Positions 1 to 49,468 of a stretch of DNA of 49,468 bases are shown in pieces. Position numbers and translations under genes: made by a program. The notes beneath the pieces are model-generated. The model was not told where the DNA came from, did not search any database, and saw only the letters and a program-made list of their open reading frames with translations. Each line of letters starts with the position of its first letter. The stretch's first letter is position 1. The DNA is from Corynebacterium sp. (lineage in GTDB: Bacteria > Actinomycetota > Actinomycetes > Mycobacteriales > Mycobacteriaceae): contig JAUMUD010000002.1 of NCBI GenBank assembly GCA_030530875.1, positions 1-49,468 on the forward strand, given 5' to 3'.

Positions 1-257
1 CTGTGCTCTCCTTGGTGCCAGGCTGCTCAGCACCAGTATCCTGCGAGCCCGGCTGTTCAGGGTCTGGCTCCTGTGGCTTCGTCTCATCAGGGGTAGGCGG
101 AGTTATAGGTTTCTCACCGGAAGGCTTCTGCTCCGTGCTTTCTTCACCGCCACTTGGAGATTCTGGTTCCTTAGGCTCTGTGCTCTCCTTGGTGCCAGGC
201 TGCTCAGCACCAGTATCCTGCGAGCCCGGCTGCTCAGGGCCTGGCTCCTGTGGCTTC
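1..257. repeat. 177-bp-period direct repeat inside the lipoprotein gene
   Basis: Bases 1 to about 80 recur nearly unchanged at 178 to about 257, with two or three differences. The period of 177 bp is 59 codons, so the reading frame is kept. More copies may lie beyond the left edge. Confidence 0.85.
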
Positions 258-724
258 TGCTCACCACTGGTTGGTTTCGAGCCTGGCTCATCGCCTGGCT
301 CCTCTGGAGTTTTCTCCCCCGTCTTGGCAGGAGTCTTTTCCGGAGTAGATTCCTTGCTGGTCGGCTTTACCGCAGGGTTCTCTTTGTTACCTGGGTCAGG
401 AATGACAGGATCCTTGTTGGTGGACTCTTCACTATCGGAATCCTCAGAGCCCTGGTCTGGCTGCTTCTCAGTGGTTGTTGGGCTAGCCGTAGTTGATGGA
501 ACTTCAGGGCTTGTGGTTGGTGTGGTACTAGGCTCGCTTGTTGGCGAGGTTTCGGTGCTTTCCTCGGAGCCACCCTCATCAGACTTTGGGTTATGAGGAG
601 CGGTGGCATATTTATTTCCGGACGAGCCGGAGGACCCCAGGAATGAACTGCCATCAGCACAGGAGCTAAGGGTAAAAACCAGCGCGATGGCACTAAGTAG
701 TACGCTACGGGATGGGCGCGGCAT
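1..724 (-). CDS. Partial repetitive Pro/Glu/Thr/Ser-rich lipoprotein (C-terminus beyond left edge)
   Basis: An ORF open on the minus strand from ATG at 724 to the window edge, 241 codons seen, no stop reached. The N-terminus is a lipoprotein signal: basic MPRPSR, a hydrophobic stretch, then lipobox LSSC with Cys22 as the lipidation site. After that comes a low-complexity chain rich in Ser, Thr, Pro, Glu and Gln with no visible fold, likely an extended cell-wall-spanning stalk. The segment reading EQPGTKESTE and the surrounding E/P/G-rich stretch recur with a 59-residue period. An AAGGA element lies about ten bases ahead of the ATG. Function is unknown; anything enzymatic would have to be in the missing C-terminal part. 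The frame is credible because signal, lipobox and composition agree; other frames over the same stretch give only Arg/Pro- or Ser/Gly-rich artefacts. Confidence 0.8.
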   Translation of the reverse strand, partial: MPRPSRSVLLSAIALVFTLSSCADGSSFLGSSGSSGNKYATAPHNPKSDEGGSEESTETSPTSEPSTTPTTSPEVPSTTASPTTTEKQPDQGSEDSDSEESTNKDPVIPDPGNKENPAVKPTSKESTPEKTPAKTGEKTPEEPGDEPGSKPTSGEQKPQEPGPEQPGSQDTGAEQPGTKESTEPKEPESPSGGEESTEQKPSGEKPITPPTPDETKPQEPDPEQPGSQDTGAEQPGTKEST

Positions 725-745
725 GGTGCGTGTTTCCTTTTCTGT

Positions 746-772
746 CTTTGATCTCAGAATACAGGATCAAAG
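746..772 (-). promoter_or_regulatory. Candidate operator/promoter of the lipoprotein gene
   Basis: A perfect 8-bp inverted repeat, CTTTGATC (746-753) and GATCAAAG (765-772), flanks an 11-base centre. The centre contains TATTCT on the minus strand (761-756), a plausible -10 box giving a leader of about 25 nt. A repressor site over the -10, or an mRNA hairpin, are both possible. Confidence 0.35.
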
Positions 773-1046
773 GCGTATTCTCACCTGATTAGCCACACCT
801 AATTTAAAGCTCATTTTAACAGAATTTATACGCGAGCGTGAATCCATGGTTTTGTCAACGAAAGATCTCTAGGGTAAAAGCACATATACCCATCTAAAGA
901 ATTTTGAGGAAAATTTTTAGCCCTTGACCAGGTGCAACATATAAAGCCTATTTGCAGAACGGGATTCATTAGTATTCAGTATCGAAACATAATATGCAGA
1001 CCCGGTCTGCTATAACCGCAGCCCAGGCCAACCAATACCGCCAAAG
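773..1046. other. Gene-free interval between lipoprotein gene and ruvX terminator
   Basis: No credible ORF on either strand. It is AT-rich with several A/T runs. A minus-strand TTGACA lies at about 854-859, but the nearest TATAAA is 22 bases away, too far for a normal sigma-A promoter. Most likely upstream control DNA of the lipoprotein gene. Confidence 0.5.
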
Positions 1047-1080
1047 CAAAAAGCTCGCACCCGAAATTCGAGTACGAGCT
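1047..1080 (-). terminator. Rho-independent terminator after ruvX
   Basis: On the minus strand a 9-bp stem (arms 1080-1072 and 1060-1052, one G-U pair) is followed by five T. It lies 17 bases past the ruvX stop. Confidence 0.8.
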
Positions 1081-1096
1081 CTTATCACTTTAGGCT

Positions 1097-1618
1097 TTAG
1101 TCCTCTGCCGTTTCACGCGCGAGCGCATGGCGGCGACCATCAAGCCAGGCCTGGAGAATTTCCACGGCGGCGGCTTGGTCGATAATGGCCCTGGAGTCCT
1201 TGGCTTTAACACCGGAGCTTTGCAGGGCATGGGTGGCAATGACTGTGGTCAAGCGCTCATCAGCATAGCGGATAACCGGGATGCTGAGGCCCAGGCTGCT
1301 GAGCTTCCGGTTGAGGCGGAAGCCAATTTCCTTGGCGTGCTTAATGCTGATAGAGTGACCGCCGGAAAGTTGGCGCGGGAGGCCAATGACTATTTCCACC
1401 ACGGAATACTCGACGACGAGTTCCAGAATGCGGTGAATGTCATTGCCATCCGGGCCGTTGAAGCCGGAGTCACGCGGCACAGTTTCCACGGGGGTGGCTA
1501 GCACGCAGTCACGGTCAGAGACAGCAACGCCAATGCGGGCCGTGCCCACATCCAAGGCAAGACGCCGCCCCGGACCAGGATCATTGGTACCGGGACGATC
1601 AGGGGTGGGCTTAGCCAC
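1097..1618 (-). CDS. ruvX: RuvX/YqgF family pre-16S rRNA nuclease
   Basis: A 173-residue RNase H-fold protein of the YqgF/RuvX family, whose members trim the 5' end of pre-16S rRNA and have been called Holliday junction resolvase-like. The conserved acidic positions are visible: Asp23 in [13 protein letters not shown], Glu121 in YADERLTT and Asp147 in [12 protein letters not shown] proline-rich extension of about 18 residues precedes the fold. The start is GTG at 1618; its first base is the last base of the alaS stop (TAGTG), so translation is probably coupled to alaS, and the alaS-ruvX pair is conserved in actinobacteria. A terminator follows directly. Confidence 0.93.
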
Positions 1619-4269
1619 TAGGCCTCTTCCAGGCGGGCATTGATGGCCTCAAGGGCTGCAGGAATGCCCTCAACATTGCCAAGGGAACCCTGGGCGAGAG
1701 CTGGCTTACCGCCACCACGGCCATCGGTGTACTGGTTAAGAATCTTAGCCAAGTCGCCAGCACGAAGGCCCTTAACCTGTGCTTCCTTGGAGACAGCTAC
1801 GGCATAGCGGGAACCAGCGGAGAAGACGACTACGCCGGCATCAGCGGAGGCATCCACACGCTCAATGGCAAGCTCGGCAGCGGCGCGAACGTCCACATCC
1901 TCAGGCAGCTTAGCAGTGGCAACACGAATACCATTAATAGTGGCAGCACCAGCGAGGAACTCAGCGCTCTGAGCAGCGAGCTGGGCGCGCTTGAGCTGCT
2001 CAACCTGCTTCTCAGCTTCCTTGAGCTTCTCGGTCAGCTGGGCAATACGCTCAGGAAGTTCCTCACTTGGAGCCTTAAGGCTGGTAGCCAGGCCCTCAGC
2101 CAGTGCGCGCTCCTTGGAGAGGTACTGGAAGGAATCAAGACCGGAATAAGCCTCAATACGGCGGGCACCGGAACCAACGGAGCTCTCACCAAGAACGGCA
2201 ACTGGGCCAATCTGGGAGGAGTGAGCAACGTGGGTACCACCACAAAGCTCCATGGAGAATGGGCCGCCGATTTCAACAACGCGCACCTCTTCACCATAGT
2301 TCTCACCGAAGAGGGCCATAGCACCCATGGCCTTAGCCTGCTCAAGGCTGGTCACCTGGGTGTTGACGGTGTAGTCAGCGTCAATAGCCTGGTTGGTGAT
2401 GTACTCAATTTCCTTGAGCTGTGCTGGGGTGAGGGCCTCGGTGTAGTTGAAGTCGAAGCGCAGGTAACCTGGCTTGTTCATGGAGCCCTTCTGGACTGCA
2501 GTGTGGCCAAGCACCTGACGGATAGCACCGTGGATGAGGTGGGTGGCGGAGTGCGCCTGGCGGGCAGCGTGGCGCCACTTCTCATCAACATGGGCCTCAA
2601 CCTCATTGCCTAGCTCGAAAGCACCGGACTCCACAATGCCCTTGTGAACCCAGAGCTTCTTACCGATCTTCTGAACATCGGTGATGCGAACCAGGCCGCT
2701 ATCGGCGCGAATCAAGCCCTTATCACCGATCTGGCCGCCGGCCTCAGCATACATTGGGGTGGCGTCGAGGATGACCTCGACTTCCTGACCCTCGTGGATT
2801 TCCTGAACCTTCTCGCCACCGGTGAGCAGACCAAGAATTTCAGCGCCACCAGCAAGGTTGTCATAGCCGGTGAAGACAGTTGGGTGGTTGTCAACCCATT
2901 CACGGTAGATAGAGAGGTCTACGTGGCCGTGCTTCTTAGCGCGGCTATCGGCCTTGGCACGGGCAACCTGCTCGGCCATGAGCTTCTCAAAGCCTTCGCG
3001 GTCAACCTCAAGGCCAGCCTCAGCAGCCATTTCCAGGGTGATGTCAATTGGGAAGCCGTAGGTGTCGTGCAGCTCGAAGGCCTGAGCGCCGTCGATGATC
3101 TTCTTACCCTCAGCCTTAGCAGCCTCAGCAGCACCTTCGAAGAGGTGGGTGCCGGACTCCAGGGTACGCAGGAAGGCCTTCTCCTCATTGACAGAGACCT
3201 TGAGGATGCGCTCGCGGTTCTCAGCGATTTCTGGGTAGGAAGGGGTCATGGTGTCCATGATGGTGGTCATGAACTCAGCCATAGTTGGGCCGGTAGCACC
3301 CAGCAGACGAGCGGAGCGGATAATACGACGAAGCAGACGACGCAGGATATAGCCACGGCCCTCATTACCTGGGGAGACACCATCGAGGATGAGCATCATG
3401 CCAGTACGGGAGTGGTCAGCAATCACGCGGAAGCGAATATCATCCTCGTGCTTCACATCATACTTAGCGCCGGTGAGCTGCTCAGCGCGGTCGATCACTG
3501 GACGCAGAAGGTCAGTCTCGTAGACATTTTCCACACCCTGAAGGATGCAGGCAACACGCTCAATACCAAGACCGGTATCAATATTCTTCTTTGGCAGTGG
3601 GCCAAGAATTTCGAAATTATCCTTGCCGATACCCTCGCCGCGCTCATTCTGCATGAACACGAGGTTCCAGATTTCCATGTAGCGGTTATCATCGGCGATT
3701 GGACCACCGTCCTTGCCGTACTCAGGACCACGGTCATAGTAGATCTCAGAGCAAGGACCGCAAGGGCCAGGAATACCCATGGACCAGTAGTTATCAGCCA
3801 TGCCAAGGCGCTGGATGCGCTCTTCTGGGATGCCAATCTTCTTGTGCCAAATATCAGCGGCCTCATCATCGTCAAGGTAGACAGTCACCCACAGACGGTT
3901 AGGGTCAAGACCGAAGCCACCCTCTTCCACGGAGCCAGTGAGCAGGCCCCATGCGTGGGTGATGGCACCTTCCTTGAAGTACTGACCGAAGGAGAAGTTA
4001 CCAGCCATCTGGAAGAAGGTATTGTGACGGGTGGTGATACCCACTTCTTCAATATCGAGGGTACGCACGCACTTCTGAATGGAGGTTGCCGTGCCATTAG
4101 GGAAAGGTGGGTTCTGCTGGCCCAGGAAGTAGGGCTTAAATGGAACCATACCTGCATTCACAAAGAGCAGGTTCGGGTCGTCAAGGATCAGAGACGCGCT
4201 GGGGACCTCCTGGTGGCCCGCTTTAACGAAGTGATTAATAAATCGCTCTCTAATCTCATGTGTCTGCAC
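1618..4269 (-). CDS. alaS: Alanyl-tRNA synthetase
   Basis: Class II alanyl-tRNA synthetase of 883 residues, charging tRNA-Ala in the cytoplasm. The order is catalytic core ([13 protein letters not shown] near the N-terminus), tRNA-recognition region, editing domain with zinc-binding HSATHLIH and CGGTH, then the C-terminal C-Ala domain ending near the [13 protein letters not shown] segment. The open frame extends 13 codons further to a TTG at 4308, but GTG at 4269 is preferred: it gives the family N-terminus (V/M)QTHEIRERF and has a strong GGAGGT ten bases upstream. It shares one base with ruvX and is probably the first gene of that pair. Nothing about the enzyme looks unusual. Confidence 0.98.
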
Positions 4270-4442
4270 GGCGTTAAAACCTCCGAGTTTCGGTGGACAA
4301 GAATTCAATATTTACCATGGTACACTTTACATCTTTCCCCTGCTCTTTTCATATTTGCGTATCGACGCCCCTCTCCCCCAGCCCTGCAAACCTGTGATTT
4401 GACTTACATTTCCTTGATTTTTGCTTCACAACACGTTTGAAT

Positions 4443-4461
4443 TGCGATAACCTTAACCTAT
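4443..4461 (-). promoter_or_regulatory. Possible degenerate DtxR (iron) box upstream of the HtaA-type gene
   Basis: Read on the minus strand the 19-mer begins ATAGGTTAAGG and matches the corynebacterial DtxR consensus at roughly 12 of 19 positions by eye. It sits 60-80 bases before the HtaA-type gene. The second half-site is poor, so this is a hypothesis resting on the known iron control of heme-uptake genes. Confidence 0.25.
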
Positions 4462-4520
4462 CCGTGTTTTTTGAAGTATTGTTCCGCCTCATTCGAGGCC
4501 CCAATGAAAGAGGCCCCCGT

Positions 4521-6005
4521 ATGCGACGAGTCCTCATTGCATCAATAAGCACGGTGTCACTTTGCGCCCCGCTCCTTGCCGTGCCACTCAGCCCCACCGC
4601 CTTCGCTGCCCCCACCACGCAGTGCACCACCACCGGCCCATGGATCACCACCGCCCCGCAGGACACCACCACTAAAGCGGGTTCCATGGTTACGCTCAAA
4701 GCCAGTATCACAACACCAGAAGGTGCGGAAATTCCAACCTTCACCTGGCAGTACAGCCCCGCCAATGTCAACCTCTGGGCAACCATTACTGATGGCGAAG
4801 AAGGTTTCAGCATTAAGACGGTCTCCGGTGGCCATAGTTATCTCAGTTTCCCCGTCACCTCCGCCATGAATGGTGCCAAAATCCGACTACTCGCCACCAA
4901 TAGTCAAGGCACCACCTGCAGCCAAGCAGCCATCCTCACCGTTGGCGAGCCAGCCCCACGCACCGCAGATGTCGAGCTCCACGAGGTATCTGCGGCCTGG
5001 AATCTAGCCAAGATTTTCCAAATGCAGAATTATCGCAACCAGGTCGACTATTTCAGCGCTGGCAAGTCCGATGGTACCGAGAACACATACCAGACGACTG
5101 ATCGCAATGTCAGAGTGCTTTTTGAGGATGGCCCGAGCCCTACCTGGGAAACTCGTGATGCCAGTGTTAACCGCGAAAGCACGCAATATGTCAAGCTCAG
5201 CAATGGCAAGGGTGTGCTGAAACCCGATGGTTCCGGGGAAGTACGTTGGGAGGGAACCGTATCTCTCAACCTAGGCCACGGCAAGGCACCTTTCTACTTC
5301 ACCAATCCTGTTCTCACAGTCAATGCTGACAAGACTGCAAAGTTGACTGCAACCTTCGGCGGTTATACCGAGGCCGATAAACAGCTACTCGGTGAGAAAC
5401 CTAACCAGACTTTGGCCACTTTCAGCAATGTAGATCTCATCCCTGATGGCGAGCTCACCCTCCAACCAGATTTTGATACTGTCATTGCACCAACCAATCC
5501 CGATGGCAGTTCAATTCCTCAGAAGACTAGTGGCGTGCATTGGGGCTCATGGCCAGCGGATGTGGTGGAATTCCACTATGCTACTGGTCTCGCTGATTAT
5601 TGGTACAGTATCGACAATTCCGATGTCGATTATTTCGGCAAGAAGCCATCCGCCATTTCTTTAAGCATCAAATCCGTTAAGAAGACGGACCCGGCTCCTA
5701 CCGACATCCCACCACAACACCAATTTGGAACTGGGGAGAGTGGCGCCGATGATGGCGGCAATTCGGCAACCAATCCGGACAGTAAGACTAATACCACACC
5801 ACAAACTAATGGTGAGAACAAGTCCGATGGTTCCGATGAGAAGACGAATCCTGATTCGGACCGCAAGGCACGGAAGATTCCTGGCAGTTCACAGCAGAAC
5901 CAAAAGCGCGGCCTGCTCGGCCTTCTGCTCCGCTATGCACCATTCATTCTTGGAATTGGCGCACTAGGAGTCTATGCCGCAAGCACGGTGAACCCGCCGG
6001 CTTAA
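4521..6005 (+). CDS. Surface protein with Ig-like and HtaA-type domains and C-terminal membrane anchor
   Basis: Exported protein of 494 residues. The signal peptide ends near residue 29-30 (PTAFAAP). Next is an Ig-like beta segment of about 110 residues with a Cys pair. A region resembling the HtaA heme-binding domain follows: an AAWNLAKIFQ...Y start, then GSGEVRWEGTVSLNLGHGK, YFTNPVLTV and an FHYATGLADYW end. A Ser/Asn/Asp/Thr-rich linker leads to the C-terminal membrane helix LLRYAPFILGIGALGVYAA. Corynebacterial HtaA-domain proteins bind heme or hemoglobin at the surface; that role is inferred, since the key Tyr/His positions are only loosely conserved here. The frame opens at 4437, but ATG 4521 is preferred because an AAAGAGG precedes it and it starts the signal peptide. 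A terminator follows. Confidence 0.75.
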   Translation: MRRVLIASISTVSLCAPLLAVPLSPTAFAAPTTQCTTTGPWITTAPQDTTTKAGSMVTLKASITTPEGAEIPTFTWQYSPANVNLWATITDGEEGFSIKTVSGGHSYLSFPVTSAMNGAKIRLLATNSQGTTCSQAAILTVGEPAPRTADVELHEVSAAWNLAKIFQMQNYRNQVDYFSAGKSDGTENTYQTTDRNVRVLFEDGPSPTWETRDASVNRESTQYVKLSNGKGVLKPDGSGEVRWEGTVSLNLGHGKAPFYFTNPVLTVNADKTAKLTATFGGYTEADKQLLGEKPNQTLATFSNVDLIPDGELTLQPDFDTVIAPTNPDGSSIPQKTSGVHWGSWPADVVEFHYATGLADYWYSIDNSDVDYFGKKPSAISLSIKSVKKTDPAPTDIPPQHQFGTGESGADDGGNSATNPDSKTNTTPQTNGENKSDGSDEKTNPDSDRKARKIPGSSQQNQKRGLLGLLLRYAPFILGIGALGVYAASTVNPPA

Positions 6006-6014
6006 CCATCCAGA

Positions 6015-6050
6015 GCCCGCTACACAACTCGCGTGGCGGGCCTCTTTATT
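6015..6050 (+). terminator. Rho-independent terminator after HtaA-type gene
   Basis: Stem GCCCGC (6015-6020) with GCGGGC (6036-6041), followed by CTCTTTATTT. It lies nine bases past the stop. Confidence 0.75.
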
Positions 6051-6461
6051 TATCCGTTTGAAGCCCAAAAATCGGCTAAAACCCTTGCATGTGAGCAAAT
6101 TCATAGACTTTGAATTTGGTAGGTTTTCTTAGGTTTTACACATTTTGCGTACGGAAAAAAATTTCGCCGCATCTCGATAAAAAATCCAACCCCTCCTTTA
6201 GTTTTACGAATACAGACGCAATTCATGACGTGAAAAACATGTTCACGTAGCAATTCCAGCATTTTATACGGAGCACTCTCGCGATATACGACTTTTTATA
6301 CATTTTTCTCCATGCAATAAAACACTCCTAGGTTGCACAAATTTAAAACTTATTATGGGTACTTTTCCTGCCACTACCCCCGATTCGGGTGCAATATTGC
6401 ATAATCAGAAATATTGTTCGCTTTATAGAATTATTTGTCGATAAGACAATTTAAAATATGC
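6051..6461. other. AT-rich gene-free control region
   Basis: No supported gene on either strand. It is strikingly AT-rich compared with its neighbours. It holds a tandem TAGGTTTT pair (6120-6127 and 6130-6137) and a 7-bp inverted repeat ACGTGAA/TTCACGT (6228-6234 and 6242-6248, 7-base spacer). The DNA probably controls the two exported-protein genes downstream, perhaps through a nucleoid protein or a specific regulator. Confidence 0.5.
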
Positions 6462-6491
6462 TTGACCCGTATATATATAGGTGCTTATTCT
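6462..6491 (+). promoter_or_regulatory. Candidate promoter of the pseudo-protease gene
   Basis: TTGACC (6462-6467), an 18-base spacer, then TATTCT (6486-6491). The predicted transcript start is near 6498, leaving a leader of about 70 nt that ends in AGGAGG ahead of ATG 6571. Confidence 0.5.
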
Positions 6492-6570
6492 GAAGATACA
6501 TTGAAAACCGATCCGGAATAATGGGCACTCAACACCCCGTTGTTCCTGAATTAACTCCTAGGAGGAAATT

Positions 6571-7527
6571 ATGAAAAAAGTAGCAGCGCTACTTTCTGCT
6601 TTGTTTGTTGCCTTCGGCATGGCTGTCGCTACTCCCCCAACATCGCGAGCCGATGTCGTTGTTCCTTGGACTGACCAAGAAATTCTTGAAGCTGGTATTG
6701 AAGCGGAAGAATTGGATGCTTTCAAGCAGTACCTCGATGACCAGGCCTACTTTGAGTCAGACGAGTACGTACCATCTTTCCCAACAGATCGCTCGGTCGA
6801 TAATTCGCGGGCACCGGATTCACGCGTGGCCATTCTGTCACTGTGGCACACGAATAAGCGGTTCCCAATTCCGAGTCATCAATTCGACTGCAATGCGAGT
6901 CAGCTTGATGAGAAGTTTTTCATTACTTCCAAAGCTTGCTTCCGAGGGAACCGGGACGTCATTGGCTTCGTATGGCGCGAGGGAAATCACTATGCGGGTA
7001 TCGAGCAGGTCTTCTTCATCGGCGATGATAGCTATGACGTAGCTATTGTCCGTGTCGGTGGTGGAATGCGAAATAATACGTATTACCACATTAGCAGTGA
7101 CGGCTTGATAATGAACAACAAGTACTATGCCACTGGCTTCGGTAACGAGAATGGCCGGAGCAGGAACCACTCGACATGGGCACGAATGGTTGCTTTTGCT
7201 GACATGCCGGCCTCAGAATATGGCGGTAGAACTGGCCTCTACGGGCTCCATGGAATTAACGCGAAGTTGGATCGTCTCTGTGTAAATACCGAAAAGGGCG
7301 TATCCATTCGTAATGGCGATGCCATCTACGGAATTTTCAGTGGTATTGCAAACTACCCAGGCGTGACGGACAAAGACTGCACGGCCGCAATCCTGGCCAC
7401 AAAGACCAATATCAGGAAGTCTGATATCGACCACGCCGTCCGTACCCATCGCACCACTACTCTGCAAGAAAGAGTTCGTGCCTATGCAGGTGTGAAGTGG
7501 AAGCAAAACCCACTCCGTCTCCTGTAA
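6571..7527 (+). CDS. Secreted trypsin-fold protein lacking catalytic His and Ser (pseudo-protease)
   Basis: A 318-residue exported protein with a signal peptide ending near residue 27 (PTSRADV) and an acidic pro-like segment to about residue 80. The rest follows the S1 chymotrypsin layout. Cys107 and Cys123 are spaced like the Cys42-Cys58 pair, but the residue before Cys123, normally the catalytic His, is Ala122 (ITSKAC). YDVAIVRV keeps the Asp (Asp156). The GDSGGP box is degraded to GDAIYG (249-254), so the nucleophile is Ala251. It should therefore not hydrolyse peptides by the serine mechanism; binding or scaffolding is more likely. A strong AGGAGG precedes ATG 6571. It is probably co-transcribed with the gene at 7554. 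The alignment was made by eye, but three landmarks fall in the right order and spacing. Confidence 0.72.
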   Translation: MKKVAALLSALFVAFGMAVATPPTSRADVVVPWTDQEILEAGIEAEELDAFKQYLDDQAYFESDEYVPSFPTDRSVDNSRAPDSRVAILSLWHTNKRFPIPSHQFDCNASQLDEKFFITSKACFRGNRDVIGFVWREGNHYAGIEQVFFIGDDSYDVAIVRVGGGMRNNTYYHISSDGLIMNNKYYATGFGNENGRSRNHSTWARMVAFADMPASEYGGRTGLYGLHGINAKLDRLCVNTEKGVSIRNGDAIYGIFSGIANYPGVTDKDCTAAILATKTNIRKSDIDHAVRTHRTTTLQERVRAYAGVKWKQNPLRLL

Positions 7528-7553
7528 ATGAAATCACCTTAAGGAGGTAAAAA

Positions 7554-8282
7554 ATGACCCACCGGCACATTAAACCCATAGTGTCCTTCATGGCAGCAGG
7601 TGTGCTCCTTCTGGGCAGCACTCAAACAGCATGGGCAGATGATCCTGCCCCAACCGGCACCGGAGCTGGTACTAGTACCGGTGATGGAGCCTCGGCGCAG
7701 GAGGAATCCGGAACCAAGGATCAGCCCACACAGACTGATAGCGCACCGGATGAATACCTTGACATTCCTACTTATAAAGAAGGAAAGCTTGGTTCCTCAG
7801 AGTCTGCTTGGAATGCGTTCTTATACATAGGTGGTTCCTCAGCTAATGAGCTGGGCGATACGTGGATGCAAAAACTCGTCGAGTTTATCTTCTCTATTCC
7901 ACCACTAACTCTCTTTGGTGGACCACTAATCACCGATTATCGAGCGCGTGCCCTCCTGGGCCCATTCATTCCGAAGGAAAAGCTGGAATCTTATTGTCCT
8001 GAGTGGAGAACCATGGGCGATGATGAAATGCTAGTTTCGGGACAAGAAGTTGTGCCACGTACTGTGGACTTCTGCAACCGTGGAATAGTCTCTACCTGGG
8101 CGGAACGCTGGAACTTCCTCGTCGGGACCTTGACCTCGTCTTCACCAATGAATGGCGATTCGATCTACCCTGAGTACATCATTAAAAAGTCCAAGGCCCA
8201 GCTCGAATGGGAAGCAGGACAGCGCCAAAAGACCATAGACAAGTGGAAGGAGCTACAGAAGCAGAATAACAACAACGAATAG
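7554..8282 (+). CDS. Secreted protein of unknown function, partner of the pseudo-protease
   Basis: A 242-residue protein I do not recognise. The signal peptide ends near residue 27 (TAWADD). A Gly/Thr/Ser/Glu-rich linker runs to about residue 65, followed by a compact region with hydrophobic patches (WMQKLVEFIFSIPPLTLFGG), two Cys that could form a disulfide (in SYCPEW and DFCNRG), and a charged, probably helical tail ending QKQNNNNE. The tail could be a coiled coil. An AAGGAGG lies six bases before ATG 7554 and only 26 bases separate it from the pseudo-protease stop, so the two are very likely one operon and may work together at the envelope. A terminator follows. Confidence 0.75.
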   Translation: MTHRHIKPIVSFMAAGVLLLGSTQTAWADDPAPTGTGAGTSTGDGASAQEESGTKDQPTQTDSAPDEYLDIPTYKEGKLGSSESAWNAFLYIGGSSANELGDTWMQKLVEFIFSIPPLTLFGGPLITDYRARALLGPFIPKEKLESYCPEWRTMGDDEMLVSGQEVVPRTVDFCNRGIVSTWAERWNFLVGTLTSSSPMNGDSIYPEYIIKKSKAQLEWEAGQRQKTIDKWKELQKQNNNNE

Positions 8283-8300
8283 TGCAGGATCGCACCGCAG

Positions 8301-8333
8301 CACCCGCAGGCCATTTGGTGGGCGGGTGTTGTT
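8301..8333 (+). terminator. Rho-independent terminator after the exported-protein pair
   Basis: CACCCGC (8301-8307) pairs with GCGGGTG (8322-8328), followed by TTGTTT. It separates the plus-strand pair from convergent rarA. Confidence 0.7.
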
Positions 8334-9616
8334 TATCGGCCGGAGATAATGCCGCGGATGCGGTTTAGTAGCTCACGCACGGTGCCCTCATGGCCGCGGT
8401 TGGTTGGATGGTAGTACTGGCGGCCTCGGAGGGTGTCGGGCATGTACTGTTGGGCGACCACGCCCATAGGGTCATTGTGCGGGTAAATATAGCCCTGCGC
8501 ATTGCCGAGTTTCTTCGCGCCGGCATAGTGGCCATCGCGCAGATGCGGGGGCACGGTGCCGGACTTGCCCTGACGAACGTCCTGCAGGGCCGCGTCAATG
8601 CCCATAATAACCGCATTGGACTTTGGTGCCGTGGCCAGGTGAATGGTGGCTTGCGCAAGGTTAATGCGGGCTTCCGGCATGCCGATCATCTGAACGGCTT
8701 GCGCGGCGGCAACGGCCACTTGCAGGGCCTGAGGGTCCGCCATGCCGATATCCTCACTGGCGTGAATAACCAGGCGGCGGGCAATGAATCGTGGGTCCTC
8801 ACCGGCCTCAATCATGCGGGCAAGGTAGTGCAGGGCCGCATCCACATCCGAACCACGGATGGACTTGATAAAAGCACTGGTCACATCATAGTGCTGGTCG
8901 CCGTCCTTGTCATAGCGCACCAGGGCTTTATCAATGGCCTTTTCAATGGCATCAGTGGTGATGTGATGGGTGGAGTCCACGCTATTGGCCACGGCCTCAA
9001 GGTAGGTGAGGCAGCGGCGGGCATCGCCATCGGCCAGGCGGACTAGCTGTTCCTTGGCATCCTCATCAATGGTGTACTGCTTATCCAGGCCGCGCTCATC
9101 AGTCATGGCACGGTCAATAAGGGTTTCAATATTCTTCGTGGTCAGCGGCCGGGTTTGCAGCACCAGCGATCGGGACAGCAATGGCGCAACCACAGAGAAG
9201 CTTGGGTTTTCTGTAGTGGCAGCAACCAGAAGAATGGTGCGGTTTTCCACGGCGGCAAGCAGCGCATCCTGCTGGGTTTTCGAGAAGCGGTGAACCTCAT
9301 CAATAAAAAGCACGGTATGCTCATGAGACATTTCCGCATTATGAATCACATCGCGTACTTCCTTCACGCCACTATTAAGGGCGGAGAGCGCAATAAAGCG
9401 ATTATCCTGCGCAAGAAGATTAGCCAGGGTGGTTTTACCAGTACCCGGCGGACCATAAAGAATAACGGAAGAAACGCCCTGCCCATTAATGAGCTTACGC
9501 AAGGGTGAATCGGGGCCAAGGAGGTGCTCCTGCCCCACAACCTCATCGAGATTGCGGGGACGCATGCGCACCGCCAATGGGGCTTGGTGCGCAAAGAGAC
9601 TAGCCAAGGCGCTCAC
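8333..9616 (-). CDS. rarA: Replication-associated recombination AAA+ ATPase RarA/MgsA
   Basis: AAA+ ATPase of about 427 residues related to clamp-loader subunits and RuvB, acting at stalled replication forks. Visible are [17 protein letters not shown] near the N-terminus, Walker [10 protein letters not shown] (55-63), Walker [18 protein letters not shown], sensor ATTENPSF, and the C-terminal tetramerisation region ending in [15 protein letters not shown] and [11 protein letters not shown]. The open frame extends upstream to 9700 through unrelated sequence inside the preceding gene; GTG at 9616 gives the usual short N-terminus. With that start the gene overlaps the end of the kinase-like gene by 17 bases, implying co-transcription. 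No strong Shine-Dalgarno is visible, so the exact start is uncertain. Confidence 0.93.
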
Positions 9617-10775
9617 ATACTTCTGCGGCGAACTGGGCGATTTCCTCAAAACGAGGGTCATTACCAGGGTTCTTATCAGCAGCGAAGCGGTGCAGCGCAC
9701 TGAAGGTTTCCAGCAGGTCTTGGCGCACCGGGTCGCTAATCTTGCCGATCACATTGAGGTCTTTATCGCGCAGATCCTCAGAATCGCTCAAACGAGCAAG
9801 AGAGCCGTAGTACAGGGTGGCCACACTGGAAAGCGCCCAGCCCACAAGGGCGGTAAGAATACGGGAGTTACGGCGCTCCTCATTAACCACATTTGGCCAG
9901 GCAGCCTTGATTTCCTCCACCCAGCACTGGATGAAAACATCCGTCTCCTGATTATCCAGCTGGTGGGTATTCAGGAACTGTGGGAAGCCAGCAATAACAC
10001 AGGCCACATCGAAGGTGACATCCCTAAAGCCCGCCCATTCATAGTCGAGGAACTGGGTGCGCTCAGAGAACATGATGTTATCGGGGCTTAAGTCAAATGG
10101 TGTAAAGGCACGGTGCTGGCCGGAGCTTAATCGACGCTGCGCATCAGCAGCCAAATCACGCACGGCATTAGGCAGGTGCACAGCCGTATTTTCCACCACA
10201 GTGAGACCACCGGTAATGGAGCTAAGAAGTACCTTATCGCGAGCAATAACGAGCTCAGCGTGGTCAGGGTACGCATCAATCATGCGGCGGAGCAGGATAT
10301 TAAACTGCTGCTCCTTGGATGCCGTGGAGGCGTGCATGCGGCCAAGGGCATGGCCAAGGTTACGGATAATCTGCAGGCGGGATTCCTCATCGCCACTGGC
10401 CAGCAGTTCCGCAAAAGTCTTCCCCTCACCAGAGTCGGTGATGATTAAAATACGGGTTTTCACATCATAGGCCAGAAGGACAGGACCAGGTCGTGAATCC
10501 TCCGCCATGGAATTTGTGAATTGGTAGGCAACAATCTCACGCAGGAGTGCTGCATCATCAAAGGGGTCACCGGTTTCCGGGACGTACTTGATGATAATCG
10601 AGCGATGTGGAAAGACCGGGCTTTGGTTCACCTTAGCCCGGACCACCACCGCAGCCCCAGACCCGGAGAGTACTTCTGGTTCACGGAGGCTAAAATGCGC
10701 CTCCCCAACACCAAAGCGATTCTGCAATAGTGCTGCAGCATAGGAGACAATTCGGCTATCAAGCACGCCGTCCAT
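9600..10775 (-). CDS. APH/choline-kinase-fold phosphotransferase-like protein
   Basis: A 391-residue protein with a protein-kinase-like small-molecule phosphotransferase fold. Lys63 in IIIKYV would bind ATP. The catalytic loop reads [10 protein letters not shown], keeping Asp228 and Asn233 but with Phe in place of the usual His of H-x-D, and DYEW supplies the metal-binding Asp244. The substrate is unknown. It is unlikely to be an antibiotic-resistance enzyme given its place in a housekeeping cluster between aspS and rarA. GGAGGT lies six bases ahead of ATG 10775. The gene begins 33 bases after aspS and runs into rarA, so all three may form one transcript. Confidence 0.75.
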
Positions 10776-10808
10776 TTTTACCTCCGGGTATAGGGTTTAT
10801 ATCTTTAT

Positions 10809-12593
10809 TTAGCCCTGCTGAGTATTCTGCTTGGGCTTAGCATCCACACCGGCTTCCTTACGCTGCTCTGCGGTGATAGGTGCTGGGGCGTCGGTCAGTG
10901 GGTCAACACCACCGCCGGACTTCGGGAAGGCAATGACGTCGCGGATGGACTCAAAGCCAGCGAGCAGGGAGACAACACGGTCCCAACCAAAGGCGATGCC
11001 GCCGTGTGGTGGGGCACCGTACTTGAAGGCATCAAGCAGGAAGCCGAACTTCTCCTGGGCCTCTTCCTCACCAATGCCCATGACCTTGAATACACGCTCC
11101 TGAACGTCACGGCGGTGGATACGGATAGAACCGCCACCAATCTCATTGCCGTTACAGACCATGTCATAGGCATAGGACAGTGCGGAAGCTGGGTCCTGGT
11201 CGAAGGTGTCCATGCACTCAGGCTTAGGGCTAGTGAATGCATGGTGCACAGCGGTCCACTTGGAGTGACCCAGAGCCACATCGCCGGAGGCCTTGGCCTC
11301 AGCAGCAGGTTCGAACATTGGGGCGTCGGTGACCCAGGTAAATGCCCAATCGCCGTCCTTGATAAGGCCGAGCTTCTTAGCAATCTCACCACGGGCAGCA
11401 CCCAGCAGTGCGCGGGAGCTCTTCACATCGCCAGCGGCGAAGAAGATGCAGTCGCCTGGCTTAGCACCAACATGGGCGGCGATACCTGCGCGCTCCTCAT
11501 CGGTGATGTTCTTAGCCACTGGACCAGCCAGTTCGCCATCTTCACCAACGAGAATATAAGCAAGACCCTTAGCGCCGCGCTGCTTTGCCCACTCCTGCCA
11601 TGCATCAAGCTGACGACGAGGCTGGCTTGCGCCACCCTCCATCACAACTGCGCCGACATAGTCGTTCTGGAAGACGCGGAAGGTGGTGTTCTTGAAGAAC
11701 TCGGTGCACTCCACAATCTTGATATCGAAGCGCAGGTCTGGCTTATCGGAGCCATAGAGACGCATAGCCTCGTTATAGGTGATGCGTGGGAATGGGGTTG
11801 GAAGGTCCACACCAATCAAAGCCCAGAGTTCCTTGGCAATAGCCTCACCCAGAGCAATGACATCCTCCTGGTCCACGAAGCTCATCTCAATATCGAGCTG
11901 GGTGAACTCAGGCTGACGGTCAGCACGGAAGTCCTCATCGCGGTAGCAGCGAGCAATCTGGTAGTAGCGCTCCATGCCAGCCACCATCAAAAGCTGCTTG
12001 AAGAGCTGTGGGGACTGTGGCAGAGCGTACCAGGAACCTGGACGCAGACGTGCAGGAACGAGGAAGTCGCGGGCACCCTCAGGGGTGGAGCGAGTCAAGG
12101 TTGGAGTCTCGATTTCGACAAAGTCATGCTCGGCCAGAACCTTGCGGGCTGCCTGGTTAGCCTTGGAGCGAAGACGCAGAGCATTAGCCTGAGCGTCACG
12201 GCGCAGGTCCAGGTAGCGAAACTTCAGACGAGCCTCTTCACCGACCTCATCATTGCCCTCAATCTGGAATGGGAGAGCAGCAGACTCGTTGAGGATTTCA
12301 AGATCAGTAACATTGACTTCAATCTCACCGGAGGCAAGATTTGGGTTCTCGGAACCTTCTGGGCGAGCCTCAACCACACCGGTCACCTTCAGGCAGAACT
12401 CGCTGCGCAGGTGGTGGGCCTTCTCAGCCACATCGCTATTACGGAAGACAACCTGGGCGATACCGGAACGGTCACGCAGGTCAATAAAGATCACACCACC
12501 ATGGTCACGGCGGCGAGCCACCCAACCGGTCAGGGTAACAGTCTGACCAGCAAGGTCTTTGCGGAGTTCACCCGCAAGATGTGTACGTAACAC
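10809..12593 (-). CDS. aspS: Aspartyl-tRNA synthetase
   Basis: Bacterial-type class IIb aspartyl-tRNA synthetase, 594 residues. The N-terminal OB fold that reads the anticodon includes [19 protein letters not shown]. The core has [11 protein letters not shown] and the motif 2 region [19 protein letters not shown], the bacterial GAD insertion lies in the middle, and motif 3 near the C-terminus reads GIAFGWDR. Actinobacterial AspRS may also charge tRNA-Asn where no AsnRS exists; the sequence alone does not decide this here. Start GTG 12593 is preceded by GGAAGGA at suitable spacing. hisS lies 47 bases upstream in the same orientation. Confidence 0.98.
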
Positions 12594-12640
12594 TGAAGTT
12601 TTTTCCTTCCAATAATTGAGTCGAGAATAATTCAGTTGAA

Positions 12641-13891
12641 TTAGAGGCGAATGTGGTTGAGAACCTCATTCAAGGCTACCTCAACTTGGGTTCCGTCTCG
12701 AAGATCCTTGAGGGCAACACTGCCCTTTTCAAGCTCAGTTTCACCAACAACCAAGGCGTACTTGGCACCAGCCCTATCGGCACCCTTCATAGCACCCTTG
12801 AGGCCACGACCACCATAGGACATATCGGCACGAATACCGCTGGCACGCAGGTCATCAATAATGGCAGCCACAGCACGGGAAGCAGCAGCACCCATTGGCA
12901 CACCATAGACATCCACGCGGGAGCCATCGGTAACCGAGATACCCTCAGTTTCCAGGGCGAGCAGAGTACGGTCCACACCCAGGCCATAACCAATACCGGA
13001 CAGGTCCTGACCACCAAGCTGGTGCATCAAACCGTCATAGCGGCCACCGCCACCAATACCGGACTGGGCACCAAGCCCATCGTGAACGAACTCAAAACAG
13101 GTCTTGGTGTAGTAGTCAAGGCCACGGACCATACGTGGATTAATCACATATTCCACGCCCAGGTCATCAAGGATGCCAGTGACAGTTTCAAAGTGCTCCT
13201 GGCATTCAGGCGAGAGGTGATCGAGCATCAGTGGCGCATCAGCGGTCATTTCCTTGACTTCTTCGCGCTTATCATCAAGCACACGCAGTGGGTTAATGGT
13301 GGCACGGTGCTTGGTTTCCTCATCCAGCGGAAGCTTAAAGAGGAATTCCTGCAGCTTTTCACGATAAGCCGGACGGCAGGTGGAATCACCAAGAGAGGTA
13401 ATTTCCAAACGCTGGCCCTCAAGACCAAGGCTGCGGAAGCTACGGTCAGCCAGTGCAATAACCTCAGCATCGAGAGCCGGGTCATCCACACCAATGGCCT
13501 CAACACCAACCTGCTGGAGCTGGCGGTAACGGCCAGCCTGTGGGCGCTCATAGCGGAAGAATGGACCAGCATAATTGAGCTTTACTGGCAGCTGGCCACG
13601 GTCAAGATTGTGCTCAATCACAGCACGCATCACACCAGCCGTGCCTTCAGGGCGAAGGGTCACGGAGCGTTCACCACGGTCGGCGAAGGTGTACATTTCC
13701 TTGGTCACCACATCGGTGGACTCACCAACACCGCGGGCAAAGAGATTCGTGTCCTCAAAAATAGGAAGCTCGATATGCTCATAGCCTGCGAGTTGTGCCT
13801 GGCGCATGAAGTTATTGCGCACGGCAAGGAAGGCTGCAGATGATGGTGGGACGTAGTCGGGCACACCCCTAGGTGCTGAGAAACTTTTCAC
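12641..13891 (-). CDS. hisS: Histidyl-tRNA synthetase
   Basis: Class II histidyl-tRNA synthetase of 416 residues, with motif 1 near [11 protein letters not shown], motif 2 with [13 protein letters not shown] and [13 protein letters not shown], the histidine-specific [12 protein letters not shown], and a C-terminal anticodon-binding domain. It starts at GTG 13891, 14 bases after the hydrolase gene, with no obvious Shine-Dalgarno, so it is probably co-expressed with that gene. The hydrolase-hisS pairing is conserved in actinobacteria. Confidence 0.98.
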
Positions 13892-13905
13892 GTTAAACCA
13901 CTATA

Positions 13906-14565
13906 TCAAACTGTTTGGGTGATCTGGCCAGGATTTAGCAGGAATGGATTATTCATTCGCTCATGACGCAAGGTCGAACCCTCACCATGGCCCGGCAAGA
14001 TAGTCAGCGTATCCGGAAGCGCAAATTCGCCCCCGCGCTGAAGCTTGGTCAGACTCTCCACCATTTCCTCCGGGGTCGAGCATGGCAAATCGGTACGGCC
14101 CACTGTCCCCTGGAAGAGCACATCGCCGGTAAAGGCATAGGAATCAGTCACAAGCAGCATGGATCCATGCGTATGTCCTGGGCAATGATAGAGCTTAAAG
14201 TCCATAAATTCCCCGGAGTTTGGCAAATAATCTAGCCTAGCGACGTCCGCCAGCACCAGCCTTGGCACATCCGGGAATGCCTCCGCGCTCTCTGGTCGAA
14301 TGCCCTTCATCGGGTCTTCAAGCAGGTACGCATCTTCCTTGGAGACATAGAGCGGGATATTCCAGGTATCGGAGAGTTCGGCCGCATCATAGGAGTGATC
14401 CAGGTGGCCGTGGCTAAGAATAATAGCGCTTGGTTTGATATTGGCAGTGGTAGCAAGTTCATTAATCCACCGGGCTGCCCCTAGGCCCGGATCGATAATC
14501 ACACCATCTTCGCGAACATAACAATTTGTGGCAAAGGGCGCGAATTTATTCCTAAATAGCCTCAT
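13906..14565 (-). CDS. Metallo-beta-lactamase-fold hydrolase (glyoxalase II-like)
   Basis: A 219-residue MBL-fold enzyme with the binuclear metal signature SHGHLDH (His52, His54, Asp56, His57), a further His in CPGHTHGS and the LPGHGEGS element. Glyoxalase II-type members split thioesters such as S-lactoyl adducts; the substrate in an organism that uses mycothiol is not evident. No Shine-Dalgarno precedes ATG 14565. Instead TAGTAT ends six bases before the ATG on the minus strand, which fits a leaderless transcript. It heads the operon with hisS and is divergent from the cyclophilin gene. Confidence 0.88.
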   Translation of the reverse strand: MRLFRNKFAPFATNCYVREDGVIIDPGLGAARWINELATTANIKPSAIILSHGHLDHSYDAAELSDTWNIPLYVSKEDAYLLEDPMKGIRPESAEAFPDVPRLVLADVARLDYLPNSGEFMDFKLYHCPGHTHGSMLLVTDSYAFTGDVLFQGTVGRTDLPCSTPEEMVESLTKLQRGGEFALPDTLTILPGHGEGSTLRHERMNNPFLLNPGQITQTV

Positions 14566-14580
14566 GTCTATATACTACTA
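14566..14580 (-). promoter_or_regulatory. Candidate leaderless promoter of the MBL hydrolase-hisS operon
   Basis: TAGTAT on the minus strand lies six bases upstream of ATG 14565, where a -10 box must be if transcription begins at the ATG. The -35 is not convincing. Confidence 0.35.
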
Positions 14581-14621
14581 TGTTGAAAGATAGAATTTTC
14601 CGTCTAGATAAATGAGGTTCC

Positions 14622-15479
14622 ATGTCCTCCAATTCCAATCAGGAGCGCCGCAAGGAAGCGATGAATAAGCTCTCCTCCGAGCTCAAAGCACGTAAGCGCG
14701 CAGAGAAGGCAAAGCCACTGAGCATTGTTGCTGGTGTCTTGATTCCTATTGTTGTTATCTGTGGTCTGATTTACTGGGCTGTGCATCCACATCACCAGGA
14801 CACCACTGATACTGCTGCTGATGACACCACTGCCACCAGCACCGCTGATACCAACTATCAGCCAATCAAGACCAGCCGCGATACCCCACTGGCTGATACC
14901 GTGACCTGTACCTATACTGATGCGGGCACTGCTGCTAAGGCTGTGGATAAGCCTCAGACGGATAATGTCTCCACCCAGGGCAAGGTCACTGTTACCCTGC
15001 ACACCAACCAGGGTGATATCCCAATGGAACTTGACCGTTCCCTCTCCCCTTGTACTGTCAATGCCATCACCCACCTGGCTCAGGCTGGCTACTATAACGA
15101 CACTGTCTGCCACCGTCTGACCACCTCTGGCATCTATGTTCTGCAGTGCGGCGACCCATCCGGCAATGGTACTGGCGGCCCAGGCTTCCAGTTCGCCAAT
15201 GAGTTCCCAACTGATTCCTATAGTGACACCACTACCCCAGTTCTCTATACCCGTGGCACCATCGCTATGGCTAACTCCGGCCAGGACACCAACGGTTCCC
15301 AGTTCTTCCTGAACTACCAGGACTCCCCACTGCCACCGAACTACACCTACTTCGGTAATATCACCGATGATGGCCTCCAGGTTCTGGACAAGATTGCTGC
15401 CAATGGTGTTGCTAATGGCGCTTCTGATGGCGCTCCAGCACAGGAAGTTCGTATCGAATCCGCTACTGTTGAGAGCTAA
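14622..15479 (+). CDS. Membrane-anchored cyclophilin-type peptidyl-prolyl isomerase
   Basis: A 285-residue protein with a charged cytoplasmic N-terminus rich in Lys/Arg, one membrane helix at about 34-54 (PLSIVAGVLIPIVVICGLIYW), a Thr/Asp-rich linker, then a cyclophilin domain from about residue 120. Domain signatures are VTLHTNQGDIPMEL, FLNYQDS and TRGTIAMANSGQDTNGSQFF. It probably assists folding of exported proteins on the outer face of the membrane. The gene faces away from the hydrolase-hisS operon and lies upstream of convergent rel, the ppiB-like position in mycobacteria. ATG 14622 has GAGG a few bases upstream. A strong terminator follows. Confidence 0.93.
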   Translation: MSSNSNQERRKEAMNKLSSELKARKRAEKAKPLSIVAGVLIPIVVICGLIYWAVHPHHQDTTDTAADDTTATSTADTNYQPIKTSRDTPLADTVTCTYTDAGTAAKAVDKPQTDNVSTQGKVTVTLHTNQGDIPMELDRSLSPCTVNAITHLAQAGYYNDTVCHRLTTSGIYVLQCGDPSGNGTGGPGFQFANEFPTDSYSDTTTPVLYTRGTIAMANSGQDTNGSQFFLNYQDSPLPPNYTYFGNITDDGLQVLDKIAANGVANGASDGAPAQEVRIESATVES

Positions 15480-15513
15480 TTCGAGCTCTTAAGAAGTTCC
15501 TAAAAAATTCTCA

Positions 15514-15540
15514 GCCGCCCTTTTGCAGGGCGGCTTTTTT
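15514..15540 (+). terminator. Rho-independent terminator after the cyclophilin gene
   Basis: GCCGCCC (15514-15520) pairs with GGGCGGC (15528-15534), followed by six T. Confidence 0.92.
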
Positions 15541-15751
15541 GTGGTTTAGTTAACAGAATTGATGGTAGATCTTCCAATTAACCTGGTGTAATGTATGAGT
15601 GTATGGAATCCCGCTGTGGGTTCCTCAGCCTTTTTTAAAGCAGTCACAGCCGGGTTTTGAAATGCCTACGTGCTTCTGTGAGTTGCATTTTCGAAAAATC
15701 TGGCTAATCTTATAAAAGACTAAAGAACCATCAACAGTAAAGGAAATGATG

Positions 15752-16102
15752 ATGAAATTCCGCAAGGCCCTCATTGCTAGCGCTACCGCCGCTGCTGTTT
15801 CCGTTGCCGGCCTCCACGCTCCTGCCATGGCTGATGAGGCTACCGTGGACTTCGGCGATACCATCGCTACCCAGACCGCTGGTGCTTCTGGCTCCTCCTC
15901 CATCGGCAACGCTGTTGCTTCTCCTTTTAAGGCTATCGCTCGTGGCCTCTTCGGTGAGGGTTACACCATGGAGTCCATCACCAAGCAGATCTCCAAGTGG
16001 GTCGCTCTTCTGACCTCTATTGCTTCCGTGTTCACCGCTATTGTGTCCATCTCCACCTCCGTGAACAAGCTGAGCACCACCCTGGCCAACCCAGGCAAGT
16101 AA
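15752..16102 (+). CDS. Small secreted helical protein of unknown function
   Basis: A 116-residue protein with a clear signal peptide (MKFRKALIAS start, cleavage after AMA at residue 27) and a mature part of about 89 residues. The mature part has a Gly/Ser/Ala-rich stretch followed by a predicted amphipathic/hydrophobic helix (WVALLTSIASVFTAIVSIST) and the tail NKLSTTLANPGK. No Cys in the mature protein. Codons are strongly biased to GCT, ACC and TCC, as in abundant proteins. Three ATG codons lie close together; the third (15752) is chosen because AAAGGA ends seven bases before it, while the first at 15746 almost touches it. The shape recalls small envelope-associated or pore-forming corynebacterial proteins, but no family is recognised. 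Monocistronic, with its own terminator. Confidence 0.78.
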   Translation: MKFRKALIASATAAAVSVAGLHAPAMADEATVDFGDTIATQTAGASGSSSIGNAVASPFKAIARGLFGEGYTMESITKQISKWVALLTSIASVFTAIVSISTSVNKLSTTLANPGK

Positions 16103-16145
16103 GACTAATTCCTAGTCACCTTTTGAGCGCCTGCGCTCATCATCA

Positions 16146-16172
16146 AACCGCCCTTCGGGGCGGTTTTCTTCT
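16146..16172 (+). terminator. Rho-independent terminator after the small secreted protein
   Basis: AACCGCCC pairs with GGGCGGTT around TTCG, followed by TTCTTCTTT. A smaller hairpin, GAGCGCCTGCGCTC, precedes it at about 16124-16137. Confidence 0.9.
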
Positions 16173-16200
16173 TTCCTCGCGTTGCTCGGAAAGAAGAAAA
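16164..16200. repeat. 13-bp perfect inverted repeat overlapping the terminator T-tract
   Basis: TTTTCTTCTTTCC (16164-16176) and GGAAAGAAGAAAA (16188-16200) with an 11-base loop. The left arm is also the T-rich tail of the preceding terminator. Confidence 0.85.
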
Positions 16201-16221
16201 CTGGCCAGAGGGTGGACGTAG

Positions 16222-16265
16222 ATATGAAAAGAAGGGCAACTCCTTATGGAGCTGCCCTTTTCGTC
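16222..16265 (-). terminator. Terminator after rel
   Basis: On the minus strand, AAGGGCAGCTCC, a four-base loop, then GGAGTTGCCCTT, followed by CTTTTC. It lies about 45 bases beyond the rel stop. Confidence 0.75.
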
Positions 16266-16307
16266 TATACGCCAAATGTGAGGCCAAAGAACTCTCTATG
16301 TACCTCA

Positions 16308-18569
16308 CTAGGTCGTCGTGATACGGTACACATCGAATACGCCTTCGATATTGCGCAGGTGGGTCATCAGCGAGCCCAGCTGCTTGATATCGGAGACCTC
16401 AAAGGTGAACTTGGCAATAGCCACATGGTCCGAGGCGGAGCGGGACTCCATGGCGACCACAGCCACCTTCTGCTCATTGATAACGCGGGTGAGTTCAAAG
16501 AGCAGGCCTTGGCGGTCCAGAGCCTCAATCTGAATGGTGGCCGAGAATACAGAACCAGAGGTCTCATTGGCCCAGGCCACATCAATGAGGCGCTGAGGCT
16601 CCTCATGGAGCTTTTCCGCATTGGTGCAGTCGGTGCGGTGCACAGAGACCCCGCCGCCGCGGGTGACAAAACCAAAGATTGGGTCGCCGGGGACTGGCTG
16701 ACAGCACTTGGCAATCTTCGCCAGCACATCGGGACTGCCCTGCACAAGAATTCCCGCACCATCACCGGTGGCCTTGGCCTTCGAGGCAACAAGTTCGGAC
16801 AGTGGCGTGCGATCGGCCAACTCATCGCGAGCCTCTTCCTGGTCACCGAAGTTCGCCATGAGGCGATTAGCCACGTGTTGCGCCGAAACTGAGCCCGCAC
16901 CAATGGCGGTATAAAGGGCATCCACATCGGCATAGTGGAGTTCCTGGGCCACAGCCTTCATGGACTGAGCATTAAAGAGGCGGTGCATTGGCAGGCCACC
17001 GCGCTGAATTTCCACAGCCAGCGCATCGCGACCGGCCTCAAGGGACTCCTCACGGCGCTCCTTGGCAAACCACTGACGGATCTTCGCCTTGGCGCGTGGG
17101 GAGACCACGAACTTCTGCCAGTCCTGACTTGGACCAGCGGTGGTGTCCTTGGAGGTGAAGATTTCCACCTTATCGCCACTCTTAAGCTTGGATTCGAGAG
17201 CAACGAGCTTGCCATTGACCTTCGCACCAATGCAGCGGTGACCAACCTCAGTGTGGACAGCATAGGCAAAGTCCACTGGGGTGGCATCAGTTGGCAGGGT
17301 CACCACATCACCCTTCGGGGTGAAGGTAAAGATTTCCTTGGAACCCAGGTCATAGCGCAGGGAGTCAAGGAACTCATTTGGATCGGCTGCTTCTTTCTGC
17401 CAGGCAAGCAGCTGACGCATCCAGGCCATCTGGTCAAGCTCTTCTTGCTTACCAGAATGATTACCCTTGGTTTCCTTATAACGCCAGTGCGCAGCAATGC
17501 CGAATTCCGCGTTATAGTGCATCTCATGGGTACGGACCTGAACCTCAAGAGGCTTAGCCCCTGGACCCATCACCGTGGTGTGCAGGGACTGGTAGACACC
17601 AAAACGTGGGGCCGAAATATAGTCCTTGAATCGACCAGGCATGGCCGAGAATACAGAGTGCACAGCACCAATGGCGCCATAGCAGTCCTTGACGGTATCC
17701 ACCAGAATACGGATACCCACAAGGTCAAAGATCTCATCGAAATCACGGCCGCGCACAATCATCTTCTGGTAAATCGACCAGTAGTGCTTTGGACGGCCCA
17801 TGACCTCAGCATCAATGGAATTGGCGCGCATGACCTTTTGTACCTCATCAATGACCTCACGCAGATACTTATCGCGTGAAGGGGCACGGTCAGCCACCAG
17901 GCGCACAATCTCCCCATACTTCTTCGGGTAGAGAATGGCGAAAGAAAGATCCTCAAGTTCCCACTTGACACTAGACATCCCCAGGCGGTGAGCCAACGGC
18001 GCAATAACCTCAAGGGTTTGGCGGGCCTTCAGGGCCTGCTTTTCTGGTGGGAGGAAGCGCATGGTGCGCATATTGTGCAGGCGGTCGGCCACCTTAATCA
18101 CGAGCACGCGCGGATCATGGGCCATGGCCACAATCATCTTACGGATCGTCTCAGCCTCAGCGGCAGCACCCAGGGCGACCTTGTCCAGTTTGGTGACACC
18201 GTCGACGAGCTGACGAACCTCAGCACCGAAATCGCGCTCGAGTTCCTCCAGGGAATAATCAGTATCCTCCACCGTATCGTGCAAAAGCGCAGCAACAATA
18301 GTGGTGGTATCCATGCCGATTTCGGCAGCAATAGTGGCCACAGCCAAAGGGTGAGTAATATATGGGTCGCCTGACTTGCGGTACACCCCATCATGGAGTT
18401 TCTCAGCAGTCTTATATGCACGCTGCATAAGGGCAACATCGGCCTTCGGATGGAAGGCGCGGTGGGTCTGAATCAGTGGATCAAGAACAGGGTCAATTTT
18501 CTGACGACCACCCGTCAAGCTACGAGCCAAACGAGCCGACATGCTGAGGTTATTCATATTCTCACCCAT
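16308..18569 (-). CDS. rel: Bifunctional (p)ppGpp synthetase/hydrolase
   Basis: Long RelA/SpoT homologue of 753 residues that makes and degrades the alarmone (p)ppGpp. The HD hydrolase is intact: His73 in [11 protein letters not shown] and HDTVED at 97-102. The synthetase domain follows with the [11 protein letters not shown] motif, then a TGS domain ([20 protein letters not shown]), a helical and zinc-finger region ([11 protein letters not shown]) and a C-terminal ACT domain. Both activities should therefore be present. The start at ATG 18569 has only a weak Shine-Dalgarno; ATG four codons later is an alternative. It is the last gene of the long minus-strand cluster, 25 bases after apt, the usual actinobacterial order. 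Confidence 0.97.
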
Positions 18570-18594
18570 CTAAGTAGGAAAAGAAACGGAGATA

Positions 18595-19110
18595 CTAGTT
18601 CTTCTCATTAACAACATAGAGTGGAGTGCCAGCCAGACGCTCACGGCCGCCGAGGTTCTTCACCTCAAGCACAACACCGTGACCCACAACCTGGCCACCA
18701 CAACGCTCAATAAGTTTGGATGCTGCAACTAGCGTACCACCTGTGGCCAGAACATCGTCGATAAGGACAACCTTCTTGCCATTGATGTCCATGCCATTGG
18801 CTGGAAGCTCCAGAGCTGCAGTACCGTACTCCAAAGAATACTCTTCGGTCACCACTGGTGGTGGCAGCTTACCCTTCTTACGGATAGCCAGAATACCCAC
18901 ACCGAGCTTATAGGCCACAGCTGAGCCCAGAAGGAAGCCACGAGCATCCAGACCACCGATCATATCGGCGCCCATCTCCTTAGCAGCCGCAGCCAAGTCA
19001 TCGACAACCTCATGGAAGGCTTCACCATCAGCCAACACAGGGGTGAGGTCCTCAAAGACGACGCCTGGTACCGGGAAATCCGGAACGTAGCGGATAAGTT
19101 TATTTAACAT
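18595..19110 (-). CDS. apt: Adenine phosphoribosyltransferase
   Basis: A 171-residue purine-salvage enzyme joining adenine to PRPP to make AMP. The PRPP loop [13 protein letters not shown] is at 115-127, and [16 protein letters not shown] and the flexible-loop region [12 protein letters not shown] are in place. The frame is open to 19311, but the extra 67 residues look like antisense of the preceding gene. ATG 19110 begins the family N-terminus [20 protein letters not shown] and has AGGAAAG just upstream. It lies 13 bases after the lipoprotein gene and 25 before rel. Confidence 0.96.
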
Positions 19111-19123
19111 TGAACTTTCCTGT

Positions 19124-20575
19124 TTATTCTTCCTGCCATCGGTCCATATTCCAGCCAAGGCCAGAGGTGGACGTATTTGTACTGAAATTACACAGGCCAC
19201 GCTGCGCGGCGAAAACTCGCGGCTGCGCTGCCAAAGGGATGGTTGGGAGGCTCGCCCAAAGCTGATTTTCCGCAGCTCGCAGACTATATGGATAGGAATC
19301 CACAGTGGCAATCTCAGGATACTGAGTTGCCGGGTCCACCGCTGCCAAAATCACATCGGGATTGTCCTCACTTGCTTCTATAGTAGTACCTGTCGGGCTA
19401 CAGGAGGAATTCATGGCCTCAATCATGGCTTTCATGCGGGCCGAATCCCCGTAGCTTGCCACTCGCACTGTGCCCAGGTTCTTCGTCTGAAATTGTGGCG
19501 TATCGACGTCCCCAACCAGAGCCGAGTCCGCTGCCACCAGCCGTGAACTCACGGCACTGACCTTCACTCCTGCGGCATCTCCACTGGCCTTGGCCACCGC
19601 ATCCCTATCAATACAGGCAGCGAGGGCTTGCCTATTGGACAGGTCCGAAAAAGTGCCGCTGGTGGTATTGGTGAAGATGAGCTCATCAATTAGGCTGCCG
19701 GATTCGGCGGTCAAAGCATAGTCGCCCGAGTTTTTATCCCGGTCGAGCCAGCTCAGAGTCGCATCACTATCGGCGGCGAAGATATCTTTATTGGAATCAG
19801 GTAGTGCGCCGGCGGAATAGACCTCAATGGAGGACTCCAATGGTGCCTCACCATGGTAGTGCGAATTAATCCCAAGGCTAATGCGCCTACCACTGCCCTG
19901 CGCATTCACTCCCGTGACCACATAGGGGCCATAGGAGACGAAAGTGGCAGGGTCATAGTTATTCAAATCAAAGAGACTATTCCACAGGTTGATTAAGGAA
20001 CCATGGTCAGCCGTTTCATCATTGAGTTCATCAATGAGCTGATCCATGCTCAGTCCTGCTTTGGCGGCAAGAATATGGGCGGGCATAATGGTGCCTGCGC
20101 CAAAGAGCTCCTGCCAGCGGCTACCCGTTCCGGGACGCATGGTCATGGTGAACTGGGTGGTTGGGCTAGTGCAGTCCAACTTATCGATCTGCGAGGTCAG
20201 TGGCTGATATCCAAGTACCTTGGAGGCCAAGAAGTCCACGCAGGTGAATGGTTCACCATCAGAATAGGTGGCCGTGAGATTATAGGTCACAGAAATATCC
20301 CCGGAATTATCCGTGGTAGCACTAGCGGTACCCATATCAGTATTGGGTACACGCTGATTGTGGCTATCAATCAGGAAAATTCCGGGGTATACGCGGGCGG
20401 AGAGCTGCTGAACGCGCTCATAATAACCCGTTTCTGTGGCCGCATTGACTGTGGTGAGAGGGCTATTGGTGACATAACCAAAACTCTCCCCATGAGTAAC
20501 CCCGCATGCTGTTAGTACAGATGCACTGAACATAGCGCCAAGTACACAAGCATGCGGGGTCAGTTTCTTAATCAC
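19124..20575 (-). CDS. Extracellular solute-binding lipoprotein (family 5-like) between secF and apt
   Basis: A 483-residue lipoprotein with signal peptide and lipobox LTAC (Cys24). The body resembles the peptide/nickel-type family 5 solute-binding proteins: [37 protein letters not shown] and [12 protein letters not shown] match their landmarks. No permease or ATPase genes are near, so it is either an orphan receptor or has another role. A lipoprotein at exactly this place is conserved in mycobacteria (the Rv2585c position). The start is GTG 20575 with a poor Shine-Dalgarno, 47 bases after secF. Ligand unknown. Confidence 0.85.
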
Positions 20576-20622
20576 CGGCCAATTCTACCATAATCGCCGC
20601 TAGCCCTTCGGGGCGAGCGCGA

Positions 20623-21726
20623 TTACGGGCGCCAGGAGCGAGAAACCTGTGGCTCCTCGGTGCCGCCGTGCTTACGGGCGGCCTTATCGGCTTCCTTCTT
20701 CTCTTCCTCAGCAAGCTCATCAGCCATGGCTTCGCGGAATGCGGCATCAGGGTCATCAGAGTTGCGAGCAGCAAGCACAGCCTGGTCATGGGTCTTGACC
20801 TTGCGCTGGCGAGACTTGAGAGATACCAGCATTGGGGTGGCCAGGAAGATCGAGGAGAAAGTACCCTCAATAACGCCAATGAGCTGAACCAAGGAGAGGT
20901 CCTTCAAGGTGCCCACGCCCATCATCCACACTGCAATAATCATCAGAGAGAGGATTGGGAGCACCGCAATGACGGTGGTGGAGATAGAACGGGTCAGGGT
21001 CTGGTTCACAGCGAAGTTGGCCTGCTCGGAGTAGGTGTACTTATGCTGTTTGAATAGGCCCTTGGTATTTTCCTTCACCTTATCGAATACCACCACGGTG
21101 TCGTAGAGGGAGAAGGCGAGGACGGTGAGCAAACCGGTCACGGTAGCTGGGGTAACCTCGAAGCCCACAATGGCATAGATGCCGGCGACGACAATGGCGT
21201 CGATAAGCAAAGCGATAATGGCAGAAATAGCCATGTCACGCTCAAAGCGGAAAGCAATATAGCCAAAGATAATCACGAGGAAGACCACCAGCGCGATAAT
21301 CATGCGCTTGGTAATGGTCGAACCCCAGGATTCAGAGACCGTGGAATCACCGATCATATCCGGGCTGGACTGACCGGAGGAATCCGATGGGTGATAGGCA
21401 TCAAAGATAGCTTCACGGGCGGCGGTAATCTGATCATCAGAAAGGCGCGCGGAGCTAATTTCGAGCTGGCGGCTATCACCGGAACCAACAATCTGTGCTT
21501 CCTGAGCGTTAACACCAGTGGCCTGCTCGAAGGTCTGGGCGACGACCTTGGCATCAAGATCGCCGGCAGGCATGGTCATCTTGGTACCGCCCTCGAAGTC
21601 AATGCCGAGGTGGAAACCACGAATCAGGATGCCGAGGATGGCGATAACCAGCACGCAGGCAGAAATGATGTACCACAGACGGCGACGGCCCACGAAGTTA
21701 GCATTGCCGCTAAATAGCTTCGACAT
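20623..21726 (-). CDS. secF: Protein translocase subunit SecF
   Basis: A 367-residue polytopic membrane protein with the SecF landmarks: one N-terminal membrane helix, periplasmic GIDFEGGTKMTM, then a cluster of five helices with LTVLAFSLYDTVVVFDKVKEN. A charged Lys/Glu/Ala-rich cytoplasmic tail follows the last helix. With SecD it uses the proton-motive force to help complete Sec-dependent export. ATG 21726 is two bases after the secD stop, so translation is coupled. Confidence 0.97.
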   Translation of the reverse strand: MSKLFSGNANFVGRRRLWYIISACVLVIAILGILIRGFHLGIDFEGGTKMTMPAGDLDAKVVAQTFEQATGVNAQEAQIVGSGDSRQLEISSARLSDDQITAAREAIFDAYHPSDSSGQSSPDMIGDSTVSESWGSTITKRMIIALVVFLVIIFGYIAFRFERDMAISAIIALLIDAIVVAGIYAIVGFEVTPATVTGLLTVLAFSLYDTVVVFDKVKENTKGLFKQHKYTYSEQANFAVNQTLTRSISTTVIAVLPILSLMIIAVWMMGVGTLKDLSLVQLIGVIEGTFSSIFLATPMLVSLKSRQRKVKTHDQAVLAARNSDDPDAAFREAMADELAEEEKKEADKAARKHGGTEEPQVSRSWRP

Positions 21727-21728
21727 TC

Positions 21729-23576
21729 TTAGGACTCCTTCCTTGCGTCGTCTGAGGCAGTGGTGGCGGGGACGTCCTCCACAACGGTGCCTTCATAAAT
21801 TGCTTCATCTTCTTCCAGGGTACCGGCCTTGCGGGCGGCCTCAGCATCGCGGAAGGCACGACCAAAGCCATTCCAAGCTGGATTAGCGATCCATGCGCGG
21901 CGGCTAATGAGGATAACCAGTGGCGCGGTCACCATGAAGGTGAGGACCATATCGAAGAAGGTGGTCAGGCCCAGGGTGAAGGCGAAGCCCTTCACATCAC
22001 CGACTGCCAGGATATAAAGCACGATGGAGGCGATGAGGGAGACCAGGTTACCGGAGAGGATGGTGTGCTTAGCACGGTCCCAGGCGCGTGGGACGGCGGA
22101 GCGGAAACTCCTGCCAGCGCGAATTTCATCCTTGATGCGGGCGTAGAAGACCACGAAGGAGTCGGCGGTGGTACCAATACCGATGATCAAACCGGCAATA
22201 CCGGCAAGGTCAAGGGAGTAACCAATCCAGCGGCCAAGCAGAACCAGCGCACCATAAACCAGGGCGCCGGAGGCAATCAGCGAGATGATGCCGTAGATGC
22301 CGAGGAAGCGGTAGTAGATAAGGGCGTAGAGTGCCACGAGGATAAGACCAATCACACCAGCAATGAGGCCGGCCTTCAGAGAGGCCCAACCAAGGGTTGC
22401 TGGGATGGTGATTGCCGTACCGCCCTTTTCACCATTAGCACCGGCGAAACTCAGTGGGAGCGCGCCGTAGCGGAGGTTATTGGCAAGTTCCTGGGCCTCA
22501 GCCTGGGTGAACTGGCCGGTAATAGCAGTGGAGGAACCCACTGGGGTTGCGGACTGAATCACTGGGGCGGAGATAATCTCAGAGTCCAGGGTGATAGCAA
22601 CCTGGTTCTGCAGGTTCTGGCTGGTGACCTGGTACCAGGTAGCGGCACCCTGGTCGCCATCGCCGGACTTAAAGGCGAAGGTAATCTGCATCTGGCCAGC
22701 CTGGGCATTATAGCCACCGGTGATTGGCTTGGAGGTATCAATCTCATCACCAGTCAGGCGCTTGCCATTGACTGGGTCGGTCTGGCCGACGAGCAGTGGC
22801 ACCTCATCCAGCACGTACTTCTGACCGGAGCTTGGGTCGCAGGCAACCAGTGGCTTGGTTGGGTCATCGGTGCCGGCGATTGGGTCAGAGGTATCAGCGT
22901 TGCACTGCATAAGTGCTGCGGCGGCAATCTGCTTGGTGCCGTCGGTGGACTGGCGGTCATCGCGAAGCATCTCGGTCACCTTGGCGCGACGATCGGCAGC
23001 CTCAACAGAATTGGTGGTTTCTGCTGGGGCCGTGGAGGTCACGGTCGGTGGGTTGACGGTGGTGCCGGTGGACTGGCTGAGCTGCTGGGCCATGGTTGCC
23101 ATGGAGCTATTAGCCTGATCGGCGGTAATCACACCCTGGGCCACCCAACGGTTTGCCATATCCTCAAGCACGCTCATCAAGGTGCTTGGATCTGGGTTGG
23201 ATGGGTTGGTCACCGGGCGGAAATACAGCTGAGAGGTCTGGCCAAGGCTGCGGGCCTCACTGGAATCCGAGCCTGGGACGGTGATGACCAACGTATTGCC
23301 ATCAACGACCACGGAGGCACCGGAAACACCCATGCCGTTCACACGGTTTTCCAGAATCTGACGTGCCTGGGTGAGCTGATCCTGGGTTGGGGTCTGGCCC
23401 TGTGGAACCAGGGTCACACGAGTACCACCCTGCAGGTCAATACCCAACTTTGGGGTTGGGCTCTTGCTGCCGGTGGTAAAAATAAGTACGTAAATAATGA
23501 TGACGAGGAGGAGGAAAAGACCAACAACGGTCTTTGGTTTCCCCTTCACCAGTCCAAGTCGGGCACTCCTAGCCAC
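21729..23576 (-). CDS. secD: Protein translocase subunit SecD
   Basis: A 615-residue SecD with an N-terminal helix, the signature GIDLQGGTRVTLVP, a long extracytoplasmic region containing an insert rich in Thr/Ser/Gln, and the C-terminal helical block with ALIYYRFLGIYGIISLIASG and IAGLIIGIGTTADSFVVFYARIKDE. A cytoplasmic tail rich in Glu/Ala follows. GTG 23576 has AAAGGGA inside the end of yajC and lies three bases after its stop. Confidence 0.97.
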   Translation of the reverse strand: MARSARLGLVKGKPKTVVGLFLLLVIIIYVLIFTTGSKSPTPKLGIDLQGGTRVTLVPQGQTPTQDQLTQARQILENRVNGMGVSGASVVVDGNTLVITVPGSDSSEARSLGQTSQLYFRPVTNPSNPDPSTLMSVLEDMANRWVAQGVITADQANSSMATMAQQLSQSTGTTVNPPTVTSTAPAETTNSVEAADRRAKVTEMLRDDRQSTDGTKQIAAAALMQCNADTSDPIAGTDDPTKPLVACDPSSGQKYVLDEVPLLVGQTDPVNGKRLTGDEIDTSKPITGGYNAQAGQMQITFAFKSGDGDQGAATWYQVTSQNLQNQVAITLDSEIISAPVIQSATPVGSSTAITGQFTQAEAQELANNLRYGALPLSFAGANGEKGGTAITIPATLGWASLKAGLIAGVIGLILVALYALIYYRFLGIYGIISLIASGALVYGALVLLGRWIGYSLDLAGIAGLIIGIGTTADSFVVFYARIKDEIRAGRSFRSAVPRAWDRAKHTILSGNLVSLIASIVLYILAVGDVKGFAFTLGLTTFFDMVLTFMVTAPLVILISRRAWIANPAWNGFGRAFRDAEAARKAGTLEEDEAIYEGTVVEDVPATTASDDARKES

Positions 23577-23579
23577 GGA

Positions 23580-23948
23580 CTAATCCCTTTCTTCTTCTCG
23601 GCGCTCGTTCTCGACCGGTTCTGTGTATTCAGTTTCAGTTTCCTCGACCGGTGCTTCGGTCTCAGATGCCGGAGCCACAGCGGCTGCCTCGGCCTTTTCC
23701 TGAACGGTCATAATGGCCTGGCGGTCCCAGCGGGTGTAGACACCGGCGGCGATTTCCACAACCACAGTCTTCTCATCAGCATCGGTGACCTCACCGTGCA
23801 GACCACAGGTCAGCACAATCTTGTCGCCGGCACCCACAGTGGACTGTGCCTTCTGGATTTCCTTATAGCGTGCCTGCTGGCGACGCATCTGGAAGAACAT
23901 CACAGCGATAAAAATGACGCCGATAATGAGTATGTAGGAAGAATTCAT
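23580..23948 (-). CDS. yajC: Sec translocase accessory subunit YajC
   Basis: A 122-residue protein with one N-terminal membrane helix ([21 protein letters not shown]), the typical [29 protein letters not shown] domain core, and a Glu-rich tail. It associates with SecDF. The ATG overlaps the ruvB stop by four bases (ATGA). Confidence 0.95.
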
Positions 23949-25039
23949 AGTAAGTAATATGCTCCAGCTAGATCTTCAGGTGGTTCAAGACCAAGGTGCT
24001 GCCAGGCCTTTGGCGTGGCCACACGGCCTCGTCCCGTACGAGAAATCAGACCGGCCCGCACCAAATAGGGCTCGCACACTTCTTCCACTGTGGCTGGTTC
24101 TTCACCAACAGCAATGGCTAGTGTGCTTACACCGACGGGGCCGCCTCCGTGGCCCTTGACCAGCGCAGTCAACACTGCCCTGTCAAGACGATCCAAACCA
24201 AGGTCATCCACATCAAAAACCAAAAGCGCGGCCTTAGCAGCGCCCAAATCAATGTGGCCATTGGCATGAATATCCGCAAAGTCACGTACACGCCGCAGTA
24301 GCCTATTGGCAATACGCGGGGTGCCACGAGAGCGGGAGGCAATCTCGCGGGCTGCGTCCGTGTCTATGGATACCCCAAGAATCTTAGCAGCTCTAAGCAC
24401 TACGTGGGTGAGATCCTCCACGTCATAGAACTCCATCTGGGCCACAAAACCAAAGCGGTCACGCAGCGGTCCTGTGAGCATACCCGAACGAGTTGTGGCA
24501 CCAACCAGCGTAAATGGCGCAATTTCAAGCGGGATGGAGGTCGCACCGGGACCTTTGCCCACAATGACATCAATGCGGAAATCCTCCATGGCCATATAGA
24601 GCATTTCCTCGGCCGGACGCGCAATTCGGTGGATCTCATCGATGAATAACACGTCACCCTCAATCAAATTGGAGAGCATGGCTGCCAGGTCCCCGGCTCG
24701 TTCCAGCGCTGGACCCGAGGTCATGCGTAGCGACGACCCCAACTCAGCTGCAATAATCATCGCCATGGTGGTCTTACCAAGACCGGGTGGGCCCGAAAGC
24801 AGCACATGGTCCGGGGCAACGCCACGGTTCTTGGCGCCCTTCAACACAAGGTCAAGCTGCTCACGGACCTTGGCCTGGCCAATAAATTCATCCAGGCTCT
24901 TTGGGCGAAGACTGCCCTCAAGATCACGGTCAGAAACCTGGGCTGCCGGATTCACCGGGGAATTATCGCGTAAATTGCCACCATCACCACGCGGTTCAGG
25001 AGCCGGAATATTAAATTCTGTGCGCTCAATATCGCCCAT
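23945..25039 (-). CDS. ruvB: Holliday junction branch-migration helicase RuvB
   Basis: A 364-residue AAA+ motor that drives branch migration with Ruv[13 protein letters not shown] is followed by Walker [10 protein letters not shown] (83-91), Walker [11 protein letters not shown], sensor GATTRSGML and a C-terminal winged helix with [13 protein letters not shown]. The ATG follows the ruvA stop directly (TAAATG). A non-conserved acidic/Asn-rich N-terminal extension of about 38 residues is usual in this group. Confidence 0.98.
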
Positions 25040-25672
25040 TTATCCTCGCTTCCCCAAACTTGCAAGGGTGGCCTTAAGCAGCGACGAAGTATCAACAGCT
25101 GCCTCAGGATTGGCCTTCACAATCTTACTTACTGCCCCGCTGGCTGCTGCGGCGGTAAAGCCAAGACCCGTCAGGGCTTCAACAACCGCATTAACATCAG
25201 CCGCGCCTGCCACCGCGGTAGCGACTTCGTCGCCACCCCCAACAGTGGAACCAGCAGAAACAGCAGGAGCAAAAGCGGACACTTTATCCTTGAGGTCCAC
25301 AACCATGCGCTCCGCCATGCGCTTACCCACACCAGGGATGGCGGTCAGTGCCTTGTGGTCACCGGCGGCAATGGCACCGGCAATTTCGGAGGCGGAATAG
25401 ACGGATTGAGCGGCCAAGGCAAGCTTAGGGCCTAGACCGGAGACGGTCTGCAGGAGGCTAAACATATCCCTGTTTTCACTGGAGGTAAAGCCATAGAGGG
25501 TCATGGCATCCTCACGCACGACCAAGGTGGTGAGCACTGTGGCTTCTTCACCGCGGGTTAGCGTGCCCAGGGTTGTTGGGGTGGCAAGGAAGAGGTAGCC
25601 AACACCACCGCATTCAATAACGGCATGGCCGAGCTTAATATCAATCACGGTGCCGTGGAGGGAGGCAATCAT
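25040..25672 (-). CDS. ruvA: Holliday junction DNA-binding protein RuvA
   Basis: A 210-residue RuvA with an N-terminal OB fold ([12 protein letters not shown], then [11 protein letters not shown]), helix-hairpin-helix DNA-binding motifs ([27 protein letters not shown]), an Ala/Val-rich linker, and the C-terminal domain that contacts RuvB ([14 protein letters not shown]). The ATG overlaps the ruvC stop by four bases. Confidence 0.98.
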
Positions 25673-26190
25673 AGGAGTCCCTTTCCGTCGAGACGCGCAG
25701 TCAGTGGCGCTTTCCAGCAGTGGCAGATGGCCAAGGCGAGTGCATCGGCGGCGTCGGCAGGCTCAGGGGGCTCAGCGAGGCCGAGGATGCGGGTGACCAT
25801 GGCGGTCATTTGTTTTTTATCGGCGCGACCATTGCCGGTAATGGCCTTCTTCACCTCACTCGGGGTGTAGTGGGTCACCGGCAGGTTGCGCTGGGCTGCT
25901 GCCAGAAGCAAAACACCCACAGCGTGGGCGCTTTGCATCACAGTGGAGACATTGCCGCGTTCAAAGAGGCGCTCAATGGCCACCATATCGGGCTTATAGT
26001 CGTCCATCCACTCATTGACAGCAACAGAAAGACGCAGCAAGCGCTGCGTCATCTCTTGTTGAGGCGGGGTGCGGACCACACCCACCGCCACGGGGAGGAT
26101 CTGACGGCCACGGCCAGCCTGCACCACAGACAGGCCACAGCGCGTAAGTCCTGGGTCAATGCCCATGACTCGCAGACCCTCAAAATTCAT
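25669..26190 (-). CDS. ruvC: Holliday junction resolvase RuvC
   Basis: A 173-residue endonuclease that cuts Holliday junctions after RuvAB migration. The first catalytic Asp is Asp12 in [10 protein letters not shown], the second acidic residue lies in [10 protein letters not shown], and the C-terminal Asp pair in [10 protein letters not shown]. The ATG follows the yebC stop directly (TAAATG). Confidence 0.98.
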
Positions 26191-26952
26191 TTAGTCTTCT
26201 TCCAGCTCAGCAAGAACCTCTTCGGAGAGGTCCATATTGGTGTAGACATTCTGCACATCGTCCTTGTCCTCAAGGGCGTCGATAATGCGGAAAATCTTGC
26301 GTGCATCGGCGGCCTCAAGTGGGACCTCAACGGAGGCACGGAAGTCAGACTCATCGTCCACATCGGCAAAGCCGGCAGCATTGAGGGCATCGCGCACAGC
26401 AAGCATATCGCCAGCAGCGGAAACAACCTCGAACTGATCGCCGAGCTCATTGACCTCTTCAGCGTCCACATCGGCCTCAAGAAGAGCCTCGAGGATAGCA
26501 TCCTCGGTGAGGTCATTCTTTGGCAGGGTGCAGACACCCTTACGGGTGAACATGTAGGACACGGCGCCGGAATCAGCCATGGTGCCACCATTCTTGGTCA
26601 TGGCGGTGCGAACCTCGGTGGCTGCACGGTTGCGGTTATCGGTGAGGCACTCGATGAGGATAGCCACACCATTTGGGCCGTAGCCTTCGTACATGATGGT
26701 TTCCCAGTCAGCACCGCCGGCTTCCTCGCCGGAACCGCGCTTACGGGCGCGCTCGATGTTGTCATTAGGGACGGAGGCCTTCTTGGCCTTCTTGATCATA
26801 TCGTCCAGAGTTGGGTTGGCTGATGGGTCACCGCCACCGGTACGGGCGGCCACCTCGATGTTCTTAATCAGCTTGGCAAATTCCTTGCCGCGCTTGGCAT
26901 CATTAGCAGCCTTCTTATGCTTGGTTGTTGCCCATTTTGAGTGACCGGACAT
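26191..26952 (-). CDS. yebC: YebC/PmpR family regulatory or translation factor
   Basis: A 253-residue YebC-family protein with [15 protein letters not shown] at the N-terminus, the GGDPSANP segment and [12 protein letters not shown] in the middle. Family members have been described as transcription regulators and, more recently, as factors that relieve ribosome stalling. It is the first gene of the ruvC-ruvA-ruvB-yajC-secD-secF-SBP-apt-rel cluster. An AAAGG precedes ATG 26952, and a consensus -10 box lies about 40 bases upstream. Confidence 0.97.
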
Positions 26953-26987
26953 TCACAGACCTTTCTCTATAGATAAACTCAAACACT

Positions 26988-26997
26988 TAATTATACA
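26988..26997 (-). promoter_or_regulatory. Candidate -10 of the yebC-to-rel operon
   Basis: A perfect TATAAT on the minus strand (26995-26990) in the 47-base gap between pdxT and yebC. The -35 would lie within the end of pdxT and is weak. The predicted leader is about 30 nt. Confidence 0.5.
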
Positions 26998-26999
26998 GA

Positions 27000-27584
27000 C
27001 TAGCGGGTTCCCTTGACCATATCCACAAAATAGCTGTGGACGAAGGTGTCCTCAGTGACCTCCGGATGGAAGCTCGTGACAAGCACATGGCCTTGACGGG
27101 CTGCGACAATGGCCTTGCCGTTTTCCGCTGGTGCGGTGGCCAGGACCTGGACCTCTGGGCCCACTTTTTCCACCCATGGGGCGCGGATAAAGACGGCGTT
27201 GACTGGGGTGCCGTCGAAGTCCAAGGTGGCTTCAAAGCTGTCCACCTGCCTGCCAAATGCGTTTCGACGCACCTCAATATCAATCGCATCAAGACAATGT
27301 GCGTCCTGCCGGGTATCAAGAATCTTATGGGCCAACATAATCATGCCGGCGCAGGTACCGTAGGCTGGCAGGCCATTCTTAATGGCCTCCTTCAGTGGCT
27401 CAAGAAGACCGCCCAGTTCCAGCAGCTTGGAAATAGTCGTGGATTCACCACCTGGCAGAATAATGCCATCAAGGCCCTCAAGGTGCTCTACCCTGCGCAC
27501 CTGACGGTGCTCCACACCGAGCGCATCCAGGCTACGTTCATGTTCACGCACACCACCCTGCACTGCCAAAACTCCAATGAGCAT
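27000..27584 (-). CDS. pdxT: Pyridoxal 5'-phosphate synthase glutaminase subunit
   Basis: A 194-residue class I-type glutaminase that feeds ammonia to PdxS. GGESTT is present, and the triad is Cys78 (YGTCAGMI), His173 and Glu175 (FHPEVTED). The frame is open to 27644, but ATG 27584 begins the family N-terminus MLIGVLAVQGGVREH and has AAAGGGAG just upstream. pdxS is 92 bases upstream in the same orientation, with a hairpin in the gap. Confidence 0.97.
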   Translation of the reverse strand: MLIGVLAVQGGVREHERSLDALGVEHRQVRRVEHLEGLDGIILPGGESTTISKLLELGGLLEPLKEAIKNGLPAYGTCAGMIMLAHKILDTRQDAHCLDAIDIEVRRNAFGRQVDSFEATLDFDGTPVNAVFIRAPWVEKVGPEVQVLATAPAENGKAIVAARQGHVLVTSFHPEVTEDTFVHSYFVDMVKGTR

Positions 27585-27619
27585 TATTCTCCCTTTCTTT
27601 CGTACTAAAGAACCCCATC

Positions 27620-27652
27620 CAGTATAAAACCAGATAGGGTTCACGTTAAGTT
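27620..27652 (-). terminator. Hairpin between pdxS and pdxT (possible partial terminator)
   Basis: On the minus strand AACCCTATC pairs with GATGGGGTT (one G-U) around an AT-rich loop; no good T-tract follows. It could lower pdxT expression relative to pdxS or protect the pdxS message. Confidence 0.4.
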
Positions 27653-27676
27653 AGCTTTTCTTCAGCTCTCTACGGC

Positions 27677-28558
27677 TTACCAACCGCGCTCAGCGAGGCG
27701 GTGTGGAACTGGAATCTCGTCCACATTGATACCAACCATGGCCTCACCAAGACCACGGGAGACCTTAGCGATGGTTGCTGGGTCATCGTAGTTCTGGGTT
27801 GCCTGGACAATAGCGCGGGCGCGCTTGACTGGATCGCCGGACTTGAAGATACCGGAACCAACGAAAACACCATCAGCACCGAGCTGCATCATCATGGCAG
27901 CATCGGCTGGGGTGGCAATACCACCAGCGGTGAATAGAACCACTGGGAGCTTACCGGTCTCAGCAACTTCCTTCACGAGCTCATATGGAGCCTGCAGTTC
28001 CTTGGCTGCCACGTAGAGCTCATCCTCAGCCATGGAGCTCAAGCGGTTAATCTCTGCGCGGATGGTGCGCATGTGGGTAACAGCATTGGAGACATCACCG
28101 GTACCAGCCTCACCCTTGGAGCGAATCATGGCTGCACCCTCGTTAATACGACGAAGAGCCTCACCGAGGTTGGTAGCACCGCAGACGAATGGAACGGTGA
28201 AGCCGAACTTATCGATGTGGTTGGAGTAGTCAGCAGGGGTCAGAACCTCAGACTCATCAATGAAGTCAACACCAAGGCTCTGGAGAACCTGGGCCTCAAC
28301 GAAGTGGCCGATACGAGCCTTGGCCATCACTGGGATGGAGACTGCGTTAATGATTCCCTCAATCATGTCTGGATCAGACATGCGGGAAACGCCACCCTGG
28401 GCGCGAATATCAGCTGGTACGCGCTCGAGCGCCATAACGGCGGTCGCACCTGCATCTTCGGCAATCTTTGCCTGTTCTGGGGTAACAACGTCCATGATGA
28501 CGCCGCCCTTAAGCATCTCTGCCAAGCCGCGCTTTACACGTGGGGTTCCTACACTCAC
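27677..28558 (-). CDS. pdxS: Pyridoxal 5'-phosphate synthase lyase subunit
   Basis: A 293-residue PdxS TIM-barrel enzyme that builds PLP from ribose 5-phosphate, glyceraldehyde 3-phosphate and ammonia from Pdx[36 protein letters not shown] and active-site Lys80 in VMAKARIGH are intact. GTG 28558 is preceded by AAAGGAG. The MocR-type regulator PdxR often found beside corynebacterial pdxST is not in this window, so control must come from elsewhere, perhaps through the box at 28600. Confidence 0.98.
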
Positions 28559-28599
28559 GAAAAATCTCCTTTATTTAAGGCTCGTTAGGTTTAAACACT

Positions 28600-28611
28600 A
28601 CCCATGATACA
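28600..28611 (-). promoter_or_regulatory. 12-bp box upstream of pdxS (mirror copy at 28756)
   Basis: ACCCATGATACA here is the exact reverse complement of bases 28756-28767. Read toward pdxS it contains TATCAT, a possible -10, about 42 bases before the start codon. Confidence 0.5.
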
Positions 28612-28755
28612 TCCAAAGACGCTGAGCAGTTAGACACAGTTTAACGCTTTACTCTGACCTGCACAAACGCCCAGGACTAGACAAATAAATAGACCAAGCT
28701 GTATAGTTGTTCTTACCCAAACTACATACGAATTTCCACAAACGTGAAGTACTGG

Positions 28756-28767
28756 TGTATCATGGGT
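28756..28767 (+). promoter_or_regulatory. 12-bp box upstream of the 40-residue ORF (mirror copy at 28600)
   Basis: TGTATCATGGGT, identical to the pdxS-side box when each is read toward its own gene. TATCAT may be the -10 of the small ORF, with a leader of about 60 nt. Confidence 0.5.
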
Positions 28768-28828
28768 CTTAAGAGATTAAGAGCCATGGTGTTTCCACAC
28801 CAACCAACTACAGAAAGAAGGTCCCATC

Positions 28829-28951
28829 ATGACTCGCTCGATTTTCTTCGGTCTCAACGCCAACGCCCACCAGTTCCTCAAGCCATATGGCTCCACGAAC
28901 CTTAAGCCTACCGACGACACCGAACCACAAGACATTGCCCCTGCAGCATAA
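28829..28951 (+). CDS. Stand-alone 40-residue ORF of unknown function
   Basis: ATG 28829 to TAA 28951, beginning MTRSIFFGLNANAHQFLKP and ending in an acidic, Pro-rich tail (TDDTEPQDIAPAA). No signal peptide, membrane helix, Cys or recognised family. It looks like a real gene: AGAAAGAAGG precedes the ATG at good spacing, codons are those of well-expressed genes (CTC, AAC, GGT, TTC, GCC), its own 12-bp-stem terminator starts at the stop codon, and it is flanked by full intergenic DNA. It could be a small regulator, a leader-type peptide or a precursor that is further processed. A non-coding RNA with a chance ORF is the main alternative. Confidence 0.65.
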   Translation: MTRSIFFGLNANAHQFLKPYGSTNLKPTDDTEPQDIAPAA

Positions 28952-28985
28952 AAAATGAGCTCCCGTGTGGGAGCTCATTTTTTTC
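28951..28985. terminator. Bidirectional terminator between the 40-residue ORF and pimA
   Basis: AAATGAGCTCCC (28953-28964) and GGGAGCTCATTT (28969-28980) form a 12-bp stem with GTGT loop, flanked by A-tract and T-tract, so it can serve both convergent genes. Confidence 0.95.
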
Positions 28986-28986
28986 T

Positions 28987-30090
28987 TTACGCAAGGTGGA
29001 CTTTGGTTCCATCTTGAACCGCCTCGTAGACGCGCATGACATCGCGTGCCACGGTGGCCCAGTCATAGATTTCCGCGCGCTTCTTCCCCGCTGCTTGGAG
29101 CTGAGCGCGCTTTTCCGGATTTGTGATTAGGTCCACAAGCACCCGTGCGAGGTCCTGCGCGTCCTCGTTCTTAAAGAGTGCGCCCGCAGGCTGCTCAGAA
29201 TCCGCGTCACAGACAAGCCTAAAGGCCTCAAGGTCACTGGCCACCACAGCAGCGCCAGCCGCCATAGCTTCCACGAGCACAATACCGAAGCTCTCACCGC
29301 CAGTATTTGGGGCCACGTAGATATCCGAACGGCCCAGAACCGTAGCTTTTTCCTCATCGCTCACACGACCAAGGAAATCCACGCCAGGAACTTCCCTGCG
29401 CTCACCGCCACCCATCACGCTAATTTTGAGCTGGACCTCTGTCTCTTGCCGCACGGTCTTGAGTGCCTCAAGCAGATAATTCAGCCCCTTGCGTGGCTCA
29501 TCCAGGCGGCCAAGGAAGCAGATTTCCACCGCCTCACCGGGCTGCTTGACTACCTCATGCTTAGCAAAAAAGCCCGTATCCACACCATTTGGGATCAATA
29601 CTGGGTCAGTACCCAGTTGCTCCACCTGCCAGCGACGGGCAAGTTCAGACACAGCAATGCCACCACGGATACGCTCAAGATAGGGGCGCAGCCATGGGGT
29701 CGAGAGCTTCAAAAGAATACTGCTATTGGCCGAGACATGGTAGGTGGCCACAATAGGCCCCTCACAGGCTTTGAGTGCTGCAAGGGAGAAACCAGGAACA
29801 TTAGGCTCATGGATATGGAGGACATCAAAATCGCCCTCCTCAATAAAGTCCTTAACCTTGCGGTTCACATGACGACCGAAGGAGAGGCGGGCAACAGAGC
29901 CGTTATATTTAATCGCAGTGGAGGCGCCACCCTTGACAATAAAATCGGGCACTTCAGTTTCCGCCGAACATGGACCCAGGACCTTTACATAATGGCCTTG
30001 GGCAATATAGACCTTGGCCAGGTCGATAATGTGGGCCTGCACGCCACCGGGTTCATCAAAGGAATAAGGGCATATGAATCCAATGCGCAT
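28987..30090 (-). CDS. pimA: Phosphatidyl-myo-inositol mannosyltransferase PimA
   Basis: A 367-residue GT4 glycosyltransferase that adds the first mannose from GDP-mannose to phosphatidylinositol on the cytoplasmic face of the membrane. The N-terminal MRIGFICPYSFDEPGGVQAHI is characteristic of PimA. The C-terminal Rossmann half has FLGRLDEPRKGLNYLLEAL and the donor-site GGESFGIVLVEAMAAG. ATG 30090 is 17 bases after patA. The HIT-pgsA-patA-pimA order is the conserved actinobacterial PIM cluster. Confidence 0.97.
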   Translation of the reverse strand: MRIGFICPYSFDEPGGVQAHIIDLAKVYIAQGHYVKVLGPCSAETEVPDFIVKGGASTAIKYNGSVARLSFGRHVNRKVKDFIEEGDFDVLHIHEPNVPGFSLAALKACEGPIVATYHVSANSSILLKLSTPWLRPYLERIRGGIAVSELARRWQVEQLGTDPVLIPNGVDTGFFAKHEVVKQPGEAVEICFLGRLDEPRKGLNYLLEALKTVRQETEVQLKISVMGGGERREVPGVDFLGRVSDEEKATVLGRSDIYVAPNTGGESFGIVLVEAMAAGAAVVASDLEAFRLVCDADSEQPAGALFKNEDAQDLARVLVDLITNPEKRAQLQAAGKKRAEIYDWATVARDVMRVYEAVQDGTKVHLA

Positions 30091-30107
30091 CGCTTATTCC
30101 TTTCTGC

Positions 30108-31004
30108 TTATTTCTTCTTACGGTCCTTTGGCCACAGTCGGGCTAGCATATGCCAGTCCTGCGGATAAAGACTAATGGTCTGCTCAAAGCCATGGGCAAT
30201 GGCCTGAACGGTGCTCTGAAGATCCGTGACCTCAATTGGAGGCTGAACAATAAAATTCCACCCACGTCCCTTACGGATGCCATTGCTCTTTGGCCTGAAA
30301 CCACAATGGACCACGTGCAGGGCCGCACCAGTTTCCAGAGCCAGCTCCGCTGGGCCTGCTGGGAAGGTCGTCTCCTCATTAAAGAATTTAACGGGAACAC
30401 CATTGCGCTTCAAGTCGCGCTCACCAAGAAGGCAAATAATCTTGCCCTCTTCCAGGCGCTTCTTCAAAGTAGCAAATGGCGGCTCCCCACCGGTAAGAGG
30501 CAGAACCTCAAAACCCAGGGATTCACGATAATCCACGAAGGCCTGATACACAGCCTCGGGCTTGAGACGCTCTGCCACGGTGGTAAAGCCATTGAAATGG
30601 GTGGCCAGCCACAAGCCCGCCATATCCCAGTTACCCGAGTGGGTCAGAACCAATACCACGCCCTTGCCTTTTTCATAGGACTCATAGACATAGTCCAGAC
30701 CAGTAGCGCTGGCTTTAATCTCATCGAGCAAAGTCTGGTCGCCCACCATATCCGGCAGGCGGAAAGCCTCCATCCAGTAGCGGGCATAGGAGCGCGCCGC
30801 CTGGCGGATCAAATAATCATCCACATGGTCAGGCCCCACCACGCGCGCGAGATTCTTTCGCAGCTGTGGGAGCCCCTGGCCGTTCTTGGACCACAGGTCA
30901 GCAGCCTTATCAAAGAGCTTCTCCGCCACCTTTTCCGGCAGCAGACGCACCAGCTTCCAGCCACCTTTATAGCCCAGAGTAGCCAGTGTATCGTGGAAAT
31001 CCAT
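30108..31004 (-). CDS. patA: Phosphatidylinositol mannoside acyltransferase (HtrB/LpxL family)
   Basis: A 298-residue acyltransferase with the HX4D catalytic motif THSGNWDMAG (His122, Asp127) and the later GERDLKRNGVPVKFF element. In mycobacteria the syntenic enzyme PatA acylates a mannose of phosphatidylinositol mannosides; the same role is inferred from position between pgsA and pimA. Its ATG shares one base with the pgsA stop (TAATG). Confidence 0.92.
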   Translation of the reverse strand: MDFHDTLATLGYKGGWKLVRLLPEKVAEKLFDKAADLWSKNGQGLPQLRKNLARVVGPDHVDDYLIRQAARSYARYWMEAFRLPDMVGDQTLLDEIKASATGLDYVYESYEKGKGVVLVLTHSGNWDMAGLWLATHFNGFTTVAERLKPEAVYQAFVDYRESLGFEVLPLTGGEPPFATLKKRLEEGKIICLLGERDLKRNGVPVKFFNEETTFPAGPAELALETGAALHVVHCGFRPKSNGIRKGRGWNFIVQPPIEVTDLQSTVQAIAHGFEQTISLYPQDWHMLARLWPKDRKKK

Positions 31005-31666
31005 TAGTTCTTCTCTTCCTGGCTAAATTCCTTGGCACCAGCAGGAGCAGCAATATGCTCCAAAGCAACAGGCTGAGTAGAGGCCATATAGAGGCGCTGA
31101 ATAACGGTAAAGATCGAGCCCACGGCCAGAATCCACAGGCTTACTTCCACAGCCCATGGCACGCCCAGACCCTCAAGGCCAATACCGAGCAGACCGATAA
31201 TCAAGCGCTCAGGACGCTCAATCAAACCGCCCACAATCTTAAAGCCCGAGGCCTCAGCACGAGCCTTCACATAAGAGATCACCTGGCTGGAGACCAGCGT
31301 AATCATGCAGGCAATCATGGTCACCTGATGGGCTTTATCGGTATAGACCAGCCACCAGGCAATAGCGCCAAAGAGCGCACCATCAGCGATGCGGTCGCAG
31401 GAGGCATCGAGGGTCGCACCGAACTTGGTGCCACCACCGCGCATGCGGGCCATGGTGCCATCGAGCATGTCAAAGGCGGTAAATACAGCAGTCAGAATCG
31501 CCGCAATGACCAAATGCCCTGTTGGAATAAGGCATACCGAAATGGCGACTGTAATCACCGTGCCGATAATGGTAATGGCATTAGGGCTAATGCCGGCCTT
31601 CACCAAGGCACCCGCTACAGGTTCAACAACTACGGCCGCTGGCTTACGGCCTTTAGTGCTGAGCAT
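31004..31666 (-). CDS. pgsA: CDP-alcohol phosphatidyltransferase, probable phosphatidylinositol phosphate synthase
   Basis: A 220-residue polytopic membrane enzyme with the complete family motif: Asp66, Asp69-Gly70, Ala73-Arg74, Gly83, Asp87 and Asp91 in FDMLDGTMARMR and FGATLDASCDR. Mycobacterial members at this locus join CDP-diacylglycerol to inositol phosphate. The frame opens further upstream to 31726, but ATG 31666 has AAAGGA before it and overlaps the HIT gene by only 14 bases. Confidence 0.93.
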   Translation of the reverse strand: MLSTKGRKPAAVVVEPVAGALVKAGISPNAITIIGTVITVAISVCLIPTGHLVIAAILTAVFTAFDMLDGTMARMRGGGTKFGATLDASCDRIADGALFGAIAWWLVYTDKAHQVTMIACMITLVSSQVISYVKARAEASGFKIVGGLIERPERLIIGLLGIGLEGLGVPWAVEVSLWILAVGSIFTVIQRLYMASTQPVALEHIAAPAGAKEFSQEEKN

Positions 31667-32276
31667 TACTGTCCTTTCCTCCTGTGTAATCCGCATCCGC
31701 GCCCACCCGCGCAATACCAAGGTCAATTCCTAGGTCCAGCCAGCCTTGGGCCAGCAGCTCACGGGTATCACGAAGCTTCTGTGGAAGTACTTTAACACCA
31801 TCGATGATGGTCATGAAATTAGCGTCACCTGTCCACCGGGGCACAATGTGCATGTGAAGGTGCTCGCCAACAGAGCCTCCCGACGGCTTTCCAAGATTAA
31901 AGCCGACATTAAAGGCATGAGGGGCCGAGACGTGCTTAATCACGCGAATACAAGCCTGGGCCAGGGCAAAAATCTCTTGGGATTCCTCCTGGGTGAGGTC
32001 CTCAAGTTCAGCTACTTGACGGAAAGGAACAACAAGCAGATGCCCTGGATTATAGGGATAAAGATTAAGAACCACATAGCAGGTCTTCGCACGCGCAACA
32101 ATGAGACCTTCACGGTCGCTCATTTTTGGCACACGAAGAAATGGGTCGCCATCCTTAGGGCCTTCTTCAGTCTGTGCACCCTTCGCAATATAGTTCATGC
32201 GATATGGAGCCCAGAGCCGTTCGAGCCGGTCAGGGGTGCCGATGCCCGTATCCGTGTATTCGGGTTCTTTCATCAT
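31653..32276 (-). CDS. HIT-family nucleotide phosphorylase/hydrolase
   Basis: A histidine-triad protein of about 207 residues. The catalytic triad region reads GEHLHMHIVPRW (His139, 141, 143). YPYNPGHLLVVPFRQV is the usual HIT core. Family members act on dinucleoside polyphosphates or AMP derivatives; a homologue occupies this place next to thrS in mycobacteria. Two adjacent ATG codons (32276, 32273) are possible starts and there is no Shine-Dalgarno, so a leaderless message is possible. The frame extends to 32357 through terminator sequence, which is rejected. Confidence 0.88.
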   Translation of the reverse strand: MMKEPEYTDTGIGTPDRLERLWAPYRMNYIAKGAQTEEGPKDGDPFLRVPKMSDREGLIVARAKTCYVVLNLYPYNPGHLLVVPFRQVAELEDLTQEESQEIFALAQACIRVIKHVSAPHAFNVGFNLGKPSGGSVGEHLHMHIVPRWTGDANFMTIIDGVKVLPQKLRDTRELLAQGWLDLGIDLGIARVGADADYTGGKDSNAQH

Positions 32277-32293
32277 ACTTATTATCCTACCCA

Positions 32294-32323
32294 CAAAACT
32301 AAGGCGCCGATTACTCGACGCCT
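32294..32323 (-). terminator. Terminator between thrS and the HIT gene
   Basis: On the minus strand AGGCGTCGA pairs with TCGGCGCCT (one G-U) around GTAA, followed by TAGTTTTG. It separates thrS from the PIM-synthesis genes. Confidence 0.7.
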
Positions 32324-32340
32324 CTTTTGTGCCTGAGAAA

Positions 32341-34392
32341 TTACAGGCGTTCCTCAATCAGGGCCTGGGTTGGCTGCTCATTATTACGCTCAGCAACCCA
32401 TGCGCAGATAATATCCACGGCCTTATCCACTGGCACGCCGTTGACCTGGGTGCCATCGAGGAAGCGGAAGGACACTGCCCCGTTCTCCACATCGCGGCCA
32501 CCAGCCAGCAACATGAATGGACGCTTGCCGGTGGTGTGGTTACGGATCTTCTTCTGCATGCGGTCATCGGAGGTATCAACCTCAGCACGAATACCACGAG
32601 CACGCAGCTTAGCAGCCACATCCTCGAGGTATGGCACGAATTCCTCAGCAACAGGAATACCCACAACCTGGTGTGGAGCCAGCCATGCTGGGAAAGCACC
32701 AGCATAGTGCTCAAGAAGCACACCGAAGAAGCGCTCGATAGAACCAAAGAGCGCACGGTGAACCATGATTGGGCGCTTCTTGGTGCCATCGGCAGCGGTG
32801 TACTCGAGCTCGAAACGCTCAGGCAGGTTGAAGTCCAGCTGAACGGTGGACATCTGCCAGGTACGACCAATGGCATCGCGGGCCTGAACGGAAATCTTTG
32901 GGCCGTAGAAAGCAGCGCCGCCTGGATCAGGAACGAGGTCCAGACCGGAGTTCTTAGCTACACGCTCAAGAATGGCAGTGGACTTCTCCCAAATCTCATC
33001 GCTACCCACGAACTTCTTCTCATCCTTGGTGGAAAGCTCGAGGTAGAAGTCATCCAGACCATAATCACGCAGCAGGGAAATAATGAAGTCCAGCACGGTG
33101 CTGATTTCCTGCTCCAGCTGGTCCTCGGTGCAGTAAATATGGGAGTCATCCTGCGTAAAGCCACGGGCACGGGTCAGGCCATGAACCACACCGCTCTTCT
33201 CATAGCGGTACACGGTACCGAACTCGAACAAGCGCAATGGAAGCTCACGATAAGAACGGCCACGGCTAGCAAAAATCAGGTTGTGCATTGGGCAGTTCAT
33301 TGGCTTAGCGTAGTAATCCTGAGGCTGCTTGGTGCAGTTACCATCCTCGTCATACTCGCCATCCAGCTGCATTGGAGGGAACATGCCATCGGCATAGAAG
33401 TCCAGGTGGCCGGACTTCTTAAAGAGCTCACCCTTGGTGATATGTGGGGTGGACACGAAGGAATAACCGCCCTCAATATGGCGACGACGGCTGTGGTTCT
33501 CCATCTCCATGCGCACAGTGGCACCGTCCGGATGGAAGACAGGGAAGCCAGAACCAATCTCATCAGGGAAGCTGAACAAATCAAGCTCAGCACCGAGACG
33601 ACGGTGGTCACGCTTCTCAGCCTCTTCCATCATGTGCTGATAGGCCTCCAGGGCCTCCTTGGACTCCCAGGCCGTACCATAAATACGCTGCAGACCAGCA
33701 TTGGCCTGATCACCACGCCAATACGCAGCGGAGCTACGGGTCAAGGCAAAAGCAGGAATGTACTTGGTGGTTGGCACATGTGGGCCACGGCACAGGTCAT
33801 ACCAGCACACATCACCAGTACGTGGGTTCAGATTGTAGTAACCGGTGAGCTCACCGGCACCAATCTCAGTAGCCTCATGGGAATCAGGGTCCACATTGCC
33901 CTTATCCTCAATCAACTCAAGCTTATAAGGCTCATTCTTCAGCGCCTCACGGGCCTCCTCAGCGGAAGCATATACACGGCGCTCAAACTTCTGGCCCTCC
34001 TTGATGATCTTCTTCATGCGCTTTTCAATACGCTTGAGATCCTCAGGGGTAAAAGGCTCAGCAGCATCAAAGTCATAGTAGAAGCCATTCTCAATGGCTG
34101 GGCCGATACCAAGCTTGGTGCCTGGGAACTCGGCCTGCACAGCCTGAGCCATGACGTGAGTACAGGAGTGGCGAATGACGCTACGACCAGCCTCAGTATT
34201 AGCTGGCACAGGGGTGAATTCCGTATCCACAGTTGGCACGGTCGAAAGATCCCTCAGGTTACCCTCAGGGTCAGCGACACAGACAATAGCCTGCTCACCC
34301 TTATTTGGGAGATTACGCTCCCGCATCACAGCACCCACTGGCTGACCAGCAGGAACGAGGAATGGACTCAGGTCGAGTTCCTCACTACACAC
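32341..34392 (-). CDS. thrS: Threonyl-tRNA synthetase
   Basis: Class IIa threonyl-tRNA synthetase, 683 residues. It has an N-terminal TGS domain, the N2 editing domain with [12 protein letters not shown] and later CRGPHVP, a catalytic core with zinc ligands in [24 protein letters not shown] and [12 protein letters not shown], and a C-terminal anticodon-binding domain. The frame opens to 34533, but GTG 34392 is chosen because AAAGGAG lies about seven bases upstream and the protein then starts at [15 protein letters not shown]. The 53-base gap after the peroxidase gene leaves no room for a T-box. Confidence 0.98.
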
Positions 34393-34445
34393 GTTGTGCT
34401 CCTTTTTGAATGAGAATTGAACGCTAACTACTTTACCACGTGGCC

Positions 34446-35663
34446 TTATGCCAGCAGCTCTTGGGCCCAATAGCTGGTGCCGTCCGTGCCCGGTGGGCAG
34501 AAATACACCTGGGAACCAATATGGGTAATCCACTGGTTGAGGCGGTCGGACTCATCCAGACGCTGCTGAATCGGGGTGAACTGCTGCGTTGGGTCCTTCT
34601 GGTAGCAGATAAATACCAGGCCAGAGTTCGCGGTCTCCTCCGCCCCCGGCACTGGTGGCAGGTCATAGCTATAGGCGCGGCGGCGAATCTTTTGGTACGG
34701 CTTATCTTCCGGATTGGTGGCCCTGGCCATGTGCGAGGCTGGGTCGATAATTGGCAGGCCAAGGGAGTCGGTCTTCTTGAAATCTGCGGTGTCAAACTCG
34801 TTGGTGCCGGTCAGAGGCGCGCCGGAATCCACCTTGCGGCCGAAAACTACCTCTCGGGAGTCACGGTCCAGCATCTCCCAGGTGTCCATATTGAAAGCTA
34901 TTCGACGCACCACCATCGCAGACCCGCCAGCCAACCAGCTCTTAGAATCCTGGATCCATACAATATTGTCGTAGTCAAGGTCAGAAGATGGATTCACTGT
35001 ACCATCCTTGAAACCGAAGAGGTTACGGGCAGTGGAACCAGCAGGCTCAGTGCCATTGGCATTAAGGAAGCCTTGCTGCATCCAAACATAATCGGTGTAG
35101 TCCGCAGCAGTACGAATCATATGGCGTGTGGCATGCGAAAGCGTGGTTGGGTCATCGCAGCACAGCTGCAAAACAATATCGGTCTGTGGCCAGGACTTTT
35201 CATCAAGCTGGTCCTTGGACATGGCAGGAATTGGCGCGAGCCAGGCTGGCTTTTGCGCACTCAGGCCTGCGCGGTCAAAGAAATTAGCACCCACACCGCA
35301 GGTGATGGTGAGATTAGCGGGGCTGGCGACAACTTCCTGCTCCAGGTCCGCCAAAGGCGCAATGCCGGAGCACAGACGCCTAGCATCCTCAGTCCACAGG
35401 CGCATCAAAAAGCCCATTTCGCGCTTGGTTACAGCCGGCTTCAGATTAAAACCAACGAGATTAGCATGGGCTTGGGGTGGGGTCTGGATGCCAGCCTGGT
35501 GGGGGCCGTCGAAAGGCACGGTGGAAGAACCGAAACTGACGGGGACTGCGGGCATGGCAGAAGGGTCATTCTTTGTGCAGCTGACGAGGGTGGTGCCAGC
35601 AGCCACAATGCCCATGGAAGCAAGGAATCCACGGCGGCTTAGCCTGGAGCTTTGGGAAGTCAT
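34446..35663 (-). CDS. Tat-exported Dyp-type heme peroxidase (EfeB-like lipoprotein)
   Basis: A 405-residue dye-decolorizing peroxidase. The N-terminus is a Tat signal ([11 protein letters not shown]) ending in a lipobox-like LVSC (Cys29), suggesting a folded, lipid-anchored envelope enzyme. Heme-site landmarks are GFKDG (217-221, the GxxDG motif), [12 protein letters not shown] and probable proximal His311 in [10 protein letters not shown]. EfeB-type enzymes oxidise substrates with peroxide and have been proposed to take iron from heme. Here the neighbours are CopC and PCuAC rather than EfeU/EfeO, recalling the Streptomyces copper-chaperone/Dyp pairing. A terminator hairpin sits only about 20 bases before ATG 35663, so expression probably requires read-through. 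Confidence 0.93.
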
Positions 35664-35680
35664 CTCAACCTATCTAAACA

Positions 35681-35707
35681 TTAAAAAGACGCGGCCGGAG
35701 CCGCGCC
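35681..35707 (-). terminator. Intrinsic terminator between the PCuAC and peroxidase genes
   Basis: On the minus strand CGCGGC-TCCG-GCCGCG followed by TCTTTTTAA. It ends about 18-20 bases before the peroxidase ATG, so it may act as an attenuator. Confidence 0.85.
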
Positions 35708-35718
35708 ATGCAGTGTAA

Positions 35719-36357
35719 TTAGTGGGAAGCGGAGGTGGTGGCGGAAGAGCTCATGCCACCTTCGCCCTGGAGGTTGCCATTGGAACCGTAGTTCTCACCG
35801 CCGGAAGCGGAGGTACGAATGGCCAGGCTTGGAACAGTGACATCATCGGCACCGTCGAACTTCAGGGTGAGGTCGATGGTATCGCCGGCCTCAATGGCAC
35901 GCTCAACATTCATAACCATGAGGTGGTCGCCACCTGGCTGGAGGGTGAAGGTGGAGTGGGCTGGAATCTCGAAGCCACCCTCATGCTCCTGCATTACACC
36001 ATTAACAACCTCGTGGAGCTGGTAGGTGACATCACCCAGAGCTTCGGAGGAGAAGCCCTCGAGGGTGACAGCATGGTCGGTGTTATTGACAATTTCACCG
36101 AAGATAGCGGTCATGTTCCTGTCGGTGCCCTTAGCGCGAATATAGGCGTTGTTGAAGCTCACGCCCTCAGCGGTGGTGCTGGCGCTGGAGCTTGCGCTGC
36201 TTGCAGAGGTAGTTGCAGTTGCGCTAGGTGCGGAAACACCGGTAGCGGTGTTGACCTGCTTATCAGAATCCTTCTGGGAGTTGGAGCAACCGCCAAGGGC
36301 GAGAGCAGCCACAGCAAGGGAAGCAACGGCGAAGGTTGCCATAGAACGAGAAGACAT
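35719..36357 (-). CDS. PCuAC-family copper chaperone lipoprotein
   Basis: A 212-residue lipoprotein with lipobox ALGGC (Cys24), a Ser/Ala/Thr-rich linker to about residue 65, then a PCuAC cupredoxin-like domain. The copper motif is visible as LHEVVNGVMQEHEGG followed by HSTFTLQPGGDHLMVM, giving the spaced His and Met ligands. These proteins carry Cu(I) outside the membrane to cuproenzymes or to heme-copper assembly. It starts seven bases after the copC stop, so the two are translationally linked. A Ser/Gly/Thr-rich tail ending SATTSASH follows the domain. Confidence 0.9.
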   Translation of the reverse strand: MSSRSMATFAVASLAVAALALGGCSNSQKDSDKQVNTATGVSAPSATATTSASSASSSASTTAEGVSFNNAYIRAKGTDRNMTAIFGEIVNNTDHAVTLEGFSSEALGDVTYQLHEVVNGVMQEHEGGFEIPAHSTFTLQPGGDHLMVMNVERAIEAGDTIDLTLKFDGADDVTVPSLAIRTSASGGENYGSNGNLQGEGGMSSSATTSASH

Positions 36358-36363
36358 AAATAC

Positions 36364-36888
36364 TCACTTTCGCATACGTACAAAGATGATGACTGCCAGT
36401 AGCACAATAAGCACCACAATAATGGCAATAATCAGGCCAAGGTGGGAGGAGCTCCCGCTTGGCTGGGCCTCTGCACTTTCTGTTTCAGTGGATGAAGTCG
36501 AACCATCATCCACGCTGAATTCGAGCTTGCCGCGGGTGGCGTGACCATCCGAGGAAGTAATTTGGAAACCAATGGTGTAGTGGCCATTGCCGCCCTGCAC
36601 AGTATCAGGCAGCTCAAAGCGCACCAATCGACCATCAAGCTCAGGGGTTGTTGTGTAGAGAATATCTCCGCTGTCCGAGTTGCTCAGGGCAACAGTATTA
36701 AAGACATTTTGAGGCTCACCCGAAAATTCAATCTCGTACTTCCTTGGCAGCGTATCGACGACTGCCCCGTTAGCTGGATTTGAATTAACTACAGCATCAT
36801 GGGCAAAGGCCTTGAGGCTGCTCACTGGGAAAATCATCGCCATGAGGGCAAAAAGTACCGCAAGAATGGCGCGGGATTGAATTTTCAC
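36364..36888 (-). CDS. CopC-domain copper-binding membrane-anchored protein
   Basis: About 174 residues. The signal peptide ends at AFA and the mature protein starts with His30 (HDAVVNSNPANGAVV), the N-terminal copper ligand of CopC proteins. The second landmark SSDGHATRGKLEFSV is present, followed by a Ser/Glu linker and a C-terminal helix (LGLIIAIIVVLIVLLAVIIFV) with basic stop-transfer. The frame extends to 36924, but GTG 36888 has AAGAAGG upstream and begins the signal peptide. It is the first gene of the copC-PCuAC-peroxidase run. Confidence 0.9.
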   Translation of the reverse strand: MKIQSRAILAVLFALMAMIFPVSSLKAFAHDAVVNSNPANGAVVDTLPRKYEIEFSGEPQNVFNTVALSNSDSGDILYTTTPELDGRLVRFELPDTVQGGNGHYTIGFQITSSDGHATRGKLEFSVDDGSTSSTETESAEAQPSGSSSHLGLIIAIIVVLIVLLAVIIFVRMRK

Positions 36889-36913
36889 TTGAACCTTCTT
36901 TTTCGGAAATATT

Positions 36914-36937
36914 ACCGACAACACTATAGTAGTCGGT
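36914..36937 (-). promoter_or_regulatory. Candidate copC promoter with overlapping palindrome
   Basis: The minus strand has TATAGT (36928-36923) as a -10 candidate. It lies between ACCGAC and GTCGGT arms (36937-36932 and 36919-36914), an imperfect 24-bp palindrome. A metal- or redox-responsive repressor could block the promoter here. Confidence 0.4.
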
Positions 36938-36975
36938 CGCTATCTATAAAAAGTTCCCAGAAAATTTTTAATTAA

Positions 36976-37446
36976 TTATTTTTGGATCTTTACTCGATAG
37001 ACCAAGTCGATGGAATACATCCACACAATATGGCCGAAGAGCTCAGATAGGTGCTCTTCCAGGGGCTGATCCTGCGGGGCCGGAACAATCTTAAGAAGCG
37101 GCATCATAATGACATGTGAGAAAAGCCACACAAGGATGCCGAAGACTGCGCCCTTGCCCTTACGCACTGATGGGAAAATTCCGGCAAGGAAGAAATAAAG
37201 GACGGCGAAGAAGATAGAGAAGCCGAAGTGGATAATGAAGCTCACCCATGGCATTTTGTTGCCGAGAATCTCGTAGGTCGAGTGGGTGATTTTGGATGGT
37301 ACACCGATATTTTCCAGCATTTGCTGGGGTGGGTTGGTGGCGTTACGTTGCGGGCTGCGTGGTGGGAACGGGACCTCCCAGCCGAATTTCACGATGCCGG
37401 AGAGGATACCTGCAATGATTCCTGCACTTAGCTTTGTTTTTATCAT
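36976..37446 (-). CDS. YagU-family (DUF1440) membrane protein, copy 1
   Basis: About 156 residues with four hydrophobic segments. It shares with its neighbour the strings GIVKFGWEVPFPPRS, TNPPQ, MPWVSFIIHFGFSI and EHLSELFGHIVW, which match the YagU family of inner-membrane proteins (the E. coli member is linked to acid resistance). Exact function unknown. The frame opens at TTG 37461, but ATG 37446 fits a leaderless message: TATTAT ends six bases upstream. The terminator of the other copy lies immediately before it. Confidence 0.85.
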   Translation of the reverse strand: MIKTKLSAGIIAGILSGIVKFGWEVPFPPRSPQRNATNPPQQMLENIGVPSKITHSTYEILGNKMPWVSFIIHFGFSIFFAVLYFFLAGIFPSVRKGKGAVFGILVWLFSHVIMMPLLKIVPAPQDQPLEEHLSELFGHIVWMYSIDLVYRVKIQK

Positions 37447-37460
37447 GCATCCATAATACA

Positions 37461-37493
37461 AAAATGATGCCCCGGCGAGGCCGGAGCATCATT
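37461..37493 (-). terminator. Terminator between the two YagU-family genes
   Basis: On the minus strand AAATGATGC and GCATCATTT, plus an inner CCGG/CCGG pairing, followed by a T run that runs into the -10 of the next gene. Confidence 0.88.
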
Positions 37494-37541
37494 TCGTGGT
37501 TTTAGTTAATAAATCTTATGAAGGCAGTGGAAACTTAGGTC

Positions 37542-38132
37542 TTAGCGCGCCACCTCCGCATCGGGCTCGCGAGTGAGGCGGTTTCGGACGTCGCGACGCA
37601 CAACTTCAATGGCCCAGAGCCAGACAATATGACCGAAGAGCTCAGAGAGGTGCTCAGCGGCTGGCTGGTGCCATGGGGCTGGGACAATACCAAGGGCTGG
37701 CATAACAATCTCGTGGAAGAGAATCCAGACGATGATACCGAAGACAGCACCATTCCACTTCTTGACTACTGGGAAACGCTCAGCGAGCAAGCAGTAGATA
37801 AGGGCAAAGACGATGGAGAAACCAAAGTGAACGATGAAGGAGACCCAAGGCATCTGGTTACCAAGGATGGAATAGGTCTGGTGGGTGAAGTGCTCACTGA
37901 AGCCCATGTGCTGGAGGAATTCCTGCGGTGGGTTGGTGAGGTTGCGCTCGGCGCTACGAGGTGGGAAAGGCACCTCCCAGCCGAACTTCACAATTGCGGA
38001 AAGAATGCCGCCCAGGATACCTGCCCAGAAAGCTTGGATATACCGACGGTTTGCTGGGTTGGTCTCCTGAAGCCCAGCGAAGCCCTTGTGTGTATCACGA
38101 GTTAATACGGGGGCCTTAGTGGCGGTCGCCAA
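37542..38132 (-). CDS. YagU-family (DUF1440) membrane protein, copy 2
   Basis: A 196-residue paralogue of the preceding membrane protein with an extra N-terminal cytoplasmic stretch of about 30 residues and a longer charged tail. The same conserved strings appear (IVKFGWEVPFPPRSAERNLTNPPQ split over the first loop, and AEHLSELFGHIVWLW). The start is TTG 38132 with AAAGGAGAT five bases upstream. It was probably produced by tandem duplication. The control region upstream has four TTAGGT elements. Confidence 0.87.
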   Translation of the reverse strand: MATATKAPVLTRDTHKGFAGLQETNPANRRYIQAFWAGILGGILSAIVKFGWEVPFPPRSAERNLTNPPQEFLQHMGFSEHFTHQTYSILGNQMPWVSFIVHFGFSIVFALIYCLLAERFPVVKKWNGAVFGIIVWILFHEIVMPALGIVPAPWHQPAAEHLSELFGHIVWLWAIEVVRRDVRNRLTREPDAEVAR

Positions 38133-38400
38133 TTGAATCTCCTTTATTTGTTCGCTCCTTAGGAGTTGTTCCCAAGGACGAGATTCATAGTAGAGAGCAA
38201 CACGCTACCTTAGCAATGCCGAAATCAGAGAAATTTCCACCTTAATTTTCTTAGGTTTCCCATAATCCCTGGATACGCCGTTGTGCCCTAGAACCTAAAT
38301 CCCCCAAAACATGACCTAAATCACTTCCCCGGTGAAAATTCTTAGGTTCAAAGAATTTCCACTGCCCCTTGCTTAATAAGCGTTCGCACTACTAGAACAA
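38133..38400. other. Control region with four TTAGGT/ACCTAA elements
   Basis: No gene seen. TTAGGT at 38251-38256 and 38342-38347, and its complement ACCTAA at 38293-38298 and 38314-38319. These resemble DtxR half-sites, but none is paired at normal spacing. The DNA probably controls the YagU-family gene at 38132. Confidence 0.4.
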
Positions 38401-38430
38401 AAAAAGAGAGCCACCAGGCTCTCTCTTTTT
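38401..38430 (-). terminator. Terminator at the end of the tRNA cluster
   Basis: AAAAAGAGAGCC and GGCTCTCTCTTTTT around ACCA; it directly follows the last tRNA. Confidence 0.92.
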
Positions 38431-38431
38431 T

Positions 38432-38507
38432 TGGAGCGGATGACGAGACTCGAACTCGCGACCCTCACCTTGGCAAGGTGATGCGCTACCAACTGCGCTA
38501 CATCCGC
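38432..38507 (-). tRNA. tRNA-Gly(GCC), copy 1, CCA encoded
   Basis: Full cloverleaf on the minus strand beginning GCGGATGTAGCGC, with anticodon loop TTGCCAA and T arm GAGTTCGAGTC. Discriminator T is followed by a genomically encoded CCA. Confidence 0.97.
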
Positions 38508-38534
38508 AATGAGTTACTGAATAATCAGTAATCG

Positions 38535-38606
38535 TGGGCACTACTGGGATTGAACCAGCGACCTCTGCCGTGTGAAGGCAGCGCTCTCCCGCTGAGCTAA
38601 GCGCCC
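38535..38606 (-). tRNA. tRNA-Val(CAC)
   Basis: Cloverleaf beginning GGGCGCTTAGCTCAGC. Anticodon stem CTGCC/GGCAG with loop TTCACAC gives CAC. Discriminator A; CCA not encoded. Confidence 0.96.
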
Positions 38607-38612
38607 ATTGCG

Positions 38613-38683
38613 AGGTGGAAACGGGAATCGAACCCGTGTACACGGTTTTGCAGACCGTTGCCTAACCACTCGACCATTCCACC
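38613..38683 (-). tRNA. tRNA-Cys(GCA)
   Basis: Cloverleaf beginning GGTGGAATGGTCGAG. Anticodon loop CTGCAAA gives GCA. Discriminator T as usual for Cys; CCA not encoded. Confidence 0.96.
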
Positions 38684-38732
38684 GAGTAGAGGTTACTCTA
38701 CGTGGGGTAATCCGAAAGATTCGGGATACCAG

Positions 38733-38805
38733 AGCGGATGACGAGACTCGAACTCGCGACCCTCACCTTGGCAAGGTGATGCGCTACCAACTGCGCTACA
38801 TCCGC
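38733..38805 (-). tRNA. tRNA-Gly(GCC), copy 2
   Basis: Identical over 72 bases to copy 1, but CCA is not encoded. Confidence 0.97.
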
Positions 38806-38850
38806 ATACATAAATAGCCCCTAAGGGCTACTTTTTAAGCCTTTCGGCAG

Positions 38851-38922
38851 TGAGCACGACTGGGATTGAACCAGCGACCTCCACCGTGTCAAGGTGGCGC
38901 TCTCCCGCTGAGCTACGCGCTC
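38851..38922 (-). tRNA. tRNA-Val(GAC)
   Basis: Cloverleaf beginning GAGCGCGTAGCTCAGC. Stem CCACC/GGTGG with loop TTGACAC gives anticodon GAC. CCA not encoded. Confidence 0.96.
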
Positions 38923-38947
38923 TCACTGTGCAATAATTTTTGCACCG

Positions 38948-39020
38948 AGCGGATGACGAGACTCGAACTCGCGACCCTCACCTTGGCAAGGTGATGCGCT
39001 ACCAACTGCGCTACATCCGC
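38948..39020 (-). tRNA. tRNA-Gly(GCC), copy 3
   Basis: Identical over 72 bases to the other two copies; CCA not encoded. First tRNA of the transcript. Confidence 0.97.
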
Positions 39021-39078
39021 ATGTTCTGGGCTTCGGGCGGGCTTTTCGGCCTGCTCCGTTCGCTTGGAACGAGTAATA

Positions 39079-39107
39079 ACTCTAACCAAGAATCCAAAAT
39101 CATGCAA
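39079..39107 (-). promoter_or_regulatory. Candidate promoter of the tRNA cluster
   Basis: On the minus strand TTGCAT (39107-39102), a 17-base spacer and TAGAGT (39084-39079). The start would be about 50 bases before the first tRNA. Confidence 0.5.
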
Positions 39108-39295
39108 ATCCGCTGGTGTGAGGTAGTTTTTCGTCGATAAGCCCACAGTGAAAGCGCCAGAATTTCGCATTGACCAGCAGTTTCGCACCAAACCTTGTTC
39201 AAGGCACTTGGTTTCATGCGCAGGTGAGCGCTCATTTTCGAAGTTTTGCGCGTGGCATGGCGCATGGCTGCGGGCAAGCCGGTAATCTTGGTGCA

Positions 39296-40633
39296 ATGAG
39301 CACCATCGAGAAACTTCGTGAATCCACGTCCACGCTGTGGGTTTCCCATAAAGCCCCGAGTGAGCCCATTGCAATCCCCTGGCGCGTCAACCATATTGGA
39401 CGCATAATTCTGTGGCCGATTGCCGTGATGCTCATTATTCACGCGGTCTTTATTCTTGCCGTGAATGGTTCGGTGACCGATGATTTCACCACTGTTTACC
39501 AGGCGTTGCGACGCTTCATCGACGGCATCAATGTCTACAACGAAAACTACACCTATGTGGACCCGCATTATCTGTATAGCCCTGGTGCGACGCTCTTTTT
39601 GGCCCCACTGGCTGTGCTTGGCGGCCTGTTCCGCGTGCGTATGGCATTTATTTTTTTGAACGCCATCGCCATTGTGCTTGCGCTGGGAATTTCCACTCGC
39701 CTGGTGGGTTATCGCATGAGCTCGGTGGTTTTCCCTGGCGCGGTTGTGGCTGCGTTTCTGACTGAGTCGGTGCGCAATACGCTCGTCTTTTCTAATATCA
39801 ACGGCATTTTGCTGCTGGCACTGGTGCTGTTCTTGATTTCCTTGGTGAATAATCACCCATGGTGGGCGGGTATTTTCATTGGCTTTGCCATTTTGATTAA
39901 GCCAATCTTCCTGCCACTTCTTTTCCTGCCACTGGTGTACCTCTACTGGCAGACCATCATCGTGGCCATTGCAATTCCTGTGGTGCTCAACCTTATTGCA
40001 TGGCCGCTGGTTCCTGGGGCGAGCGACTATATTTCGCGCACCATGCCCTATATTTCTGAGGTCCGTGATTTCTCCAATAGTTCACTCTCCGGCCAGGCTG
40101 TATACTTCGGTATTGGCAATGGTCCACGCTTGGTAATTGCGGCGCTTATTGCCCTGATTATCATCATTGGCCTGGTCTTTTTGCTGCGCATCCGCCACTC
40201 GGATCCGGTGCTGTGGGTCACCGCCAGCTCTTCCCTGCTGCTTGCCGGTGTCTTCTTCCTGTCCAGCCTTGGTCAGATGTACTACTCCATGCTGCTCTTC
40301 CCTGTGGTTCTCACTCTTTTCCGCAGCGTATCGACGATGCACGTCTGGACCATGTGGTTCGCCTTATATGCCATCTACTCTCCTCAGTCCTGGGAGCTTG
40401 ATAATATCCAGGGCCGCATCCGCCCCGCCGGTGAGGTCTTTGGTCAGATGCCAAATCCTGTCTGGGGTCAGTGGCTGCTCCCACTGCTGCCGTGTCTGGG
40501 CTGGTGCGCCTTTATTCTGATTACCGCCACCACCGCCTTCTATTGGTGGTTTGAGGAGCGCGGCCAGGTGCACATCGAGGCCCATAAGGAGGCCAAGGAA
40601 GTGCGAACCGCCCCAAGCGACGTAACCGCTTAG
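39296..40633 (+). CDS. aftC: GT-C family arabinofuranosyltransferase, AftC-like (GT87)
   Basis: A 445-residue polytopic membrane protein with about ten or more helices. The first extracytoplasmic loop has an Asp pair (Asp62-Asp63 in SVTDDFTTVYQALRRF), as expected for the catalytic acid position of GT-C enzymes, followed by VDPHYLYSPGATLFLAPLA. AftC adds branching arabinose to the cell-wall arabinan in mycobacteria and corynebacteria; placement next to hemQ supports this identity. The frame extends upstream to 39170, but ATG 39296 is preferred: TAATCT ends seven bases before it, suggesting a leaderless message. Convergent with hemQ across a shared terminator. Confidence 0.85.
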   Translation: MSTIEKLRESTSTLWVSHKAPSEPIAIPWRVNHIGRIILWPIAVMLIIHAVFILAVNGSVTDDFTTVYQALRRFIDGINVYNENYTYVDPHYLYSPGATLFLAPLAVLGGLFRVRMAFIFLNAIAIVLALGISTRLVGYRMSSVVFPGAVVAAFLTESVRNTLVFSNINGILLLALVLFLISLVNNHPWWAGIFIGFAILIKPIFLPLLFLPLVYLYWQTIIVAIAIPVVLNLIAWPLVPGASDYISRTMPYISEVRDFSNSSLSGQAVYFGIGNGPRLVIAALIALIIIIGLVFLLRIRHSDPVLWVTASSSLLLAGVFFLSSLGQMYYSMLLFPVVLTLFRSVSTMHVWTMWFALYAIYSPQSWELDNIQGRIRPAGEVFGQMPNPVWGQWLLPLLPCLGWCAFILITATTAFYWWFEERGQVHIEAHKEAKEVRTAPSDVTA

Positions 40634-40642
40634 GTAAAAAAA

Positions 40643-40667
40643 ATAAGCGCCCCAAGGGGCGCTTTTT
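40643..40667. terminator. Bidirectional terminator between aftC and hemQ
   Basis: AAGCGCCCC pairs with GGGGCGCTT with almost no loop, with A-tract and T-tract on the two sides. Confidence 0.92.
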
Positions 40668-40672
40668 ATGTC

Positions 40673-41377
40673 CTATGGCAACAACTTGATAATTTCGCCA
40701 ATATTTTCCACGCGACGGCCTGAGAAGAACGGGGTTTCCTCACGCACATGCAGGCGAGCCTGGGTGTAGCGCATGGCATGCATCAGGTCCACATTGGACT
40801 GAAGATCTGGGGACTCGAAGCACAGAATCCACTCATAGTCAGTCATGGCGAAAGCCTCAACGGTATTTGCGCGGCACTGTGGGAAATTACGGCCGGCACG
40901 ACCATGGTCAGCCAGAATCTTACGGCGCTCAGATGGGTCCATCAGGTACCAATCATAAGAGCGGACGAATGGGTAGACAGTAATCCAGGCGCCTGGATCC
41001 TCGCCCATGATAAAGCTAGGAAGGTGAGACTTATTGAACTCGGCTGGGCGGTGAAGAGCCGTGCCGATCCATGTTGGTTCCACAAGACGGCCGAGAGCGG
41101 TGGAGCGTCGGAAAGCATTATAGGCAGCCTGGAGCTCCTCCATTTTCTCCGCATGGGACCAGATCATGAAATCCGCACCCGGACGCATGCCGGAAATATC
41201 ATAGATACCGCGCACGACGACCTTGCCATCCTCGGCGAGCTTAGCGAAGAAAGTCTCCGCCTCAGCAATCATGGCGTCACGCTCAGGGCCAACAACGACA
41301 TTTGGAAGCTCATAGACTACCCACTGCGCAAAACGTTGAACATTATTCAGATGGGCGTAATCAGGACGTTCTGACAT
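40673..41377 (-). CDS. hemQ: Coproheme decarboxylase (HemQ/ChdC)
   Basis: A 234-residue chlorite-dismutase-fold enzyme that converts coproheme to heme b in the last step of the Gram-positive heme pathway. The two His residues reported for the Corynebacterium diphtheriae enzyme fall at the same numbers here: His118 (NKSHLPS) as distal catalytic base and His158 (LADHGR) as proximal ligand, with Tyr135 in VYPFVRS. ATG 41377 has AAAGG eight bases upstream. A 26-bp near-palindrome lies just upstream of its likely -10. Confidence 0.96.
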   Translation of the reverse strand: MSERPDYAHLNNVQRFAQWVVYELPNVVVGPERDAMIAEAETFFAKLAEDGKVVVRGIYDISGMRPGADFMIWSHAEKMEELQAAYNAFRRSTALGRLVEPTWIGTALHRPAEFNKSHLPSFIMGEDPGAWITVYPFVRSYDWYLMDPSERRKILADHGRAGRNFPQCRANTVEAFAMTDYEWILCFESPDLQSNVDLMHAMRYTQARLHVREETPFFSGRRVENIGEIIKLLP

Positions 41378-41405
41378 CGACCAAACCTTTCATAGAATTT
41401 TAGAA

Positions 41406-41431
41406 CCATATCCATCTTAAGTTGGATATGG
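41406..41431. promoter_or_regulatory. 26-bp near-perfect palindrome in the hemQ control region
   Basis: CCATATCCA (41406-41414) and TGGATATGG (41423-41431) surround a CTTAAG centre, with only one mismatched pair. TAAAAT on the minus strand (41402-41397) beside it is a likely hemQ -10, so the palindrome covers the spacer and -35 zone. Confidence 0.65.
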
Positions 41432-41504
41432 CCGAATGACAATTGTTGCACGTATTCGGCGCGCCTTGTGCGGATTTTTCATGCTAAGCGCTATTTTTTT
41501 AAAC

Positions 41505-42098
41505 GTGAGAAACTCAGACACGCACGTGGCGCCGCTAAGCGGCGAGCCAAAGGAACCTGTTATCCCCCAGGTCTTCACCGAGGCTGTCGAATCCATGCAC
41601 GCCGCAGTATTGCGCCCGGAGATTTCCATCAGCACGATTAGGCCACCACAGAAGCTTGCGCCATTTTCGCATGCTATCGGCCTTGAGGTTGATCGCGAGA
41701 GCCTTGATATTGTGCCTGTCGACGCCGAAGGGGACGCCTTTGGTCGTCTCATCCTACTCTTCGACCCGCATGGCGAGGAACCATGGGATTCAAAGATGCG
41801 CTTGGTTGCCTATATCCAGGCTGATTTGGAAGCTTCCATGGCTCTTGACCCTATGCTTTCTGAGGTTGCCTGGGAGTGGCTCACTGAAGGTCTGACCGCT
41901 GCCGAGGCTGAGTATGAGGACTTGGGTGGCACGGTAACAGCTACACATTCCCAGCGTTTTGGGGCCATGGATGGCCCATCAAATTCTTATCAGTTGGAGC
42001 TTCGTGCCTCGTGGACTGCGGGGGATCACGACCTTTCTGATCACGTGCGCGCCTTTTCTGAGACGCTGGCACATATTGCTGGTTTGCCGACTGAATAA
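41505..42098 (+). CDS. DUF3000-family protein
   Basis: About 197 residues, Glu/Asp/Ala-rich, with PQVFTEAVESMHAAVLRPEI at the start, PFSHAIGLEV, GRLILLFDPHGEEPWDS and EVAWEWLTEGL. This matches the actinobacterial DUF3000 family, which lies near hemQ and RNase D in mycobacteria. Function unknown. The start is ambiguous: ATG 41436 adds a hydrophobic signal-like stretch (CGFFMLSAIFL) that relatives are not expected to have, while GTG 41505 starts close to the conserved region. Neither has a convincing Shine-Dalgarno; a leaderless GTG start is plausible. Confidence 0.75.
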   Translation: MRNSDTHVAPLSGEPKEPVIPQVFTEAVESMHAAVLRPEISISTIRPPQKLAPFSHAIGLEVDRESLDIVPVDAEGDAFGRLILLFDPHGEEPWDSKMRLVAYIQADLEASMALDPMLSEVAWEWLTEGLTAAEAEYEDLGGTVTATHSQRFGAMDGPSNSYQLELRASWTAGDHDLSDHVRAFSETLAHIAGLPTE

Positions 42099-42227
42099 AC
42101 GCGGTCTGCGCTGCAAGTTTGGTGCAAGCATCTGTGCTTGTGGTAGACTTCGGGTACTTTAACGGTTTTCAACTACCAATTTTCTGAACCGTCAACCCTA
42201 CTTTCTACATAGGAAGGAGTGAAACCC

Positions 42228-43670
42228 GTGAGTACTGCCACCCGTGCAAAGGTCGATATTTCTTCGATGACGCCGGTTGACCTGGCGCTGCATATGCATG
42301 CGGAGTTTCGCTCCGTGGCCAATTCCACTTATGTCAATGAGGCCGGGCAGCATTATGGCTGCAGCCGGCCGGAGGCCAATATGTTGATGCTGGCCGGCTT
42401 TGGTTATGCCCATAAGAAGCTTGGGCGATTCCTTCATGAGCACGGGGTTCGGCCGCCGACTGCTGCCGAGTTCGTCCGTCTCGCCCGCACCCTGCTTGGT
42501 GAGTGGGAAAGCCCTGAAACCGGGAAAGTGAAGCAAGCTCAATTGGCGCGCCTGTGCGCGTTAGTGGAGCGTGTGGATTTTTCCAATATGGTTTCAGGGC
42601 TTTTCCATTTGTCCAAGCTGGTTGGCAAGGTCAATGCTGAGTTTAAGGAGGCCCAGGAGGCGGCCAAGCGTGCGGCTTATGAGGCTGCCAAGGCAGCGAA
42701 TCCTGAGCCGGAGCCGGTGCCGGTGGCTGATTTCTCGGCCATTGTCGACGCTCTGCCGGACAAAGAGCCGGGTGCGCCGGCTGTGGACTATTCGACCACG
42801 CCGGAGCCAAAGGCGTATTGGACCAAGGAGGACCTCCGCTTCCGCGTGGTTAAGGAGCGTCCGGGTTTTAATACTTTTATCTTCGAGGGCATCTCGGATG
42901 AGGACACGGCTGTGTTTATGCACACCGTCCAGCGCCTTCATTCGCAGCTTCCGCCGGAGATTCAGAAGCAGGATAAGGCTGTTCGCGATGGTCATGCGGC
43001 CTTTATGATTCTGGTCGAGTCCACGCGGCTGGCTGCCCCTGCCTCGAAGATTCGCCTCAATGTGGTGGTGAATCTGCCGTTATTGGAGAGCCATCCTGAG
43101 TTCGCCATTTACTTCGAGAATAAATACCTCACGGCCCGTGAGCTCATGCTTTTGGTTGAGAAATGGAACGGGAGTGATGAGGAAGGAAACTTGCTGGTCA
43201 CGGACTTGAATGGTCGGGTTATTAGCTTCTCGACGGTCCGATTAACACCCGAGGTCTTCCGAATAATCAGCGCGGTACAACTTCATCGATGTGTTGCACC
43301 GCACTGTAAGAAACTTCACGGTCACCAATCCCATCACCTGGTGGAATATGCGAAACAACCTCGCACTAATCTCACCGATGTGGTGCCGATTTGTGAACCG
43401 CACCACCTGTTACTCACCAATGGGCGAGCAAAGATGACTTTTGTCGAGGATCTTTGTACCAGTGTGTGGGTTGAGAATGGACGCGTCATTATTGACCTTG
43501 CTGGGGATCCCTCGGGAACCCGCCTGCAAGCTTTGGGCGCCCAGCATGGTTTGGACCCGCTTGTGCCTGCAGACTTGGCGAAGCTGCGTCGTATCCTCAT
43601 TGACCTTACAGAGCAGCGGCTCCACGATGCCGAAGTTGAACTCGACAATCCCGAAGCCGCTACGGATTAA
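42228..43670 (+). CDS. DUF222 domain HNH endonuclease-like protein
   Basis: A 480-residue protein with an N-terminal helical DUF222 region and a C-terminal HNH nuclease motif at about 355-395 (CVAPHCKKLHGHQSHHLVE then VVPICEPHHLLLTNG). Actinobacterial genomes carry several such genes (13E12-type); some are linked to mobile DNA, but no repeats or att sites are seen here. Start GTG 42228 is preferred over the overlapping GTG 42219 because AGGAAGGAG (42211-42219) then sits eight bases upstream. It converges on the giant surface-protein gene with a 31-base gap. Confidence 0.88.
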   Translation: MSTATRAKVDISSMTPVDLALHMHAEFRSVANSTYVNEAGQHYGCSRPEANMLMLAGFGYAHKKLGRFLHEHGVRPPTAAEFVRLARTLLGEWESPETGKVKQAQLARLCALVERVDFSNMVSGLFHLSKLVGKVNAEFKEAQEAAKRAAYEAAKAANPEPEPVPVADFSAIVDALPDKEPGAPAVDYSTTPEPKAYWTKEDLRFRVVKERPGFNTFIFEGISDEDTAVFMHTVQRLHSQLPPEIQKQDKAVRDGHAAFMILVESTRLAAPASKIRLNVVVNLPLLESHPEFAIYFENKYLTARELMLLVEKWNGSDEEGNLLVTDLNGRVISFSTVRLTPEVFRIISAVQLHRCVAPHCKKLHGHQSHHLVEYAKQPRTNLTDVVPICEPHHLLLTNGRAKMTFVEDLCTSVWVENGRVIIDLAGDPSGTRLQALGAQHGLDPLVPADLAKLRRILIDLTEQRLHDAEVELDNPEAATD

Positions 43671-43701
43671 GCGCCGCTAGGAACTAAGCGCCGCCAGGGT
43701 A

Positions 43702-46700
43702 TCAGCGTGCCATGAGGAGGGCGAGGATAAGGCCAATAATGGCCAGTACACCGCCCACAATGCCAGCAATGGCCAGGCCGCTGAGCCCCTTCTTCTGCGG
43801 GGCTGGCTCGCCACCAACACTAATATCAGAGTCCTTGGTGCTATTTGGGCGATTAGCCACATCAGCCTGGGCCTGCTGCAGAATCCTGGTGATGTCATCC
43901 GTGCTTCGCGAGGCCTGAATCTGGTTCTTATAAGCATCGCGCTCGCCTGAGGTGAGCTTGGAGTAACCATTAATCACCGAGATGGCATTGGTCTGCGTGG
44001 TGCTAAGAATCTGTGCGTCCTTATTGCGGGCATCGGCACGGATGGCATTGATAGACTGCGTAGTCTTAGCAGCACCCACCTGGTTGATGTACTCCTGACG
44101 CACCGCATCACCAAGGTTAACCAGGGTGCCAAGATATGCGGTGGCATCGGCACGGGCGGCAACAATGGCATCCTCATTGGCCTTCTTCGCAGCCGCGACG
44201 ACCTTGATAACATCAGCGCGGGTGGCAGCATTATCAACCTGGCTCTGGTAATCGGCAATTTCGGAGGCATCAAGATCACCAAGGGCCCCGATCACAGTCT
44301 TCTGCTCGGTCTTATAGCCATTGAGCGCCTCGTTATCGGCCGCCGTTGCGCGGCTCACCAAATTAGCAGCATCGCTCACACTGGTAACCCCACGAATCTC
44401 GTCAAGATAACCATCCACCGTCGAGCGGTCCAGGTTGCGCAGGCTGCCGATAGCAGTCAGGGCGTTATCACGTGCCTGACTGAGATACTGGGCGTCGAGA
44501 AGCTTAGCCTGGCTGGTGCTGGTAGCAACCCCATCGACCGTGCTCTGCTTGTCCAAATTATCAAGAATCGAAGACTTTTCCGCATCGCTGAGGTTCTTCA
44601 GGAGCTTAACCGTGCTGGTAGCGTCCGAAACCGCGTTAGTGAGGTTGGCCGTATCTTGCGCGATGGCCTGGTTCTCGAATTCCTCGACCTCATCACTGGT
44701 CGTAGCCGTGTAATTGACTTTATTGATAAAGTCCACGGCCTCATCGACCGAGAGATTACCCAGAGTCTTAATCTTGGCCACCGCAGCCGCACGGGTGTCA
44801 TTGACCGCAGTCTGGTCAGCCGAGAGTGCCTGCAGAGCGCAGAGGCTCATCATGGTCACCGAATTGGTGCCCTGAATCTGCGAAATATACGTGCTGCGCT
44901 GGGCATCGCTGAGGTTCACAAGGGCCTGAACCTGCTGGATATAGACCGTGCGCTGCTGCTCCACATAGGCACCAGCCTGATTCTGAGCATTAGCAACCTG
45001 GTTGTTAATCTCATCGAGGTTGCCGGCCTTGGCAGCTTTATCCTTGAGCTGCTCGCGCGTGACGTCATCCAGGCCCTGGAGGTTGGAGATGAGGGCGTCG
45101 GCACGCTGACGGGCATAGGCGAGACCCTCCGCATCCGCCGCAAGGGCCGCAGCCAGGGCCGCATTGACCTTGACCATGTCCGGGGCGGCATCCACGGTGC
45201 TCACGTAGTTATCCTTATCGGCCTGCAGGACGTTCTGCAGCGCATTGATAACCTCGATGGCACGCCGCTTGGCGGAGATCAGACCCTCGTTGTCCTTAGC
45301 ACGAGCCTCGTTCACGATGCTAATCGTGGTGGACTGGTCCGGGGCGGCGTTAATGCGCTCGATATAGGCGTTCTTCTCCGGGTCGGAGAGGTTCGCGAGT
45401 GCATTGACGGAGGCAATGGCCATCTCGCGGGCAAGGTCGAGGTTCCCCTGGGCCTGTACGTGTGCGTTATTGAGCACGGTGTTGAGCTCTGCCGGGGTTG
45501 TGGCCGCATTGGCCTTGGCGACCAAGTCCTTGCGCTGGTCATCGCCGAGGTTGCTCAGCGTATTGATTTCCGTGGTGGCGGCGGCCTTGGCCTGGGTTTC
45601 GGCGGTGGTATTGGCCTGGGTGGCCTCATCGATCACGGCCTGGAAGTTCCGCTTATCCGTCACACTGTCGAGCTTGCTGGTGTACGGCGTGTAGTCCGTA
45701 ATCCATGCGTTGGCCTTGATTGCGGTGGTAGCAGCCTCCTTGGTGGCGCTGAGGCCAGCGGTGTCGGCGCTCTTGGCCTTCGCCAGCGCTGCCTGGATTG
45801 CGGCCACGTCCTGGGCGGCATTGATGGCGGCGGTGGCGGTGGCGCGGTCCGTATCACTGATGTTGATGAGCTGGGCTACCTCGCCCAGTGCGTTGTCCTT
45901 GATTGTTTGAATCTTGGCCAAAGCCTTGTCGACGACCTCTGCTATCTCCGCCCTTGTGGTGGCGCGGTCAATCTCATCGAGATACTGGCTGGAGTCCTCG
46001 CCCAGTTCAGTGAGCTCATTGATTTGCTTGCGAGCTGCTGTCTTGGCAGTAGTGAGGTTCTGCTCATTCTCGGACTTGGCGGCGTCGAGGATTGGCTGAA
46101 TCTGATCCTGGGTTGTCACATTCTTCAGCTGATCTGCGAAGTTGCTCGTGGTATCTGGATACTGGGCGAGCGTGCTCAGCGCCGTGCCGATTTCGGAGTC
46201 CAGGGTCTGGGCCTCGGTGACAATGTCGGAAATCTGGTTCTTGGTGGTAGCATCAGCGACCTTGTTCAGGAAGCTCTGCTTGGCCTCAAGATTCTTAAGA
46301 GCATTGATGCTGGTAGCAGCGTCGGTCTTTGCCTTAGCGAGGTTCTTTTCATTCTCGGTCTTGGCGGCATCGAGAATTGGCTGAATCTGGCTCTCGGCAG
46401 TGACGTTCTTAAGCTGCTCAGCATAATTGCCAGTGACATCCGTGTACTGGGCGAGCGTGCTCAGTGCCGTGCCAATGGCAGAGTCGAGCTTGCCGGCATC
46501 GGTAGCAGCCTGCTTTGCCTCAGCGACGGTCTTTGCCGCCTCAACCTTGTCCAGGAAGCTCTGCTTGGCCTCAAGATTCTGGAGGCGATTAATGCTGCTC
46601 TCGGCATCAGTCTTGGCATCGGCCACATTGGTGTCATTCTCGTTCTTAGCAGAGTCAAGAATTGGCTTAATCTGATCCTCGGCAGTGACATTCTTAAGCT

Positions 46701-49468
46701 GCTCAGCATAATTGCCAGTGACATCCGTGTACTGGGCAAGTTCCGTCAATGCCGTGCCAATGGCGCTATTGAGCGCCTGGGCCTGGGTAACCAAAGCCGT
46801 GATCTGATCCTTGGTGTTGGCGGACTGTACCTTGCTGAGGTAATCAGCCTTGGTACCAAGATTGGCAAGACCGTTAATGGTATCGGCCGCCGCTGACTTA
46901 GCTTCAGCGAGATTCTGGTCATTCTCGTTCTTGGCCTTGGCAAGAATGCCATCAAGCTCATCAGCGGACTTCACATTCTTAAGCTGTGTCAGGAAGTCGC
47001 TGGTGGTATTTGGATACTGAGCCAATTTGCCAATGGCGGTGGTGATCTCCTGATTCAAGCCGGAAGCAGCAGAGACAATGGTGTCAATATCGCTAGTCTT
47101 CGTGGCAGCAGCGACCTGGTCAAGATAGCTCTGCTTAGTACCAAGATTGGAAAGACCATTGATAGTCTCGGCGGCCGTGGACTTAGCATCAGCCAGGTTC
47201 GTGGCATTCTCCGTCTTGGCCTTGGCAAGAATGCCATCGAGCTCAGAAACAGAGGTCACATTCTTAAGCTGGGTAGCAAAATCAGTGGTGATATTTGGAT
47301 ACTGAGCAAGCTCAGTCAATGCCGTACCAATGGCCGTATTCAGGGACTGGGCATCGGCAAGAATCTTCTGTACCTCTGCCCCGCTCGCGGCAACCTGAAC
47401 CTTGCTGACATAGTCACTCTTGGTACCAAGATTCTGCAGCTCATCAATGGCGGTAATGGCCTGCATCTTGGCAGTCTGCAGATTGGTGCCATTCTCCTTC
47501 TTAGCAGCATCAAGAATTGGCTGGATATCAGCCTGCGACTTCACGTTCTTGAGCTGGGTAGCAAAATCAGTGGTCACATCCGGATACTGAGCGAGCCCGC
47601 CAATGGCCGTGGTAATGGCCGTATTCAGGGCCTGGGCCTCGGCAAGAATACCGGCAACCTGGTCCTTAGTCGTGGCAGCAGCAACCTTATTCACATAGTC
47701 GCTCTTGGTACCAAGATTCTCTAGCGCATTGATGGTATTCGTGGCCGTGGTCTTGGACTGCGAGAGGTTCTGGGTGTTCTCAGCCTTAGCGGCCTCAAGA
47801 ATTGGCTGAATCTCAGCCTCAGACTTCACGTTTTTGAGTTGCCCGGTGAAGTTGGTGGTCACGTCTGGGTACGAAGCGAGCTCACCAATAGCCGTGGTAA
47901 TAGCCGTATTCAGGGCCTGGGCATTAGCAACAATGCCGTCAATATCGCTGGTCTTCGTGGCAGAATCAACCTGGTCAAGGTAGCTCTGCTTGGTACCAAG
48001 ATTGGAAAGAGCATTAATCGTGGCTGTGGCCTTGTTCTTGGCAGTCTGCAGATTGGAAGCATTCTCATTCTTGGCAGAGCCCAGAATCTCGGAAATCTTG
48101 GCGGTGGAATCGGCAGCCTGAAGCTGAGACTTAAAATCAGTGCTCAGATTTGGATACTGAGCCAAGTCCGCGATAGCCGTGGTAATGGCCTGATTCAGGC
48201 CCTGTGCAGCATCGACAATGTCCTGAATATCGCTCACCTTAGTAGCAGCATTGACCTTATCGAGGTAGCTCTGCTTAGTACCAAGATTCACCAGCGCATT
48301 GATAGTATTCGTGGCCGTGGTCTTGGCCGTGGCCAAGTTAGAGTTGCTCTCATTCTTGGCAGAATCAAGAATGCCCTGAATCTGAGCATCAGAGCTGGCA
48401 TTCTTGAGCTGACCAGCAAAATCAGTGGTGGTATTTGGATAATCAGCGAGTGCGGTCAGAGCATCACTAATGGCGTTATTCAGAGCATTAGCCTCAGTGA
48501 TAATGCCCTGAATTGCACTGGCTGCCGTGGCGTCATTGACGCGGTCAATGAAGCTCTGCTTGGTACCAAGATTGCCATAGGCACTGATGGTATTGATGGC
48601 TTCAGTCTTAGCCTTCTGCAGGTTCGCAGTATTTTCAGTCTTGGCAGAGTTAAGAATCTTAGAAATCTTGGCGGTGGAATCAGCAGCCTGCAGCTGGGAT
48701 GTGAAGTCGCTGGTCAGGTTTGGATACTGAGCCAAGTCCGCGATAGCGGTGGTGATCGCCTGATTCAAGCTCTGAGCAGCAGAAACAATGCTGTTAATAT
48801 CGCTGCGCTTCGTGGCAGAAGCAACCTGATCGAGGTAGGACTGCTTGGTACCAAGATTGCCATAGGCACTGATGGTATTGATGGCTTCAGTCTTAGCCTT
48901 CTGCAGGTTCGCAGCATTTTCAGTCTTGGCAGAGTTAAGAATCTCAGAAATCTTGGCGGTGGAATCGGCAGCCTGAAGCTGAGACTTAAAGTCACTAGTC
49001 AGGTTTGGATACTGAGCCAAGCCCTCAATAGCGGTGGTAATTTCCTGGTTGAGCTTCTGCGCAGCAGAGACAATGGTGCCAATATCGGTGGTCTTAGTAG
49101 CAGCATCGACCTGGTTGAGGTAGCTCTGCTTGGTACCAAGATTCACCAGCGCATTGATAGTATTCGTGGCCGTGGTCTTGGCCGTGGCCAAGTTAGAGTT
49201 GCTCTCATTCTTGGCAGAATCAAGAATGCCCTGAATCTGAGCATCAGAGCTGACATCCTTGAGCTGGGTAGCGAAATCCGTCGTCGTATTTGGATAATCA
49301 GCAAGCGTGCCAAGAGCCGTGGTGATTGCGCCGTTGAGAGCCTTCGCCGCACTCACAATCGCAGTGATATCGCTGGTCTTCGTGGCAGAGTTCACCTGGT
49401 CAAGGTAGTCCTGCTTCTTACCAAGATTGCCATAGGCGTTAATGGTATTGGTGGCCTCGGACTTGGCA
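43702..49468 (-). CDS. Giant repetitive surface protein (GA/FIVAR-like three-helix modules), C-terminal part
   Basis: Open on the minus strand from the right edge to TGA at 43702, more than 1,920 codons, start not in the window. Counting back from the C-terminus: a membrane helix (GLAIAGIVGGVLAIIGLILALLMAR) with a PQKKG lead-in and no LPXTG; about eleven helical modules of 53 residues with the NLSDAE...YIxxI pattern of GA-type albumin-binding domains; two degenerate modules; then at least twelve copies of an exactly 95-residue double module (NLGTKQSYLDQV... LAQYPNLTSDFKSQL...). Almost Cys-free and Ala/Thr/Asn/Gln-rich. The architecture recalls staphylococcal Ebh. It is probably a long rod that binds host or partner surfaces; the ligand is unknown. 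Confidence 0.9.
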   Translation of the reverse strand, partial: AKSEATNTINAYGNLGKKQDYLDQVNSATKTSDITAIVSAAKALNGAITTALGTLADYPNTTTDFATQLKDVSSDAQIQGILDSAKNESNSNLATAKTTATNTINALVNLGTKQSYLNQVDAATKTTDIGTIVSAAQKLNQEITTAIEGLAQYPNLTSDFKSQLQAADSTAKISEILNSAKTENAANLQKAKTEAINTISAYGNLGTKQSYLDQVASATKRSDINSIVSAAQSLNQAITTAIADLAQYPNLTSDFTSQLQAADSTAKISKILNSAKTENTANLQKAKTEAINTISAYGNLGTKQSFIDRVNDATAASAIQGIITEANALNNAISDALTALADYPNTTTDFAGQLKNASSDAQIQGILDSAKNESNSNLATAKTTATNTINALVNLGTKQSYLDKVNAATKVSDIQDIVDAAQGLNQAITTAIADLAQYPNLSTDFKSQLQAADSTAKISEILGSAKNENASNLQTAKNKATATINALSNLGTKQSYLDQVDSATKTSDIDGIVANAQALNTAITTAIGELASYPDVTTNFTGQLKNVKSEAEIQPILEAAKAENTQNLSQSKTTATNTINALENLGTKSDYVNKVAAATTKDQVAGILAEAQALNTAITTAIGGLAQYPDVTTDFATQLKNVKSQADIQPILDAAKKENGTNLQTAKMQAITAIDELQNLGTKSDYVSKVQVAASGAEVQKILADAQSLNTAIGTALTELAQYPNITTDFATQLKNVTSVSELDGILAKAKTENATNLADAKSTAAETINGLSNLGTKQSYLDQVAAATKTSDIDTIVSAASGLNQEITTAIGKLAQYPNTTSDFLTQLKNVKSADELDGILAKAKNENDQNLAEAKSAAADTINGLANLGTKADYLSKVQSANTKDQITALVTQAQALNSAIGTALTELAQYTDVTGNYAEQLKNVTAEDQIKPILDSAKNENDTNVADAKTDAESSINRLQNLEAKQSFLDKVEAAKTVAEAKQAATDAGKLDSAIGTALSTLAQYTDVTGNYAEQLKNVTAESQIQPILDAAKTENEKNLAKAKTDAATSINALKNLEAKQSFLNKVADATTKNQISDIVTEAQTLDSEIGTALSTLAQYPDTTSNFADQLKNVTTQDQIQPILDAAKSENEQNLTTAKTAARKQINELTELGEDSSQYLDEIDRATTRAEIAEVVDKALAKIQTIKDNALGEVAQLINISDTDRATATAAINAAQDVAAIQAALAKAKSADTAGLSATKEAATTAIKANAWITDYTPYTSKLDSVTDKRNFQAVIDEATQANTTAETQAKAAATTEINTLSNLGDDQRKDLVAKANAATTPAELNTVLNNAHVQAQGNLDLAREMAIASVNALANLSDPEKNAYIERINAAPDQSTTISIVNEARAKDNEGLISAKRRAIEVINALQNVLQADKDNYVSTVDAAPDMVKVNAALAAALAADAEGLAYARQRADALISNLQGLDDVTREQLKDKAAKAGNLDEINNQVANAQNQAGAYVEQQRTVYIQQVQALVNLSDAQRSTYISQIQGTNSVTMMSLCALQALSADQTAVNDTRAAAVAKIKTLGNLSVDEAVDFINKVNYTATTSDEVEEFENQAIAQDTANLTNAVSDATSTVKLLKNLSDAEKSSILDNLDKQSTVDGVATSTSQAKLLDAQYLSQARDNALTAIGSLRNLDRSTVDGYLDEIRGVTSVSDAANLVSRATAADNEALNGYKTEQKTVIGALGDLDASEIADYQSQVDNAATRADVIKVVAAAKKANEDAIVAARADATAYLGTLVNLGDAVRQEYINQVGAAKTTQSINAIRADARNKDAQILSTTQTNAISVINGYSKLTSGERDAYKNQIQASRSTDDITRILQQAQADVANRPNSTKDSDISVGGEPAPQKKGLSGLAIAGIVGGVLAIIGLILALLMAR
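43960..46008 (-). repeat. Array of about 159-bp (53-residue) modules
   Basis: Eleven single three-helix modules of 51-54 codons plus two degenerate ones at the left boundary with the 285-bp array. DNA identity among them is low, so they are old. Confidence 0.85.
46009..49468 (-). repeat. Array of 285-bp (95-codon) tandem repeats continuing past the right edge
   Basis: Twelve units counted, every complete one exactly 95 codons. Neighbouring units near 48560-49000 are close to identical in DNA, and there is a second-order repeat of 855 bp (three units): the block at 48286-48397 recurs at 49141-49252. Confidence 0.93.

Follow-up and report, generated by a model that had tools for sequence, protein, structure and literature searches.

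A candidate orphan microprotein gene of 40 codons between pdxS and a PimA-like gene in Corynebacterium sp.

In the 428-bp gap between a divergent pdxS gene and a convergent PimA-like gene of Corynebacterium sp., we found a short ORF that displays the codon signature of a gene, a ribosome binding site (RBS), a hairpin at its stop codon and a 12-mer also present upstream of pdxS, and that had no convincing match in the relatives searched. We believe that this arrangement is most plausibly, and on the whole probably, explained by a freestanding monocistronic mRNA for a soluble, lineage-restricted microprotein, with a promoter core in common with pdxS and a hairpin in common with the PimA-like gene. 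The features on which this reading is built are given below, with positions in the window, that is, the whole stretch of 49,468 nucleotides that was analysed.

27677-28558, minus strand: divergent pdxS (PdxS equivalog models over the cut-off)
28600-28611, minus strand: 12-mer TGTATCATGGGT, copy upstream of pdxS (genome pattern search)
28678-28707, plus strand: alternative upstream promoter-like match, TAGACA-18-TATAGT (10/12 match)
28756-28767, plus strand: 12-mer TGTATCATGGGT, copy upstream of the ORF (genome pattern search)
28758-28763, plus strand: putative -10 hexamer TATCAT of the ORF promoter, with a weak -35 TCCACA at 28735 (9/12 match)
28759-28790, no strand assigned: imperfect dyad ATCATGGGTCTTAA-gaga-TTAAGAGCCATGGT with 12/14 pairs, possible operator (shuffle test)
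28812-28821, plus strand: ribosome binding site AGAAAGAAGG (sequence; SD duplex energy)
28829-28951, plus strand: 40-codon ORF, candidate orphan microprotein gene (ORF list; gene-like codon usage)
28950-28983, no strand assigned: symmetric intrinsic-terminator-like hairpin between the ORF and the convergent PimA-like gene, usable from both strands (folded on both strands)
28987-30090, minus strand: convergent PimA-like glycosyltransferase gene (glycosyltransferase domains)

The ORF runs from ATG to TAA and its translation is MTRSIFFGLNANAHQFLKPYGSTNLKPTDDTEPQDIAPAA, in agreement with the position and the length of 40 amino acids given by a previous, sequence-only reading of the same DNA. That reading had also described a good ribosome site. 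This is confirmed here by the purine-rich AGAAAGAAGG that ends 7 nt before the ATG, and by the duplex formed by the 20 bases upstream of the ORF and the anti-SD sequence (-10.6 kcal/mol, versus -9.1 kcal/mol for pdxS); the ORF belongs, then, among the short ones (≤50 codons) that carry a ribosome binding site. The predicted accessibility, however, counts against the ORF as a gene: folding of the predicted short transcript leaves the ribosome-site GG largely in base pairs (unpaired probability 0.07 and 0.03), while the A and U of the start codon are approximately 0.8 unpaired and its G 0.29. The 4.4-kDa peptide carries no Cys and lacks any extended hydrophobic segment (best 19-residue mean hydropathy 0.07), which argues against a type I toxin-antitoxin toxin, a small protein of hydrophobic, membrane-spanning character. 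As the previous reading had stated, no recognised domain was found, since neither Pfam nor NCBIfam nor PHROGs held a profile matching the 40 residues at E≤10; a PDB search was equally negative at that threshold. Its suggestion of a peptide precursor gathered no positive support, there being no long hydrophobic segment and no Cys, and the immediate neighbours being pdxS and the PimA-like gene.

The codon usage of the ORF was compared with a model made from 140 predicted genes of the window and seven stretches of the same assembly (~185 kb in total). The LLR per codon over base composition (0.256; gene mean 0.261) and the synonymous score (0.168; gene mean 0.182) were at the 50th and 46th percentiles of the 140 host genes, respectively, a comparison that is somewhat circular because this reference set was itself chosen by codon score. 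Less affected by this is the comparison with 799 non-gene ORFs of 35-60 aa, out of frame or intergenic, from ~185 kb of the same genome: none of them matched the CAI or the synonymous score of the ORF and only one its LLR. Likewise, none of the 143 intergenic ORFs of this control (gene overlap <30 bases), and none of 2000 stop-free base shuffles, attained any of the three scores. The other two forward frames scored -0.48 and -0.56, and the best reverse frame -0.04. The GC content of third and second codon positions (26/40 and 18/40) was suggestive only, the skew test alone giving p=0.058. Altogether, the ORF displays the codon composition of selected genes and, on this basis, is very probably a real coding gene.

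For the CAI, EF-Tu plus EF-G were used as the high-expression reference, because the operon of ribosomal protein L4, which was the first choice, could not be taken from an assembly with no L4 match. All 14 control genomes were positive for L4, and the host assembly is probably incomplete. The CAI of the ORF (0.522) was above that of 79% of the 140 genes and of 68% of 1228 equally long gene fragments; pdxS (0.651), yebC (0.617) and EF-Tu (0.784, itself in the reference set) all had higher values. The codon choice had been described as that of an abundant, strongly expressed protein; given these values, above-average expression is a fair description and "strong" is an overstatement. Codon choice, nevertheless, favours an ORF translated under selection over an RNA with no coding role, and it is on codon choice that an undescribed microprotein becomes the best supported of the options put forward by the sequence-only reading.

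Two promoter-like matches precede the ORF (28678-28707, 10/12; 28735-28763, 9/12), versus 0.6 ± 0.9 in shuffles, and the promoter-like box noticed earlier was thus recovered. The putative -10 TATCAT falls inside the 12-mer TGTATCATGGGT, which has three exact copies in the assembly and no others in a search that allowed up to one mismatch. Since the reversed pattern used as a control yielded five matches versus three for the true one, the 12-mer is not enriched by number. Its placing is unusual: two of the three copies are in the gap between pdxS and the PimA-like gene, and a distant exact inverted pair of that length appeared only twice when the gap was shuffled 1000 times with its dinucleotides preserved. 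The third copy precedes a Crp-family gene by 173 bp and falls just outside a redoxin-like gene that is divergent. The dyad at 28759-28790, which spans the putative -10 and the presumed transcription start, was equalled in 1 of 300 shuffles. In corynebacteria, -10 regions are often followed by GG. We read the 12-mer as a putative promoter core shared by the ORF and pdxS, possibly with the dyad as operator. The link to vitamin B6 supply suggested previously stands as a positional one, to which one exact 12-bp element common to both upstream regions can be added, and nothing further. That a lineage-specific microprotein co-regulated with PdxS through this core binds or tunes either PdxST, the synthase of pyridoxal phosphate, or a regulator that senses PLP is to our judgement a long shot. 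In C. glutamicum, apo-PdxR is described as binding the pdxST-pdxR intergenic region in a regulon study (PMC5320631).

Homologues were searched in overlapping genome samples of the genus, family and order, in which the genome of origin served as the positive control unless stated. Ten of 151 genus genomes, this one included, gave protein matches at E≤1; the other nine were weak and none was a convincing homologue, the best (E 0.073, 38% over residues 5-36) falling, in five genomes, within frames of 350-401 codons. The family search returned the genome of origin alone (1/401 at E≤0.1), and the order search (2/397) added to it one match at E 0.019 with an internal TGA. Seven chosen genomes, which included G058 and G023 (see below), yielded no match at E≤10 in a search run without a positive control. 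At the DNA level, 201 of 242 genus genomes, self included, presented some match to the region at E≤1; among the matches listed outside the genome of origin, all were of 42 bases or less and the best had an E of 0.0028 over 23 bases. A 20-bp match (28854-28873) recurred in many genomes and was taken as chance, because in the nine loci examined the flanking residues were unlike those of the ORF. The ORF had no match in plasmids; phage searches gave none at 1e-5 and two at E 10, and viral contigs had no match to the exact back-translated motif. At the depth of the genus, family and order samples, therefore, no homologue was found in any related genome, an outcome that the sequence-only reading had named as one that would count against it. 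This outcome is a weak test: even the nearest genome shares no more than 77% identity in its PimA-like protein, 40 residues give low search power and the records nearest to the host were possibly excluded. Within the bounds set by the genomes sampled and by this search power, there were only weak matches outside the lineage, and the best reading of these searches is a lineage-restricted gene, one more small-protein gene of that kind.

The genes on both sides of the gap are widespread, with pdxS in 232 of 242 genus genomes (E≤1e-60) and the PimA-like gene, whose product is 67% identical to that of C. phoceense, in 219 of 242 (E≤1e-100). The nearest genome was G058 by the PimA-like protein (77%) and G023 by PdxS (97%; 96% for G058). 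By motif count, a conserved gene of ~155 aa is near 26 of the 30 top-ranking pdxS loci, the window's own among them. The four loci without it nearby were the window, G058, L054, where it is beyond the first locus and was found in L124, and L077, where the frame is broken. The same gene follows the PimA-like gene in 18 of 21 PimA-like loci, the exceptions being the window, G058 and L083, the last of which matches a looser motif. It was also present in 11 of 12 gap loci chosen by hand, ten of them for their long gap, and again G058 was the exception. A relative of it exists elsewhere in the host genome (L142, 5955-6434) and in G058 (L143, 6025-6492), adjoining the same 427- and 474-aa ORFs in both, which we take to mean that the rearrangement of the gap predates the split between the host and G058. 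Beside this relocated gene, a search for relics of the ORF region gave nothing better than chance.

The coding scores of the 19 ORFs of 18 aa or longer in the G058 gap (~777 bp) were all below zero (-0.19 to -0.69), and the window ORF scored +0.215 under the G058 codon model (18 genes). Accordingly, a fast-diverged homologue in that gap was rejected. When one gap was compared with the other by BLAST, the best alignment (E 0.14) covered no more than the ribosome site of pdxS. By eye, the G058 gap (L134) shows repeated units like GGTCA...GGCACTCGGTGCAGAACNGC. With no coding-like ORF in the G058 gap, the gene would have been gained in the line of the window, or lost or moved in that of G058. With the codon usage of an established gene, the ORF is more likely an older gene that was lost elsewhere, or has diverged there until unrecognisable, than one born very recently from random DNA.

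The apparent rebuilding of the gap, with the ~155-aa gene relocated beside the same neighbours in the host genome and G058, also fits the idea that rearrangement cut down a longer gene and left its 5' stub as the ORF, which would be decaying and would have its codon signature by inheritance. In line with it, nine of the 12 chosen gap loci (L125-L133; ten of the 12 chosen for length) carry a plus-strand ORF of 403-462 aa that is divergent from pdxS and occupies the same place and orientation. However, the ORF bears no similarity to that frame (best tblastn E 0.89, 12 loci) and was rejected as its stub, no longer frame in the genus gave a convincing match, and the RBS, the promoter-like elements and the stop flush with the hairpin are all intact, so that we regard a truncated remnant as unlikely. 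Searches with one copy each of the ~155-aa and the 403-aa (L126) neighbours produced no Pfam or NCBIfam match at E≤0.001.

Other alternatives concern the RNA, and depend largely on the hairpin. Its arms (28950-28964 and 28969-28983) form 15 of 15 pairs around a 4-nt loop, the first base being inside the ORF stop codon; with symmetric A and T tracts, it folds from either strand. Since the convergent PimA-like gene stops 3 nt away (stop codon 28987-28989), we read the hairpin as common to both genes. A private terminator with a 12-bp stem had been proposed: the hairpin does begin inside the stop codon, but it is a symmetric 15-bp one between two convergent genes, which rules out that it is private. 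A consensus terminator scan found none and did not list this hairpin, perhaps because the T-run was counted inside the stem. The whole predicted transcripts folded better than shuffles (z -4.07 to -4.81; -4.24 and -4.07 for two transcripts), as would be expected if the product were a non-coding small RNA (28770-28985 or longer) with an accidental reading frame. The intergenic position and the lack of a convincing protein homologue agree with this, as does the report that more than half of the C. glutamicum sRNAs seem species-specific (PMC4046766). Nevertheless, the fold excess came mostly from the hairpin, without which z was only -1.37 and -1.51 (19/200 and 16/200 shuffles folded as well), so that a structured RNA as the main product is weakened. 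Moreover, Rfam at gathering thresholds found six tRNAs in the window and no known sRNA family, the short DNA matches listed above extend to other genus genomes for 42 bases at most, and the codon signature is in exactly the frame that bears the RBS; an sRNA with an accidental frame is thus improbable. A dual-function RNA that both encodes the peptide and base-pairs with targets would suit the compact unit of ORF plus hairpin, but the region outside the hairpin is barely more structured than shuffles and the DNA search of the genus gave no relatives showing RNA conservation, and we give this possibility very little credit. A short ORF followed directly by a terminator-like hairpin also recalls the style of an attenuator. 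Since an attenuator requires a same-strand gene downstream of the terminator and the PimA-like gene is on the minus strand, there is nothing to attenuate; gene orientation essentially refutes it, and with no run of one regulatory amino acid in the peptide a leader peptide or upstream regulatory ORF is extremely unlikely.

Under the microprotein reading that we favour, RNA polymerase would start at a promoter whose 12-bp core is also found upstream of the divergent pdxS, yielding a transcript of ~215 nt, or ~270 nt from the alternative upstream promoter, that would end at the hairpin common to the convergent PimA-like operon. Translation from the Shine-Dalgarno site would produce an acidic, soluble 4.4-kDa peptide with a hydrophobic/aromatic N-terminal half and a predicted disordered acidic tail, which is probably cytosolic and most likely would act there through binding to another macromolecule. 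Similar cases have been described. In M. tuberculosis, 90 new, unannotated ORFs with codon-level signs of selection are reported in a work where codon signals serve to tell small ORFs under selection from noise of translation (PMC9094748). Those ORFs resemble ours in being short, in their codon composition of selected genes and in the argument applied, but their translation was shown by ribosome profiling, whereas our ORF is known from its sequence alone. Of eight small mRNAs in a C. glutamicum sRNA work, whose main text does not include pdxS (PMC4046766), seven are conserved in other genomes. They are, as the ORF, transcript-sized Corynebacterium units with RBS and hairpin, and differ from it in that the latter was not convincingly found elsewhere. 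sORFdb, as described by its authors, contains 41,097 singletons, i.e. small proteins without homologues, as is the ORF, whose status as true or false positives is unclear (PMC11796252); in contrast with these ambiguous entries, codon evidence favours a real gene here. If translated, the ORF would be a well-delimited orphan microprotein with the codon usage of an established gene, even though G058 is without it at the same locus, and would allow birth, loss or very rapid divergence of a gene to be tested in an intergenic region that was rearranged. The ORF alone reveals no new mechanism.

Elsewhere in the window, the six tRNA genes are packed in 589 bp (38432-39020, minus strand); three are tRNA-Gly(gcc) genes of identical Rfam score, among which those for Val(cac), Cys and Val(gac) are interspersed. 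Finally, an ORF of 118 aa (15746-16102), starting MMMKFRKALIASATAAAVSVAGLHA, displays a signal-like start and a CAI of 0.707, among the top ten of the 140 genes, and perhaps encodes an abundant exported protein.
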